64,000 bases of DNA from Actinomyces marmotae. GTDB taxonomy: Bacteria > Actinomycetota > Actinomycetes > Actinomycetales > Actinomycetaceae. Every line of letters starts with the position of its first letter. The stretch's first letter is position 1. Under the pieces are notes generated by a model, which worked only from the letters and a program-made list of their open reading frames with translations, made no database searches and was not told the DNA's origin. Shown here in pieces: positions 1-64,000 of this stretch. The stretch is taken from assembly GCF_013177295.1 (NCBI RefSeq), contig NZ_CP053642.1, forward strand, positions 1,178,001 to 1,242,000, in the 5' to 3' direction. A program made the translations under genes and the position numbers.

Positions 1-1
1 C

Positions 2-1384
<1,383 letters not shown>

Positions 1385-1392
1385 CGACCGGG

Positions 1393-1420
1393 CCCGGGCC
1401 GGCGCTGGGGCCGGCCCGGG
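1393..1420 (+). terminator. GC hairpin after GH1 gene
   Basis: Perfect 10-bp arms CCCGGGCCGG (1393-1402) and CCGGCCCGGG (1411-1420) with an 8-base loop, starting 8 bases after the stop codon. There is no T run, so termination is inferred from position and stability only. Confidence 0.45.
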
Positions 1421-1465
1421 AACCACGGCCGGGCCCAGCGCCGGTTCGGGAACCACGGCCGGGCC
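1418..1465 (+). repeat. 18-bp direct repeat, two copies
   Basis: The 18 bases GGGAACCACGGCCGGGCC occur at 1418-1435 and again at 1448-1465, 30 bases apart, between the GH1 gene and licT. No function can be read from them. Confidence 0.6.
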
Positions 1466-1510
1466 AGGGGAGGGCCCCGGGGCGAGCCCGCCCCTGGCCT
1501 GTGGAGAGCG

Positions 1511-1540
1511 GACCGGTCTCGATCCTGTTTTCGACCGGTC
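1511..1540. repeat. GACCGGTC 22-bp-period repeat, locus 1 (two boxes)
   Basis: The self-complementary octamer GACCGGTC is at 1511-1518 and 1533-1540, exactly 22 bases apart, with the conserved spacer tail TGTTTTC. The same structure occurs at 2501, 15603 and 50143. It lies between the GH1 gene and licT. Confidence 0.85.
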
Positions 1541-1567
1541 TCGATGGGAGGGGTGGGCGTGGTGTGG

Positions 1568-1573
1568 CACACT
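1568..1573 (+). promoter_or_regulatory. Possible -10 box of a leaderless licT transcript
   Basis: CACACT starts 12 bases before the GTG at 1580, the same geometry as clearer TANNNT boxes elsewhere in the window. The first base is not T, so this is a weak example. Confidence 0.35.
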
Positions 1574-1579
1574 CAGGGA

Positions 1580-2428
1580 GTGAGAATCCTGCGGGTCTTC
1601 AACAATAACGTCGTTCTGGCCCGTGACGCCCTGGGGCGGGAGGTCGTCGCCACGGGCCGGGGACTCGCCTTCGGGCGCAAGGCGGGTCAGGACCTCGATG
1701 AGTCCCTCATCGCCCGCCGCTACGTCACCGCGCAGGACGCCGGCCTCGTCGGCCAGATGCTCTCCGAGATCCCGCTCGGGCGCATCACCCTCATCGAGGA
1801 GGTCTTCACCCAGGCGGTCAAGGAGCTCGGGGCCACCATCACCTCGGCGGGCCTCATCGCCGTCGTCGACCACGTCCACCAGGCGCTCGAGCGCGCCCGG
1901 CGCGGCGAGCGGATGGACTACCCCCTGCGAGCCGAGGTCGCCCACCTCCACCCCGAGGAACTGCGCCTGGCCGAGCGGATGGTGGCCGACCTCAACGCCT
2001 CCCAGGCCGTGCGCCTGCCCGACGGCGAGGCCTTCGCCCTCGCGCTCCACCTCTTCGCCGCCGCCACCGGGGCCGGCTGCCTCCAGGAGGCCGCGGCGCA
2101 GTCCCGGATCGTGGCCCGGGCCATCGAGTTGATCGATGGCGCCGCGCCCGGCGGCATCGATCAGGGCTCCATCCACGCTGCCCGGTTCGCCACCCACCTG
2201 CGCTATTTCCTCGCGCGCGCCCACACCGGCGCCCAGATCGACGATGGAACCGCCGACATCATCTCCGCGCCCCTGCGCGGGCGCCATCCTGACGCCTTCA
2301 GACTCGCCGAGGAGGTGGCCTCCCTCCTCGGCGAGTGCATCGGGATCGCGGTCCGGCCGGACGAGATCAGTTACCTGGCCATCCACATCGCGCGGCTTCT
2401 CAGCTCCTCCACCCCAGCGGGGCAGTAG
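1580..2428 (+). CDS. licT: BglG/LicT-family transcription antiterminator
   Basis: RNA-binding antiterminator that, in its family, keeps a terminator upstream of beta-glucoside PTS genes from forming, under PTS phosphorylation control. The GTG at 1580 is chosen because it gives the standard CAT RNA-binding start MRILRVFNNNVVLA followed by GRGLAFGRK. Residues about 1-55 are the CAT domain, and two PRD domains follow. Candidate phosphorylated histidines are seen in DHVHQAL and EVAHLHPEE (PRD1) and in THLRYF and RGRHPDAF (PRD2). At 282 residues it is full length. I could not recognise a RAT target sequence nearby or before the PTS gene at 48037, so its exact target is inferred from family and context. 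Confidence 0.93.
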   Translation: MRILRVFNNNVVLARDALGREVVATGRGLAFGRKAGQDLDESLIARRYVTAQDAGLVGQMLSEIPLGRITLIEEVFTQAVKELGATITSAGLIAVVDHVHQALERARRGERMDYPLRAEVAHLHPEELRLAERMVADLNASQAVRLPDGEAFALALHLFAAATGAGCLQEAAAQSRIVARAIELIDGAAPGGIDQGSIHAARFATHLRYFLARAHTGAQIDDGTADIISAPLRGRHPDAFRLAEEVASLLGECIGIAVRPDEISYLAIHIARLLSSSTPAGQ

Positions 2429-2500
2429 CGGGCGATGCCGGGGCCGCCTGGAACCACTGCCCCCGCGCAGGGGCCTTGTCGGCCCGGCTTGTGGAGGGCC

Positions 2501-2552
2501 GACCGGTTTCGATCTTGTTTTCGACCGGTCTCGCTCCTGATTTCGACCGGTC
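2501..2552. repeat. GACCGGTC 22-bp-period repeat, locus 2 (three boxes)
   Basis: Boxes at 2501-2508 (GACCGGTT, one mismatch), 2523-2530 and 2545-2552, all at 22-base spacing. The bases before the first box (TGTGGAGGGC) resemble those before locus 1 (TGTGGAGAGC), so the copied unit is longer than the boxes. It lies between licT and rapZ. Confidence 0.85.
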
Positions 2553-2608
2553 TCGGTGGAGGGAGTGGGAGCGGGCCACGGGCCCGCTTGGCGTGCCATG
2601 CTTGGCCC

Positions 2609-3613
2609 ATGGAGAACCAACGCACGCCACGGCCCCGGTCCTCCGGGCGCGAGGACGGCGCCGACGGCGGCCGGGCCGCTGGGCCCCGCCAGGACACGGT
2701 GCCCATCGAGATCCCCCGGATCGACGAGGAGGCGCCGCCCGTGGCCCCCGCCACCAGCCCCCAGATGATCATCGTCACCGGCATGTCGGGGGCCGGCCGC
2801 TCCCGGGCCGCCAACGCCCTGGAGGACCTCGACTGGTACGTCGTCGACAACCTCCCGCCCCAGCTGCTGCCCGCGCTGGCGGGCATGATGACCACCGTCG
2901 GCGCGGGCGTCCACCGGCTGGCCGCCGTCGTCGACGTGCGCAGCCGGGAGTTCTTCGCCCACTTCATGCGCTACCTCTCCGAGTTGCGCGAGAGCGGGAC
3001 CAATGTGCGAGTCCTCTTCCTCGACGCCTCCGACGCCGTCCTGGTGCGGCGCTTCGAGTCCTCCCGCCGGCCCCACCCGCTGCAGGGCACCTCCTCCATC
3101 CTCGACGGCATCGAGCACGAGCGCACGCTGCTGGGCGGCCTCAAGGGCGCCGCGGACATGGTCATCGACACCTCCGACCTGTCCGTCCACGACCTCGCCC
3201 GCCGCGTGCGAGACCTCGTGGCCACCGAGTCCGACCTCGCGCTGCGCGTCAACATCATGAGCTTTGGCTTCAAGTACGGCCTGCCCGTGGACGCCGACCA
3301 CGTCCTCGACGTTCGCTTCATCCCGAACCCGTACTGGGTCTCCGAGCTGCGCCACCTCACCGGGCGCGACGATCCCGTGGCCGAGTACGTGTTCCGCCAG
3401 CCCGGCGCCGCGGCCTTCGTCGACGGGTACGCCGACCTGCTCGCGCACGCGCTACCCCGCTACGTCGACGAGCTCAAGCCCAACGTCACCATCGCCGTGG
3501 GCTGCACCGGCGGCAAGCACCGCTCCGTCGCCTCCGCCGAGCGCGTCTCGGCTCGCCTGCGCTCGCGCGGCTTCCGCGTCAACACCCAGCACCGCGACCT
3601 CGGACGGGAGTGA
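2609..3613 (+). CDS. rapZ: RapZ-family nucleotide-binding protein (YvcJ)
   Basis: P-loop protein of the RapZ/YvcJ family. The E. coli member is an RNase E adaptor controlling amino-sugar synthesis; the role in Actinomycetota is less clear. The Walker A motif is GMSGAGRS, and the C-terminal domain carries the family motif VGCTGGKHRSV. The ATG at 2609 gives 334 residues with an N-terminal extension of about 50 residues rich in Arg, Pro and Gly before the conserved core (MIIVTGMSGAG). The hexamer CATGCT begins 12 bases before this ATG, so the message may be leaderless. It is first in the conserved rapZ-yvcK-whiA order, and yvcK starts 3 bases after its stop. Confidence 0.93.
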   Translation: MENQRTPRPRSSGREDGADGGRAAGPRQDTVPIEIPRIDEEAPPVAPATSPQMIIVTGMSGAGRSRAANALEDLDWYVVDNLPPQLLPALAGMMTTVGAGVHRLAAVVDVRSREFFAHFMRYLSELRESGTNVRVLFLDASDAVLVRRFESSRRPHPLQGTSSILDGIEHERTLLGGLKGAADMVIDTSDLSVHDLARRVRDLVATESDLALRVNIMSFGFKYGLPVDADHVLDVRFIPNPYWVSELRHLTGRDDPVAEYVFRQPGAAAFVDGYADLLAHALPRYVDELKPNVTIAVGCTGGKHRSVASAERVSARLRSRGFRVNTQHRDLGRE

Positions 3614-3616
3614 GCC

Positions 3617-4624
3617 ATGCCGACCACCATCGACCCCGGGGGCTGGCCCCGGCGCGGGGAGGAGGGCCCCGCCGTCGTGGCCCTGGGCGGGGGTCACGGG
3701 CTGTCGGCCACCCTGCGGGCTCTGCGGCACGTGACCAACCGGCTCACGGCGGTCGTCACCGTCGCCGACGACGGCGGCTCCTCGGGCCGCCTGCGCCAGG
3801 AGTTCGACTGCCTGCCCCCGGGCGATCTGCGCATGGCCCTGGCCTCCCTGTGCGATGAGTCCGAATGGGGTCTCACCTGGCGCGACGTTCTCCAGCACCG
3901 CTTCTCCGGTGAGGGCGAACTGGACAACCACGCCCTGGGCAACCTCCTCATCCTGGCCCTGTGGCAGTTGCTCGGCGACGAGGTCGAGGGGCTGAACTGG
4001 GTGGGCCGCCTGCTGGGGATCCACGGCCGGGTCATCCCGATGAGCGCCTCCCCGCTGGTCATCGAGGCCGATGTCGTCGACGGCGATGAGCGCTCGCGCG
4101 TGAGCGGCCAAGTCGCGGTGGCCACGACGCGCGGCCGACTCGAGAACGTCGCCGTCGTCCCCGAGGGCGCCCAGGCCCATCCCGAGGCCATCCGCGCCAT
4201 CGAGGAGGCCGAGTGGGTGGTGCTCGGCCCGGGCTCCTGGTACACCTCCGTCCTGCCCCACGTCATCCTGCCCTCCCTGCGCGAGGCCCTGGTCACCACC
4301 CGCGCCAGGCGGGCCGTCGTCCTCAACCTCACGGCGCAGAGCGGGGAGACCGATGGCATGACGGCGGCCGACCTCCTGAGGGTCCTGCGCGAGCACGCGC
4401 CCGCGCTGCGCCTCGACGTGGTCCTCGCCGACCCCTCCACCATCGAGGATCTCGGTGATCTTGAGCGGGTCGCGGGGGCCATGGGCGCGACTGTGATCCT
4501 GCGGCAGGTGCGCACCGGGGACTCCATGTGCAACCATGACCCCTTGCGGCTGGCCGCCGCCTTCCGGGACGCCTTCGACGGCGTCGTGGGCGATGTCGGC
4601 ATCGGCGGCGCCCCGGGGGACTGA
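3617..4624 (+). CDS. yvcK: YvcK/CofD-like gluconeogenesis factor
   Basis: Member of the YvcK family, which binds UDP-sugars and is needed for growth on gluconeogenic carbon and for cell shape in several Gram-positive bacteria. The nucleotide-binding glycine loop is [12 protein letters not shown] near the N-terminus, followed by [12 protein letters not shown] and the PPGDLRMAL region typical of the family. At 335 residues it is full length. The ATG follows the rapZ stop almost directly, and the gene precedes whiA. Confidence 0.93.
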
Positions 4625-4677
4625 GCCCGGGCGGGGCCCAGCCCCTCAGCCAGGCACGAGCGAGGAGAGCGGAAGGT

Positions 4678-5658
4678 ATGTCGCTGACCGTCACCGTCAA
4701 GGACGAGTTGGCGCGCGTGAGCGCGGAGAGCGCCGCGCAGCGCCGCGCCCAGGTGGCGTCGATGCTGCGCTTCGGCGGTGGGCTCCACATCGTCTCCGGG
4801 CGCATCGTCGTCGAGGCCGATCTCGACCACGGCGGGGCGGTGCGCCGCCTCCATCACGACCTCAAGGAGCTCTTCGGAATGGAGCCCGAGGTCATGGTCG
4901 TCCAAGGCGGCTCCCTGCACCGCGGCACCCGCTACGTCCTGCGCGTGAGTGAGCGCGGCAAGGAGCTCGCCCGCCTCATCGGACTGGTCGACGGGCGCGG
5001 CCGCCCCGTGCGCGGGATGCCCGTGGCCGTCGTCCACGGCGTGCGCACCTCAGCCGCCGCCGCCTGGAGGGGCGCCTTCCTCGCCCGCGGCTCCCTGACC
5101 GAGCCGGGCCGCTCCTCCTCCCTGGAGGTCACCTGCCCGGGCTCCGAGGCGGCCCTGGCGCTTGTGGGCGCCGCCCGCCGCTTCGACGTGACCGCCAAGG
5201 CCCGCGAGGTGCGCGGAACCGACCGCGTCGTCGTGCGCGACGGCGAGGCCATCGGCGTCCTGTTGGACCGGATGGGCGCCAAGGAGGCCTTCAAGACCTG
5301 GGGCGAGAGGCGCAGCCGCCGCGAGTCGCGCGGAACCGCCAACCGCCTGGCCAACTTCGACGACGCCAACCTGCGCCGCTCCGCCCGGGCCGCCGTCGCC
5401 TCCGGGGCGCGGGTGGAGCGGGCCTTCGAGATCCTGGGCGACGACGTCCCCGCCCACCTCGTCGAGGCCGGCCGGCTGCGCATCGCCAACAAGCAGGCCA
5501 GCCTCGAGGAGCTCGGGCAGCTCTCCGACCCCCAGCTCACCAAGGACGCCGTGGCCGGGCGCATCCGCCGCCTGCTCGCCATGGCGGACAAGCGCGCCCA
5601 CGACCTGGGCATCCCCGACACCGAGTCCGTCCTCACCCCGGACATGCTCGACCTGTAG
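4678..5658 (+). CDS. whiA: WhiA, DNA-binding developmental/division regulator
   Basis: WhiA has an N-terminal domain related to LAGLIDADG homing endonucleases and a C-terminal helix-turn-helix. It controls sporulation septation in Streptomyces and division or metabolism elsewhere. The start [14 protein letters not shown] and the C-terminal segment [20 protein letters not shown] are diagnostic. At 326 residues the length is normal. A purine-rich ribosome site (GAGGAGAGCGGAAGG) lies just before the ATG. It is the last gene of the rapZ-yvcK-whiA set, and a long gap with its own promoter separates it from gap. Confidence 0.96.
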
Positions 5659-5807
5659 CCGTCGGCGCCCGCTCGGAGCCCGCGCCACGCAGGGTCCTGG
5701 GACGTCCGTCCCCCTCACCGAGGCCGTCACGATGAGATCACGCCGGTGGCGCCGGGGGCGTTCGCCGAGGGCGTGGACCCCAGTCGCGCCTCACCGCGCC
5801 ACGACGG

Positions 5808-6935
<1,128 letters not shown>

Positions 6936-7004
6936 ACCAGCGCACGAGCTGAGCCGGCGATCGGGAGGCGCGGCGTGCTGAGCACCGTGAGCCCCCGATG
7001 AGAA

Positions 7005-7037
7005 GACGCCCGCGCACGCCCAGCGTGCGCGGGCGTC
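7005..7037 (+). terminator. Perfect 15-bp hairpin between gap and pgk
   Basis: Arms GACGCCCGCGCACGC (7005-7019) and its exact complement (7023-7037) enclose a 3-base loop. There is no T run after it. It could terminate part of the transcripts, act as a processing site or stabilise the gap message. Confidence 0.6.
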
Positions 7038-7096
7038 GGCCACCCGTCCTCCATCCACCGTTCACTCGAACGCCACAACACACCTTGAGAGGTTCC

Positions 7097-8290
7097 ATGA
7101 AGACCATCGAGTCCCTCGGCGACCTGGCCGGCAAGCGCGTCCTGGTCCGCTCCGACTTCAACGTCCCGCTCGACGCCGACAAGAACATCACCGACGACGG
7201 CCGCATCCAGGCCGCCCTGCCCACCCTGCGCGCGCTCCTCGAGGCCGGCGCCAAGGTCATCATCACCGCCCACCTGGGCCGCCCCAAGGGCCAGGCCAAC
7301 CCGGACTTCTCGCTGGCGCCCGTCGCCAAGCGCCTGGCTGAGGCCACCGGCGTCAAGGTCGTCCTCGCCGAGGACACCGTCGGCGAGTCCGCCAAGGCCG
7401 CCGTCGCCGCCATGAGCGCCGGCGAGATCGTCCTGCTGGAGAACGTGCGCTTCAACGCCGCCGAGACCTCCAAGGACGACGCCGAGCGCGAGGCCTTCGC
7501 CGCCCAGCTCGCCGAGCTCGCCGACGCCTTCGTCTCCGACGGCTTCGGCGTGGTCCACCGCAAGCAGGCTTCCGTCTACGACATTGCCAAGATCCTCCCG
7601 GCCGCCGCGGGCCTGCTCGTGGTCAAGGAGATCGAGTCCCTCGGCCGCGCCGTCAACGACCCCGAGCGCCCCTACACCGTGGTGCTCGGCGGCTCCAAGG
7701 TCTCCGACAAGCTCGGCGTCATCGCCAACCTCCTGTCCAAGGCGGACCGGCTCCTCGTCGGCGGCGGCATGGCCTACACCTTCCTCGTCGCCCAGGGCCA
7801 CGAGGTCGGCGCCTCCCTGCTGGAGAAGGACCAGGTCGAGACCGTCAAGGGCTACCTGGAGACCGCCAAGGCCAACGGCGTTGAGCTCCTGCTGCCCGTC
7901 GACACCGTCGTCGCCCCGGAGTTCAAGGCCGACGCCCCCGCGACCGTCGTGGCCGCCGACGCCATCCCGGCCGACCAGATGGGCCTGGACATCGGCCCCA
8001 AGACCGCCGAGATCTTCGGCGAGGCCATCGCCTCGTCCAAGACCGTCGTGTGGAACGGCCCCATGGGCGTGTTCGAGTTCGACGCCTTCGCTGGCGGCAC
8101 CAAGGCCGTGGCGCGGGCCATCTCCGACTCCGAGGCCTTCAGCGTCATCGGCGGCGGTGACTCAGCCGCGGCTGTGCGCACCCTCGGCTTCGACGAGTCG
8201 ACGTTCTCCCACATCTCCACCGGCGGCGGCGCCTCCCTGGAGCTCCTCGAGGGCAAGACCCTGCCGGGCATCGCCGTCCTCGAGGACTGA
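7097..8290 (+). CDS. pgk: Phosphoglycerate kinase
   Basis: Transfers phosphate from 1,3-bisphosphoglycerate to ADP in glycolysis. The N-terminal lobe shows [13 protein letters not shown] and HLGRPKGQ (substrate contacts). The C-terminal lobe shows [26 protein letters not shown] and [10 protein letters not shown] (nucleotide binding). The ATG at 7097 follows GAGAGGTTCC and gives 397 residues, the usual length. The upstream in-frame start at 6998 lies inside the intergenic hairpin and is rejected. It sits between gap and tpiA. Confidence 0.97.
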
Positions 8291-8339
8291 TCGCGCCAGC
8301 CGACCCACACACCGATAGACAACGAAGGACACCACTGAA

Positions 8340-9122
8340 ATGTCGAACCGCACCCCCCTTATGGCGGGCAACTGGAAGATGAACCTGGACCACCTCGAGG
8401 CCAACCACCTCGTCCAGGGTCTCGCCATGGAGCTCAAGGACGCCGGGCACGACTTCGCCAAGTGCGAGGCCGTCGTCATTCCGCCCTTCACCGACCTGCG
8501 CACCGTGCAGACCGTTGTCGACGCCGACGACCTGGAGATCAAGTACGGCGCCCAGGACGTCTCCATCCATGACAACGGCGCCTACACCGGTGAGATCTCC
8601 ACCGCCATGCTCACCAAGCTCGGCTGCTCCTACGTGGTTATGGGCCACTCCGAGCGCCGCGAGTACCACAACGAGTCCGACGAGCTCGTCGGCGCCAAGG
8701 CCCGCAAGGCCCTCGACGCCGGCATGACGCCGATCCTGTGCTGCGGCGAGGCCCTGGAGATCCGCAAGGCCGGCACGCATGTCGAGTTCGTGCTCGGCCA
8801 GATCCGCGCCGCCCTCAAGGGCTGGAGCGCCGAGGACGTCGCCAGGATCGTCATCGCCTACGAGCCCATCTGGGCCATCGGCACCGGCGAGACCGCCACC
8901 GCCGCGGACGCCCAGGAGGTCTGCGGGGCCATCCGCGCGGCCCTGCGCGAGGACTTCGGCGAGGCCACCGCCGAGGCCACCCGCGTGCTCTACGGCGGCT
9001 CCGCCAAGCCCGGCAACATCGTCGAGCTCATGGCCCAGCCCGACATCGACGGGGCCCTCATCGGCGGCGCCTCCCTCAAGGCGGACTCCTTCGCGGCCAT
9101 GTGCCGCTTCTACGCCGCCTGA
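8340..9122 (+). CDS. tpiA: Triosephosphate isomerase
   Basis: Interconverts dihydroxyacetone phosphate and glyceraldehyde 3-phosphate. The protein starts with MAGNWKMN (catalytic lysine), has the catalytic histidine in [10 protein letters not shown] and the catalytic glutamate in [11 protein letters not shown], and ends with the phosphate-binding LYGGSAKP and IGGASLK. At 260 residues it is full length. GAAGGA precedes the ATG. It is third in the gap-pgk-tpiA cluster. Confidence 0.97.
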
Positions 9123-9253
9123 GCCGGACCGGGCGCCGCGCCACCCGCCGCCGCATAAGTGGCGCGTGGGCGGGGCGGCGCCCGTGACGCAACCGCGATC
9201 GGGGCCAGGGCGCCTCACAGGAGGCGGGCCCTGGCCCCGGCGCGCGATTCGGG

Positions 9254-9259
9254 TAGAGT
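9254..9259 (+). promoter_or_regulatory. Predicted -10 box for secG
   Basis: TAGAGT in the 224-base tpiA-secG gap, about 90 bases before the secG start. No good -35 box is seen. Confidence 0.4.
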
Positions 9260-9346
9260 CGGCCACGGTCGTGCCGCGCGATCACCCGCCAGCGGCGCAT
9301 CAGCTCCTCCCGGGCCCCGCGGGCCCCTCAATGAAAGGACGACGGC

Positions 9347-9589
9347 GTGGACATCCTCCGCATCATCCTCCAGGTGCTCCTCGTTCTGTCGAGCTTCTTC
9401 CTCATCATGTCGATCCTCCTGCACAAGGGGAAGGGCGGCGGTCTGTCCGACATGTTCGGCGGCGGCATCTCCTCCTCGGCCGGCTCCTCCGGCGTCGCCG
9501 AGCGCAACCTCGACCGGATTACCGTGGGCGTGGGCCTCGTGTGGAGCGTGACGATCATCGGCCTCGGACTCCTGGCGAAGTTCTCCTGA
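9347..9589 (+). CDS. secG: SecG, preprotein translocase subunit
   Basis: Small auxiliary subunit of the SecYEG channel in the plasma membrane. The 80-residue protein has two membrane helices (about residues 2-22 and 55-75) separated by the glycine-rich loop [14 protein letters not shown], the SecG signature. The GTG at 9347 follows the ribosome site GAAAGGAC. Placement after tpiA is common in Actinomycetota. Its stop overlaps the upstream end of the xerD frame. Confidence 0.93.
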
Positions 9590-10614
9590 CCACCCCGTAC
9601 AGCCACGTAGCAGACCCGCGTGGGGACGCCCTCGAGCGCTCCCTGCGCGGGTATCTCGCGCATCTGCGGGTCGAGCGGGGCCTGAGCCAGAACACCCTGG
9701 CCGCCTATCTGCGGGACCTGTCCCGATACGCGGGGTTCCTTAGGGGACGCGGCATCACCGGGCCCGGCGGAGTCGCCGAGGAGGACGTCTCCGCCTTCTC
9801 CCAGGCCATCCGCACCGGCGAGGACGGGGGGCGCCCCCTGGCCGCCTCTTCCGCCGCCCGCGCCGTCACCGCCGTGCGCGGCTGGCACCGGTTCCTCCTC
9901 GACGAGGGCACCACGCCGACCGACCCCTCGGCGGCCGTCCGACCCCCGCAGGTTGGGCGCCGCCTGCCCAAGGCCCTCAGCGTCGAGGAGGTGCGCGCGC
10001 TCCTGGAGGCGGCCGCCGTCGACGACTCGCCCGTGAGCCTGCGCGACCGAGCCCTCCTGGAGATCCTCTACGCCACGGGGGCCCGCATTTCCGAGGCGGT
10101 CGGCCTCGTCGTCGACGACCTCGACGCCGGCTCGGGCGTGCTCCGGCTGTTTGGCAAGGGGCGCAAGGAGAGGATCGTCCCCGTGGGTCAGTACGCCTGG
10201 GCGGCCCTCGACGCCTACCTCGTGCGCGGGCGGCCGGCCCTGGCCTCCAAAGGCAGGGGAGTGCCCGAGGTCTTCCTCAACACGCTCGGGCGGCCCCTGT
10301 CCCGCCAGACCGCGTGGAGCGTCCTCCAGCGGGCCGCCGCCCGCGCCGGCCTCGGCGGCCAGCCCACCGGGCAGGCCCCGGCCGCTCCCGATGGCGTCAT
10401 TGGGGGGGACGGCGGCGCGCGAGCCGACCGCCATATCTCGCCCCACACGCTGCGCCACTCCTTCGCCACCCACCTGCTCGCGGGCGGGGCCGACGTGCGG
10501 GTCGTCCAGGAGATGCTCGGCCACGCCTCGGTCACCACCACCCAGATCTACACGAAGGTGACCGTCGACCACCTCAGGGAGGTCTACGCCACGAGCCACC
10601 CCCGGGCGCACTGA
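9541..10614 (+). CDS. xerD: XerD tyrosine recombinase
   Basis: Site-specific tyrosine recombinase that with XerC resolves chromosome dimers at dif. The N-terminal core-binding domain shows [20 protein letters not shown]. Catalytic residues are Arg in [11 protein letters not shown], the HTLRH box, His in [11 protein letters not shown] and the nucleophile Tyr in IYTKV. The start is uncertain: the GTG at 9541 is used here, but a CTG at 9586 overlapping the secG stop would also give a normal protein. A short Gly/Ala-rich insertion lies just before the HTLRH box. The head-to-tail order with parA-scpA-scpB fits a housekeeping recombinase, not a mobile-element integrase. Confidence 0.9.
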
Positions 10615-10646
10615 TGATGCCTGCTGATGATCCCAGTGCCGTCCGC

Positions 10647-10652
10647 TACCCT
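10647..10652 (+). promoter_or_regulatory. -10 box for leaderless parA transcript
   Basis: TACCCT begins exactly 12 bases before the GTG at 10659, placing the transcription start at or next to the start codon. This decides the parA start over the ATGs at 10614 and 10617. Confidence 0.6.
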
Positions 10653-10658
10653 GGCCCT

Positions 10659-11511
<853 letters not shown>

Positions 11512-11522
<11 letters not shown>

Positions 11523-12384
11523 GCCGGCCGCCGCGCTCGACGCCCGGGCGCGCGCCGGCATCGGCGGGCGCGAGGGCGCCGGGCAGGAGGGGCCCGCCAG
11601 GCTCCCGGGCTTCTCCGTCAGCCTTCCCCAGTTCGAGGGGCCCTTCGACCTCCTTCTCAGCCTCATCGCCAGGCGCCGGCTCGATGTCACCGAGCTCGCC
11701 CTGGCCGAGGTCACTGACGAGTTCATCGCCCACATGCGCGCCGACTGGGACCTCGGGCACGCCAGCGAGTTCGTCGTGGTGGCATCTACGCTCCTGGCCC
11801 TCAAGGCCCACCGCCTCCTGCCCCAAGTCGACGGGGAGGACGACGAGGACCTGGAGTTGCTGGAGGCCCGTGACCTGCTCTTCGCCCGCCTCCTCCAGTA
11901 CCGCGCCTACAAGCGGGCCGCCTCCGCCCTGTCCGCCATGGCCGCCGAGGCGGCCACCGCGCACCCGCGCGTCGTCGCTCTCGCCCCTGAGTTCGCCACG
12001 CTGCTGCCCAGGCTCGTGGCCACTGTCGGCCCCGCTGAGCTGGCCCGCATCGCTCTGGCCGCTTTCAACCGCCCCGACGCCCCGGGCGTGCAGACCGTCC
12101 ACCTCCATGAGGCGGTCCCGGTCGGCGAGCAGATCACCCTGCTCGCCCAGCGCCTGCGCGCCGCTGGGACGCTCACCTTTTCCGAGCTCACTGGCGACGC
12201 CGAGCGCGTCGCCGTCGTCGTGGCCCGCTTCCTGGGCCTGCTCATCCTCCACCGGCAGGGCAGCGTCGACCTTGAGCAGGGTGAGGCCATGGGCGAGATC
12301 ACGGTGACGTGGTGCGGCGGGCAGGACGGTCCGGCGGGCATGATGGCCCCGGATATGGACGGCTTGGGGGAGGAGTTCTCATGA
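11512..12384 (+). CDS. scpA: ScpA, segregation and condensation protein A
   Basis: Kleisin subunit that bridges the two heads of the SMC dimer. The N-terminal kleisin motif is FEGPFDLLLSLIARRRLDVTELAL, read in two parts as FEGPFDLLL and RRLDVTELAL, followed by LLALKAHRLLP. A winged-helix C-terminus covers about the last 80 residues. At 290 residues the length is normal. The GTG start overlaps the parA stop, and the stop overlaps the ATG of scpB. Confidence 0.94.
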
Positions 12385-13034
12385 GCGCGGATGCCGCTGC
12401 GGCGCGGGCCGCCGCGGGGGTCGACGGCCAGGGGGCGCCCGCGGCCGGCGTCACCGTGAGCGATGAGCTGCTGGCCGCGGCTGAGGCGGTGCTCGTCGTC
12501 TCCGATGAGCCCGTGGCGCCCGCCGCGCTCGGCGGGGCCCTGGGCCTGGGGGCCGAGGAGGCAGAGGCGTTGCTTGAGGCCTTGGCCGCCGAGTACCGGG
12601 GCGAGTCCGCGGGCGGGGCGGCCACGCGCCGTCGGGGGTTCATCCTGCGTCGCGTGGCCGGGGGGTGGCGCCTCGCCTCCGCGCCCGAGCACGCCGGGAT
12701 CGTCGAGGGCTTCGTCGTCGGCGGGGCCTCCGCGCGCCTGTCCCAGGCGGCGCTGGAGACCCTCGCCGTCGTCGCCTACCGCCAGCCCGTCACCCGCGGG
12801 CGCATCGCCGCGATCCGCGGGGTCAACGTCGACGGCGTCGTGCGCACCCTCCACGCCCGCGGGCTTATCGAGGAGGCCGGCAATGAGACCTCCGGCGCGA
12901 TCCTCTACCGTACGACCAACGAGTTCCTCGAGTACCTGGGGATCGACAGCCTCGACGAGCTGCCGCCCCTGGCACCCCACCTCCCGGACGCCTCCCAGTT
13001 GGAGGACATCGAGCACGAGACGGAGACGCGATGA
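12381..13034 (+). CDS. scpB: ScpB, segregation and condensation protein B
   Basis: Winged-helix partner that dimerises on ScpA in the SMC complex. Diagnostic segments are RLSQAALETLAVVAYRQPVTRGRIAAIRG, seen as QAALETLAVVAYRQPVTR, and the C-terminal RTTNEFLEYLGI. The ATG at 12381 overlaps the scpA stop by 4 bases and is followed by a low-complexity Ala/Gly start. The protein has 217 residues. The upstream in-frame start at 12309 would lie inside scpA and is rejected. Confidence 0.94.
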   Translation: MSADAAAARAAAGVDGQGAPAAGVTVSDELLAAAEAVLVVSDEPVAPAALGGALGLGAEEAEALLEALAAEYRGESAGGAATRRRGFILRRVAGGWRLASAPEHAGIVEGFVVGGASARLSQAALETLAVVAYRQPVTRGRIAAIRGVNVDGVVRTLHARGLIEEAGNETSGAILYRTTNEFLEYLGIDSLDELPPLAPHLPDASQLEDIEHETETR

Positions 13035-14056
13035 GCACCCGCGGTCACAGCACCGGCAATGACGAGGTCCCCCTGGGCGACTTCGGGGCCGAGGAGTTCT
13101 ACGACGAGGACGACATCGAGGAGCTCGGCGACGCGGGCCTGACCCCCGGCCAGATCGCCGCCTTCGACGACGGCGCCCTGGCCGAGGAAGAGGAGCTCAG
13201 GCTCATCGAGGAGCGCCGCAGGGCCTCCCGGGGCGGTGAGGATGACCCGCACGTCGACTCCGGGCAGCGCCTCCAGAAGGTCCTCGCCCACGCGGGCGTG
13301 GCCTCCCGCCGGGCCTGCGAGGCGATCATCGCCCAGGGCCGCGTGAGCGTTGACGGCGTCGTCGTCACCGAGGTCGGGGTGCGCGTGGATCCCGCCCGCC
13401 AGGAGATCCGGGTCGACGGCTCGCGCATCCTGACCAACCCCGACGTGCTCACCGTCATGCTGCACAAGCCCGCCGGCGTCGTGACCACCATGGAGGACCC
13501 CGAGGGGCGGCCCACCGTCGCCGAGCTGGGGGAGCGGTACGTGGCCGAGCGCGCCGAAGAGCTCTCCCAGCGGGGCGGCGCGCGGGGCGCGGATCGCGGG
13601 GATGGCGCGGGCGGGCGTATCAGGCTCGTCCACGTGGGGCGCCTCGACACCGACACCGAGGGCCTGCTCCTGCTGTCCAACGACGGCGAGCTCTCCCACC
13701 GGCTCATGCACCCCAGTTACGAGATCTCCAAGACCTACGTGGCGATCGTCCAGGGGAGGGTCGAGCCCTGGGTGCCCCGCAAGCTCAAGCGCGGCATCGA
13801 GCTCGAAGACGGCTTCATCAGCGCCGACCGCGTGGTCATCAAGGACTCCGGGCCCGCGGGCTCGATCCTGGAGATCACCCTGCACTCCGGGCGCAACCGG
13901 ATCGTGCGCCGCATGTGCGACGCCGTCGGGCACCCCGTGATCCGGCTGTCCCGCACCAGGCTCGGGCCATTGGCGCTCGGCGGCCTCAAGCCCGGCGCCA
14001 TGAGGGCTCTCACCGGTGAGGAGATCGCGGCCCTCCAGAGAGAGGTCGGACTATGA
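13031..14056 (+). CDS. rluB: RluB/RsuA-family pseudouridine synthase
   Basis: Converts a uridine in rRNA (23S for RluB) to pseudouridine. An acidic N-terminal extension of about 75 residues precedes the S4 domain (RLQKVLAHAGVASRRACE). The catalytic aspartate is in GRLDTDTEGLLLLSNDG, and the core ends with NRIVRRMCDAVGHPV. At 341 residues it is longer than minimal members because of the extension. Both ends overlap neighbours by 4 bases (scpB and tyrA). Confidence 0.92.
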   Translation: MSTRGHSTGNDEVPLGDFGAEEFYDEDDIEELGDAGLTPGQIAAFDDGALAEEEELRLIEERRRASRGGEDDPHVDSGQRLQKVLAHAGVASRRACEAIIAQGRVSVDGVVVTEVGVRVDPARQEIRVDGSRILTNPDVLTVMLHKPAGVVTTMEDPEGRPTVAELGERYVAERAEELSQRGGARGADRGDGAGGRIRLVHVGRLDTDTEGLLLLSNDGELSHRLMHPSYEISKTYVAIVQGRVEPWVPRKLKRGIELEDGFISADRVVIKDSGPAGSILEITLHSGRNRIVRRMCDAVGHPVIRLSRTRLGPLALGGLKPGAMRALTGEEIAALQREVGL

Positions 14057-15288
14057 GCCGGTTGGAGGGGAATGTCATCCAGGCGGCCCAGCCCGGTCGG
14101 GGGACGGGCGAGGCCGCGGAGGGGGCAGGGGAAGGCCTGGCGGCGCGCCCTCCCGCCGCCACGCGCGGCCCCGTGCTCATCATCGGCACCGGACTGCTCG
14201 GCACCTCGCTCGCGCTCGTCCTGCGGGCGGCCGACGTTCCCGTTCAGCTCCAGGACACCTCGCCCACCTCGCTCGCCCTCGCTCGGGACATGGGCGCTGG
14301 GGCCATCAGGAGGCAGGGGGACCCCGAGCCGGCGCTCGTCGTCGTCGCGACCCCACCCGATGTGGCCGCGCAAGTGGTCGTGGGGGCCCTGGAGGCCCAC
14401 CCCGGGGCGGTGGTCACCGACGTCGCCTCCGTCAAGGCGCGCGTGGGCGCGGAGGTGAGGGCCCGGGCCGGCGCGGCGGCCTCCCGCTACGTGGGCTCGC
14501 ACCCCATGGCCGGCCGGGAGCGCTCGGGGGCCGGGGCCGCTGACTCCGACCTCTTCGCGGGCCGCCCCTGGGTGATCGTCGCCGACGGCGCCGAGCCGGC
14601 GGCCGAGATCGCCGTGCGCAACCTGGCGATGGACGCTGGGGCGGCACCGCTGCGCCTGGGCGCCACCGAGCACGACGACGCCGTCGCCGCCGTCTCGCAC
14701 ATGCCGCAGCTGGTCTCCTCCCTCGTCGCCGCCCGTCTTGAGGCCCTGCCGGAGGCGGCGCTCGAGCTCGCGGGCCAGGGCATCAGGGATGTGACTCGCA
14801 TCGCCGCCTCCGATCCCCGGCTGTGGTCCGCGATCGTGGTTGGCAACGCCGGCCCCGTGGCCGGGCTGCTGCGCGAGCTGCGCGATGATCTCGACGCGCT
14901 CATCAGTGGGATCGAGCCGGCGGCCGTTGACGTCGCCGGAGAGGAGCGAGCCGCTCCGGGCAGGGCCGAGGAGATCGCGCCCGGCGCCGTCAGCGCCATC
15001 TCGGACGTCATGAGGCGAGGCAACGCGGGTCAGGCCCGCATCCCCGGCAAGCACGGCGGGGCCCCCAGGCGCTACGCGGTGGTGCAGGTCCTCGTCCCCG
15101 ACAAGCCCGGCCGCCTGGGCCGCCTGTTCACAGAGGTCGGCGAGGCGGGGGTCAACATCGAGGACTTCTCCATGGAGCACTCCGCCGGACAGAGCGCCGG
15201 CGTGGCCATGATCTCCGTGCTGCCCAGCGCCGCCCAGCCCCTGGAGGCCGCGCTGGATGAGCGGGGCTGGCGGGTAGTCGTCGCCTAA
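14053..15288 (+). CDS. tyrA: Prephenate dehydrogenase with C-terminal ACT domain
   Basis: Oxidatively decarboxylates prephenate in tyrosine biosynthesis. After about 35 disordered residues the Rossmann motif is LIIGTGLLGTSLAL. The family motif SHPMAGRERSG and the later helical domain (HMPQLVSSLVAARLE) follow. The last 75 residues are an ACT domain (VLVPDKPGRLGRLFTEVGEA), which probably gives feedback control by tyrosine. Of 411 residues, all key regions are present. The ATG overlaps the rluB stop. A 454-base repeat-rich gap follows. Confidence 0.93.
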   Translation: MSRLEGNVIQAAQPGRGTGEAAEGAGEGLAARPPAATRGPVLIIGTGLLGTSLALVLRAADVPVQLQDTSPTSLALARDMGAGAIRRQGDPEPALVVVATPPDVAAQVVVGALEAHPGAVVTDVASVKARVGAEVRARAGAAASRYVGSHPMAGRERSGAGAADSDLFAGRPWVIVADGAEPAAEIAVRNLAMDAGAAPLRLGATEHDDAVAAVSHMPQLVSSLVAARLEALPEAALELAGQGIRDVTRIAASDPRLWSAIVVGNAGPVAGLLRELRDDLDALISGIEPAAVDVAGEERAAPGRAEEIAPGAVSAISDVMRRGNAGQARIPGKHGGAPRRYAVVQVLVPDKPGRLGRLFTEVGEAGVNIEDFSMEHSAGQSAGVAMISVLPSAAQPLEAALDERGWRVVVA

Positions 15289-15305
15289 GGCAGGGCGGGG
15301 CTCGC

Positions 15306-15492
15306 CCGTCTCGGCCCGCAAATACCGTCTCGGCCCGCAGGAACCGTCTCAGCCCGCAAATACCGTCTCAGCCCGCAGGAACCGTCTCAGCCCGGATTTG
15401 CGCCCTCATTCTCGCAGTTCGAGGGCGCAACGCCGGGCCGAGGCGGTATATCTGGGGTGAGGGCGTATTTGCGGGCCGAGACGGTTTCTGCG
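15306..15492. repeat. 19-bp tandem repeats with inverted copy and hairpin
   Basis: Four complete 19-base units (15306-15324, 15325-15343, 15344-15362, 15363-15381) share CCGTCTC(G/A)GCCCGCA and alternate between the endings AATA and GGAA. A partial fifth follows at 15382-15395. A hairpin with 10-bp arms TTGCGCCCTC (15398-15407) and GAGGGCGCAA (15421-15430) is next, then an inverted copy of the unit at 15466-15492. The whole forms a large palindromic cluster. It lies in the 454-base gap between tyrA and cmk-der, which holds no gene. Confidence 0.85.
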
Positions 15493-15592
15493 ACGTGACA
15501 GAGTGCCCGGATCGAGCGCGAGCCCCTTACGGATGACCCCTACCCGGCCCGCTGGTCTCTGCGACGTGACAGAGCCCCCGGATCGAGCGCCC
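15487..15592 (+). repeat. Direct repeat, two copies 71 bp apart
   Basis: A stretch of about 33 bases beginning TCTGCGACGTGACAGAG and ending CCCGGATCGAGCGC occurs at 15487 and again at 15558, with two mismatches in the middle. It overlaps the end of the preceding repeat cluster. Confidence 0.75.
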
Positions 15593-15602
15593 ACCCCCGT
15601 CG

Positions 15603-15632
15603 GACCGGTCTCGGTCCTGTTTTCGACCGGTC
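15603..15632. repeat. GACCGGTC 22-bp-period repeat, locus 3 (two boxes)
   Basis: Boxes at 15603-15610 and 15625-15632, spaced 22 bases, with the same TGTTTTC spacer tail and orientation as loci 1 and 2. It lies about 110 bases before cmk-der. Confidence 0.85.
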
Positions 15633-15742
15633 TCGGTGAGGGGGAGGGGGAGGACGGGGTGGCTTTGGCGCGAGCGCGGGGGAATATGGGACGCTTGGCC
15701 GGTTGAGCGCGCGAGCGCATCGCGAGGAAGGGCCGGGAGCAC

Positions 15743-17929
15743 ATGGGAATCGTCGTCGCCATTGACGGACCGAGCGGGTCGGGCAAGTCCACCGTCGCCA
15801 AGCGGGTCGCCGCCGCGCTGGGCCTGGCCTACCTCGACACCGGCGCCATGTACCGGGCCGCCGCCTGGTGGTGCGAGCGCACCGGCATCGACCTGACCGC
15901 CGAGGAGGTGGACGCGGGAGCCGTCACCCGCGCAGTCCTCACCATGCCCCTCGACATGGGCCTCGATCCCACGGCCCCGGGGGTGGCCAGCGATGGCGTC
16001 GACATCGCCGAGGCCATCCGCGACCCGCATATCGCCTCCGTCGTCTCGAGGGTCGCCACCAACCTGGACGTGCGCGCCGAGCTCGCCCGCCTCCAGCGCG
16101 AGATCATCGCGGGCGAGTCCCGCGACGCCGTCGGTCCTCACCGCTCCTTCAGCGCGGGGGAGGGGATCGTCGCCGAGGGGCGCGACATCACCACCGTCAT
16201 CGCCCCCGACGCCGACGTCCGCCTCCTGGTGACTGCCAGTGAGGAGGCCCGCCTGGCCCGCCGCGCGGGGGACCTGGAGGCCGCGGGCAAGAGTGTGGAC
16301 GCCGCCGCCCTACGCGACCAGGTGGTGCGCCGCGACCGGGACGACGCCACCGTCTCCCAGTTCCTCACCGCCCCCGAGGGCGTCACCGTCGTGGACTCCT
16401 CCGATATGACGCTTGAGGAGACCGTCGAGCACGTCCTGGGCCTCATCGAGGCCGCCCGCGTCGAGGCCGCCGAGCGCGACCAGGATGATGAGCGTCGGGC
16501 CGATGCCCTGCGCGCGGGCCTGGAGGAGTACGAGCTCGTTGAGGAGGACGTCGCCCTCCTCAACGGCGAGGAGGAACTCCCCTCCGGCGACGGCGCCTTC
16601 GAGGCGGGGCTGCCGGTGCTCGCCGTGGTGGGGCGCCCGAACGTCGGCAAGTCCACCCTCGTCAACCGGGTTCTCGGGCGTCGCGAGGCCGTCGTCCAGG
16701 ACAGGCCGGGCGTCACCCGCGACCGCGTCTCCTATCCCGCCGAATGGGTCGGCCGGCGCTTCACCATCGTGGACACCGGTGGCTGGGAGGTCGATGTCGA
16801 GGGCCTCGAAGCCTCCGTCGCTTCCCAGGCCGAGGTGGCCGTGGAGCTCGCCGACGCCGTCCTGCTCGTCGTTGACGCGCAGGTGGGCATCACCGAGGCC
16901 GACGCCCAGGTGGTCCGCCTCCTGCGGCGCAGCGGCAAGCCGGTTGTGCTGGCCGCCAACAAGGTGGACTCCCCGGCCCAGGAGGGCGACGCCGCGGCCC
17001 TGTGGAACCTGGGCCTGGGCGAGCCCTACCCCGTCTCGGCCCTCCACGGGCGCGGCAGCGGTGAGGTTCTTGACGCCTGCATGGAGGTGCTACCAGAGGT
17101 CTCGGCCGTCGCCCCCGCCGCCCCCGAGGGGCGGATGCACCGCATCGCCCTCGTGGGGCGCCCGAACGTCGGCAAGTCCTCACTGCTGAACTCCATCGCC
17201 GGGCAGGACCGCGTCGTCGTCAATGAGTTGGCCGGCACCACCCGGGACCCCGTGGATGAGATCATCGAGCTCGACGGGCGCCAGTGGGTGTTCGTCGACA
17301 CCGCGGGCATCCGCCGCCGGGTGCGCCAGTCGCGGGGTGCCGACTACTACGCCGTCCTGCGAACCCAGGGGGCCATTGAGAAGGCGGAGGTCGCCGTCGT
17401 CCTCCTGGACGCCTCCGAGCCGATCACCGAGCAGGACGTGCGCGTCATCCAGCAGGCGGTTGACGCCGGGCGCGCGCTCGTGCTGGTCAATAACAAGTGG
17501 GACCTCGTGGACGAGGACCGCCAGAAGATGCTCCGGTGGGAGATCGAGCACGACCTCGCGCATGTCTCCTGGGCTCCGCACATCAACCTCGCCGCCGCCA
17601 CCGGCTGGCACACGAACAGGCTCGTGCGCGCTCTCGACGCGGCCCTGGAGGGGTGGGGCACCCGCGTGCCTACCGGCCGCCTCAACTCTTTCCTCGGCGA
17701 GCTCCAGGCCGCCAACCCGCACCCGTTGCGAGGCGGCAAGCAGCCCCGCATCCTCTTCGCCACTCAGGCGCAGGTGCGCCCGCCGCGCATCGTCATTTTC
17801 ACCACCGGTTTCCTCGACGCCGGCTACCGGCGCTTCATCGAGCGCCGCCTGCGCGAGGAGTTCGGCTTCGTCGGCTCGCCCATCCAGATCGGCGTGCGGG
17901 TGCGCGAGAAGCGCGAGCGCAGGCGCTGA
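15743..17929 (+). CDS. cmk-der: Fused cytidylate kinase / Der (EngA) GTPase
   Basis: One 728-residue frame joins two enzymes that are often adjacent genes. Residues about 1-225 are cytidylate kinase, phosphorylating CMP and dCMP: Walker A is GPSGSGKST, followed by [10 protein letters not shown] and [13 protein letters not shown]. An acidic linker of about 65 residues follows. Residues about 290-728 are Der, a ribosome-assembly GTPase with two G domains: [10 protein letters not shown] near 295 and [10 protein letters not shown] near 471, NKVD and NKWD motifs, and the C-terminal KH-like domain ending in [10 protein letters not shown]. No stop or shift separates the halves. Such fusions are known in some Actinomycetota. 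Confidence 0.95.
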
Positions 17930-18005
17930 GACGAAGGCGCTCCCAGACTCGCGGGAAGCGGCGGGCCCAGGGCTGGAATCCTGGACCTCGCGCGGCGGCA
18001 GGCCC

Positions 18006-18011
18006 TACGAT
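18006..18011 (+). promoter_or_regulatory. -10 box for leaderless VOC-protein transcript
   Basis: TACGAT begins exactly 12 bases before the ATG at 18018. A possible -35 (TGGACC, 17982-17987) lies 18 bases upstream of it. There is no ribosome site between box and start. Confidence 0.6.
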
Positions 18012-18017
18012 GGGCGG

Positions 18018-18416
18018 ATGATTGACCACATCTCGCTGGCCGTCACAGTGCCCGACGTCTCAACCGACTTCTACGCCAAGGCCCTTGCCCCGCTCGGCTA
18101 CGCCGTCGTCATGGAGATGGGGCCCGTGCGCGCCCTGGGAGCTGCGGGGGAGGAGGACAGGAAGGCTGCCCCCGAGCTGTGGCTTGTGCCTGAGCAGCAT
18201 CCCACGACGATCCACCTGGCGCTGGCGGCCGCGAGTCCGCAGCAGGTGGACGCCTTCCACGCGGCAGCACTGGCGGCGGGCGGTCGGGACAACGGCGGCC
18301 CTGGGGAGCGCGCTCACTACCACCCCGGCTACTACGCCGCCTTCGTCCTGGACCCCGACGGGCACAACCTTGAGGTCGTCTGCCACAACGGCCCCGTGGG
18401 GCAGGCGCCGGCCTGA
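18018..18416 (+). CDS. VOC/glyoxalase-family protein
   Basis: A 132-residue single-module protein of the vicinal-oxygen-chelate fold. It starts MIDHISLAVTVPDVSTDFY (metal-ligand histidine region) and ends FVLDPDGHNLEVVCHN, the usual second half with the acidic ligand. The substrate cannot be read from sequence; relatives include lactoylglutathione-lyase-like and antibiotic-resistance proteins. The ATG at 18018 is chosen because it starts the fold and sits 12 bases after TACGAT. It lies alone between cmk-der and pgi. Confidence 0.82.
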   Translation: MIDHISLAVTVPDVSTDFYAKALAPLGYAVVMEMGPVRALGAAGEEDRKAAPELWLVPEQHPTTIHLALAAASPQQVDAFHAAALAAGGRDNGGPGERAHYHPGYYAAFVLDPDGHNLEVVCHNGPVGQAPA

Positions 18417-18499
18417 CACTCCTGACGGGCGGCGCCCAACGCTCGTCTTAGGCGGGGGACCGGAGTCCGGGTCCCAAGCGGCTGGGGAGGGCGAGCGAC

Positions 18500-18505
18500 T
18501 AGGCT
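18500..18505 (+). promoter_or_regulatory. -10 box for leaderless pgi transcript
   Basis: TAGGCT begins exactly 12 bases before the pgi ATG at 18512. No ribosome site is seen between them. Confidence 0.6.
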
Positions 18506-18511
18506 GGGTCC

Positions 18512-20167
18512 ATGCTGAATCCGGTTGACCCCACCACCACGCCCGCCTGGACCCGCCTCACCGAGTTGCGTATCGGGATGCGCCCTGACCTGCGCGCCTG
18601 GTTCGCCCAGGACCCCGAGCGCGCCGAGCGCTTCACCTACCAGGTCGGGGACCTGACCATCGACCTGTCCAAGAACCTCCTGACCGACGACGTCCGCGAC
18701 GCCCTGGCCTCCCTGGCCATCGAGGTGGACGTTCCCGGGCGCCGCGACGCCATGTACGCCGGTGAGCGCATCAACGTCACCGAGGACCGCGCCGTCCTCC
18801 ACACCGCCCTGCGCCGCCCGGCCGACGACGCGCTCATGGTCGATGGCCAGGACGTCGTCGGCGACGTCCACAAGGTCCTCGACCGCGTCTACGACTTCGC
18901 GCGCCGCGTGCGCTCCGGCCAGTGGGTCGGCGTGACCGGCAAGCGCATCGAGACCGTCGTCAACATCGGCATCGGCGGGTCCGACCTCGGCCCCGTCATG
19001 GTCTACGAGGCCCTCAAGCCCTACGTCCAGGACGGCCTGGAGTGCCGCTTCATCTCCAATATAGACCCCAACGACTGCGCGGAGAAGGTCAAGGGCCTCA
19101 ACCCCGAGACCACCTTGTTCATCATCGCCTCCAAGACCTTCACCACCCTGGAGACCCTCACCAACGCGCGCATGGCCCGCGACTGGTTCCTCTCCGCGCT
19201 GACTGAGCGCGGCATCAGCGCCGAGGGCGCCATCGCCAAGCACTTCGTGGCCGTCTCCACCGCCCTGGACAAGGTCGCCGAGTTCGGCATCGACCCCGAC
19301 AACGCCTTCGGCTTCTGGAACTGGGTCGGCGGGCGCTACTCCGTGGACTCCGCCGTCGGCACCGTGCTCGCCGTCGCCATCGGCCCGGAGAACTTCGCGG
19401 ACTTCCTGGCCGGCTTCCACGCCGTCGACGAGCACTTCGCCACCAAGGACCCGGCGGAGAACGCGCCCATGCTCATGGGCCTGCTCAACGTCTGGTACGT
19501 CAACTTCTTCCACGCCGCCAGCCACGCGGTGCTGCCCTACTCGCAGTACCTGCACCGCTTCCCCGCCTACCTCCAGCAGCTCACCATGGAGTCCAACGGC
19601 AAGTCCGTGCGCTGGGACGGATCCTCGGTCACCACCGAGACCGGTGAGATCTTCTGGGGCGAGGCCGGCACCAACGGGCAGCACGCCTTCTACCAGCTCA
19701 TCCACCAGGGCACCCAGCTCATCCCCGCTGACTTCATCGCCGTGGCCAACCCCGCCCACCCGGTGACCGACGGCGGCGTCGACGTCCACGAGTTGTTCCT
19801 GTCCAACTACCTCGCCCAGACGGCCGCGCTCGCCTTCGGCAAGACCGCCGAGGAGGTGCGCGCTGAGGGCACACCGGAGCCGATCGTCCCCGCCCGGGTC
19901 TTCGCCGGCAACAAGCCGACGACGTCGATCCTCGCCCCCGCGCTCACCCCGAGCGTCGTGGGCCAGCTCATCGCCCTGTACGAGCACATCACCTTCACCC
20001 AGGGCATCGTGTGGGGCATCGACTCTTTCGACCAGTGGGGCGTCGAGCTCGGCAAGAAGCTCGCCCTGGAGATCGCGCCGGCCGTGCAGGGCGACGCCGA
20101 CGCGCTGGCCGCGCAGGACTCCTCCACGCAGGCCCTCATCCGCCGCTACCGGGAGCTGCGTCACTGA
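18512..20167 (+). CDS. pgi: Glucose-6-phosphate isomerase
   Basis: Interconverts glucose 6-phosphate and fructose 6-phosphate. The 551-residue protein is of the long bacterial type. It shows [18 protein letters not shown], the signature [18 protein letters not shown] with active-site residues, and the C-terminal [17 protein letters not shown] with the catalytic lysine. The leaderless-type -10 box fixes the start. The following gene begins 9 bases after the stop. Confidence 0.97.
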
Positions 20168-20175
20168 GCGCCGCC

Positions 20176-21366
20176 ATGACCCCTCAGGACCGCGCCCCGT
20201 GGGCGCCCATCATCAGTGACGGGCGCCTGCGGGCCCTGTCCGACGCCGAGCGCGCCCGGTACTCGCGCAACATGCTCGTCCCCGAGGTCGGCGTGACGGG
20301 ACAGCGGCGCATCCGGGCAGCCCGCGTGCTGCTCATCGGGGCGGGCGGCCTCGGCGCGCCCGCCGCGCTTTACCTCGCCGCCGCCGGAGTGGGGACGCTC
20401 GGGATTGTCGAGTTCGACGTCGTCGACGCCTCTAACCTCCAGCGGCAGATCATCCACACGACGGCGGGAGTTGGCGCCTCGAAGGCGCGCTCGGCGGCGT
20501 CGGCGATCACCGCCCTCAACCCCGATGTCGAGGTCATCCTCCACGAGGAGCGGCTCGATGCCGCCAACGCGCTCGACCTTCTGGAGGGCTGGGACGTGGT
20601 GGTGGACGGCACCGACAACTTCCCGACCCGCTACCTCGTGGGCGACGCCTGCGCCATGCTCGGCATCCCGCTCGTCCACGGCGCGGTCCTGCACTCGGCG
20701 GGCCAGGTGGGGGTCTTCGACGCCGCCCGGGGGCCCTGCCACCGATGCCTCCACCCAGAGCCGCCGCCACCGGGCTCCGTGCCCTCCTGCGCCGAGGCCG
20801 GCGTGCTCGGCGTCCTGCCGGGCATCATCGGCACCATGCAGGCCGCCGAGGCCCTCAAGCTCATCGTCGGGGGAGGCGAGCCGCTTATCGGCCGCCTCCT
20901 GCTCCTGGACGCCTGGGGCGCCGACGTGCGCGAGGTGCCCGTGGCCAAGCGACCGGGCTGCGCCCTGTGCGGGGCGAGCCCGACCATCACGAGTCTTGAG
21001 GCGGCGCAGGACGCCTGCGCCGCGCCTGAACCAGCACAACCGAACGAGGAGACCATGAGCACCATCACCGTATCTGAGCTGCGCGCCCGTATCGCGGCGG
21101 GGGAGAGGCCCGGTGAGGCCTACACCATCCTGGACGTGCGTGAGGCCGACGAGGTCGCCGCCATGCCCGTGGAAGGGGCGGCCCACATCCCGCTGGGGGA
21201 GGTGGTCGAGCGAGCCGGGGAGTTGGACGCCGGCAAGGAGACGGTGGTGACCTGCCAGGGCGGCACCCGCTCCAAGAGGGCCATCGAGGCCCTTCAGGCC
21301 GCGGGGTACGCGGGAGCGCTGACTAACCTTGAGGGCGGCGCCCGCGCCTGGTACGAGAGCGCCTGA
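20176..21366 (+). CDS. moeZ: MoeZ-like adenylyltransferase/sulfurtransferase (ThiF-rhodanese)
   Basis: E1-like enzyme that adenylates the C-terminus of small sulfur carriers (MoaD/ThiS type) and then passes sulfur from its rhodanese domain. Residues about 1-285 are the ThiF/MoeB domain: ARYSRNMLVPEVG, the nucleotide loop LIGAGGLGAPA, VDGTDNFPTRYL and zinc cysteines in CHRC and CALC. Residues about 295-396 are rhodanese with the active-site cysteine in VVTCQGGTRSKRA. The ATG at 20176 follows the pgi stop closely, and upstream in-frame starts lie inside pgi. Sulfur-carrier partners are not in view, so the target pathway (molybdopterin or thiamine) is open. Confidence 0.9.
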   Translation: MTPQDRAPWAPIISDGRLRALSDAERARYSRNMLVPEVGVTGQRRIRAARVLLIGAGGLGAPAALYLAAAGVGTLGIVEFDVVDASNLQRQIIHTTAGVGASKARSAASAITALNPDVEVILHEERLDAANALDLLEGWDVVVDGTDNFPTRYLVGDACAMLGIPLVHGAVLHSAGQVGVFDAARGPCHRCLHPEPPPPGSVPSCAEAGVLGVLPGIIGTMQAAEALKLIVGGGEPLIGRLLLLDAWGADVREVPVAKRPGCALCGASPTITSLEAAQDACAAPEPAQPNEETMSTITVSELRARIAAGERPGEAYTILDVREADEVAAMPVEGAAHIPLGEVVERAGELDAGKETVVTCQGGTRSKRAIEALQAAGYAGALTNLEGGARAWYESA

Positions 21367-21388
21367 GGCGCCCGCGCGGGCCGGTCAC

Positions 21389-21430
21389 GGCGGGATCGTG
21401 ACGCGGCGGGATCATGACGCGGCGGGATCA
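21389..21430 (+). repeat. 16-bp tandem repeat, 2.6 copies
   Basis: GGCGGGATCGTGACGC at 21389-21404, a near copy at 21405-21420 and a partial copy at 21421-21430, between moeZ and tRNA-Pro. Confidence 0.7.
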
Positions 21431-21503
21431 GTTGACTCCGCCGTCGCGCCTGCCGTGACCGGCGTCACCGCGCTCCGGTTTCGCCTGCGGGGCCGTGGTG
21501 GGC

Positions 21504-21509
21504 TAAGGT
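21504..21509 (+). promoter_or_regulatory. Predicted -10 box for tRNA-Pro
   Basis: TAAGGT lies 68 bases before the tRNA 5' end. No strong -35 box is seen. Confidence 0.4.
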
Positions 21510-21571
21510 TCTACACGTTCCAAGCGGAGCCGAGCGGCGGAGGGGACTCCAGTCGCAGGGCCGTGAGGCAA

Positions 21572-21648
<77 letters not shown>

Positions 21649-21666
21649 TCAACTTCATACATTAAT

Positions 21667-21698
21667 CCGCGTCATGGTTCCCCATGGCGCGGGTTTTT
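21667..21698 (+). terminator. Intrinsic terminator of tRNA-Pro
   Basis: Arms CCGCGTCATGG (21667-21677) and CCATGGCGCGG (21682-21692) pair with one mismatch around TTCC and are followed by GTTTTT. This is the clearest canonical terminator in the window. Confidence 0.85.
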
Positions 21699-21916
21699 GC
21701 TTGTCTCGGGCTGCTTGATGGGTCTTCTGGGTGGGTTCGGGCTTGGTCTGGTGGATTGGATGGGGGCTCATGAGGCCGACTCCCAGGCCTGATCCGTTCT
21801 GGTGACCCCCTGCTTGTGGGCCTGGAGTGCCCACCTTCTCTGCTTCTTCTCGCTCTTCAGGCCCCTCTTGCGCGCCCAGGGTGTCTGTGTCCTCTCCAAT
21901 CCAGGCCAGGATACTG

Positions 21917-22400
21917 TTAAAAGTGGTTGACTGCTTGCCCTATCTCGGTGACCAGGTTCTTGGATTTGAACTCGGTGATGGAGGCCATGATGCCGTGCAG
22001 GAGTAGACCGCCGGGGGCTGGTCGATGTTCTCGCTGATGGGGACCAGGCGGGTTCCCTAGTCGTCGAGGCTCTGCCCCAGGGCGGTTTCGTTGTAGCAGT
22101 CGCGCACCAGGCGGTCGAGTTTGTGCACGATGATGTAGTCGATGCCCGGCCGTGCCGCTGCCTCCTCATTGAGGAAGCGCAGCATGTCCTGGAGGGCGGG
22201 TCGTTGGGTGGTAGCGGCGGACAGGCCCCTTCGATGAGCTCCTTGACGATGATCGCCCTGAGGCTCATCGCCTTGCGCGTGTAGGTGGCTCGTTGGGCGG
22301 GGATGGAGAAGCCCTGCTCCCAACCACCGCGTCTGGCCTGTTCATGGGAGGAGACCGGTAAGTAGGCCACGACTCGTCCTGGTGTCAGGTCGGCTGCCAT
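21917..22400 (-). pseudogene. Large serine recombinase, N-terminal remnant
   Basis: Read from the ATG at 22400 the frame gives VVAYLPVSSHEQARRGG and GFSIPAQRATY, the catalytic start of serine recombinases with the nucleophile serine. The frame then shifts: a second frame (within 22323-22057) gives RPALQDMLRFLNEEAA and IDYIIVHKLDRLVRD. Then come a stop, the third piece ENIDQPP, and a further shift to LLHGIMASITEFKSKNL before a stop at 21917. The long C-terminal domains of a working integrase are absent. It is a dead integration or resolution enzyme whose presence supports a mobile origin for the island. Confidence 0.85.
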
Positions 22401-22578
22401 GGCGGCCAACGGATCTTGGCGCGAGGGGCAGGCCAGCCCGTGGGCGTGGCGTTCCGGTTCCCGGCCACAGTGTCTCTTGACGGTTGTGGCCTTCACCTGG
22501 GTATTGAGCGCCAGACCAAGGACTTAGACGGTGAGTAAAGCTACGATCCTCAAGTGGTGGATCAGGTTTCCCCGATGG

Positions 22579-22608
22579 ACTTTGCCTCCGTGATGACGGA
22601 GGCAAAGT
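22579..22608. repeat. Perfect 13-bp inverted repeat
   Basis: ACTTTGCCTCCGT (22579-22591) and its exact complement (22596-22608) enclose the loop GATG. No T run follows on either strand. It could be an attenuator, a terminator remnant or a protein site. Confidence 0.75.
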
Positions 22609-22952
22609 ATTGGATGAGCCGGACGCCTCCACCTTGCGCTACCGCTACGACGGCTGGCTGTTCCCGAGAGTTGGTCCGGTCTTCGTCTGGACGCTCCCCT
22701 CCGAGGAGTTTCCAGCGCAGCCGGGCTCTCCGGAGGACTCAGACACCACGCACCCCGCGCATCACACCCGAGCAGTACCTTTCCGCCCCACAAGACAACG
22801 TCCACCGCACAGGAGCCGTCAAGAGATAGGCCTTTACCAAGGTTCTCGGCCATACACCGCACAGGAGTTGGTGAGGACGTAGGCTTGAAACTCGTGGCCG
22901 AACCGTGATCTACGGTACCCGCTGGACACGCCTGGCTTCTCACTGGCCATAT

Positions 22953-22958
22953 TAGACT
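22953..22958 (+). promoter_or_regulatory. -10 box for leaderless transcript of the 22965 gene
   Basis: TAGACT begins exactly 12 bases before the ATG at 22965, matching the host-style leaderless promoters elsewhere in the window. Confidence 0.6.
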
Positions 22959-22964
22959 CACACT

Positions 22965-23681
22965 ATGCCGAGCCAAGCAGGGTACTATAAATGGGACGAT
23001 GTCAGCCTCACACCTGGACAGAAGGTGGAAGGCGGTTGGAGCCAGAACCTCTACGATGAGGATGGTTTCCTACGAGAGCATGCTCGCTTCATCCCCGACG
23101 ACAGCCTTGACCTCGATGACGACGTTCCGTCGGCGTCGTACATCCCCACTGATCAGCGCTCAGAGTCTGGTGATAGCTTCGAACTAGCAATCGCCGCCGC
23201 GGTCGCCACACTGGCTGCAACGGGTGCCATCCACGCCGCTCCACACGTCAAGCGTTGGTGGGGTCAGACCGCCCAACCGTTCGTCATGGTGCAGGCTGAG
23301 AAGATCGCAGGCCTCTTCCGCCGCCACACGGAGACCGGCGACGATGCTGTAGACCCCACTCATGGTCTCGTTCGACCCAACCTGGAACTTCCTGCCCCCG
23401 AGCACCGCGCAGCGATGTCCAGTGCCGAGGCCCAAGCTCGTCTCCTCGCTGCCATGGCCGCCTACACCTACGGTCAGCAACAGTTGCGGCTGGTCACGCA
23501 AGCCCGGATCGTCGATGCCGACGAACTTGACGATGTTCACCGCCAACTGGCAACCATCCCACAGGAGCAGCTCACCGCGTTCCTCGAGCAGATGGTACGT
23601 GATCCAGCACTGCTCCAGGATGCTAGCCTGGCGAACTCGGCTAGCTTGCTGGGACGAAAGCAGTTGAGCTCCATCGCGTAG
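22965..23681 (+). CDS. Hypothetical protein with one hydrophobic segment
   Basis: I do not recognise the family. The 238-residue protein starts with an aromatic/acidic region (YYKWDDVSLTPGQKVEGGW, NLYDEDGFLREHARFIPDDS) followed by an Asp-rich stretch (LDLDDDVP). A hydrophobic, Ala-rich segment lies at about residues 72-90 (LAIAAAVATLAATGAIHAA), and a helical C-terminal half ends in SLLGRKQLSSIA. There is no signal peptide, so a single internal membrane anchor is possible. The leaderless-type box and even codon use say it is a real, expressed gene. It lies in the island, upstream of the decayed coiled-coil gene and the large NTPase. Whether it works with the NTPase is unknown. Confidence 0.75.
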   Translation: MPSQAGYYKWDDVSLTPGQKVEGGWSQNLYDEDGFLREHARFIPDDSLDLDDDVPSASYIPTDQRSESGDSFELAIAAAVATLAATGAIHAAPHVKRWWGQTAQPFVMVQAEKIAGLFRRHTETGDDAVDPTHGLVRPNLELPAPEHRAAMSSAEAQARLLAAMAAYTYGQQQLRLVTQARIVDADELDDVHRQLATIPQEQLTAFLEQMVRDPALLQDASLANSASLLGRKQLSSIA

Positions 23682-23828
23682 AAAGCACACGCGCGAAATG
23701 CGTATCCCTACCTAAATAAGTAAGGTCAGCATTATTTTCACACACCATGATCGCCCTGCTTAGATGTAATTGTGGCAGACAGATATTTCCAACACGTGCA
23801 AAAATGATTAGTTAATAGCCTCAACACT

Positions 23829-24093
23829 ATGGGAAGGCAAATTGACACTCGCTTCGACAAGATCTAGTCGCGCCTCGAGCAGGTCGAGCATAGAATGAAA
23901 GAAATGCGTGATGACATTGAGGCGCGCTTCGGCACCATAGTTCAACAACTCAAAGCCATAGATGAGCGCCTCGCTGATTTAGAAGATAAAGCTCACCGAT
24001 CGCATCAACAAACTCAACCAAGACATCGATTCTCAAGGTCGAAAAGCACTGCGCGACCAGGGCGCCCTGAAGCACTTTCGGGGCCCAGCATGA
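23829..24093 (+). pseudogene. Small coiled-coil protein gene, broken
   Basis: From the ATG at 23829 the frame reads MGRQIDTRFDKI, meets an in-frame TAG at 23865, and continues SRLEQVEHRMKEMRDDIEARF and LKAIDERLADLEDK. Near 23989 the coiled-coil pattern jumps to the next frame (KLTDRINKLNQDIDSQGRKAL) and ends at the TGA at 24093. Joined, it would be a protein of about 85 residues that is almost all heptad repeat. Stop plus frameshift suggest decay; a shorter product from the ATG at 23895 remains possible. It directly precedes the large NTPase gene. Confidence 0.6.
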
Positions 24094-24321
24094 GCAGTTC
24101 GGCGGCCGCGTAGCGATTATTGAGAGTAAGTGACAGGCGGTTGAGATTCCTTATATGATTCCCTTCCGAACGCCCGCAATGATGCCTCATGTACCTGATG
24201 ACCGAAGGAATCAGTCACTACTTTTGATAGAAAAGATACAACGATGCCGTTGCATCTTTCAAATATAAACCCAATCCAAGTGTGACAACATCTCGGTTGG
24301 ACTACTAGTGGAAAATACTAA

Positions 24322-27300
24322 ATGATGAGCAGCTCTCAGCACACCGTGGAAAATAGTCAGTGTCAAGCCAAGACGGAGGTAGAGTCAGCCCGTCTTCGAT
24401 CTTTATGTCCGCAGTATGATGAAACGCGCCATAAGGCATACGTTGATCGGATTCTTCAGGCGCTTGATGATCCGAACATCCATAACATTGCCCTCAGTGG
24501 TGCTTACGGTGCAGGAAAGAGTTCGATTTTACAGGGGTTAAAGAAGTATAAACCGAGTACGATATTCATTTCTCTCTCAACGCTTGGTACCAATCTGGTT
24601 GACAACTCGAGTAACGGTCAGTTATCAAATCATGCCAGTCCTGCAGAACAGGCGAATCGCATCCAGAAGGAGATCGTCAAACAACTGCTCTATCGTGCTG
24701 ATCCGCAAAAGCTCCCTGCTTCGCGCTTCAAGCGGATTCACGGCGCCCGATGCAGCAGTCTTATTGCTAGGTCGGCCTCCGTCGCCGCAGCCATAGCGCT
24801 CGTAAGCCTCATAGTCGGCCTTCCGGATAAACTTCCTCTCGTATCGGAGCAGCCATGGTATGACTTGGTCATCAAACTCTTATTGGTATCGCTATTACTC
24901 ACTATACTTTTGCTCGCACTTGGCCGTCTCCTCCAAGGAACCATCAGCCTGGATAAGGTTGCTGTCGGGCCAACCACTGTCTCATTATCGGCAAATGCCG
25001 AAACGTATTTCGATAGATATCTAGATGAGATCATCTACTTCTTCGAGATCACCAAACTACGTCTCGTTGTGTTCGAGGATATCGATCGTTTCGACAATCC
25101 ACAAATCTTCGATCAACTTCGAGAGTTGAACACACTGCTCAACAATGCCGGCCAATTGAAACGCAAAGGACAGACATGTCCCATTGTCTTCGTCTATGCC
25201 GTAAAGGACAGTATCTTCGATACGTGGCAGTATCCGAATACTACCAGTGCTACTGACGGTGCTAGGCGTGATCTAGCGACTGTCGAGGTCGAGCGCGCTA
25301 ACCGCACCAAGTTCTTCGATCTGATTATCCCTGTCGTTTCTTTCGTCACACACCAGAGCGCGCGGGATTTGCTGAAACAAGAACTAAGGGACGTGCATCC
25401 TTCGGTGTCGCCAGAGTTGATCAACCTCGCGGCCAAGCATGTCCCTGATCTTCGTCTGCTGCGCAGCGCTTGCAACGAGTACCAAATATATGCTGACCTA
25501 CTGCTACGAGATAATGGCCTCGAGTTGGAGCATGATAAACTGTTCGCGATGATGCTCTACAAAGTAGTGCATATGCGCGACTTTGAGCAAATCAGACTCG
25601 GCGCGAGCGCCCTTGATGAAGTATACAAAAAAAGTGTTTCTGTAATCCAACAAAAGATTGCACAGCTCAACGAAAAGTACGACCATTTTGAGAAAGAGGT
25701 AAATGCTGAGAACGAAGCTGAGAACCGTGGCGAGAAATTTACTGAACTGATCAAGTGGATAGTCGCTACCCAAAATAACCGGGAAAAATCGTTTTATGTC
25801 GAGGTTGACGGCAATAAATATGCTAAAAGTCAGACTGTGACGACTGAATTCTGGGATAAGATCGCGCACTTGGCAGATAATGAGAAACTAATTATTTCAC
25901 CTGATAATTATGAATCTACCTTTATGACAATATATTTAACTAAGTTAGATCTGGCTAGATTTATCGGACGTGATTTAGTTTACTATTCACCACGCACTGC
26001 TAGTGCGGAGCGGCTTAAGTGGGAGCTTAAGAAGATATCTTCTGAACGAGAAGAGTTTAGACGCGCAACCATGTCTAACCTTATTGAGTGGGATACCGTG
26101 GTTCCAGGCATGGCCTCCAACGGGGAAAAGTGCTCATTTTCGAAATATATTCGACATTGTCTTGGATCAAGACTTGCCGCAGATCTAATTAGATACGGCT
26201 ACATTGATCGCAACTTTGTGCTATATACATCAATATATCATGATACCTCTCTCAGCGCGTCGGCAATGTCCTTTAAGATCCAGCACATCGACGCCGGCCG
26301 AATGAATGCCATCTACAGGCTTGAAGATCATGATCTTAAAGACTTACTACCTAGCCTTGATCATGATGAGTTGATGCAGCCCGGAGCTTATAACATATTT
26401 ATTTTAGACTATCTTCTTCGTAAGCCTGAGGAGATGCAAGAATATTCGGCGGCTATGGTTGATGCTTTGGTACGTGATGGTCACGATGAACGGCAATTGT
26501 TACAGGAGTACTTTTCGTCTGAAGAAGTGACTAGGCGTGAGCAAGAGGACAAGTTTGTGGCGCTGCTAGCACCGAAGCTCCCTTCGCTGTTCACCAGGAT
26601 TATCGAACTCGAGGGAGTGCCGGACCATCGACAACGTCATCTGATGGATGTAGCACTCCGGACAATGGCTGATTCGATTGACTATGACACTACTGGTCTC
26701 AAAGACTTCATTAAGGCCTCGTATGACCAGCTAGAGAGTCTGAAGTCCGGCTCGAGTGTGCAGTTGGACGCGGGAATAGTGGCCCTACTGTTTCAGAAGG
26801 CGGAAGTCAAGATCCCGAGACTAGGGGCACTTCGTGAAGATCTCTGCGAGAAGTTGATCGATAATCAGTCTTATGAGATTAACCGAGCTAATCTCGATAC
26901 GATAACTCGAGGCGACGAGATTTCTCTTGACTGGCTGAAAATGAAACGTCAGGCGTGTTACGAATACGTCACAGCTCATCTCGACAAGTATCTGGCTGCG
27001 TTAACAGAGGATAGTACAGTGCCGGCTTCGGCACTGACCGGGAATGAGCTGGTGGGAGAGGTCGTTGCGGATTTGGCTAACAACAAGTCTCATGCCTCCT
27101 CTGCATCGGTTGATGAGCCTGTCGGCAGTACTGTGGCGGAACAGACATTCTCAGTCTTAGATAGAGTTCTCGACAAAACTGACAAATCCGTCATGATCAC
27201 CCTCGGCGAACCAGTCCCAGTTAAGTGCTGGCCGACATTCGCGCAGCAAGGCCGGTTTGCTGTAGATACGAATAACACACTTGCCTATATCGAGGCCTGC

Positions 27301-28107
27301 GGCCTCGATGAGGCACTGGCTGAGCTTATGGTTGAACAGGGCAGTATTGAGTCAAGTGGCAAACTTGAGTATAGCGACTACCTAGCGATCGCTAAGCCGA
27401 TATTAGAGGCTGACGAAAGGCTCATCGGTCTCGATCAGTGCATTGATCTTGTCAACTCCCTCGGTAATGCGGAATATATCGATCCAGATGACATTGAGCC
27501 GATTGCCGGTGATATGATTGGACGACTTATTTGCTCCGGTATTATTGAGGACGATGAAAGGTCGTACCAACTGGCGCGGCAGCTTGACGATTGGTCCAGC
27601 CGAGAGTCAGCGATCGCTTCTTCTAAGAAATTTATCGACTTCATGACTCCCGACATCGTAAAGGATGATGCTGCACAAATTGTCAATAGTAAGCGTATCG
27701 GCGAAGCTGTAAAACGTAAAATATTGGAGAATCCTCGTTTGTATTGCTCGTGCTTGAACTCTGAGGACTTGATGACGATACGTGAACGTGCAGTCAGTTG
27801 TTCAGAATTGCGCCTTGGAGAAGATGCGCTGATGTTCTTCGCGGAGCATTATAGGGGTGCAACTGACGTGATCATATTACTGGTGCGCGCAATTGATAAT
27901 TTAGAGGGTACTTCAATTCAGAACATCGTTCGGGCCTTAGGTGACGTCTACGCAGATCTACTTGTTCCCGGAAGGCAGGAGATTCGGGTGCCGGCGGCGC
28001 GAGGCCTAGAGAAGATCTTGGATAAATTGAAGACGGTAGGCGCAGTGTCGACCTATAAGTTAATGAAAGGCGGAAAGGAATTCAAAGTTCATCGTAGGCA
28101 AAAATGA
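24322..28107 (+). CDS. Large membrane-embedded P-loop NTPase (YobI/KAP-like)
   Basis: A 1261-residue ATPase. Walker A is SGAYGAGKSS (residues 59-68). Two hydrophobic helices at about 150-168 and 183-204 are inserted before Walker B LRLVVFEDIDRF (about 246-257), and a sensor-like strand CPIVFVYAVKDS lies near 290. Membrane helices between Walker A and B are the hallmark of KAP and YobI-type P-loop NTPases. The KAP member PifA of plasmid F blocks phage T7. The region around 425-480 is coiled coil, and the long C-terminal part (about 600-1261) is helical and unassigned. It is intact, AT-rich and sits alone in the island after a decayed gene, with ATGs at 24322 and 24325. A defence or exclusion role is inferred. 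Confidence 0.85.
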   Translation: MMSSSQHTVENSQCQAKTEVESARLRSLCPQYDETRHKAYVDRILQALDDPNIHNIALSGAYGAGKSSILQGLKKYKPSTIFISLSTLGTNLVDNSSNGQLSNHASPAEQANRIQKEIVKQLLYRADPQKLPASRFKRIHGARCSSLIARSASVAAAIALVSLIVGLPDKLPLVSEQPWYDLVIKLLLVSLLLTILLLALGRLLQGTISLDKVAVGPTTVSLSANAETYFDRYLDEIIYFFEITKLRLVVFEDIDRFDNPQIFDQLRELNTLLNNAGQLKRKGQTCPIVFVYAVKDSIFDTWQYPNTTSATDGARRDLATVEVERANRTKFFDLIIPVVSFVTHQSARDLLKQELRDVHPSVSPELINLAAKHVPDLRLLRSACNEYQIYADLLLRDNGLELEHDKLFAMMLYKVVHMRDFEQIRLGASALDEVYKKSVSVIQQKIAQLNEKYDHFEKEVNAENEAENRGEKFTELIKWIVATQNNREKSFYVEVDGNKYAKSQTVTTEFWDKIAHLADNEKLIISPDNYESTFMTIYLTKLDLARFIGRDLVYYSPRTASAERLKWELKKISSEREEFRRATMSNLIEWDTVVPGMASNGEKCSFSKYIRHCLGSRLAADLIRYGYIDRNFVLYTSIYHDTSLSASAMSFKIQHIDAGRMNAIYRLEDHDLKDLLPSLDHDELMQPGAYNIFILDYLLRKPEEMQEYSAAMVDALVRDGHDERQLLQEYFSSEEVTRREQEDKFVALLAPKLPSLFTRIIELEGVPDHRQRHLMDVALRTMADSIDYDTTGLKDFIKASYDQLESLKSGSSVQLDAGIVALLFQKAEVKIPRLGALREDLCEKLIDNQSYEINRANLDTITRGDEISLDWLKMKRQACYEYVTAHLDKYLAALTEDSTVPASALTGNELVGEVVADLANNKSHASSASVDEPVGSTVAEQTFSVLDRVLDKTDKSVMITLGEPVPVKCWPTFAQQGRFAVDTNNTLAYIEACGLDEALAELMVEQGSIESSGKLEYSDYLAIAKPILEADERLIGLDQCIDLVNSLGNAEYIDPDDIEPIAGDMIGRLICSGIIEDDERSYQLARQLDDWSSRESAIASSKKFIDFMTPDIVKDDAAQIVNSKRIGEAVKRKILENPRLYCSCLNSEDLMTIRERAVSCSELRLGEDALMFFAEHYRGATDVIILLVRAIDNLEGTSIQNIVRALGDVYADLLVPGRQEIRVPAARGLEKILDKLKTVGAVSTYKLMKGGKEFKVHRRQK

Positions 28108-28140
28108 TGTTATACTTCCCTTGGAGGTTGTGGGGAAAGA

Positions 28141-28788
28141 GTGGAGGACCTCGATGACGAAGATTCCTACGCCATCAACTCCGAAAGTTTCGATGTGTTC
28201 AACACTACCTCCTGCCGTCTGGATATTACTACTTTCCTCGGACTTGGAGACCTCGATCTAGAAGCGACCGGGCTCCATGCCAGCACATACCGTGCTGTGA
28301 TCAAGTGTGTTCCCAACGGTGATGACGGCTGTTGCCGTAGGCACGAGGGGCGTCACGGGGTTGTGGACCGCTGGCAAGTCCATGTTCCTTTGGGCCAGCG
28401 CCCTACGGTGTTGTTGGTTCGCCTGCCCCACTATCGCTGCCCCGGTTGCGGCTGCTGCTGGCGTCATCAGTTGAAACGGGCCGCAGCGCCCAGAGCCAGG
28501 TCGGCTCGGGCCGCGATCGTGCGGGGACTCGAAGCACTTGTGTTCGATCGGCTCCCGATCTCGCGGATCGCTGCTGCGCTCAGGGTTGCTTGGGGCATCG
28601 CGAACACTGCGATCCTGGACGCCGGTTAACATTTGCTCGTCGATATCCTAGCCGTCTGGACGGGGTTCGAGTGCTTGGTGCTGATGAGCATGGCTGGCGT
28701 CGCACCCAGTTGGGCAACAAGTATGTGACCGTCATGATCGACCTGACCCCGTTTCGGGACAACCGCGGTCCGTCACGGCTCATCGCAT
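28141..28788 (+). pseudogene. ISL3-family transposase fragment, frameshifted
   Basis: The first frame (28141-28629) shows the ISL3 N-terminus: LDITTFLGLGDLDLEATGL, RWQVHVPLGQRPTVLLVR and the zinc ribbon end HYRCPGCGCCW, up to ILDAG, where a stop follows. The match resumes in another frame with SRLDGVRVLGADEHGWRR and KYVTVMIDLTPFRD, which includes the first catalytic aspartate region (DEH). It breaks off near 28788, so most of the catalytic domain is missing. It is a dead insertion-sequence remnant at the right side of the island. Confidence 0.85.
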
Positions 28789-29009
28789 CCGTCTCCGCCC
28801 CAGCCTCCTGCGACTTCACCAGAGCTCTGGCACCAACAGACGCCTCGCACTTGTCACCTCTTGCTGGGCTGCTGCTTCAGCGCTCACGGACTCCTACCCC
28901 GAACCGGCTCCTTTACCAGTCTCCGCATGCCCCTGATTCGCACGACCCGCCACCGCCATGACATACCGCCACGGCGAGAGGCACCGCCCACCGCGACGCT
29001 CAGCGGGCC

Positions 29010-31478
29010 TCAGGCGACCTCGGCGATCGCGGCCAGCACGGCGTCGGGGACTCCCACGGCGCGTAGGCCGCCGAGCAGCGCCCCGCCGGTCGCCCCCGAC
29101 CGGACGACGTCCCAGGCGCGATCCTTCACCACGTAGTCGATCTCCACCGGCTCAAGGATCGAGAACACCTCATCGGCCAGAGCCGGCGGCGCCGCCCGCA
29201 GCCCCTCCAACTCCACCACCACGCCGTCGGCCGGGCGAACCTCTCCCAGCGCGATATCGAGCCCCGCGCCCAGCGTGAAACCATCGGCCAACCGGCCACG
29301 CACCTCCAGCGCCCGCCCATCCAAGGACGCCCGCACATCGCCACCGGCCGACAGGAGGCGCACGGTGATCTCCCGCGCCTCGGGCACCACGCCCCGCGGG
29401 CCCTCCTGGCCGATCTCCAAGCGCGCGCGCCCGGCACTCTCATCCCAGGTCAGGGTCAAGCGCGTGCACACCACGGCATCCGGGCCGGGCTCGGGAGAGC
29501 CATCGTCCTCCTCCAGGACGAACACGCCGTCGGCCCCCGGCACCACCACGACGTCGAGGCACCGGGGATTGGCGCCCGCGGCCTCGGCCAGGTCGCCTGC
29601 GAGCACGAGGAGGCTGCCCGCGCGCGCCAGCACCGGCACCTGCTCCAGGCGCCGCGAGAGCACGAGCTCGGCGCCACCCTCGACACCGGCCGTGTAGCGA
29701 CGGCCGGTCGGCAGGTCGAACCAGGTCCCCTCGGGGAGCCAGGCACTCTCCTGGGCAAGCCCGGTGGCGGCATCGGAGCGGTGAACCATGGGCACCACCA
29801 GGAGGTCGCCAAACAGGAATTCCGCGTGGTGGGAGTAAGCCCCCGCACGCCACGGATGGTCGTGGTAGAGCGGGCGGATCGGGGCGAGGCCGTCGGCCGC
29901 GGCGCGCCGGGCCCACGTGTACAGGCTCGGAACCAGCCGGTGGCGCAGCCGCAGGTAGGCGCTCATCGTGGCGCGGGCATCACGGGAGTAGCGCCACGGC
30001 TCCTTGGAGTTGAATACCGACGCCGTGGAATGGAGGCGATTGATGGGGGAGAAGCAGCCCAGCTGCGCCCAGCGCGCCATCATCTCGGAGTCCTTGACGC
30101 CGAGCATGTGACCGCCGATGTCATTCGACCACCAGAAGTACCCGATATTCGCGGCCCTCGCCGTGAACTCCGGCTGGAAAGCCAAGGACTCCCAGCTGGT
30201 GACTGTGTCACCGGAGAAGCCGATGGGCGTGCGGTGGCTGGAAGCGTCCGCGAAGCGGGAGAAAGTGATGGGGCGGCGCCGTCCACCCGGGCGCTCCCTA
30301 CCGGAATCCAAGTAGTGGATGTGGTTGAGCATCCACAGGGGGTCGAGGCCCGGGATATCGGTGACGCCTCCCTGCTGCCAGTCGAGCCACCAGAAATCGA
30401 CGCCGTCCTCCTCCAGCACGTGGTGGGCGCGCTCCAGGTAGGCGGCCACGAAGGCCTTGTCCGTGATGTTGAAGGGGATCTCCTCGCCGGAGTCGGGATC
30501 ACGGCCCAGATCCCGCATCATCGGGGCATAGGCGTCCTCGTGGCGCCGGATACCGGCCGCCGGATGCAGGTTGAGGGTCACCATCATGCCCCGCTCATGA
30601 AGCGCGGCGAGGAAACGCGAGGGGCAGGGGAAGAGTTCAGTGTTCCAGGAGTAGCCGGTCCAGCCGTTGCCGATGGCCGGGTCGATGTCCACCCAATGCC
30701 AGTCCATGTCGAGCACCGCCACGGAGAAGGGCAGGCCCTCCGCGGCAAAGCGGTCCATGAGCGCGAGGTACTCCTCCTCAGAGTACGGGTGGTAGCGGCT
30801 CCACCAGTTGCCCAGGAGCGCCCGGGGCACCAGCGGCGTCGGGCCCGTCAAGGCGAAGAAGGCGCGCAGGGCGCCGCGGTAGTCCTGGCCGTAGCCGAAG
30901 AGGTAGAGGTCCTCCCCGCCCGGGGCTCCGTCCACCGGGCCGGCGCCCGGGCGCGGCCGCACCCACTGGTCCTCCTGGAGCAGCAGGGATCCGGAGTCGT
31001 CGACGACGGCGATGCCGTCCGTGGACAGCAGCCCCGGCCCCAGGTCCACCCGGCCGTCGGCCTCGTCCAGGGTACGGCGGGTGCCGCCGAGGTTCGTCGG
31101 GTAGTTCTCGTGGGGGTCCCACGCATCGCCGTGGTGCCAAGTGCCCCCGTGGAGGTTGAGGACCGCGGTGCGCAGGCTGACGCTCAGTCCGGACCGGGAG
31201 AATCCCCGCGAAGGCTGGTAGGCCAGGTGGAGGTGCTCGGTGAGTATCTCTAGGCGGTCATCGCCCCGCACCACCTTGAAGGCCGGCGTGGGGCCCAGGT
31301 CCCGGGACAGGACGAGCTGGGTGGCGGCGTCGGTGAAGACCCCGTCAGGGGAGTGCTCCATGCGGATGAGCCGATCGGTGAGCACGGTGAAGCGGGCCGA
31401 TCCCGCCATCACGACGGCGTCGGGGCGGGCGGGGGCCATCCGGGGCTGGCTGGAGGCGGAGGACAGGGGAGAGGGCAT
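29010..31478 (-). CDS. GH31 alpha-glucosidase / alpha-xylosidase-type enzyme
   Basis: Glycoside hydrolase family 31, 822 residues, cytoplasmic (no signal peptide). The catalytic barrel shows FSVAVLDMDWHWVD, the nucleophile aspartate near residue 366 in WWLDWQQGG, the acid/base aspartate near 424 in GFSGDTVTSWESL, and YFWWSNDIGGHM. C-terminal beta domains follow. The family cleaves alpha-linked glucosides or xylosides; the exact sugar cannot be told. The start is uncertain, since ATGs at 31478 and about 14 codons later (MAPARP) both fit and neither has a strong ribosome site. It is divergent from the tetR gene and faces the island with its 3' end. Confidence 0.9.
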   Translation of the reverse strand: MPSPLSSASSQPRMAPARPDAVVMAGSARFTVLTDRLIRMEHSPDGVFTDAATQLVLSRDLGPTPAFKVVRGDDRLEILTEHLHLAYQPSRGFSRSGLSVSLRTAVLNLHGGTWHHGDAWDPHENYPTNLGGTRRTLDEADGRVDLGPGLLSTDGIAVVDDSGSLLLQEDQWVRPRPGAGPVDGAPGGEDLYLFGYGQDYRGALRAFFALTGPTPLVPRALLGNWWSRYHPYSEEEYLALMDRFAAEGLPFSVAVLDMDWHWVDIDPAIGNGWTGYSWNTELFPCPSRFLAALHERGMMVTLNLHPAAGIRRHEDAYAPMMRDLGRDPDSGEEIPFNITDKAFVAAYLERAHHVLEEDGVDFWWLDWQQGGVTDIPGLDPLWMLNHIHYLDSGRERPGGRRRPITFSRFADASSHRTPIGFSGDTVTSWESLAFQPEFTARAANIGYFWWSNDIGGHMLGVKDSEMMARWAQLGCFSPINRLHSTASVFNSKEPWRYSRDARATMSAYLRLRHRLVPSLYTWARRAAADGLAPIRPLYHDHPWRAGAYSHHAEFLFGDLLVVPMVHRSDAATGLAQESAWLPEGTWFDLPTGRRYTAGVEGGAELVLSRRLEQVPVLARAGSLLVLAGDLAEAAGANPRCLDVVVVPGADGVFVLEEDDGSPEPGPDAVVCTRLTLTWDESAGRARLEIGQEGPRGVVPEAREITVRLLSAGGDVRASLDGRALEVRGRLADGFTLGAGLDIALGEVRPADGVVVELEGLRAAPPALADEVFSILEPVEIDYVVKDRAWDVVRSGATGGALLGGLRAVGVPDAVLAAIAEVA

Positions 31479-31659
31479 GATCGGTCTTCGACTACGGCGG
31501 TGGCGGCGCCCGCCAGGGGGCGCTCATGGACGACGGGGCGGATGAGGAGCACCGGCCTGACCCCATCATCCATCACGGGGCGCCACCTGGGGTAGCCCTC
31601 CCGGGCCAGCCCGGGTGGGGGAGCGGCGCGGCGGCGCCATCCACCGATCGTTCTGACGC

Positions 31660-31679
31660 CGTGTGCTCATAAGCACACG
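31660..31679. promoter_or_regulatory. Perfect palindrome before tetR
   Basis: CGTGTGCT (31660-31667) and AGCACACG (31672-31679) are exact complements around CATA. It lies immediately left of the paired operator at 31682 and may be a further operator half-site or part of the divergent promoter region. Confidence 0.6.
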
Positions 31680-31681
31680 TT

Positions 31682-31713
31682 TTGCACTTGGTGCAAGGCT
31701 GCACCGAGTGCAA
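31682..31713. promoter_or_regulatory. Paired palindromic operator of the TetR regulator
   Basis: TTGCACTTGGTGCAA (31682-31696) is a perfect inverted repeat. TGCACCGAGTGCAA (31700-31713) is a second, nearly identical one in inverse order. Together they form a 32-base dyad with one mismatch ending 11 bases before the tetR ATG. Spacing and symmetry fit two TetR dimers. Confidence 0.75.
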
Positions 31714-31723
31714 CGCTCACGCC

Positions 31724-34128
<2,405 letters not shown>

Positions 34129-34175
34129 GGCCGAACCACGGGGCCCTGTTCCTCTCATGGTGAGGAGGCTCTGAC

Positions 34176-35060
34176 ATGATGAGCGCCGTGAAACGTGAAC
34201 CGCTCGACGCCCGCCTGTCCGCCTCCCTGCCCGAGACCGTCGACCTGAGACTGGTGGTCACCGACATGGACGGCACGCTCGTCGACGGCGAGGAGCGCCT
34301 CCCTGAGGGGCTCGAGGCCGCCGTCGCCGAGATGCGCGAGCGCGGCGTCCTCTTCGCCCCGGCCTCGGGGCGGCAGATGGCCAACCTCCGCCACGTGCTG
34401 GGCGGGGCCGTGGAGGACTCCCCCCTCATCGCGGAGAACGGGGCCCTCGTCGTGCATGACGGCGCGGAGATCCACTCCGTGACCATCAGCCCCGATGAGG
34501 CCCGCGCCGCCATCACCGCCGTTCACCGCCTCGCCTCCGAGGGGCGCGATCTGGGAGCGGTCGTGGCTTGCAAGGAGCGCGCCTACACCGAGAGGGACGA
34601 CGCCCCCTTCGCCGCTCGGATCAGCACCTACTACACCGCCCACCGCCACGTCGAGGACCTCCTGGCCCTCCCGCTGGACACCGTCATCAAGGTCGCCGTG
34701 TTCGACTTCGACAACGTCGAGGACGGCACTGCTGAGGCGATGCGCGCGGCCGTTCCCACCGTCCAGGCCGTTGTCTCGGGCAAGCACTGGGTGGACCTCA
34801 TGTCCCCCGGCGCAGACAAGGGGCGCGCCGTCGGCGCCATCCAGGAGCGCCTGGGCATCACCCCCGCCCAGACCGCCGTCTTCGGCGACTACCTCAACGA
34901 CCTCAGCCTCTACGACTACTCCGAGCTCTCCTTCGCGATGGCCAACGCCCATCCCAGCATCCTGGCGGCCGCCAACCACATGGCTCCGGCCAACACCGAG
35001 GACGGAGTGCTGCGCGCCGTGGCCGCTCTTATGGAGCGGCTGCCGGCCGACCGCGGCTGA
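34176..35060 (+). CDS. HAD-superfamily hydrolase, Cof type
   Basis: Haloacid-dehalogenase-type phosphatase, 294 residues. Motif I is VVTDMDGTLVDG with the nucleophile aspartate, motif II lies in LFAPASGRQ, the lysine is in the DKGRAVGAI region and motif IV is FGDYLNDLSLYDY. The large cap between motifs II and III is the Cof/type IIB form seen in sugar-phosphate and flavin phosphatases. The ATG at 34176 follows GGTGAGGAGG at about 7 bases; the next ATG at 34179 is also possible. The substrate cannot be read. Confidence 0.88.
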   Translation: MMSAVKREPLDARLSASLPETVDLRLVVTDMDGTLVDGEERLPEGLEAAVAEMRERGVLFAPASGRQMANLRHVLGGAVEDSPLIAENGALVVHDGAEIHSVTISPDEARAAITAVHRLASEGRDLGAVVACKERAYTERDDAPFAARISTYYTAHRHVEDLLALPLDTVIKVAVFDFDNVEDGTAEAMRAAVPTVQAVVSGKHWVDLMSPGADKGRAVGAIQERLGITPAQTAVFGDYLNDLSLYDYSELSFAMANAHPSILAAANHMAPANTEDGVLRAVAALMERLPADRG

Positions 35061-35095
35061 GGTCCCGCCCGTCATCGGGTCGGGGGCCGAGCCCC

Positions 35096-36154
35096 TCAGG
35101 CGCGGCGCAGCGCCCGCCCGAGCGCGTCGATGGACTCTGCCCGGAAGTCCCGCATCGAGCGGGCCCACTGGCAGATATCCGCCCCGTGGTACATGCCAGG
35201 CTCCACGCGCAGCCGCGCGGGCACGCCACTGGCCCCCAGCCGGCCCGCGTAGTCGACGCACTCGTCGACGAACAGGTCGAGGTCTCCCACCCCGATCCAC
35301 GCCGGGGCGAGGCCGGTCAGGTCCTCACAACGGGCCGCGACCGCCCAGGGGCGGTCCTCGGGCTCCCCCGGGGGATGCGAGAGATAGGCCTGCCAGCACT
35401 CCGCGTTCTGCCGGGCCGTCCATACGAAGTCGCCCCTGCCCGGGATGCCGACTCCGCCGACGCCGGTGCGGTCATCGAGCATGGGGTAGATGAGCATCTG
35501 GAAGACCAGGCCGACCCCCTCATCGCGGCAGCGCTGGGCCAGCGCCGCCGCCAGGCCCCCGCCGGCGCTCGCCCCTCCCACCGCCACGCGCGAGGTGTCC
35601 ACATCCAGGGCCGGGGCGCTCATGCGCAGCCACCGCAGCGCGCTCCGCGCGTCGTCGATCGCCGCGGGGTAGGGGTGCTCGGGGGCGAGGCGGTAGTCCA
35701 CCGAGACCACGAGGATGCCGAGCTCGCGGGCGATGCGCGAGCACAAGGCGTGATCCTGGGCGGGGCTGCCGGCGATGAGGCCGCCGCCGTGGATCCAGAT
35801 CAGAGCGCCGCTCGGCCCGCCCTCGCGCCGGGCGGCCGTCTCGTAGAGCCACAGGCGCAGGCTCCGCCCGCCCGAGTCGATGACCTGCTCGCGGCCCAGT
35901 CGGCGGGGGAAGATCCTTCCCTGGGTGGCCAGCCGCGGCATTCCGCGGAAAGTCTCGGGGGTGATCGGCTGGGGCTCCCCCGTGGGCCCGTGGCCGTGGA
36001 CCAGGAGGGGAGCGCGCAACTCAGGGGCGACGTCGTGGAACGCCGGGCCCAGGTCGCGGCGCCGGGTGCCCACCGCCCTCGCCGTGACGCCGAGCGCGGC
36101 GAGGCCGGCCAATGCCGCGGCGCCCATGGACGGGCGCCCTCCGAATCCCGGCAT
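35096..36154 (-). CDS. Alpha/beta hydrolase, HSL-type esterase
   Basis: Esterase or lipase-like enzyme of the hormone-sensitive-lipase group, 352 residues. The oxyanion motif is IWIHGGGLIAG, the nucleophile serine is in VGGASAGGGLA, and the aspartate and histidine of the triad are probably in GVGDLDLFVDE and GMYHGADI. The ATG at 36154 (MPGFGGRPSM) is preceded by GAGGAGG at 6 bases. The N-terminus has a short hydrophobic stretch (AALAGLAALGVTA), so membrane contact is possible. It starts right after the S4 gene and probably shares its transcript. Confidence 0.87.
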   Translation of the reverse strand: MPGFGGRPSMGAAALAGLAALGVTARAVGTRRRDLGPAFHDVAPELRAPLLVHGHGPTGEPQPITPETFRGMPRLATQGRIFPRRLGREQVIDSGGRSLRLWLYETAARREGGPSGALIWIHGGGLIAGSPAQDHALCSRIARELGILVVSVDYRLAPEHPYPAAIDDARSALRWLRMSAPALDVDTSRVAVGGASAGGGLAAALAQRCRDEGVGLVFQMLIYPMLDDRTGVGGVGIPGRGDFVWTARQNAECWQAYLSHPPGEPEDRPWAVAARCEDLTGLAPAWIGVGDLDLFVDECVDYAGRLGASGVPARLRVEPGMYHGADICQWARSMRDFRAESIDALGRALRRA

Positions 36155-36155
36155 C

Positions 36156-36683
36156 TCAATCCTCCTCATCAAACGCCCTGGCGAGCTTGGCGTCCAGTTC
36201 ATCGACGATCACCCGCTCGCCGTGATCCGCCGCAGCGCCTCCCATAAGCGCGTCGAGCCGGCGGCGCTCCCGTTTCGTGGGGCGGCCCGCCCCACGGTCC
36301 CGGATGATCGCCGCCGGGGAGTCCAGGGGGGAGGGCCTGGGCGCGGAGAAGTCCTTGTAGGCGGTGCGGGCGATAGGGGCGCCGACCCGCTTGACGAGGA
36401 TGCGCGTGACCAGCAGCAGGCGGTCGAAGCCATCCACCCGGTAGCGGATCTCGTCACCGACCTTGACCTGCTGGGCGGGCTTCGCCGACTCCCCGTTGAC
36501 GCGCACGTGCCCGGCCTTGCAGGCGGCTGTGGCCGCCGACCGGGACTTGATCTGGCGCGTGCTCCACAGCCACACGTCCACGCGCGCGCTGGTGGGCCCG
36601 CCTGCTCCCGCGGCGTCCTCGATCGCGCGTCGGCGCGCCTGATCGAGGGACTCCCGCCTCCCGGAGCCGTCGTCGGTTCTCAC
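36156..36683 (-). CDS. S4-domain RNA-binding protein (Hsp15-like)
   Basis: A 175-residue protein with an S4 RNA-binding domain at about residues 33-95: RVDVWLWSTRQIKSRSAATAAC, seen as VDVWLWSTRQIKSRS, then KAGHVRVNG and KVGDEIRYRVDG. In E. coli the relative Hsp15 binds stalled 50S subunits. The basic C-terminal part (GRPTKRERRRLDAL) fits RNA binding. The GTG at 36683 lies 12 bases after a TAGGAT box, so the message is probably leaderless. Confidence 0.88.
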   Translation of the reverse strand: MRTDDGSGRRESLDQARRRAIEDAAGAGGPTSARVDVWLWSTRQIKSRSAATAACKAGHVRVNGESAKPAQQVKVGDEIRYRVDGFDRLLLVTRILVKRVGAPIARTAYKDFSAPRPSPLDSPAAIIRDRGAGRPTKRERRRLDALMGGAAADHGERVIVDELDAKLARAFDEED

Positions 36684-36689
36684 AGGGGC

Positions 36690-36695
36690 ATCCTA
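36690..36695 (-). promoter_or_regulatory. -10 box for leaderless S4-protein transcript
   Basis: On the minus strand TAGGAT begins exactly 12 bases before the GTG at 36683. Confidence 0.6.
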
Positions 36696-36708
36696 GCCTT
36701 GGAGGGGC

Positions 36709-37755
36709 TCAGCCTCGACGCCGACGGCCTGGCGCCCGCCGGAGGCAACGGCGCGCCCGCGCCACGATCCCGGCGCCGAGCAGGAGCATCCCCGCGGTGA
36801 GGAGCGCCCGGTGGCGGCCATCGCCCAGGAGCGCCCCGGGCAGGCGGGCGACGGCGTCCCTCGTGGTCCCGATAATGCTGGGGGCGCCATCCCCGCCGGC
36901 CGCGCAGTCGGCGAGCGTGGACCGCAGGGCCTGGCGATCCGCGTCCGGAAGGCCGAGCCGGTAAGCGGCGGCCACGCTCACGAAGCGCTGCGCGTACCCG
37001 CACCGGAACGAGTCATTGGGGGGCCACCAGCCGGGGGAGGCAGCCGTGGACCACGTGCCGGTCTCCGTGGAGCCGATAGGGCAGGTGGCCGGGCCGCAGG
37101 CCCCCTTGGACTGGTTGGCCTGGCCCTCGACGGCCACGAGGTTAAGCGGGTCGTTGGCCACCAGCAGGCGGGTGCGGGCGTCCCACGCCCAGGCTCCATG
37201 GGCGTAGAGGTAGTTGAGCGGGATGACGTGGTCGATCTGGACGGCGTCGGAGGTTGAGCGCCCGCGCTGGAAACTCACCGAGGCGCCGGTGTACGGGTCG
37301 TGGAGGACCCCGCTCCACACCGTGGCGTCGGGGCAGACCGCCGCGCCCTGGCCCCTGCCGTCCTCACGGCCCTGCTGCCCGTCGGCGCGGGAGAAGTCCG
37401 CGTGGGACAGGTCCCGGGCCAGGATCTCGTTGCGCGTGTCGCATCCATCGCCGTCGACGTCCTCCCAGGCCTTGCCGAACCAGCCGGTGCGGCTGCCGCC
37501 GGCGCTCCAGGACTCGGCGGCGGGCTGATCGGCGGGGAGCGCGTCGAGCGCCGCGATCGCGGCGGCCGGATCGAGGACGGCGCTGGCCCGATCGTCCCAG
37601 GCCACACCGTCGAGCCATGCCTGGGTGGCGGGGGCACCGACGGGCATGGCGGGAGGCGACGGCTCCGACTCGGCGGGCGCGGCGATCGGGGCGGTGGCCA
37701 GGGCGAGGGCGCACGCCGCCATGCCGAGGGGCAGGGCGTGGATGGGACGGCACAT
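36709..37755 (-). CDS. Secreted HNH-family nuclease (DUF1524-like)
   Basis: A 348-residue exported protein. A signal peptide covers about residues 1-28 (LPLGMAACALALATAPIAA). The nuclease core is DAVQIDHVIPLNYLYAHGAW with the catalytic histidine, followed by LLVANDPLNLVAVEGQANQSKG, the usual HNH/DUF1524 pattern; paired cysteines (GACGPATC) fit an extracellular fold. A hydrophobic helix near residues 315-333 and an Arg-rich tail suggest a membrane anchor. Roles in DNA scavenging or competition are inferred. The ATG is set by a leaderless-type box 12 bases upstream. Confidence 0.87.
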   Translation of the reverse strand: MCRPIHALPLGMAACALALATAPIAAPAESEPSPPAMPVGAPATQAWLDGVAWDDRASAVLDPAAAIAALDALPADQPAAESWSAGGSRTGWFGKAWEDVDGDGCDTRNEILARDLSHADFSRADGQQGREDGRGQGAAVCPDATVWSGVLHDPYTGASVSFQRGRSTSDAVQIDHVIPLNYLYAHGAWAWDARTRLLVANDPLNLVAVEGQANQSKGACGPATCPIGSTETGTWSTAASPGWWPPNDSFRCGYAQRFVSVAAAYRLGLPDADRQALRSTLADCAAGGDGAPSIIGTTRDAVARLPGALLGDGRHRALLTAGMLLLGAGIVARARRCLRRAPGRRRRG

Positions 37756-37761
37756 GGACCG

Positions 37762-37767
37762 ACCGTA
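37762..37767 (-). promoter_or_regulatory. -10 box for leaderless HNH-nuclease transcript
   Basis: On the minus strand TACGGT begins exactly 12 bases before the ATG at 37755. Confidence 0.6.
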
Positions 37768-38002
37768 CGTCGCCGCGCCGACCCGTGAGTGCAGGCCTGT
37801 GGACAGCGCGCCTTACCGGCCTGGATCCACAGGCCCGGGGCGCGATGCGCCCGGAGGGTCGGAACAGGTCACCGAAGAAGGGCCCCTCCCAGCCGGGCTA
37901 GCCGTGCCCAGCGCCACCTGGATCCGGGCCGGGCGGCGCTCGGGCCGACGGCGCTCATGCCCCGGGCCCACGAGCGCGAGAAGACCCGCGCCACAGGGAG
38001 GA

Positions 38003-38800
38003 CTACCGGTCTCGGGGATCGGCCGCGTCGTCGAGGAACCACAGGGTCCGCTCGCCCCGGGCGCAGGAGATCGGGGCGAGCGCGGCGTCGGGGGAGCCCA
38101 GGCCGGCGCGGGCGGCGTCGCGCTTGTCCTGCCCGAAGGCCAGGAGCACCACGAGCCGGGAGCGGTGGAGCGCGGGGAAGGTGAGGGTGGCGCGCTGAGG
38201 CGGGGGCTTGGGGGAGTCCTCGACAGCGGCCATGTCCCGTCCCGTGGTCAGCGCCACGGGGTGGCCGGGGAAGAGGGAGCAGACGTGCCCGTCGGGGCCC
38301 ATGCCCAGGTGGATCGCATCGAAGCGCCCACCGGCGGGACCCGCGATGGCCAGATCGCGCTCAAGCGCCTCCGTGGCGAGGCGGACATTGGCGGCGGCCT
38401 CCGGCCCGGCCAGGCGGTGGATGTTCTCCCCGGGCACGCCGGCCTCCGCCAGGGGGGCGGCGAACAGGTCGTTGCGCTCGGCGTCGCCCGCGGGCACGAA
38501 GCGCTCATCGCCGAACCAGATGTGCAGCCCCCGCAGGTCCTGGGGCGAGATCCCGGCTTCGGCGAGAGCGGTCGGCAGCGCGTGGGCGATGGCCTTGCCA
38601 CCGGAGCCCCCGGTCAACGCGAGATGAGCGGCGCCCCTGGCGGACAGGCCCTCGGCGATGGCCGCGGCGATCGCGGCGCTGGCGCGCCCGGCGGCCGCCT
38701 CGCGGGTGGGCGCGATATCGACCACCGGGGCGGGCAGGCCCGCCGCCCGGGACTCGATGTCGTGGCGCGCGCCGGGGCGCGCGGAGGTGGGCTCGGTCAT
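38003..38800 (-). CDS. pgl: 6-phosphogluconolactonase
   Basis: Hydrolyses 6-phosphogluconolactone in the oxidative pentose-phosphate pathway. The 265-residue protein shows HLALTGGSGGKAIAH, the signature WFGDERFVPAGDAERN, and IHLGMGPDGHVCSLFPGH. The ATG overlaps the opcA stop by 4 bases, completing the zwf-opcA-pgl operon read right to left. Confidence 0.95.
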   Translation of the reverse strand: MTEPTSARPGARHDIESRAAGLPAPVVDIAPTREAAAGRASAAIAAAIAEGLSARGAAHLALTGGSGGKAIAHALPTALAEAGISPQDLRGLHIWFGDERFVPAGDAERNDLFAAPLAEAGVPGENIHRLAGPEAAANVRLATEALERDLAIAGPAGGRFDAIHLGMGPDGHVCSLFPGHPVALTTGRDMAAVEDSPKPPPQRATLTFPALHRSRLVVLLAFGQDKRDAARAGLGSPDAALAPISCARGERTLWFLDDAADPRDR

Positions 38801-39798
38801 CGCGTGGCCTCCTGTGAGGGATGTGGCCCCTGGGTCCGGGGGCCCTCGGCGAGGAAGGCCGCGAGGACCTCCCCATAGAGCGGGTCGGGGGACAGCCGGC
38901 GCAGCTCCTCGTCGAGGGTCATCACGTCGCTTCGGCGGGTCATGGTGGCGATCTGCGGCTCACGCCCGTCGGGGCGGCAGACGCGTACGCGGTCTGTGTC
39001 GACGCGGGTGATCGTGATCTCGCCGTCCGGGGTGCGGGCCTGCACGGAGGCGATGCCCTTGAACCCCTCGACATCGCGGCGCTCCACGGGCACGCCTAGG
39101 CGGAGCCTCAGCCAGGAGGTCATAAGCGCCACGGAGGCGTTGCAGTGCTCTCCCTCGATGACCATCGAGGTCACGCCCGCGCCGCGCAGGGCGGGGGCCA
39201 GGGCGGAGGCCACCATGGCGCGCCACAGGGTGATGCGCGTCCACGCCAGGTCGATGTCCCCGCGCCGCGAGCACGGCGCCAGGCCGCGCAGGGCGGTCTC
39301 GGGCCGCTCGAGGGCCGGGGTGTTGGTGATCCTCGCCGTGGCGAGGCGCCCCAGGGGATCGTCGGCGGGCACGGGCGGGCACTCATGGGGCCACCACACG
39401 ACCACGGGCGTGTCGGGCAGAAGGAAGGGGACGACGAGCGTGTCGATGTGGTCGGCGGCCTCGCCCCAGGGGCGCAGGACGATCGTCTCGCCCGCCCCGG
39501 CGTCATGGCCGGTGCGGATCTCGGCGTCGAGGTGCCCCCCGATGCCGGAGGCGACGTGGCCGTCGCGGCTGCGGGGCCCCGAGGGCTCCTGGGCCTCCTC
39601 GCGCTCGGGGACCACCGCGATGATGCGGCTGGGGTGGTCCCGGCTGGCGCCGTGAGCGGCCTCAAGAGAGGCCTCAAGGCGCTCGGCGTCGCAGGCGATA
39701 AGCAGGGTCAGGACGTGGGAGCGCCCATGGGCGCCCTCGTCGGCCAGGATCGCCGAGGTGATCCTGGCGGTGGTGGTGGCGGTGAGCGTGGTGATCAT
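38797..39798 (-). CDS. opcA: OpcA, glucose-6-phosphate dehydrogenase assembly protein
   Basis: Companion protein needed for assembly or activity of Zwf in Actinomycetota and cyanobacteria. The 333-residue protein starts MITTLTATTTARI, with the family segments RSHVLTLLIACD, LPDTPVVVWWPHECP and ARITNT. The ATG at 39798 overlaps the zwf stop by 4 bases; the longer frame to 39930 runs into zwf and is rejected. It is second in the zwf-opcA-pgl operon. Confidence 0.94.
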   Translation of the reverse strand: MITTLTATTTARITSAILADEGAHGRSHVLTLLIACDAERLEASLEAAHGASRDHPSRIIAVVPEREEAQEPSGPRSRDGHVASGIGGHLDAEIRTGHDAGAGETIVLRPWGEAADHIDTLVVPFLLPDTPVVVWWPHECPPVPADDPLGRLATARITNTPALERPETALRGLAPCSRRGDIDLAWTRITLWRAMVASALAPALRGAGVTSMVIEGEHCNASVALMTSWLRLRLGVPVERRDVEGFKGIASVQARTPDGEITITRVDTDRVRVCRPDGREPQIATMTRRSDVMTLDEELRRLSPDPLYGEVLAAFLAEGPRTQGPHPSQEATR

Positions 39799-41366
39799 GA
39801 GCGCCTCCAGGCACGGCCCTCGCGGGCGAGCAGATCGTGTGCATCCCCGGGCCCCCAGGACCCGGGGCGGTAGTCCTCGGGCGACCCGGAGGCCGCCCAG
39901 TGCTCGATGACCGGGTCGAGGATCCTCCAAGACAGGTCCACCTCCCGCTGGTGGGGGAACAGCGGGGCGTCCCCGAGGAGCGCGTCGAGGATGAGGCGCT
40001 CGTAGGCCTCGGGGGACTCCTCATTGAAGGTGGCGCCGTAGCCGAAGTCCATCGTCACGTCGCGCAACTCCATCTGCGTGCCGGGCACCTTGGAGGCCAC
40101 TCGCAGGGTCACGCCCTCGTCGGGCTGGATGCGCAGCACGATGGTGTTGGCGCCGATACCGGCGGTCGCGGCGTCGTCGAAGGGCAGGAAGGGCGGCTGG
40201 CGGAAGACGATGGCGACCTCGGTGACCCTGCGGGCCAGGCGCTTGCCCGCGCGCAGGTAGAAGGGCACGCCCGCCCAGCGGCGGTTGGCGATCTCCAGGC
40301 GAAGCGCCGCGAAGGTCTCCGTGCGCGAGTCCGGCGCCACGCCGTCCTCCTCCAGGTAGCCCTTGACCGCAATGCCGCCCTGGTAGCCGGGGGCGTAGCG
40401 GCCCCGGGAGGTCGTGGCGTCCAGGTCGAGGACGCCGTCGCGCTCCAGGCGCACCGAGGCCAGGACCTTCTCCTTCTCGGCCCGCACGGCCGCGGCGTCC
40501 ATCGAGGTCGGCTCCTCCATGGCCACCAGGGCCAGGAGCTGAAGGAGGTGGTTCTGAATGACGTCGCGCGCCGAGCCGATGGTGTCGTAGTAGCCGGCCC
40601 GCGTGCCGATGCCGATGTCCTCGGCCATGGTGATCTGCACGTGGTCCACGTAGCGCTGGTTCCACAGGGGCTCGAACATCGTGTTGGCGAAGCGCAGCGC
40701 CAGGATGCTCTGGACCGTCTCCTTGCCCAGGTAGTGATCGACCCTGAAGACGTCATCGGGCCGCACGATACGGCCGATGAGCTCGTCGAGCTCGCGCGCG
40801 GAGGCGCGGTCGTGACCGAAAGGCTTCTCGACGACGACGCGCCTCCAGGCCCGCTCATCGCGCTCCACCAGGCCGGAGCGGGCGATGCGCTCGGTGACGG
40901 CGGGGAACCAGCCCGGGGGGATCGACAGGTAGAAGGCCCGGTTGCCGGCCGTGCCGCGCGAGGCGTCAAGGTCCTCGACCACGCCGGTCAGGCGCTGGTA
41001 GGCGTCATCGTCCTCGAAGGAGGAAAAGGTGACGAAGCGCATCCCGGCCGCCAACTGCTCCCAGGTGGTGTCGCGCCACGGGGTGCGGGCGCCCGCGCGC
41101 GCCCACTTCTCGACGTAGTTGCGCATAGCGTCATCGTCCCATTCGCGCCTCCCCACGCCCACCAGGGAGAAGCTGGGGGAGAGCAGGCCGCGGTTGGCCA
41201 AGTCGTAGATGGCCGGCAGCAGTTTGTTGCGCGCCAGATCGCCGGTGATGCCGAACATCACCAGGACGCAGGGGTCGGCGATCCTTGGGAGTCGCAGGTC
41301 ACGGCTGTCGAGCAGCGCCGTCGCCGAGGGGGGACGGGAGTGGGCCGGTGCTGTGGATGCTGGCAC
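39795..41366 (-). CDS. zwf: Glucose-6-phosphate 1-dehydrogenase
   Basis: Oxidises glucose 6-phosphate to the lactone, making NADPH. The dinucleotide motif is VMFGITGDLARNKLL, the substrate/catalytic motif is RVDHYLGKETVQ, and VEKPFGHD is intact. The GTG at 41366 is chosen because AGGAAGG lies 5 bases before it; an ATG at 41417 would add 17 residues. From this start the length is 523. It heads the operon with opcA and pgl and is divergent from gnd. Confidence 0.96.
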   Translation of the reverse strand: MPASTAPAHSRPPSATALLDSRDLRLPRIADPCVLVMFGITGDLARNKLLPAIYDLANRGLLSPSFSLVGVGRREWDDDAMRNYVEKWARAGARTPWRDTTWEQLAAGMRFVTFSSFEDDDAYQRLTGVVEDLDASRGTAGNRAFYLSIPPGWFPAVTERIARSGLVERDERAWRRVVVEKPFGHDRASARELDELIGRIVRPDDVFRVDHYLGKETVQSILALRFANTMFEPLWNQRYVDHVQITMAEDIGIGTRAGYYDTIGSARDVIQNHLLQLLALVAMEEPTSMDAAAVRAEKEKVLASVRLERDGVLDLDATTSRGRYAPGYQGGIAVKGYLEEDGVAPDSRTETFAALRLEIANRRWAGVPFYLRAGKRLARRVTEVAIVFRQPPFLPFDDAATAGIGANTIVLRIQPDEGVTLRVASKVPGTQMELRDVTMDFGYGATFNEESPEAYERLILDALLGDAPLFPHQREVDLSWRILDPVIEHWAASGSPEDYRPGSWGPGDAHDLLAREGRAWRRS

Positions 41367-41505
41367 GGGTGCCTTCCTGGGGTGGCGTTGGCCGCGGGGC
41401 TCCGCGGCCGGCCTCACTCTAGGCGCCCGGCGCGCTGGGCCCTGACGCGTTTCACGTCGAGAGTAAGGGGCGTGGGCCGGTGGGGCCGCGGGCCCCCGCG
41501 GGGGC

Positions 41506-41511
41506 TACTGT
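41506..41511 (+). promoter_or_regulatory. Predicted -10 box for gnd
   Basis: TACTGT directly follows the 14-base self-complementary GCCCCCGCGGGGGC (41492-41505), about 95 bases before the gnd ATG, in the zwf-gnd divergent region. Confidence 0.4.
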
Positions 41512-41606
41512 TGGCAGCGGCCCACGCGAGTATCCCCGCGCGCAGCGGGGCTGAAGGCGCCAGCCGCATCGGCTGCTCGGGCCGTGATCCACCGAAAGGC
41601 AACGCG

Positions 41607-43082
41607 ATGACCAGTTTCACCCCTGCCCGCTCAACCGCAGACCTCGGCGTCGTCGGCCTGGGGGTGATGGGGGCCAACCTCGCCCGAAACCTGGCCCGCC
41701 ACGGCCACGAGGTGGCCGTCTTCAACCGGACCCTGGCCCGCACCGAGAGGCTCATGGACCGCTACGCGGACGAGGGGACCTTCGTGCCCGCCGCCGAACT
41801 CGCGGACTTCGTCGCCTCCCTGCGCCGCCCCCGCGTGGCCATCATCATGGTGCAGGCGGGGCCCGCCACCGAGGCGGTCATCGACGCGCTCGCCGATCTC
41901 ATGGAGCCCGGCGACATCATCGTTGACGCCGGCAACACCCTCTACACCGACACCCGCCGCCGCGAGGAGGCACTGCGCGATCGCGGGCTGCACTTCGTGG
42001 GCATGGGCGTCTCCGGTGGGGAGGAGGGCGCGCTGCTGGGCCCCTCCATCATGCCCGGTGGGACGGCGGAGTCCTACAACCGCCTCGGCCCCATGCTCGA
42101 GTCCATTTCCGCCCAGGTCGACGGCGCCCCCTGCTGCACCCATGTGGGCCCCGATGGCGCGGGCCACTTCGTCAAGATGGTCCACAACGGCATCGAGTAC
42201 GCCGACATGCAACTCATCGCCGAGGCCTACGACCTCCTGCGCGGCGTGGCGGGCATGAGCGTCGCCGAGATCGCTGAGGTCTTCCGCACCTGGAAGGACT
42301 CCGAGCTCGACTCCTACCTCATCGACGTCACCACCGAGGTCCTGTCCCGCACGGACCCCGCCACGGGCGGGCCCTTCGTCGACGCCGTCGTCGACGCCGC
42401 GGGCCAGAAGGGCACCGGCGTGTGGACCACTCAGACGGCCCTGGAACTCGGCGTGGCCGTGCCCGCCATCGCCGAGGCGACCTTCGCGCGCGCCGCCTCC
42501 TCCTCGGCCGGCGCGCGCCTGGCCGTGCGCAACGCCTCCCTCGACGCGGGCGCCCAGCCCCCGGCGCTGGACGAGCCTAAGGCGCGCGAGGAGTTCGTGG
42601 CGGCGGTCAAGGACGCGCTCTACGGCTCGAAGATCGCCGCCTACGCGCAGGGCTTCGACGAGATCGCCACAGCCTCTCAACTCTACGGCTGGCAAGTCGA
42701 CCTGGGCGCCATGGCCCGCATCTGGCGCGGCGGCTGCATCATCCGCGCCCGCTTCCTGGATGACATCACCCGCGCCTACGACGAGGAGCCGGCGCTCGGC
42801 AGCCTCCTGACCGCTCCGGTCTTCGCCTCAGCGCTGGAGGCGGTCCTGCCCGCCTGGCGCCGCATCGTCGCCACGGCGGCCCTGGCCGGCGTCCCAGCGC
42901 CCGCCTTCGCCTCCTCGCTGGCCTACGTGGACCAACTGAGGGCAGAGCGCCTGCCCGCGGCCCTCATCCAGGGCCAGCGGGACTTCTTCGGCTCGCACAC
43001 CTACCACCGCGTGGACGACCCGGAGGGCACCTACCACGTCACCTGGTCCGCGCCCGAGCGCGTCGAGGAGAAGTGGGCCTGA
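41607..43082 (+). CDS. gnd: 6-phosphogluconate dehydrogenase, decarboxylating
   Basis: Oxidatively decarboxylates 6-phosphogluconate to ribulose 5-phosphate with NADP. The 491-residue protein has the Rossmann motif GLGVMGANLARNL, NRTLARTE, the substrate signature GVSGGEEGALLGPSIMPGG and the catalytic VKMVHNGIEYADMQ. The ATG at 41607 is preceded by GAAAGG; the much longer open frame upstream runs antisense through zwf and is not coding. A perfect 16-bp hairpin follows the stop. Confidence 0.96.
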   Translation: MTSFTPARSTADLGVVGLGVMGANLARNLARHGHEVAVFNRTLARTERLMDRYADEGTFVPAAELADFVASLRRPRVAIIMVQAGPATEAVIDALADLMEPGDIIVDAGNTLYTDTRRREEALRDRGLHFVGMGVSGGEEGALLGPSIMPGGTAESYNRLGPMLESISAQVDGAPCCTHVGPDGAGHFVKMVHNGIEYADMQLIAEAYDLLRGVAGMSVAEIAEVFRTWKDSELDSYLIDVTTEVLSRTDPATGGPFVDAVVDAAGQKGTGVWTTQTALELGVAVPAIAEATFARAASSSAGARLAVRNASLDAGAQPPALDEPKAREEFVAAVKDALYGSKIAAYAQGFDEIATASQLYGWQVDLGAMARIWRGGCIIRARFLDDITRAYDEEPALGSLLTAPVFASALEAVLPAWRRIVATAALAGVPAPAFASSLAYVDQLRAERLPAALIQGQRDFFGSHTYHRVDDPEGTYHVTWSAPERVEEKWA

Positions 43083-43092
43083 GGCCCGAGCG

Positions 43093-43130
43093 GGGCGCGG
43101 GCGCCGCGGGGGCTCGCGGCGCCCGCGCCC
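43093..43130 (+). terminator. Perfect 16-bp hairpin after gnd
   Basis: GGGCGCGGGCGCCGCG (43093-43108) pairs exactly with 43115-43130 around a 6-base loop, 10 bases after the gnd stop. No T run follows. Confidence 0.65.
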
Positions 43131-43212
43131 GTTCCCCTCGCCGGCGCCTTATTCCCGCGTTCGATGAGGGAGTGAGAGCCACAACGGCGCGACGACGGCG
43201 CGCGGTGACCGG

Positions 43213-43218
43213 TATTGT
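43213..43218 (+). promoter_or_regulatory. Predicted -10 box for garA operon
   Basis: TATTGT about 50 bases before the garA ATG; a GAGGGGG ribosome site lies between. Confidence 0.45.
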
Positions 43219-43265
43219 GGGCCCATCGCGGCGCGACGAGCGCCGCCCTACCAGAGGGGGCCACG

Positions 43266-43709
43266 ATGACGAGCATTCCATCGGATTCGGACACCACGTC
43301 GACCCAGACCCTCGGCGCGATCGACTTCTCCGCCGATATCGACGTCCAGGTCACCGGCCTCTCGGCTCAGGACCGGGCTGCGATCGCCGCCCTGCCTGCG
43401 GGCACGGCGCTTCTCATCGTCCAGCACGGCCCGGTGACCGGGGCGCGATTCCTCCTGGACGCCCAGCAGACGACAGTGGGCCGCCATCCCCGCGCGGACA
43501 TCTTCCTCGATGACGTGACGGTGTCCCGCAAGCACGCGATCTTCTCCGCCGTCGACGGCGGGTACGCCGTGCGCGACTCGGGGTCGCTCAACGGCACTTA
43601 CGTCAATAGGGAGCGCGTGGAGCAGGCGGCACTGCGAGCCGGCGACGAGGTCCAGATCGGCAAGTTCCGGATGACCTACCACCCCGGCCCCGCCGCGGCC
43701 GCCCAGTGA
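43266..43709 (+). CDS. garA: GarA-like FHA-domain protein
   Basis: Forkhead-associated phosphopeptide-binding protein, 147 residues. In mycobacteria and corynebacteria (OdhI) it controls 2-oxoglutarate use after phosphorylation by Ser/Thr kinases. The FHA domain shows TTVGRHPRADIFLDDVTVSRKHAIF, seen as VGRHPRADIFLDDVTVSRKH, then RDSGSLNGTYVNRERVE. The N-terminal TSTQTLG resembles the ETTS phosphorylation motif region but lacks an exact match, so kinase control is not certain. Its stop overlaps the ftsR GTG, matching the garA-ftsR order of mycobacteria. Confidence 0.9.
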   Translation: MTSIPSDSDTTSTQTLGAIDFSADIDVQVTGLSAQDRAAIAALPAGTALLIVQHGPVTGARFLLDAQQTTVGRHPRADIFLDDVTVSRKHAIFSAVDGGYAVRDSGSLNGTYVNRERVEQAALRAGDEVQIGKFRMTYHPGPAAAAQ

Positions 43710-44449
43710 GCCAGCCCAGTCGATCCCGCGAGCAGGGCCCCGCCGCCGGGCAGGGGGCTCCGGGGCCGTGGCCTCGCGGTGCCTCCCGCGAGGCCACGAT
43801 GAAGATCAGCGAGGTCGTCGAGGCGCTGAGGGCCGAGTTTCCCGCGCTGTCGGTGTCCAAGTTGCGCTACTTGGAGACTGAGGGGCTTATCTCGCCGCAC
43901 CGGATCGGCAACGGCTACCGGCGCTACTCGCAGGCCGACGTCGCCAGGCTGCGCTTCGCCCTGACGGCCCAGCGCGATGAGTACCTGCCGCTGGGCGTCA
44001 TCCGCGAGAGGCTGGAGGACATGGACGCCTCCGCCTCGGCGCCGGATCCGGCCCCCGTTGCCCGGGTGGTGGCCTCGCGGGGGCGCGCCGTCGAGGGAGC
44101 CGACATGAGCCTGGAGGACCTCAGGGCCCTCACGGGGGCCTCCGAGGCGGATGTCAACGAACTCATCTCAGCAGGCCTCATCGCCGCGGATGCCCGCGGG
44201 CGCTTCGCGCCCCAGGCCCTGCGCATCACGCGCCTGGCCCTGGAGGCCGCGCGCCTGGGGCTGCCCCTACGCAACCTGCGGTCGGTGCGCACCAGCGCGG
44301 AGCGGACGGCTGACTCCATCGATCAGGCCACACGGCCCGCCCGGCGCCGCTCGGCCACGGCGGCCGAGGACTCGGCCACCCGGCTCGCCGGCCTCATCGG
44401 CGAGCTGCACGGGGAGCTGCTGCACCTGGCCGTGCGCGCCCTGTCCTGA
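43706..44449 (+). CDS. ftsR: FtsR-type MerR-family regulator
   Basis: DNA-binding regulator, 247 residues; the corynebacterial homologue activates ftsZ. The MerR helix-turn-helix lies after a 31-residue disordered start: MKISEVVEALRAEFP, SKLRYLETEGLISPHR, NGYRRYSQADVARLRF and QRDEYLPLGVIRERLE. The GTG at 43706 overlaps the garA stop, and an internal ATG at 43799 marks where family similarity begins, so the shorter start is possible. Order with garA and the DUF151 and second MerR genes equals the conserved mycobacterial cluster. Confidence 0.9.
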   Translation: MSQPSRSREQGPAAGQGAPGPWPRGASREATMKISEVVEALRAEFPALSVSKLRYLETEGLISPHRIGNGYRRYSQADVARLRFALTAQRDEYLPLGVIRERLEDMDASASAPDPAPVARVVASRGRAVEGADMSLEDLRALTGASEADVNELISAGLIAADARGRFAPQALRITRLALEAARLGLPLRNLRSVRTSAERTADSIDQATRPARRRSATAAEDSATRLAGLIGELHGELLHLAVRALS

Positions 44450-44545
44450 GCCGGGAGGCCTCCCGGCGGGCCCGGCAACGGCGAGGGCCAGAGTCGCTGA
44501 TGAGTCGGTGCGCCCATTCGCCGGACGCGGCGCCCGACTGACCCG

Positions 44546-44551
44546 TAGCCT
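44546..44551 (+). promoter_or_regulatory. -10 box for leaderless DUF151 transcript
   Basis: TAGCCT begins exactly 12 bases before the GTG at 44558. Confidence 0.6.
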
Positions 44552-44557
44552 TGTGGT

Positions 44558-45037
44558 GTGCGCCCCATGCATCTCGTGGGCATCCGATCCACCCAAGCCT
44601 CCACCGGCCTCGTCGCGATCCTCGTCGAGGCCGGTGGCCCCGGCATGATCGCCGTCCCCGTGACCGCGCGCGAGGGGCTCGTGCTCTCCGAGCCGGCTCC
44701 CTCCACGCGACCCGACTGGGTGAGCCTGCTGGCGCGCAGCGTCCAGGTGCTGGGCGGCTCCCTGCTCCAGATACGGCTCGGGGTCGACGCCGATGCCCGC
44801 CTCGTCTGCGGCCTGGCCATCGCCGGAAGGGACGAGCGCGGAGAGGTAGGGGAGGTCCCCTGCGCCCCGGGCGACGCCCTCGTCCTGGCGAGCGCCCTGG
44901 ACCGGCCGATCCTCGCCTCCGAGACGCTGCTGAGGCTGCGCGGGGTGGACCTGGGCGAGCAGACGACGCACGAGCGGATGGCGCGCTGGCGCCGGAGCCT
45001 GGCCACCGCCATCCCGGAGGAACCCCCGACCCGATGA
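44558..45037 (+). CDS. Bifunctional nuclease family protein (DUF151)
   Basis: A 159-residue protein of the DUF151 family, for which DNase and RNase activity has been reported in plants and bacteria. The core shows MHLVGIRST, then LLARSVQVLGGSLLQIRL and SALDRPILASETLL. It sits between ftsR and a second MerR gene exactly as in mycobacteria, so a link to that regulatory set is conserved although its job is unclear. The GTG is placed by the leaderless-type box. Confidence 0.85.
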   Translation: MRPMHLVGIRSTQASTGLVAILVEAGGPGMIAVPVTAREGLVLSEPAPSTRPDWVSLLARSVQVLGGSLLQIRLGVDADARLVCGLAIAGRDERGEVGEVPCAPGDALVLASALDRPILASETLLRLRGVDLGEQTTHERMARWRRSLATAIPEEPPTR

Positions 45038-45351
45038 GGGCGGGATCCGGGGCCACCCGGGGCCACCCGGCGCGACACGCGGGACACGTGTGACAGATGT
45101 GAATATTGAGGTGATGGCGATCACGCCCACACTGTTTAGTGTGCCGATGAAGCCCTCGAATACCAGCGAAAAACCGGCCTTCCGCCGTCATCCCTTGAGT
45201 TGAGGTTGAGATTGACATCCAATGGAGGGGCCCCGCCCGGCGCGCCCTTCGTTGAGTGGGAGCGGATCGCCCTCTATCGTGGGGCATGCGGTCGTTGACG
45301 GCAGCCCGTCGCGATCCAAGAGCCAGTAACCGATCCGTGAGGAGCAGCCCT
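45038..45351. promoter_or_regulatory. Upstream region of second MerR gene with palindromes
   Basis: This 314-base gap has no gene. It holds the palindrome ACACGTGT (45084-45091) and the inverted repeat CACACT-GTTT-AGTGTG (45128-45143), set in a locally AT-richer stretch. These are candidate operator sites for the MerR protein that follows. No clear -35/-10 pair could be chosen. Confidence 0.45.
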
Positions 45352-45921
<570 letters not shown>

Positions 45922-46020
45922 TCCACTCCCCGCGATCGCGCGCCTCCAGCCCCTGGGGGTGATGGGGGAGGGATCCCACTGGATGGCCCCCACTCCGCGC
46001 CGCCCATCGCGGCCTAATGA

Positions 46021-46060
46021 GGCGCCCCGCCGCCCCGTTCCAGGGGGCCAGCGGGGCGCC
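46021..46060. terminator. Hairpin between convergent merR and hsp70-like genes
   Basis: GGCGCCCCGC (46021-46030) and GCGGGGCGCC (46051-46060) are exact complements. Placed between convergent genes, it may end transcription both ways. No T run. Confidence 0.5.
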
Positions 46061-46078
46061 GACGCGCCTCCAAGGGCC

Positions 46079-47707
46079 TCAGGCGGTCTGGCGGCCCAGG
46101 ACGTAGTGGCGTGAGAAGCCGTCCTCGAGGTCGGTGATCGTCACCCGGACGAGGCCCGCGGAGTCGATCTCGTAGCGCTCCTGAACGCGGCGCCCCGCGC
46201 CCGTGCGCTCGACAGGGCGCCCGGAGAGGTCCTCATCGCGCAGGGCGGGGTCGAAGGGGAAGATGATCTCCTGGTACGGGGCGAGTTCGCCGCGGGGCTC
46301 GCCGTCGGCGTCCACGCCCGCGCACTCGACGAACCGGAAGCGACCGATGTTGTGGACGGCCGTGTACTGGCGGGTGATGACCGTGCCCTCGCGGGTGGCG
46401 CCGGCCTGGATCGCGTCCTCACCCAGGATGGCGTCGAAGGTCGTGCGCTGGCCGCCATCGGCCTCGCGGAACACACCAAAGCCGCGCGAGAGGCGGTCGA
46501 TGAGGTCATAGCCGGAATCGCGGTCCGAGGCGATGGCGAGGCCGATCGCGGTGGAGGCCCCGGGGTAGGGGGAGCGGTGGACCCTCGCGCCGAAGCGCTC
46601 GCGCAGCATCCTGGGCACGAGGGGCAGAGCGGAGCCCCCGCCGACCAGGTGGACGCCCGCGACCTCGGTGAGATCCGGGTCGCCGTCGGCGAGGCGGCCG
46701 ATGAGGGGTTCCATGACGTCCAGCGAGCGCTCCATGAGGGGCTTGCATGCGTCATAGAGCTCGGCCGTCGGGATGATGACGTCCTTGCCCCGCACGTCCA
46801 GCGCGATGCGCCGGGTCTGGGGGGAGAGCGCCTCCTTGGCGTCGCGGCACTGGTCGAGCAGATCGGAGACCTCGCGATCATCGAGGTCCTCCTCCCGCGC
46901 GCCCGCGCGCTCGAGCGCGAGCTGGGCGAGGAGGAGGTCGACGTCGTCGCCGCCGAGGTCCCCCAGGCCGCGCGAAGCCAGCACCTCGTGAGCGACACCG
47001 CGCACGTCCACGAGCGAGGTGTCGAAGGTGCCGCCGCCCAGGTCGTAAACCAGCACGCGGGTGCGCTTGGAGGAGACGGTGCGGGCCTTGCGGTGCGTGT
47101 ACTCGAATCCGGCCGCGCTGGGCTCGTTGAGCATGGCGATGACGTTGAAGCCGGCATCGCCAAAGGCCTCGAGGGTCAGGAGGCGCTGGGCGCCGAAGGC
47201 ATGGGCCGGCACGGCGACGGCGACCGAGACGCTCGATCCTCGCGCGCCGGGGTCGGCGTCGTCCATGCCGGGGGCCGCCTTGAGCTGGGATCGCAGGTGG
47301 CGCAGGTAGTCGGTGAGGATCTCCAGGACGGTGAAACGCTGGCCGCCGAGCTCGACCTCGGTGGCCGGGGTGATGCGCGGGCTCGCCAGGCGCCGCTTGA
47401 GACTGCGCAGCAGCGGGGCGCCGTCGCGGGCGGCGGCGCGCGCGGCGAAGCCGTGGAGCAGGCCGTCCGGGGTCAGGGCTGTGAGCGAGGGAAGGTACTC
47501 CTGGGCGTCGCCGTGCTCATCGGTGAAGGGCACGACCGGGTAGTTCCCGCGGTCGGCGCGGGCCACCACCGTGCGCGTGGTGCCCAAGTCGATGCCGAGC
47601 GAGGGGCCGGGCCAGCCGGCGCCGGAGGCCGGAGCCCCGGCTTGGCGGCGGCCGCGTGAGGAGGAGGCGGGCAGGGTCCCTGAGGTGCGCGGGCGCTCGG
47701 CTGTCAT
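46079..47707 (-). CDS. Hsp70-family protein, short C-terminus
   Basis: Actin-fold ATPase related to DnaK, 542 residues. The nucleotide domain shows SLGIDLGTTRTVVAR (phosphate 1), VAVAVPAHAFGAQR, LVYDLGGGTFDTSLVDV (phosphate 2) and HLVGGGSALPLVPRML (adenosine). After the ATPase domain only about 130 residues remain, with a beta-rich part (YTAVHNIGRFRFVE, LVRVTITDLEDG) but no helical lid. It is thus not DnaK itself and stands without dnaJ or grpE. The ATG at 47707 follows a TAGGCT box at 13 bases. Confidence 0.88.
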   Translation of the reverse strand: MTAERPRTSGTLPASSSRGRRQAGAPASGAGWPGPSLGIDLGTTRTVVARADRGNYPVVPFTDEHGDAQEYLPSLTALTPDGLLHGFAARAAARDGAPLLRSLKRRLASPRITPATEVELGGQRFTVLEILTDYLRHLRSQLKAAPGMDDADPGARGSSVSVAVAVPAHAFGAQRLLTLEAFGDAGFNVIAMLNEPSAAGFEYTHRKARTVSSKRTRVLVYDLGGGTFDTSLVDVRGVAHEVLASRGLGDLGGDDVDLLLAQLALERAGAREEDLDDREVSDLLDQCRDAKEALSPQTRRIALDVRGKDVIIPTAELYDACKPLMERSLDVMEPLIGRLADGDPDLTEVAGVHLVGGGSALPLVPRMLRERFGARVHRSPYPGASTAIGLAIASDRDSGYDLIDRLSRGFGVFREADGGQRTTFDAILGEDAIQAGATREGTVITRQYTAVHNIGRFRFVECAGVDADGEPRGELAPYQEIIFPFDPALRDEDLSGRPVERTGAGRRVQERYEIDSAGLVRVTITDLEDGFSRHYVLGRQTA

Positions 47708-48036
47708 GATGCTGAGCCTAGCGTGACCCGGGCGAATAGGGCCGAGCCCCACCGAGGCGTGGGCGCGTCGGGCGGGGCCCGGTGGGCGGGCGCGGGCGGT
47801 CCATGAGAGCGCCGACGGCGACCTCGGCCCTCGCACCGCCCAGCAGGCAGAACGGCCTTGCCCGGGTGGGCGCGCAACGGTACTGTGACTCACGTTTGAC
47901 ACAGGTTCTGCCAGGGGGTCATCGATGATCCCGTGGCGCCCCATCCCATCCCCAGGATCCCGATCTCGCGGCCCGCCGCGCCCGGTGACTGGGAGGATGG
48001 CGCCTGGCAGTGCCGACCACTGAGAGGAGGCACCGG
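47708..48036. other. Divergent intergenic region, hsp70-like and PTS genes
   Basis: A 329-base gap without a gene. It contains the minus-strand box TAGGCT (47715-47720) for the Hsp70-like gene and a possible plus-strand -35 TTGACA (47896-47901) with no convincing -10. A ribosome site GAGAGGAGG (48022-48030) precedes the PTS start. I looked for a LicT-type RAT/terminator pair here and could not identify one. Confidence 0.5.
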
Positions 48037-50064
48037 GTGGCAATGGATCACGCCCGGGTGGCGACCGACGTCCTGACCTACGTCGGCGGCGCGGAGAACA
48101 TCACGGCGGCCGCGCACTGCGCGACGCGCCTGCGACTTGTCCTGGCGGACTTGGACAAGGTCGATCAGAAGGCCCTCGACAAGGACCCCGATATCAAGGG
48201 AACCTTTATCGCCGGCGGCATGTACCAGATCATCGTCGGCCCCGGCGATGTGGACCACGTCTTCGATCGAATGATCGCGACCGGCGGGGTCAAGGAGGTC
48301 TCGAAGGATGAGGCCAAGCAGGTGGCAGCCCAGTCCGGCAACCTCGCCTCGCGGTTCATCAAGATGATCGCGGACATCTTCGTCCCGATCCTGCCCGCCC
48401 TGATCGCCGGCGGTCTCATGATGGCGATCAACAACGTCCTGACAGCCGAGGGCCTCTTCGGCGAAATGTCGCTCCAGGCCCGGTGGACCTGGCTGGCCGA
48501 CTACGCCGGCCTCATCAACCTCATCTCCTCGGCGGCCTTCGCGTTCCTCCCCGTGCTCGTGGGCTTCTCCGCCGCTAAGCGCTTCGGTGGCAATGTCTAC
48601 CTGGGCGGGGCCATGGGCGCCGCCATGGTCTCCAGTTCCCTGCTGAGCGCCTACGACATGAGCAACCCCGAGGCGGCCGCGAAGTTCTGGGAGTTCACGG
48701 GGGCCGCGCCCAGCTGGCAACTGTTCGGCCTGGAGGTCCAGAAGATCGGCTACCAGGCGATGGTTATCCCGATCATCTGCGTGGCCTACCTCCTGTCGGT
48801 CATCGAGAAGCAGTTGCACAAGCGGCTGTCCGGCACGGCCGATTTCCTCCTCACCCCGCTTATCACGCTGCTCGGCACCGGCTTCCTCACCTTCGTCGTC
48901 GTCGGTCCGATCACGCGCCAGCTGTCCATCTGGATCACCGACGGCCTGGACTGGACGTACAACACGCTGGGCCCCCTGGGCGGCGCGCTGTTCGGCCTCG
49001 TCTACTCGCCGATCGTCGTCACCGGCCTGCACCAGTCCTTCCCGGCGGTGGAGATCCCGCTGATCTCGGACATCGCCAACACCGGCGGCTCCTTCATCTT
49101 CCCGATCGCCTCCATGGCCAACGTCGCCCAGGGCGCCGTCGCCATCGCGGTCTTCCTGCGCACCAAGGACGCCAAGATGAAGGGCCTGGCCGGCGCCGGT
49201 GGCGTCTCCGCGCTCCTGGGCATCACCGAGCCCGCGATCTTCGGCGTCAACCTGCGCCTGCGCTGGCCGTTCTTCATCGGCGTGGGCTCGGCGGCCATCG
49301 GCGCCGCCCTGGTGTCCTTGTTCGATGTGCGCAGCCAGGCGCTCGGCGCCGCGGGATTCGTGGGCTTCGTCTCCCTGGTCCCCAAGCACATCCCGGCCTA
49401 CCTCGCCCTCGAGGCCCTCGTCGCGGTGCTCGCCTTCAGTGGGACCTACCTGTACTCGCGCACCGCCAAGGGAGCCGCCTCCCTGGCCGACGGCGACGTC
49501 GAGGATGAGGCCGTGCTCGAGGCCCAGGCGGAGGCCATCCACGAGCGCACCGCCGAAGGCCAGCCCCATGAGGCGGTCAAGGCCGAGCTCCCCGCCGAGG
49601 CCGCTGCGGATTTCTCCGTCACCTCGCCCATCGAGGGGCGCGTGGTCCCGCTGTCCGAGGTGGAGGACGCCGTCTTCTCCCAGGGGCTGCTCGGCCCGGG
49701 CCTGGCGGTCATCCCGTCGGCGGGCCCGGTGGTCTCCCCGGTCGATGGCGAGGTCATCGTGGCCTTCCCGTCCGGCCACGCCTACGGCATCCGCGCCGCC
49801 AGCGGCGTGGAGGTGCTCATCCACGTCGGCATGGACACCGTCCAGCTCGACGGCAAGCACTTCAGCCCGAAGGTCCACCAGGGCGACGTCATCCGCCGCG
49901 GCACGCCGCTGGTGGAGGTCGACTGGGAGGCGGTCAAGGCGGCCGGGTACAAGATCGTCACGCCGATCGTCGTGTCCAACGGTGACAGGTTCTCCGGCAT
50001 CTCCGAGGCCGGGACCCGTGATGCCTCGCGCGGAGACGCGCTGTTCAGCGTCAACCACGGCTGA
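48037..50064 (+). CDS. bglF: Beta-glucoside PTS permease, EIIBCA
   Basis: Membrane permease that imports and phosphorylates beta-glucosides. Domain order is B-C-A in 675 residues. EIIB starts at once with the phosphorylated cysteine in AAHCATRLRLVL. EIIC (about 100-455) has multiple membrane segments and the conserved ITEPAIFGVNLRLRWPF. EIIA (about 515-675) shows VEVLIHVGMDTVQLDGKHF with the phospho-histidine in IHVGMDT. The GTG at 48037 is 6 bases after GAGAGGAGG; an ATG at 48043 is possible. Together with the 6-phospho-beta-glucosidase and LicT at the window start it would complete beta-glucoside use. Confidence 0.94.
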   Translation: MAMDHARVATDVLTYVGGAENITAAAHCATRLRLVLADLDKVDQKALDKDPDIKGTFIAGGMYQIIVGPGDVDHVFDRMIATGGVKEVSKDEAKQVAAQSGNLASRFIKMIADIFVPILPALIAGGLMMAINNVLTAEGLFGEMSLQARWTWLADYAGLINLISSAAFAFLPVLVGFSAAKRFGGNVYLGGAMGAAMVSSSLLSAYDMSNPEAAAKFWEFTGAAPSWQLFGLEVQKIGYQAMVIPIICVAYLLSVIEKQLHKRLSGTADFLLTPLITLLGTGFLTFVVVGPITRQLSIWITDGLDWTYNTLGPLGGALFGLVYSPIVVTGLHQSFPAVEIPLISDIANTGGSFIFPIASMANVAQGAVAIAVFLRTKDAKMKGLAGAGGVSALLGITEPAIFGVNLRLRWPFFIGVGSAAIGAALVSLFDVRSQALGAAGFVGFVSLVPKHIPAYLALEALVAVLAFSGTYLYSRTAKGAASLADGDVEDEAVLEAQAEAIHERTAEGQPHEAVKAELPAEAAADFSVTSPIEGRVVPLSEVEDAVFSQGLLGPGLAVIPSAGPVVSPVDGEVIVAFPSGHAYGIRAASGVEVLIHVGMDTVQLDGKHFSPKVHQGDVIRRGTPLVEVDWEAVKAAGYKIVTPIVVSNGDRFSGISEAGTRDASRGDALFSVNHG

Positions 50065-50091
50065 GCGAGCCTGCCGCCGGCCCACGACCAT

Positions 50092-50137
50092 CGGGGAGCC
50101 GGGCCCATCGCGGGAATGCGACGGGCCCGGCTCCCCG
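50092..50137 (+). terminator. Perfect 15-bp hairpin after PTS gene
   Basis: CGGGGAGCCGGGCCC (50092-50106) pairs exactly with GGGCCCGGCTCCCCG (50123-50137). It lies 27 bases after the stop and 5 bases before repeat locus 4. No T run. Confidence 0.65.
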
Positions 50138-50142
50138 CGCGA

Positions 50143-50194
50143 GACCGGTCGAAAACAAGAGCGAGACCGGTCGAAAACAAGAGCGAGACCGGTC
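50143..50194. repeat. GACCGGTC 22-bp-period repeat, locus 4 (three boxes)
   Basis: Boxes at 50143-50150, 50165-50172 and 50187-50194, each 22 bases apart with identical spacers (TCGAAAACAAGAGC-type). The orientation is opposite to loci 1-3. It lies between the convergent PTS and lacI-type genes. Confidence 0.9.
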
Positions 50195-50219
50195 CGCGGC
50201 GCTGATGAGGCCGCGCGGC

Positions 50220-51227
50220 TCAGGTGGTCCGGCCGACGACGAGCTCGACGGGGAGCTCGATCGGGGCGATCTCCAGCGCGCGCAGCTCAACGCCGTCGTG
50301 GATCGCCTCGATCTGGGCCAGCAACTCGGCGACAGCACGGCGCGAGAGCTCGGCGATGGGCTGTCGGATGGTGGTCAGCCCCGGCACTGCCTGGCGGATC
50401 GCCCGCGTGCCGTCGAATCCGATGACTCGCAGGTCCTCGGGGATGCCCAGGCCTACTGATCGGGCCCACTCCACGACGCCGGCCGCGGTGAGGTCATCGG
50501 TGGCGAAGACGGCGTCGAAACCGCCAAGCCGGCTGGTCAGTTCGTCGTTGATGCGCTGGGTTCGCTCCGGCTCGGGAGTGTTGAAGTCGACGGCCACGAC
50601 CTGGGCCTCGATGCCGGCCAGGGCCAGCGCGGACCGGTAGCCGGCCTCACGGCCGTTGCGCCTGCCCGCGCGCGAGGTGAGCAGCAGCGGGTGGCGCGAG
50701 CCTCGCTGGAGGAGGTGCTCGGTGGCGAGGGAGCCTCCCCGGACGTTGTCGCAGCGGATGTTGGGGATGGCGGGGGAGAGGTCGCGGTCGATCATGACCA
50801 ACGGCATGCGGACGGTGCCGTAATCAGCGAGGTCCTCGTTGTGGGCCGACGAGATGATGCCGTCCACACGATGCGAGACGAGCAGGTCGAGGTACTCTCG
50901 CTCGCGCTCGGCGCGGCCCTGGGAGTTGCACACCAGGATGCGGTAGCCGTGCTCCGCCAAGGCGATCTCCAACTGCGCGGCGAGCTCGCCGAAGAAGGGA
51001 AGGGCCACCGTCGGGACGATGACGCCGATGCTCCGGGTGGCCATGCCGTGCAGGACGCGGGCAGCCTGGTTCGGCCGGTAGTTGAGCTCCGCGATCGCGG
51101 CGCCGACCCGCTCCTTGGTCGCCTCGCTGAGGTAACCGCGGTTGTTGATCACTCGCGACACCGTGGTCAGCGAGACGCCCGCGAGCTCGGCGACATCGGC
51201 GAGCGTGGGCTCTCGGCGCTGAGGCAC
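50220..51227 (-). CDS. LacI-family transcriptional regulator
   Basis: Sugar-responsive repressor, 335 residues. The N-terminal HTH is typical: TLADVAELAGVSLTTVSRVINNRGYLSE, seen as LADVAELAGVSLTTVSRVIN, then the hinge YRPNQAARVLHG. The periplasmic-binding-like effector domain follows (IGVIVPTVALPFFGELAAQLE, seen as IGVIVPTVALPFFGEL). The GTG at 51227 is preceded by AAAGGAG at 5 bases. It is convergent with the PTS permease, so it may regulate that gene or another sugar locus; no operator match was identified. Confidence 0.92.
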   Translation of the reverse strand: MPQRREPTLADVAELAGVSLTTVSRVINNRGYLSEATKERVGAAIAELNYRPNQAARVLHGMATRSIGVIVPTVALPFFGELAAQLEIALAEHGYRILVCNSQGRAEREREYLDLLVSHRVDGIISSAHNEDLADYGTVRMPLVMIDRDLSPAIPNIRCDNVRGGSLATEHLLQRGSRHPLLLTSRAGRRNGREAGYRSALALAGIEAQVVAVDFNTPEPERTQRINDELTSRLGGFDAVFATDDLTAAGVVEWARSVGLGIPEDLRVIGFDGTRAIRQAVPGLTTIRQPIAELSRRAVAELLAQIEAIHDGVELRALEIAPIELPVELVVGRTT

Positions 51228-51262
51228 AGCAACTCCTTTGTCTTGACGTCTGGACGGAAACC

Positions 51263-51282
51263 GCGGGCAAGCCTATGCCCGC
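51263..51282 (-). terminator. Short hairpin between SGNH and lacI-type genes
   Basis: GCGGGCA (51263-51269) and TGCCCGC (51276-51282) pair exactly, 14 bases beyond the SGNH stop on the minus strand, followed by GGTTTCC. It could instead be an operator of the lacI-type gene. Confidence 0.35.
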
Positions 51283-51295
51283 GCGCGCCGGAGTG

Positions 51296-52003
51296 CTACA
51301 GCGGGGCGCCGCGCGACGGCGCGCCGGAGGGCGGGGGAGTGGGGACCAAGTCGGGGACTATCTCGCGGTAGATGGCAATCATGGCGCGGGCGATGGCCGC
51401 GTGACCGGCGTCGTTGGGGTGGATCCCGTCGATCGCGAGCTTGTTCTCGTCGCCGTCGATCGCGGTGCTCATGGCGTCGGTCGAGGCCAGGCCGAGGCGG
51501 GTGGCGTGGTCGTGGACGAGCCGGTGGACGATGCCGAAGCGCGGGCCGATGCCGAGGGCGGGAAAGTAGGGGGCGGCGATCGTGGGAACGCCCGGAAGGC
51601 GCTCAGCCAGGAAGGCGAAGTCGTGCTCGATGGCCTCCTCCACGAGGTCCCGCTGGGAGGGCAAAAGCGCGGCGTCGTTGAGCCCGAGGCAGATGGTGAC
51701 GACATCGGGCTCAGCGCGCAGGACCGTCTCCAACCAAGTGGTGTCCCGGCACGAGGGGGAGCGGCCGCCCCCGGGCAACTTCCCACCGCGCCGGCAAAAG
51801 AAGCCGATGCCGTCGGCCGCCAGGCTGACCTCGCGCCAGCGCAGGTGCTCGCAGACCAGCGACGAGAAGCGGTTGCGGGGGTGGCTGACCGAGTCCCAGC
51901 CCGTGACCACGGAGTCCCCGAGGAAGACGGCGGTGGGGTGGGGCGCCAGCCGGGGGACCGTGGGGCCGTCGGGTCCTGCGGGCGGGTCTAGTGACGACGT
52001 CAT
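51296..52003 (-). CDS. SGNH/GDSL-family hydrolase
   Basis: Esterase-like enzyme of 235 residues. Block I is VFLGDSVVTGW with the nucleophile serine, block III is CLGLNDAALL with the oxyanion asparagine, and block V is DGIHPNDAGH with the catalytic aspartate and histidine. There is no signal peptide, so it acts in the cytoplasm, perhaps on acylated sugars or small esters. The ATG at 52003 lies 12 bases after TACGCT; the longer frame to 52135 is rejected. Confidence 0.87.
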   Translation of the reverse strand: MTSSLDPPAGPDGPTVPRLAPHPTAVFLGDSVVTGWDSVSHPRNRFSSLVCEHLRWREVSLAADGIGFFCRRGGKLPGGGRSPSCRDTTWLETVLRAEPDVVTICLGLNDAALLPSQRDLVEEAIEHDFAFLAERLPGVPTIAAPYFPALGIGPRFGIVHRLVHDHATRLGLASTDAMSTAIDGDENKLAIDGIHPNDAGHAAIARAMIAIYREIVPDLVPTPPPSGAPSRGAPL

Positions 52004-52009
52004 GGCAAG

Positions 52010-52015
52010 AGCGTA
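52010..52015 (-). promoter_or_regulatory. -10 box for leaderless SGNH-hydrolase transcript
   Basis: On the minus strand TACGCT begins exactly 12 bases before the ATG at 52003. Confidence 0.6.
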
Positions 52016-52227
52016 GGCCGATGACCGCGACCGCGCGGGTCGACGGGGCTGCGCGCGCAGGCCCGCCACCGAGCGAGACCGGGCCGGCGTGTGAGCGCCA
52101 CGAGAACGGGGCGCGGACGGGCCCGAAGCACTCACTTATGTCATTCCCGTGTCGGCGCGGGTCACTACCAGCCTCCTCACAGGTTGCTCAGGGCTTCGAC
52201 GAAGGTCGCAACTCTAACGTCCGAATC

Positions 52228-52596
52228 ATGGCCGAAAGTAGTAGGTCCGCCGAGACCGGGACGGGGACGATGGAGACGATCTACATCGACGAGTCGGGGG
52301 CGCCGATCCAGGCGCCTCGCGACCGGTTCGCCGGCCGCCCGGGCGCGTTTGCCGAGGGCGTCCCGGACCCGCTGGGCCGCGACCTCCTGGCGCCCGTGTG
52401 GCGCACGGGCATCGGCGCGGGAGCCGTCCTGGCGTGCGTCGGGCTGCTCGCGATCATTCTCGGGCGCGGAGCGGCCGCGCTCGTGCTGTGGCCACTGGGG
52501 GCCTTCGGCGTCGTCGTGGGGACGACGATCATGATGGCGGCCATCCGGGCCCGTCGGCTGGTGCTCGCTATGGCGACGGCGGGAGAGCGCGTCTGA
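52228..52596 (+). CDS. Small hypothetical membrane protein
   Basis: A 122-residue protein without a family I recognise. An N-terminal soluble part with METIYIDESGAPIQAP is followed by two membrane helices at about residues 57-75 (GIGAGAVLACVGLLAIIL) and 79-103 (AALVLWPLGAFGVVVGTTI), then a short basic tail. The ATG at 52228 lies 13 bases after TAACGT; an ATG at 52270 is an alternative start. It stands alone between the divergent SGNH gene and the convergent hydrolase gene. Confidence 0.65.
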   Translation: MAESSRSAETGTGTMETIYIDESGAPIQAPRDRFAGRPGAFAEGVPDPLGRDLLAPVWRTGIGAGAVLACVGLLAIILGRGAAALVLWPLGAFGVVVGTTIMMAAIRARRLVLAMATAGERV

Positions 52597-52699
52597 GGCG
52601 GCGGGACCAGAAGGCCTGCCCGCCGGCTAGGGGATTTCCTCGTCGACACGAAATGACATAATGTCCATTATCGGTGAACGATGAGAGGGCTGCGCGCGG

Positions 52700-53323
52700 C
52701 TAGCCCCGCGCGACGACCCTGGCGGCCAAATCGAGGACGCGCGAGGTGATGCGGTTCTGGATCCGCATGGAGCGCTGCCAGTCGCCCGCGATAAGCAGGG
52801 AGTGATCCGCCTGGGGGAACTCCAGGACCTCCAGGTCCATCCGTGGGCGGGGACCGCCGCGCCACACCGGGTCCGCGGTCCCGCCGGCGACGAGCGCGGG
52901 CGCCTTGCCGAGCTCAAGGGTGGTCAGGACCGCCTCGTCGTCGAGCACGGGGGTCAGCCAGGCCGCGGGGATCGCCTCGCGTTCCGCCCAGGGGGCCAGT
53001 CGAGTACCCAAGGACTTGCCGACGATCAGCATCGGGGACTCCCGGCCGGTCATGCGCTTGGACGCGGTCCGCGTCCAGTGGGCCTGGCTCTCCAGTTCCT
53101 CCAGGCTGCTCGGCGGCTCGTCCCATTCCAGGGCCACCACCGCCCACCCGGCCTCGGTGAGGGCGGTGGCCGGCCAGAACAGCAGCGGCATGGAGGCCGT
53201 GTAACCCAGGCCGGGGACCACGAGGCACAGGCCCACTGGCTCGGCGCGCCGCCCGGGCCAGAGCCTCAGGCGCGCCCGCGAGCCGCGCGCCGTGGGCCGC
53301 AGAGCTGTCATGGCGTCGGACAT
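52700..53323 (-). CDS. Small alpha/beta-hydrolase-like protein
   Basis: A 207-residue protein with an alpha/beta-hydrolase pattern: LVVPGLGYTASMPLLFWP (oxyanion region), LIVGKSLGTRLAPWA with the nucleophile serine in GKSLG, a candidate aspartate in GGTADPVW and a histidine in PQADHSLLIAGDW. It lacks a cap domain and is short for the fold. The ATG at 53323 has GGAGGAGG at 5 bases. The substrate is unknown. Confidence 0.78.
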   Translation of the reverse strand: MSDAMTALRPTARGSRARLRLWPGRRAEPVGLCLVVPGLGYTASMPLLFWPATALTEAGWAVVALEWDEPPSSLEELESQAHWTRTASKRMTGRESPMLIVGKSLGTRLAPWAEREAIPAAWLTPVLDDEAVLTTLELGKAPALVAGGTADPVWRGGPRPRMDLEVLEFPQADHSLLIAGDWQRSMRIQNRITSRVLDLAARVVARG

Positions 53324-53398
53324 CAGGGCCTCCTCCAGCCATTCATTCAGGGTATGACCGCAGCATCTCACGTGATGGGGCCGCGCGCCCGCGAACGC

Positions 53399-53404
53399 TA
53401 TGAT
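53399..53404 (+). promoter_or_regulatory. Predicted -10 box for rbpA
   Basis: TATGAT, a close match to the vegetative -10, lies 148 bases before the rbpA ATG and implies a long untranslated leader. Confidence 0.5.
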
Positions 53405-53546
53405 GTGGGCTGGCCCGACGCGGTCCGGGAACACTCCCGGCCCTCACCGTGTTGAGGTCCACGGCGTCGGCCGCCCCTTGGCCCCTCACCCGCGCGGTGA
53501 TCGGGCGGGACGGCGCCCCGATTCACCGTACCCAGGAGGCACAGGC

Positions 53547-53903
53547 ATGGCAGACCGCGCACTGCGAGGCATGACCATCGGCGCTAAGTCGATGGAGTCC
53601 GAGGAGGGCGTCGAGTTCGTTCAGCGACAGGAGATCACCTACGAGTGCCCTGAGGCGCATGTCACGGTGGTCCCCATGGCGATGGAGGCGGAGGTCCCTC
53701 AGACCTGGGAGTGCCCCGAGTGCGGTCTTCCCGCGGTGCGCCTCGGCGAGGAGGACGAGCCGGAGTCCGATGAGCCCAAGAAGGCTCCCCGCACGCACTG
53801 GGACATGCTCCTGGAGCGCCGGGAGATGGACGAGCTCAAGGTCCTCCTCGACGAGCGCCTGGAGATGCTGCGCACCGGCGAGATCTATCGCGAGCGTTTC
53901 TGA
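53547..53903 (+). CDS. rbpA: RbpA, RNA polymerase-binding protein
   Basis: Actinomycete-specific RNA polymerase cofactor that binds the vegetative sigma factor and stabilises the open complex. The 118-residue protein shows the N-terminal MADRALRGMTIGAKSMES, the core domain with CXXC-type cysteines (YECPEAH, WECPECGLPA), the basic linker and the C-terminal sigma-interaction helix THWDMLLERREMDELKVLL. The ATG is preceded by AGGAGG. It is convergent with the ppm gene; a bidirectional hairpin lies between. Confidence 0.97.
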   Translation: MADRALRGMTIGAKSMESEEGVEFVQRQEITYECPEAHVTVVPMAMEAEVPQTWECPECGLPAVRLGEEDEPESDEPKKAPRTHWDMLLERREMDELKVLLDERLEMLRTGEIYRERF

Positions 53904-53932
53904 GCGCCCTCAAAGCCAGGCCCCGAAGAGAC

Positions 53933-53976
53933 GGGCGCGGCCGGGCGGCTCCCATGAGGAGCCGGCCCGGCCGCCC
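53933..53976. terminator. Bidirectional hairpin between rbpA and ppm
   Basis: Arms 53933-53952 (ending GGCGGCTCC) and 53958-53976 (starting GGAGCCGGCC) pair with small bulges around CATGA, followed by TT. It lies between convergent genes. Confidence 0.6.
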
Positions 53977-54064
53977 TTGTGCTCGCAGGTGCTTCCGGGG
54001 CCGCGCTGCCGCGCCCCGGCCGTTCCGCGGCGCCGGAGCGCCCGCTGGACCGTCAGAGCCGCGC

Positions 54065-54829
54065 TCACCTGCCGCGCAGGCGCTGGGCGGCGGTGGAGAC
54101 GAGGCCGGCGAGTTGGGCGCCCCGCTTGGCGGCGCCCCAGCGGGTCACGAGGGCGAACTCCTCGGTGAAGATGCCGCCGCTGAGCTTGGATTGGCCGGCC
54201 TCGCGCTCCATGAAGGTGATGGGCATCTCGACGATCCGCCCGCCGGCCTCGTCGACGAGCTTGGTCATGTTGACCTGGAAGCCGTAGCCGAGGGCCTCGA
54301 TCGCCGAGAGGTCCATGCGGCGCAGCAAGTCGGCCCGGTAGACGCGGAAGCCAGCGGTGGCGTCCTTGACGCGCAGGCCGAGCATGGCGTTGATGTAGAA
54401 GTTGCCCGCGCGGGACAGGGCCACGCGCTTGGCGTCCCATCCCTCGGTGGCTCCCCCGGCCACCCAGCGCGAGCCGATGACGAGGTCCGGGGCGTCGGCC
54501 ATCTCGGCGCGCTGGATGAGCAGGGCGAGGTCCTCGGCCCGGTGGGAGCCATCGGCATCCATCTCGACGAGCAACTCGTAACCAGCGCCTAGTCCCCAGG
54601 AGAACCCGGCGAGGTAGGCGGGGCCGAGGCCGTTCTTCTCGGCGCGGTGCAGAACGTGGATCCGCTCGTCCGCGGCGGCGCGGCCATCGGCGAGGTCGCC
54701 GGTGCCGTCCGGGGAGTTGTCGTCCACGACGAGGATGTCGGCGGCCGGGGCGTGCTCGCGAACCCTGTCCAGGGCCACGGGCAGTGACTCGATCTCGTTG
54801 TAGGTGGGGATGACGACGAGTGCCTTCAC
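54065..54829 (-). CDS. ppm1: Polyprenol monophosphomannose synthase, GT2
   Basis: Transfers mannose from GDP-mannose to a polyprenyl phosphate at the inner membrane face, feeding lipoglycan synthesis and protein O-mannosylation. The 254-residue GT2 domain shows VVIPTYNEIESLP, ILVVDDNSPDGTGDLA, VEMDADGSHRAEDL and GSRWVAGG. There is no membrane domain of its own. Its GTG overlaps the lnt stop by 4 bases; in mycobacteria the two activities are one protein. Confidence 0.93.
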   Translation of the reverse strand: MKALVVIPTYNEIESLPVALDRVREHAPAADILVVDDNSPDGTGDLADGRAAADERIHVLHRAEKNGLGPAYLAGFSWGLGAGYELLVEMDADGSHRAEDLALLIQRAEMADAPDLVIGSRWVAGGATEGWDAKRVALSRAGNFYINAMLGLRVKDATAGFRVYRADLLRRMDLSAIEALGYGFQVNMTKLVDEAGGRIVEMPITFMEREAGQSKLSGGIFTEEFALVTRWGAAKRGAQLAGLVSTAAQRLRGR

Positions 54830-56544
54830 GTCCGCTTCCTCCGTGTGGTCGTTGATCGCCCGCTGCTGGGAGCCGAGCCTGAGGCGCGACGGCGCTGCCG
54901 GGATCCGCCCCGCGGGGCGCGGACGGCCCAGCGCCGTCGTCCAGCGGACACCATACCGGTGATGGCGAGCAGCGCCCCGGCGATCAGCGTCAGACGCGCG
55001 GGCCAGTACCCGAGCCGGTCGGCGATGGTCAGAGTAGTCCGCAGCGGGAGATCGGCCACGAGCGAGGACTGCTCATTGCCGGGGAGCTCCTGCTCGATGG
55101 TCCCCCGGGGGCTGATGACGGCGGTGATGCCGGTGGTGGAGACTTGGAGGACGGCACGGCCGTGGACGACGGCCTGCACCCGGCCCTGGGCGATCTGTTG
55201 GCCGGTCTCCGAGGTGCCGATGAAGTTGGCGTTGTTCGTGGGGATGATGATCGCCTCGCCTCCCCGCCGGACGCCGTCGCGCAGGAGATCGTCGTAGGCG
55301 ACCTCGAAGCAGATGCCGACGGCCAGTGCCACGTCCCGCCCCTGGGAGGCCGATGGCACGGCGAGAGTGGTCGGGCCGGTCCCGGGGAGCATGTCGACGC
55401 CGATGCGGTCCACCTGGGTGGTCACCCTCCTGATCCAGGAGCGCAGGGGGACGTATTCGGCGAAGGGCACGGGGCGGTGCTTGCGGTAGTACGGGCCCGC
55501 TCCCGTGATCGGGGACCACAGGAGGAGGTCGTTGTAGCGCGCATCGTCCTCGTACTTGACCGCTCCGACGAGGATCGGGGCGCCGATAGCCCGGGCGGCC
55601 TGGTCAATGCGCCGCGCGGACGCGTAGTGGTCGCGCGGGTCGAGGTCGGCGGCGTTCTCCGGCCAGACGACGGCGTCGACGGCCCCCGGGCCGATCTCGC
55701 CCGCGAGGCGGGTGGTCTCATCGGCGTGCTTGCCGGTGACCTCAAGGGCGCGGTCGTAGGAGTCCCGCGCGTCGGCGACGCTGCCCTGGACGGCGGCCAG
55801 GCGCAGGGTGCCGGACTCGGCCCGGGAGGGCATGGGGATGGCTAGCGGCGCGACGGCGGCGGCTCCCGCGGCGATGAGGGCGGTCAGCGCCCCCAGACCC
55901 GGGCCGTGGCGCAGGGCGCGGGCGGCCTCGGCCAGGAGGGCGCCGATGAGCGCGACGAGCAGGCCGAGCCCGGTGACGCCTCCGATGGAGGCCAGGGGCA
56001 GGAGTGGGGAGTCGGCCATGGCGAAGGCGAGGCGCCCGAAGGGGAAGCCTCCCCAGGGCCAGGAGGATCTCAGCTCCTCGACAGCGGCCCATAGCACCGC
56101 GAGGGCGGTCACCCGGGCGGCGGCGCCGCGCCAGCCCGACCCGCTGCCCTCCCCGCGCCCGTCGTCGAGCGGACCGAGCCTGCTCACCCAGGACCAGGCG
56201 GCGCCGAGAAGCGCGAGGTAGGCGGCCTCGGTGATCGTCAGCGCCACCCAGCCCAGGGCGTTGCCCATGGCGGGCACCGTGAAGTGGAGCAGGGGGGCGA
56301 AGAAGGCCAGTCCGACGACGAAGCCGAGCCAGGCGCTCCTCCCCCACGTCCGCCCGCGCGCGATGATGCCGAGCCCGGCCACTCCCACCGGCGCCGCCCA
56401 CCACCAGTCCAGCGGGGCGAAGGCGGAGGTGAGGGCCAGGCCCGAGGCAGTCGCCCAGGCGGTGGGCAGGATCATCCTCCGCGTAGCGCGGGCCAGGCGC
56501 TCCCCCAGGCCCCGACCAGCGCCCGCGCTCACACCCCGGACCAT
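54826..56544 (-). CDS. lnt: Apolipoprotein N-acyltransferase
   Basis: Adds the third acyl chain to lipoproteins in the plasma membrane. About eight N-terminal membrane segments are followed by the nitrilase-like domain with the Glu-Lys-Cys triad: VVWPENAADLD, VGAVKYEDDAR and ICFEVAYDDLL. The 572-residue protein has an additional basic tail after the last helix. Its start overlaps the helY end by 16 bases, and its end overlaps ppm1. Confidence 0.93.
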   Translation of the reverse strand: MVRGVSAGAGRGLGERLARATRRMILPTAWATASGLALTSAFAPLDWWWAAPVGVAGLGIIARGRTWGRSAWLGFVVGLAFFAPLLHFTVPAMGNALGWVALTITEAAYLALLGAAWSWVSRLGPLDDGRGEGSGSGWRGAAARVTALAVLWAAVEELRSSWPWGGFPFGRLAFAMADSPLLPLASIGGVTGLGLLVALIGALLAEAARALRHGPGLGALTALIAAGAAAVAPLAIPMPSRAESGTLRLAAVQGSVADARDSYDRALEVTGKHADETTRLAGEIGPGAVDAVVWPENAADLDPRDHYASARRIDQAARAIGAPILVGAVKYEDDARYNDLLLWSPITGAGPYYRKHRPVPFAEYVPLRSWIRRVTTQVDRIGVDMLPGTGPTTLAVPSASQGRDVALAVGICFEVAYDDLLRDGVRRGGEAIIIPTNNANFIGTSETGQQIAQGRVQAVVHGRAVLQVSTTGITAVISPRGTIEQELPGNEQSSLVADLPLRTTLTIADRLGYWPARLTLIAGALLAITGMVSAGRRRWAVRAPRGGSRQRRRASGSAPSSGRSTTTRRKRT

Positions 56545-59504
56545 GCGACCACTCCCCTGCCGACGTCGAGGCTCGCCTCCGCGGCGGTGAGCGCCAGCGC
56601 GGTGAGCGCCTCCGCGTCACGCGGGTCCGCGCCCGGCTCGGGGACGAGTCCGGCGAGCTGGCTCAGGACGTCGAGGAGCTGCTTGGCCCAGCGCACGAAG
56701 TCCCCGGCGGTCATATCCGTGGCGTCGAGGACCTCGGCCAGCTCGGCTCCCCGCGCCCAGGCGGCGACGGCCCCGGCCAGGGCCGGCTCGGCACCCGGGG
56801 AGTGGGCGATGCGCCCCAGGCCCTCCAGGTCGTTGATCGACCGGGAGACCCGCAGTTCGCCGCGCAGGACCCGCCCCAGCCTGCTGCCCGGGGAGACGGG
56901 CAGGCCCAGGGACTGCGCGCTCAAGCGCGGCTCGTACACGCAGGCCGAAACCGCCCCGGCGAGCTCGGCCGGCCCCAGGGCGTCCCAGAGCCCGGAGCGC
57001 AGGCACTCGGTGATCAGCAGGTCCCTCTCGGCGTACACGCGGGCGAGGAGGCGCCCGGCGCTCGTGACCCGCAGCTCGGCCTCAGGGCGCCCCTCCTCAA
57101 CGGGCTCGAGGTAGCCCAGTTGCAGGAGCACCTCGCAGACGGCGTCGAAGAGCCGGGCGATCGTGCCGGTGCGGGTCTCGATGCGGGACATGATCCGGGC
57201 TGCCTCGGCGCGGGCCTTGGCCCACTTGCGCCCCACGCGGGCGTGCTCCTCGCGGTCCGGGCAGCCGTGACACGGGTGGGCGCGCGCCTGGCGCCGCAGG
57301 TCCTCGATGCGCTCGGCGGTGGTCACCTGGGAGCGGCTGTCCGCCTCGCCGCGCCGCTGGGCGGGGCCAGTGCGGCGGCGCTTGCGCACGGGCGCCTCGG
57401 AGAGCGTGCCTGAGCGGATGGCGTCGACGAGGCGCCCGACGAGCCGGTCGCGGTGCTCCCGACGGCGAATGTCCACGCTGCTGGCCACGCGCAGACAGCC
57501 GAGCCTCATGACGCCGTCGGGCGAGGTGTCCGGGCTAAGGGTGACCACGCGCCCGTCCTCCCCCAGGACGGTCAGCGCCGGGGCCCCGGTGCGGTCCTCC
57601 CCGCCTGAGAGCACCACCGCGTGCCGGGAGCGCCGCCCCTTGCGGTAGACGACGACGTCGCCGCGCCGCAGCGAGGCCATGGATCGCCCGGCCTCGACGC
57701 GCCGGGCTGAGCGGCGCTCGGAGGACAGGTCCGCCTCCGCCTCGGCGATCTCCTGGCGCAGGGCGGCGTACTCGCGGAAGTCCCCGAGGTGACAGGTCAT
57801 CCGGGCCTCGAGCTCCTCCAGGCCGCGACGCTCGCGGCGGGCCTGCGCGGCGAGCTCGACGACGCCCCGATCGGCCTGGAACTGAGCGAAGGAGGACTCT
57901 AGGACCTCCCGCGCCCGCTCGCGGCTGGTGCGGCCCAGCAGGTTGACCGCCATGTTGTAGGTGGGTCTGAAGGCGGAGACGAGCGGATAGGTACGCCGCG
58001 AGGCCAGTGAGGAGACCAGGGAGGGCTCGACGTCGTCGGCGGCGAGGACGATTGCGTGGCCCTCGGTGTCGATGCCGCGACGCCCCGCGCGGCCGGTGAG
58101 CTGCGTGTACTCGCCGGGGCTGAGGGTGACATGCGCGGAGCCGTTCCACTTGCGCAGCGACTCCAGGACGACCGTGCGCGCGGGCATGTTGATGCCCAGC
58201 GCCAGGGTCTCGGTGGCGTAGACGACCTTGACGAGGCCGGCGCTGAAGAGCTCCTCAACGGTCTCCTTGAACACCGGGAGCAGGCCCGCGTGGTGCGCGG
58301 CCACGCCCCGCTCCAGCGCCGAGGCCCATGAGTGGAAGCCGAGGACGCCCCGGTCCGTGGTGGGGATGCCGGCCGTGCGGCGGTCGATGACCTGGCGGAT
58401 GCGCTCGGCCTCCTCCCGGGTGGTCAGGTCCACTCCCCCGGCCATCGCCTGGCTGACGGCGGACTCGCAGCCCGCGCGGGAGAACACGAAGACGATCGCG
58501 GGCAGGAGGTCGGCCGTCTCGAGGGCGCTGATGACGGTCAGGCGCGAGGGCGGGCGGAGGCGCCCCAGCCGGGCGCCGCCCGCGCCGCGCCGGGGGGCCC
58601 GGCCGCCGCGCCTCCAGGGCTGGGGGCCGTCCCCGCCGCGGCTCTTGGAGGCGGCGCCCTCGGCCGCGGCGGCCCGCTGGGCGGCGCGCACCGCCTTGAC
58701 GAGATCGGGGTTGAGGGGCGGAGCGGGCTCCGACGGCGGGGCGCCGTCATCGCCTCCGGCGCTGCCCGGGGCGGCCTCGGGGGCTCCCCCGCCGTGGGAG
58801 TACAGGGGCAGGAGCCTGTGCCCCACGATCATGTGCTGGGTCAGCGGTACGGGCCGGTGCTCGGAGACGACGACGGTGGTGCTCCCCCGCACCTCGCCGA
58901 GCCACTGCCCGAACTCCTCCGCGTTGGAGACGGTGGCGGACAGGGACACGACCCGCACCTCGGGGGCGAGGTGGATGATGACCTCCTCCCACACCGGGCC
59001 GCGGAAGCGGTCAGCGAGGTAGTGGACCTCGTCCATGACGACGTAGCCGAGGCGGTCGAGGTCGCGCGAGCCCGAGTAGAGCATGTTGCGCAGGACCTCG
59101 GTGGTCATGACGATGACGTCGGCGTGGGGGTTGATCGAGGTGTCACCGGTGAGCAGGCCGACGCGCTCGGCGCCGTGGCGGCGCGTCAGGTCGAGGTACT
59201 TCTGGTTGGACAGGGCCTTGATGGGCGTGGTGTAGAAGGTCTTGAGGCCCTTGGCCAGCCCCAGGTGGACGGCAAACTCCCCGACGACGGTCTTGCCGGC
59301 GCCGGTGGGGGCGGCGATGAGGACGCCCTCGTCGCGCTCGAGCGCTTGGCAGCCGGCGACCTGGAAGTCATCGAGTTCGAAGCCGAGCCCTGAGGCGAAA
59401 GCCGCGAGCTCGGTGCGAGAGGCGGCCTGGCGGCGGCGGGCTGCGGCGTATCGCTCCGCGGGCGGGGCGGGGGCGTCTGAGTGGCGGGACGGCGTCATCG
59501 GCAT
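56529..59504 (-). CDS. helY: HelY, Ski2/Mtr4-like DEVH-box RNA helicase
   Basis: ATP-dependent helicase, 991 residues, of the group including archaeal and eukaryotic Ski2/Mtr4; probably acts in RNA processing or decay. Walker A is IAAPTGAGKTVVGEF, the DEVH box is VVMDEVHYLAD, SATVSNAEEFGQW is motif III, and the second RecA domain has QLTGRAGRRGID. An Arg/Gly-rich insertion lies at about residues 265-315. The C-terminal DSHCT-type domain ends the protein. Two starts (59504 and 59498) are possible. It is conserved next to tatAC and pafBC in Actinomycetota. Confidence 0.94.
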   Translation of the reverse strand: MPMTPSRHSDAPAPPAERYAAARRRQAASRTELAAFASGLGFELDDFQVAGCQALERDEGVLIAAPTGAGKTVVGEFAVHLGLAKGLKTFYTTPIKALSNQKYLDLTRRHGAERVGLLTGDTSINPHADVIVMTTEVLRNMLYSGSRDLDRLGYVVMDEVHYLADRFRGPVWEEVIIHLAPEVRVVSLSATVSNAEEFGQWLGEVRGSTTVVVSEHRPVPLTQHMIVGHRLLPLYSHGGGAPEAAPGSAGGDDGAPPSEPAPPLNPDLVKAVRAAQRAAAAEGAASKSRGGDGPQPWRRGGRAPRRGAGGARLGRLRPPSRLTVISALETADLLPAIVFVFSRAGCESAVSQAMAGGVDLTTREEAERIRQVIDRRTAGIPTTDRGVLGFHSWASALERGVAAHHAGLLPVFKETVEELFSAGLVKVVYATETLALGINMPARTVVLESLRKWNGSAHVTLSPGEYTQLTGRAGRRGIDTEGHAIVLAADDVEPSLVSSLASRRTYPLVSAFRPTYNMAVNLLGRTSRERAREVLESSFAQFQADRGVVELAAQARRERRGLEELEARMTCHLGDFREYAALRQEIAEAEADLSSERRSARRVEAGRSMASLRRGDVVVYRKGRRSRHAVVLSGGEDRTGAPALTVLGEDGRVVTLSPDTSPDGVMRLGCLRVASSVDIRRREHRDRLVGRLVDAIRSGTLSEAPVRKRRRTGPAQRRGEADSRSQVTTAERIEDLRRQARAHPCHGCPDREEHARVGRKWAKARAEAARIMSRIETRTGTIARLFDAVCEVLLQLGYLEPVEEGRPEAELRVTSAGRLLARVYAERDLLITECLRSGLWDALGPAELAGAVSACVYEPRLSAQSLGLPVSPGSRLGRVLRGELRVSRSINDLEGLGRIAHSPGAEPALAGAVAAWARGAELAEVLDATDMTAGDFVRWAKQLLDVLSQLAGLVPEPGADPRDAEALTALALTAAEASLDVGRGVVAWSGV

Positions 59505-59519
59505 CGGGGAGCGCGCGGC

Positions 59520-60383
59520 TCAGGAGGCCGATCCCGGCCCGGCTTCGATCGCGGATCGTGAGGGGCGGGCGAGGGCCGCGTCGAGCTCGGCGTCGAGGGC
59601 CGCGCGGCGCTTGGCGAGGCGCTTGTCGTGTTGGATGGCGATCCCGCAGGCCCCGAAGTACAGGCCGATAATCGGGATGGACATGAAGATCATGGACCAG
59701 GGGTCCGGCAGGGGGTTGGCCACGGCCATGAGCGCCACGATGCCAACCACCGCCCACCGCCAGCCGCGCAGGAGGGTGCGGCCCTTGACCAGCCCCAGCT
59801 GATTGATCGCCACGAGGACCTCGGGGAGCAGGAAGGTGAGGCCGAAGACCAGGATGATCCGGGTGACGAAGGAGAGGTAGGGGCTGGCGTCGATGAACCC
59901 GGTGGTCGCCCCGGCCGGGATGAAGCCGGTCAGGATGTCGATGGCGTGCGGGAGGATCCAGACCCCCAGGGCGACGCCGGCGAGGAACAGGAGGGCGCCG
60001 ATGCCGCAGTACAGCCAGGCGTAGCGCTTCTCCTTGCGCGTCATGCCCGGGCCGACGAACGCCCAGAACTGGAACATCCAGATGGGCGAGGAGAGGATGA
60101 AGCCGAGCCAGATGGACACGCGCAGGCGGATGTCGAAGGAGGACAGCACCGTGCCGAAGTTGAGCGACAGGTTGGCGCCCTTGGCGTTCGCCTGCGAGAT
60201 GGGGCGCGTGATGAGGGCGAAGGCGGGCTCGTAGAGGAAGTAGCCCACGATCGAGCCGACGACAATCGCGATCGCCGAGATGACGATGCGGTTGCGCAAC
60301 TCGCGCAAGTGATCCCCGATGGACATGCGTGCCTCGGGGTTGTCCTTGCGGCGGGCCTTGGAGGCCTTGGGCACGGTGACCAT
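59520..60383 (-). CDS. tatC: TatC, twin-arginine translocase subunit
   Basis: Receptor subunit of the Tat protein exporter in the plasma membrane. The 287-residue protein shows the N-terminal SIGDHLRELRNRIV, six hydrophobic segments and the FQFWAFVGPGMTRKEKRYAW loop, seen as FWAFVGPGMTRKEKR, with the conserved Pro and Glu. A charged tail after residue 240 is typical in Actinomycetota. It lies downstream of tatA and upstream of helY. Confidence 0.96.
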   Translation of the reverse strand: MVTVPKASKARRKDNPEARMSIGDHLRELRNRIVISAIAIVVGSIVGYFLYEPAFALITRPISQANAKGANLSLNFGTVLSSFDIRLRVSIWLGFILSSPIWMFQFWAFVGPGMTRKEKRYAWLYCGIGALLFLAGVALGVWILPHAIDILTGFIPAGATTGFIDASPYLSFVTRIILVFGLTFLLPEVLVAINQLGLVKGRTLLRGWRWAVVGIVALMAVANPLPDPWSMIFMSIPIIGLYFGACGIAIQHDKRLAKRRAALDAELDAALARPSRSAIEAGPGSAS

Positions 60384-60475
60384 GGGCTGCTTCCTGCGAC
60401 GGCGGGTGTGTCTGGCCGCTCAACTGCGGCGTTGATCCGGGTGGATCCGTGGGGGCGCTGCGTGGCGCCAGGCTC

Positions 60476-60733
60476 TCACTGCTGGTTGGTGCCCTCGGCG
60501 CTCTGCTGGGGGGCGGCCTGGCCCGGCTGGGTGGGCTGGGTGTAGTAGGTGCCCTGCTGGGGCTGCTGGAGCTGCGCGGGGGCGTCGTCCTCGCGGAGCT
60601 CCTTGACCTCCTTCTTGAAGACCTTCATCGACTGGCCGAGGCTCGAGGCGATCTCGGGCAGCTTGCCGGCCCCGAAGACGAGGAGGATGACGACGAGCAG
60701 CACGATCCAGTGCCAGGGCTTGAGTGCTCCCAT
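60476..60733 (-). CDS. tatA: TatA, twin-arginine translocase pore subunit
   Basis: Forms the Tat translocation assembly. The 85-residue protein has one N-terminal membrane helix (WIVLLVVILLVFGAGKLPEI), the FGAGKLPE hinge, the amphipathic helix ASSLGQSMKVFKKEV and a Gln/Pro-rich tail. The ATG follows AGCAGGAA, and a TACACT -10 box lies about 47 bases upstream. Confidence 0.95.
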   Translation of the reverse strand: MGALKPWHWIVLLVVILLVFGAGKLPEIASSLGQSMKVFKKEVKELREDDAPAQLQQPQQGTYYTQPTQPGQAAPQQSAEGTNQQ

Positions 60734-60779
60734 GATGATTCCTGCTTCCGCTTGACGATGCGCGACGTGATCGCACCTG

Positions 60780-60785
60780 AGTGTA
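60780..60785 (-). promoter_or_regulatory. Predicted -10 box for tatA
   Basis: TACACT on the minus strand, 47 bases before the tatA ATG, in the short pafC-tatA gap. Confidence 0.45.
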
Positions 60786-60808
60786 GCGGGCCCCGATGAG
60801 GGCCCCGC

Positions 60809-61858
60809 TCACCGCTCCGCCCCGGCCGGGGGGTTTCCACCGTCGGCGTAAGCATCGAGCGCGGCGAGAGCGGCCTCGCGCGCGCTCCGGGCCAGACGCG
60901 CGGGAGCGACAAAGCGCAGGTGACGCCCGGCCGACAGGACGAGGCCGCGCAGCCAGTCCCAGTCCCGCCCCTCGACGACGGCGCGGATGGCCCCGTCGTC
61001 GAGGATCTCGGCGCGGGTGCGCGGCAGCTGCTCGATGAGCCAGCGGCCGGTGGGCTCGAGGATGAGCTCTGCCGTGGGGGCCCCGGTCGGGTCCTGCTCG
61101 TGGCCGGGGCCGCGTCGCCTCCGGTGGGTGGTGCCCGGGGCGCTGAGGACGCTCGCGGCCAGGATGCGATCGAGGCGGAAGCTCCGCTCGGCCCTGGCGG
61201 TCAGGCACCAGGCGGTCAGGGTGAGCGTGGAGCCATCGGAGCGCAGGGCGATGGGGTCGACGTCGCGCTCGGAGGGGGCGTCGGTGGCCGAGACGTAGGA
61301 GAGGTGGAGCCTGCGCCCCTCATCGAGGGCGCGGCGTACCTGGGCGAGGATCGTCGCGGGGGCCGCCTGTGGGACCGGACCGGCAGGACCGGGCTCGTCG
61401 GGGGCGGCCGGCCCGCTGGGCGCCTCGGGAGCGCCGAGGGCGTCGTCGTCGGGCGGGGGCTCCGCTGGGCCGAGCAGGCAGGCCAGCGTCCTCTCGGCGC
61501 CGCCCAGGGCGGTGGCGGCCCCGGCATCGGCGCCGAGCACGCCGCGCAGGACCCTCACGGAAAGCAGGAGGGAGACTGCCTCCTCGTGGGAGAGGCGCAC
61601 GGGGCGGTCGAGGCCCTGGGCCTGGCTGAGGCTGAGACGTCCCGCCTCCCAGGCGGTCGCGGAGAAGTCGACGAGGTCGTCGTGCAGGCCACCGGGCAGG
61701 CCGGAGACCCACAGGGTGCCCACATCACGACGGATCGTGTCCTCGTCGACCTCGAAATGGGCGGCGGCCTCGGCGATGGTGGCGCCGTCGTTCTCCGCGA
61801 CCCATGCTGGCAGGGCCAGGAGGCGGACGAGGCGCGCGGCGGCGGGTGTGCGGGCCAT
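60809..61858 (-). CDS. pafC: PafC, WYL-domain transcriptional regulator
   Basis: Second half of the PafBC DNA-damage-response activator. The 349-residue protein has an N-terminal winged helix (RLVRLLALPAWVAEND, VDEDTIRRDVGTLW) and a WYL domain (LHLSYVSATDAPSERDVDP, TLTAWCLTARAERSFRLDRI) in which the tripeptide reads WCL. A long Ala/Pro-rich linker lies at about 120-170. It starts just after the pafB stop; as a pair they match mycobacterial pafB-pafC beside tatA. Confidence 0.92.
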   Translation of the reverse strand: MARTPAAARLVRLLALPAWVAENDGATIAEAAAHFEVDEDTIRRDVGTLWVSGLPGGLHDDLVDFSATAWEAGRLSLSQAQGLDRPVRLSHEEAVSLLLSVRVLRGVLGADAGAATALGGAERTLACLLGPAEPPPDDDALGAPEAPSGPAAPDEPGPAGPVPQAAPATILAQVRRALDEGRRLHLSYVSATDAPSERDVDPIALRSDGSTLTLTAWCLTARAERSFRLDRILAASVLSAPGTTHRRRRGPGHEQDPTGAPTAELILEPTGRWLIEQLPRTRAEILDDGAIRAVVEGRDWDWLRGLVLSAGRHLRFVAPARLARSAREAALAALDAYADGGNPPAGAER

Positions 61859-61859
61859 G

Positions 61860-62831
61860 TCAGTCCTCCCCCTCGGTCACGGTCTCGGCCGTGAGCCCGG
61901 CCGCCCCGCGCAGGTGCGCCAGGACGGCCTCGCGCAGGTCAGTGGGCCCGAGGACGACGACGGCGTCGCCGAGCGCGGCCAGGGCGCCCGCGAAGCTGAA
62001 GGGGTCGGCGTAGGGGACGCGAATGACATCGCGCCCCCGCCACCGCCCGTCGGGAGCGCCATCGGGCGGGGTGGCTTGGGCTCGGGCCCGTAGGCCGAGG
62101 GCCCTTCCGGGCATGACGGCGAGCCGCGCGGTCCTGGGCCCGGGGGCGGCGGGGGGCGGTGGCTCGAAGGCGCCCGCGGGGCCGATGGGGGTGATGGGGC
62201 CGAGGATGCGGGCGAGGCGGAACCTGCGGGGCTGGTCGGCGTCCCGGTCCCTGGCGTCGAGGTACCAGGCGCCTTCAAGACGGGTGATCCGGTGGGGATC
62301 GACCCGACGGGCCCGCGTGGCCCCGGAGCTGCCGGGCGAGGAGGAGGCGTAGTCGAAGGCGACAGCGCGGCGCTCCTCGATGGCGGTTAGCAGCGCCAGG
62401 GGGATCTCGTGGCCGGCGAGGTCGACGGTGAGGTCCGGCAGGGCGCTGCCGCCAGTGTCGGCGACGGCGCGCAGCTTGGTGAGCGCCCGGCGGGCCGCGG
62501 CGGGCAGGGCGCCGTCGGACCAGGCGGAGGCGGCCAGGGCCAGGGCGCTGGCCTGGGCGGAATCGAGGTGGATGGCGGGCAGGGCGTAGTCGGCGTCGTC
62601 GACGCGGTAGCGGACGGCGTCGGAGGGGCCCTCGGTGAGGATGGCGATGCCGAGCTCGCGCAGGGCGTCCTTGTCTCGCTCGAACATGCGGGCCGCGGCG
62701 GCACCGCCGGCCGGGTCGTAGCCGGACACGTCCCGGATGATCTGCGCGGCGGTCAGGCCCGCTCGGGTGGCGCGCAGGGCGAGCAGGAGGTTGATCTGCC
62801 GTTCCTCGGCGGGGATGGCGGTCGTGGGCAC
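61860..62831 (-). CDS. pafB: PafB, WYL-domain transcriptional regulator
   Basis: First half of the PafBC complex that activates LexA-independent DNA repair genes in mycobacteria. The 323-residue protein has a winged-helix start (ERQINLLLALRATRAGLTAAQI, seen as RQINLLLALRATRAGLTA) and a WYL domain with the intact WYL in LEGAWYLDARDRD and RRFRLARI. The GTG at 62831 is chosen by a TACGCT box 13 bases upstream; the frame to 62876 is rejected. It is divergent from the DUF3866 gene. Confidence 0.92.
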   Translation of the reverse strand: MPTTAIPAEERQINLLLALRATRAGLTAAQIIRDVSGYDPAGGAAAARMFERDKDALRELGIAILTEGPSDAVRYRVDDADYALPAIHLDSAQASALALAASAWSDGALPAAARRALTKLRAVADTGGSALPDLTVDLAGHEIPLALLTAIEERRAVAFDYASSSPGSSGATRARRVDPHRITRLEGAWYLDARDRDADQPRRFRLARILGPITPIGPAGAFEPPPPAAPGPRTARLAVMPGRALGLRARAQATPPDGAPDGRWRGRDVIRVPYADPFSFAGALAALGDAVVVLGPTDLREAVLAHLRGAAGLTAETVTEGED

Positions 62832-62838
62832 GCCTCCA

Positions 62839-62844
62839 AGCGTA
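62839..62844 (-). promoter_or_regulatory. -10 box for pafB (near-leaderless)
   Basis: On the minus strand TACGCT begins 13 bases before the GTG at 62831, one base more than the strict leaderless cases. Confidence 0.5.
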
Positions 62845-62877
62845 GGCCCCGCCGCCGCTGGCGGCCCGCGGTTCATC

Positions 62878-62883
62878 TATGGT
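62878..62883 (+). promoter_or_regulatory. -10 box for leaderless DUF3866 transcript
   Basis: TATGGT begins exactly 12 bases before the ATG at 62890. Confidence 0.6.
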
Positions 62884-62889
62884 GGCGCC

Positions 62890-64000
62890 ATGATGCTGCG
62901 CGATGCCGAGATCGCCTCCCTGCGACAGGCCTGGGGCGCGCCGGGCCGGCGCTGCGCCGAGTTTGAGGCGCGGATCACCGCCGCCCCCGAGGGCGCCGCC
63001 GCGCTCGTGGCGGGCGAGTCCTGCCGGGCGGTCGCCTATGAGGCGCTCGGCGGCCTGCCGGGGCCCGGTGAGCGCGTCCGCCTGGAGGTCTCCGCGCTGG
63101 CGCGCCGCCTGGGCACCGGAGGGCACGCCATGGTGACGGCTCGGCTCGACGTCTTGCCCGCCGACCCCGCGCCCGGCGGCCACCTCGTCAAGGCCCGCTA
63201 CATGCCGGACCAGGTCATGGTCACCGGCGTCGACGAGCAGGCCACGGAGCACCACCACGTCCTGGCGGCGCCCATCGGCGAGCGGGCGCTGGACGGCGCG
63301 CCCGTCGTCGTCGCGGACCTCCACTCCAGCCTGCCCGCGATCCTCGCGGGCCTGCGCTCCCCCAGCGCCGCTCCCGGGCCCGGCCCGCGGGCCGCCTACG
63401 TCATGACCGACGGCGGGGCCCTGCCCCTGCCCTACTCGCGGGCGGTCTCCGCGCTCGTCGACGCCGGATGGCTGGCCGGCACGGTCACCGCCGGTCAGGC
63501 CTGGGGCGGGGACCTTGAGGCGGTGTCCGTCCACAACGCCCTGCTCGCAGCTCGCCATGTGCTGGGCGCGGAGGTCATCGTCGTCATCCAGGGCCCGGGG
63601 AACCTGGGCACGGGCACCCCCTGGGGCTTCTCAGGGGTGGCCTGCGGGGAGGCCATCAACGCGGCCGCCGCCCTCGGCGGGCACCCGGTGGCCTGCCTGC
63701 GCGTGTCCCAGGCGGACGCCCGGCCCCGGCACCTGGGGGTCTCCCACCACTCGATCACCGCCTACGGGCGGGTCGCCCTGGCCGGCGCCGACGTGGTCGT
63801 GCCGGTGGGCGCGCCCGACCCCGCCGGCATGGAGGGCTTCTGGGCCCGGGCCCGCGAGCAGGCGGCCCGTGTCTGCGGCAAGCGCGAGCGCGGCCAGCGG
63901 CACCGGCTCGTCGAGGCGCGGGCCGAGGGGCTGCGCGAGACGCTGGAGGCCATGGAGGCGGCCACCGGCATCCGCCTGTCCACCATGGGACGGCACCTGG
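62890..64000 (+). CDS. DUF3866-family protein (3' end beyond window)
   Basis: An uninterrupted frame of 370 codons from the ATG at 62890 to the window edge, with no stop. The protein (MMLRDAEIASLRQAWG, LVKARYMPDQVMVTGVDEQ, VVVADLHSSLPAILAGL, AAYVMTDGGALPLPYSR, IVVIQGPGNLGTGTPWGFSG) matches the conserved DUF3866 family of Actinomycetota, whose function is unknown. Histidine and glycine-rich motifs (DLHSS, QGPGNLGTGT) suggest a ligand or metal site but no reaction can be named. The long minus-strand frame over the same bases is a shadow. The gene is divergent from pafB. Confidence 0.85.
   Translation, partial: MMLRDAEIASLRQAWGAPGRRCAEFEARITAAPEGAAALVAGESCRAVAYEALGGLPGPGERVRLEVSALARRLGTGGHAMVTARLDVLPADPAPGGHLVKARYMPDQVMVTGVDEQATEHHHVLAAPIGERALDGAPVVVADLHSSLPAILAGLRSPSAAPGPGPRAAYVMTDGGALPLPYSRAVSALVDAGWLAGTVTAGQAWGGDLEAVSVHNALLAARHVLGAEVIVVIQGPGNLGTGTPWGFSGVACGEAINAAAALGGHPVACLRVSQADARPRHLGVSHHSITAYGRVALAGADVVVPVGAPDPAGMEGFWARAREQAARVCGKRERGQRHRLVEARAEGLRETLEAMEAATGIRLSTMGRHL

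Follow-up and report, generated by a model that had tools for sequence, protein, structure and literature searches.

The closest described system is Tmn, which the available text of PMC11846954 presents as a single KAP protein and describes without a partner. The same text reports that several phages are blocked by Tmn in E. coli, names T2, P1, phiVi, phiX, and T1 as blocked, and describes a phage inhibitor of Tmn (PMC11846954). Escape from Tmn was obtained by one change in the phage DNA-modification gene nmad5, although deletion of nmad5 gives no escape (PMC11846954, available text). The YobI family (PF20693) is found in Actinomyces, Corynebacterium, Enterobacter plasmids, and others, and in literature listings searched under the YobI name we found no paper reporting a tested function. 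Here, we analyzed a direct member of this family encoded in a stretch of 64,000 nucleotides (the window) of Actinomyces marmotae, whose genome is one 2.42-Mb contig. We put at roughly 0.74 the probability that this ATPase is a defence gene, namely a Tmn-like protein of the YobI branch of KAP-type NTPases that acts against phages as a single gene.

The gene (24322..28107, forward strand) starts with an ATG and runs over 1261 codons without an internal stop. It is the longest open frame of the island in which it lies (21860-28990), where 200 first-order Markov shuffles gave longest frames of 169 codons on average and 267 at most. The earlier note had described an intact 1261-residue ATPase, and this was borne out by a frame far longer than the shuffle maximum and by the retention of the Walker residues. 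The gene was also correctly described as AT-rich: its GC content is 0.45-0.50 vs 0.66-0.78 elsewhere in the window, beyond the island, and its GC3 is 0.51 vs 0.97 in the PGI gene. The product is a membrane P-loop NTPase of the YobI type, matching PF20693 (YobI-ATPase) with 346.7 bits against a curated cut-off of 27 (E = 2.8e-103). The match spans residues 40-431, corresponding to positions 1-362 of the 363 of the model, and the profile search returned no housekeeping family. Of the KAP/YobI-type layout that had been proposed, the YobI assignment is right; the Pfam KAP model PF07693 itself had no match in the ATPase (E 0.1) or in its genome (E 0.001). PF07693 does match some relatives (e.g., P0101, with 31 bits vs a cut-off of 20).

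The sequence of the ATPase carries a Walker A motif, GAYGAGKS (residues 60-67; 24499..24522), and a Walker B motif, LVVFEDIDRF (residues about 248-257; LVVFEDIDR at 25063..25089), all features of the protein being encoded on the forward strand. Residues G60, G65, K66, and S67 of the former and E252, D253, D255, and R256 of the latter are invariant in an alignment of 44 sequences. Between the two motifs, two hydrophobic segments, both helical in the structural model, are predicted to be membrane helices (residues 144-165, 24751..24816, and 179-204, 24856..24933; hydrophobic stretches at about 147-167 and 180-204). Two hydrophobic windows were found in this region in all 44 aligned relatives and in 28 of 28 Tmn-family proteins, so that hydropathy, relatives, and model agree with the pair of membrane helices first noticed between Walker A and Walker B. 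AlphaFold2 models show a pair of long helices after the NTPase domain, forming a coiled-coil-like linker (residues 432-483; 25615..25770). It is followed by a predicted alpha-solenoid (residues about 606-1206; 26137..27939), which we propose as a sensor, and by a small mixed beta/alpha end in the secondary structure of the model (residues about 1211-1258; 27952..28095). The protein is thus predicted to be an AAA+/STAND-type NTPase with two inserted membrane helices, a coiled-coil-like linker, and a long alpha-solenoid. The predicted solenoid, which makes up most of the C-terminal part that had been left unassigned, had no clear enzyme match, and Foldseek searches with the N- and C-terminal halves of the model gave no PDB match at E <= 0.001. 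For the N-terminal model, ATPases of the ORC, TnsC, and NLR types are equal or better matches than defence ATPases, and the fold of the ATPase therefore does not single out defence. RADAR was rejected as an identity for the same gene: the fold is generic, and sharing it with RdrA would show no function. We know of no membrane helices described in RdrA.

The kinship to Tmn extends over the whole protein. The PADLOC Tmn profile (PDLC02220) matched the ATPase with 178.8 bits (E = 3.6e-53), aligning residues 14-702 to positions 15-710 of the 1273 of the profile, whereas true Tmn proteins from E. coli and a Klebsiella plasmid matched it over their whole length with 2045.6 and 2180.6 bits, a level that the window ATPase does not reach. 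BLASTP gave 30% identity between E. coli Tmn and the ATPase over residues 18-424, and an Enterobacter plasmid YobI protein aligned to it at full length with 32% identity. When the two families were compared profile to profile, 1151 columns aligned (E = 2e-76; 17% identity). C-terminal slices of the window family still aligned to the Tmn family (440-1261, E = 1.8e-18; 720-1261, E = 2.9e-11; 900-1261, E = 2.6e-10), while reversed and shuffled controls of these slices gave no alignment (best value, 0.068), showing that the homology includes the C-terminal half. The two proteins also share their single-gene organization, a size of about 1270 amino acids, the PF20693 NTPase, and two hydrophobic helices in the same region. 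We also built a tree from the first 520 residues of 56 rows, drawn with a midpoint root and no outgroup and carrying a long-branch warning. A branch with an SH-aLRT of 100 separated the 16 Tmn rows from the window ATPase and 39 more rows, which places the ATPase outside the Tmn clade. Homology over the full length, a low Tmn score, and a separate branch indicate that the ATPase is a full-length cousin of Tmn, and its identification as a true Tmn was rejected on both profile level and clade. The closest protein among the matches listed is from Actinomyces sp. zg296 (94% identity, 1260 amino acids), and identity among the best 120 of 2151 homologue matches goes down to 31%; a second set comprised the best 120 of 2535 matches.

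This kind of ATPase is already known, and the interesting part is its repeated coupling to restriction operons. We collected 92 loci of the family: 80 genome contigs (the best 80 of 142), 3 viral contigs, 3 relatives, 5 plasmids, and the window, with L108 and L133 repeating other loci. Open reading frames were called by a crude greedy procedure from the first possible start, which misses short or overlapping genes and makes overlap lengths dependent on the start. With this calling and clustering, type I restriction genes formed the largest neighbour clusters among the 92 loci and were found on the same strand as the ATPase at ten of them (L054, L055, L056, L058, L060, L063, L068, L074, L090, and L126). 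The HsdM and HsdS clusters were named from size, order, and operon position, and HsdS was confirmed individually at L056. L082 encodes a type III restriction endonuclease and methyltransferase, the endonuclease ending 19 bp before the ATPase frame. When the first possible start is used, HsdR and the ATPase frame share 4 bp in L054 and L063, and in L090 HsdR stops 2 bp upstream of that frame; an intervening gene overlaps by 4 bp in L055 (YgjP-like peptidase) and L058 (PDC-M36A-like). An Abi_C/AbiJ-like gene lies just downstream of the ATPase in L054. The largest neighbour clusters covered 11 and 10 of the 92 loci, and the idea that all YobI proteins share a fixed partner gene was accordingly rejected.

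Coupling to restriction-modification (RM) of type I or III concerned 11 of the 87 labelled rows of the tree, the other 76 being without it by the clusters used; this tree was built without L133 and L108, without the window copy "WIN," and without loci whose main frame is shorter than 1000 amino acids, and the RM label of L082 was assigned manually. At least 7 gains or losses of the coupling are forced by the starred branches. We also scanned the nearest neighbours, taking at most two upstream and one downstream frame per locus with a GC-frame filter and excluding L133, L108, L069, and the window (225 frames). REase_I models matched 8 of 112 and 2 of 113 of them, counted as tallies without mapping members singly; GajB matched 2 of 112 and MTase_II 2 of 113, each tally covering the first 25 families. 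As a background, REase_I gave 39 matches in 29 of 148 class genomes (model PDLC03040, 1e-20, which undercounts other HsdR types). From this, about 0.15 matches would be expected within 6 kb of the 92 loci (with 2 Mb per genome, a low guess), and 10 were seen; the expectation is rough, being based on one model and on background genomes from other genera than the loci. Defence neighbours thus occur in a minority of relatives, yet well above the rough background.

The window gene itself lies in a variable slot. We aligned window positions 20000-32000 by blastn to the three congeners that match the tRNA stretch best (L030-L032). On the left side, the alignments end at 21859, 21813, and 21646, and on the right side they restart at 28991-28994. 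These breakpoints delimit a slot of ~7.1 kb (21860..28990), not common as a block to the three congeners, between a tRNA-Pro(ggg) gene (21572..21648, forward strand) next to a gene of the MoeZ/ThiF type with a rhodanese domain (20011..21366, forward strand) and a GH31 glycosidase gene (29010..31478, reverse strand). The tRNA-Pro does adjoin the island, as had been proposed; integration into it found no support, since no copy of the tRNA 3' end was present on the far side of the island and no att repeat linked the island to the tRNA. We therefore use "tRNA-Pro island" as the name of a place and not of a mechanism. The mobile genes flanking the ATPase are decayed, as described previously: a serine recombinase (resolvase) remnant contains an internal TAG (22018..22230, reverse strand; PF00239, 2.1e-8), and an ISL3 transposase remnant consists of two pieces, the first with a TAA (28330..28748, forward strand; NF033550). 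In G035, the same two flanking genes enclose the C-terminal piece of an OLD-like ATPase in place of the YobI ATPase (AAA_15, 2.6e-15; PADLOC Old, 6.9e-27). This alternative cargo is unrelated to the window ATPase, and its open part is limited to a C-terminal piece of 276 amino acids. From the left part of the island, G035 also retains fragments (22076-22297, 22873-23022, 23451-23581, and 24093-24140). The cargo of the slot thus differs among four related genomes (the window, L030, L031, and L032), with the YobI NTPase in the window and the OLD-like piece in one; the remaining two slots, named by eye, hold ISL3-like material and a HicB-like gene with a 388-amino-acid gene.

No other intact known defence gene was found inside the island of the window. 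The ATPase gene had been called the only large intact gene there, which holds for its size; it is not the sole intact gene, because a frame of 238 codons (22965..23681, forward strand) is also intact and has relatives elsewhere. A short coiled-coil-like fragment, recognized by eye and perhaps decayed, lies between the two (23800-24113). The 238-amino-acid protein had no match in Pfam, PADLOC, or NCBIfam and a weak PHROG match (0.034). Its family was found in 8 of 49 genus genomes and 9 of 198 order genomes, its own included in both, and several members have one hydrophobic stretch while others have none. A relative lies beside the ATPase in Actinomyces timonensis (L052; 45% identity, its end continuing in another frame), and another lies upstream of the RM-ATPase operon of L058 (34% identity). 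Eight loci of this family were fetched, and ten large neighbours from six of them were scanned. Defence genes were identified in three of these six (a DruE3-like giant helicase with a UvrD-type protein in L155, type I RM in L159, and RmrA in L160), while the neighbours taken from L157, L158, and L161 had no defence match. Since some of its relatives adjoin defence genes or YobI NTPases, we regard the 238-amino-acid gene as a candidate defence-island gene. At L155 (G059), the DruE3-like helicase (2191 amino acids) and the UvrD-type gene (726 amino acids) lie on the strand opposite to the adjoining gene of the 238-amino-acid family, and L156 (G017) has the same layout by size, with a counterpart of 2177 amino acids. 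This helicase pair is possibly a Druantia-like variant in Actinomyces.

The ATPase family is found on mobile elements, with matches in 633 plasmid records (7 of them over at least 80% of the query) and in 3 viral contigs; none was found in 50,697 phage records. These plasmid relatives, together with the resolvase and ISL3 remnants beside the window gene, raise the alternative that the ATPase serves the element carrying it, by excluding competing plasmids or other elements or by maintaining the element, rather than acting in phage defence as such. We consider this quite improbable, as relatives are also found within RM operons of assembled genomes (on contigs that may be chromosomal or plasmid) and Tmn acts on phages in the account given by the available text of PMC11846954. 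The two explanations overlap, since a defence carried by an element serves both. It is still harder to see the gene as a relic, with an intact frame whose partners or promoter were recently lost and which no longer works. The broken mobile genes around it and the case of G035, which keeps only pieces of the 238-amino-acid neighbour and lacks the ATPase, would fit such decay; the 1261 open codons with their Walker residues and the 94% identical protein of Actinomyces sp. zg296 argue against it, as does the description of Tmn, in the part of PMC11846954 available, as one KAP protein without a partner.

The distribution of the gene is patchy. Among 59 genomes, 4 had a match: its own, 2 of the 36 other congeners (in one of which, G022, the match is split into two pieces on separate contigs), and 1 of the 22 from the order. 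A. timonensis, which is not among the 59, encodes a family member at another site, and its tRNA-Pro slot holds other material. Within the class, the family was found in 5 of 148 genomes, its own included. On the tree, the phyla require 5 changes where the minimum possible is 2, a difference that does not prove transfer. A housekeeping or membrane-physiology ATPase of Actinomycetota, for which we found nothing beyond the membrane helices, was rejected as extremely improbable given its absence from 34 of the 36 other congeners and from 143 of the 148 class genomes and given neighbourhoods that vary from locus to locus.

The distant full-length kinship to the tested Tmn and the presence of relatives in RM operons together indicate that the ATPase gene probably belongs to a known kind of phage defence. 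For the window gene itself this role remains an inference, as it was in the earlier note. The note had drawn its analogy from the KAP protein PifA; the tested relative compared here is Tmn. That proposal has gained support from full-length homology to an experimentally tested system (Tmn, as reported in the available text of PMC11846954), from the patchy distribution, from a slot of variable content that holds an OLD-like ATPase piece in one relative, and from relatives inside or beside RM and Abi-type genes. The note had held that homologues in fixed positions without defence neighbours, or a match to a housekeeping ATPase, would speak against defence, and we found the opposite.

The Tmn-like defence protein would be located in the cell membrane, probably assembled into oligomers and regulated by ATP. 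Judging from the predicted architecture, the C-terminal solenoid may recognize a sign of infection, and an ATP switch may then drive an ATP-dependent rearrangement. This rearrangement could act through the paired membrane helices, either making the membrane permeable or blocking the entry or replication of phage DNA at that site, and the infection would be aborted. That the ATPase acts by harming the membrane is conceivable from its anatomy, that is, the paired helices, at somewhat less than even odds.

PrrC, which guards EcoprrI, offers an analogy for a further role. YobI-type membrane NTPases may be a portable second line, repeatedly added to RM operons, that guards against restriction-defeating phages and acts at the membrane, a proposal that we make tentatively and think rather unlikely. 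Restriction could be defeated, for example, by modified DNA or by restriction inhibitors, and Tmn and the lone gene of the window would then be free-standing guards, which is equally speculative. A guarding role is consistent with RM coupling having been gained or lost repeatedly (at least 7 changes) and with the 4-bp overlaps with HsdR or the preceding gene. It also fits the escape from Tmn through one change in nmad5, though deletion of nmad5 gives no escape in the available text of PMC11846954.

If the defence reading is true, Tmn-type defence, tested in enterobacterial variants according to the available text of PMC11846954, would extend to a sister clade that we found in Actinomycetota and Pseudomonadota. 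These ATPases recurrently stand last in type I or type III restriction operons, a placement that points to a sharing of tasks between restriction and a back-up acting at the membrane, and the coupling of the ATPase to RM would then offer a handle on how Tmn works.
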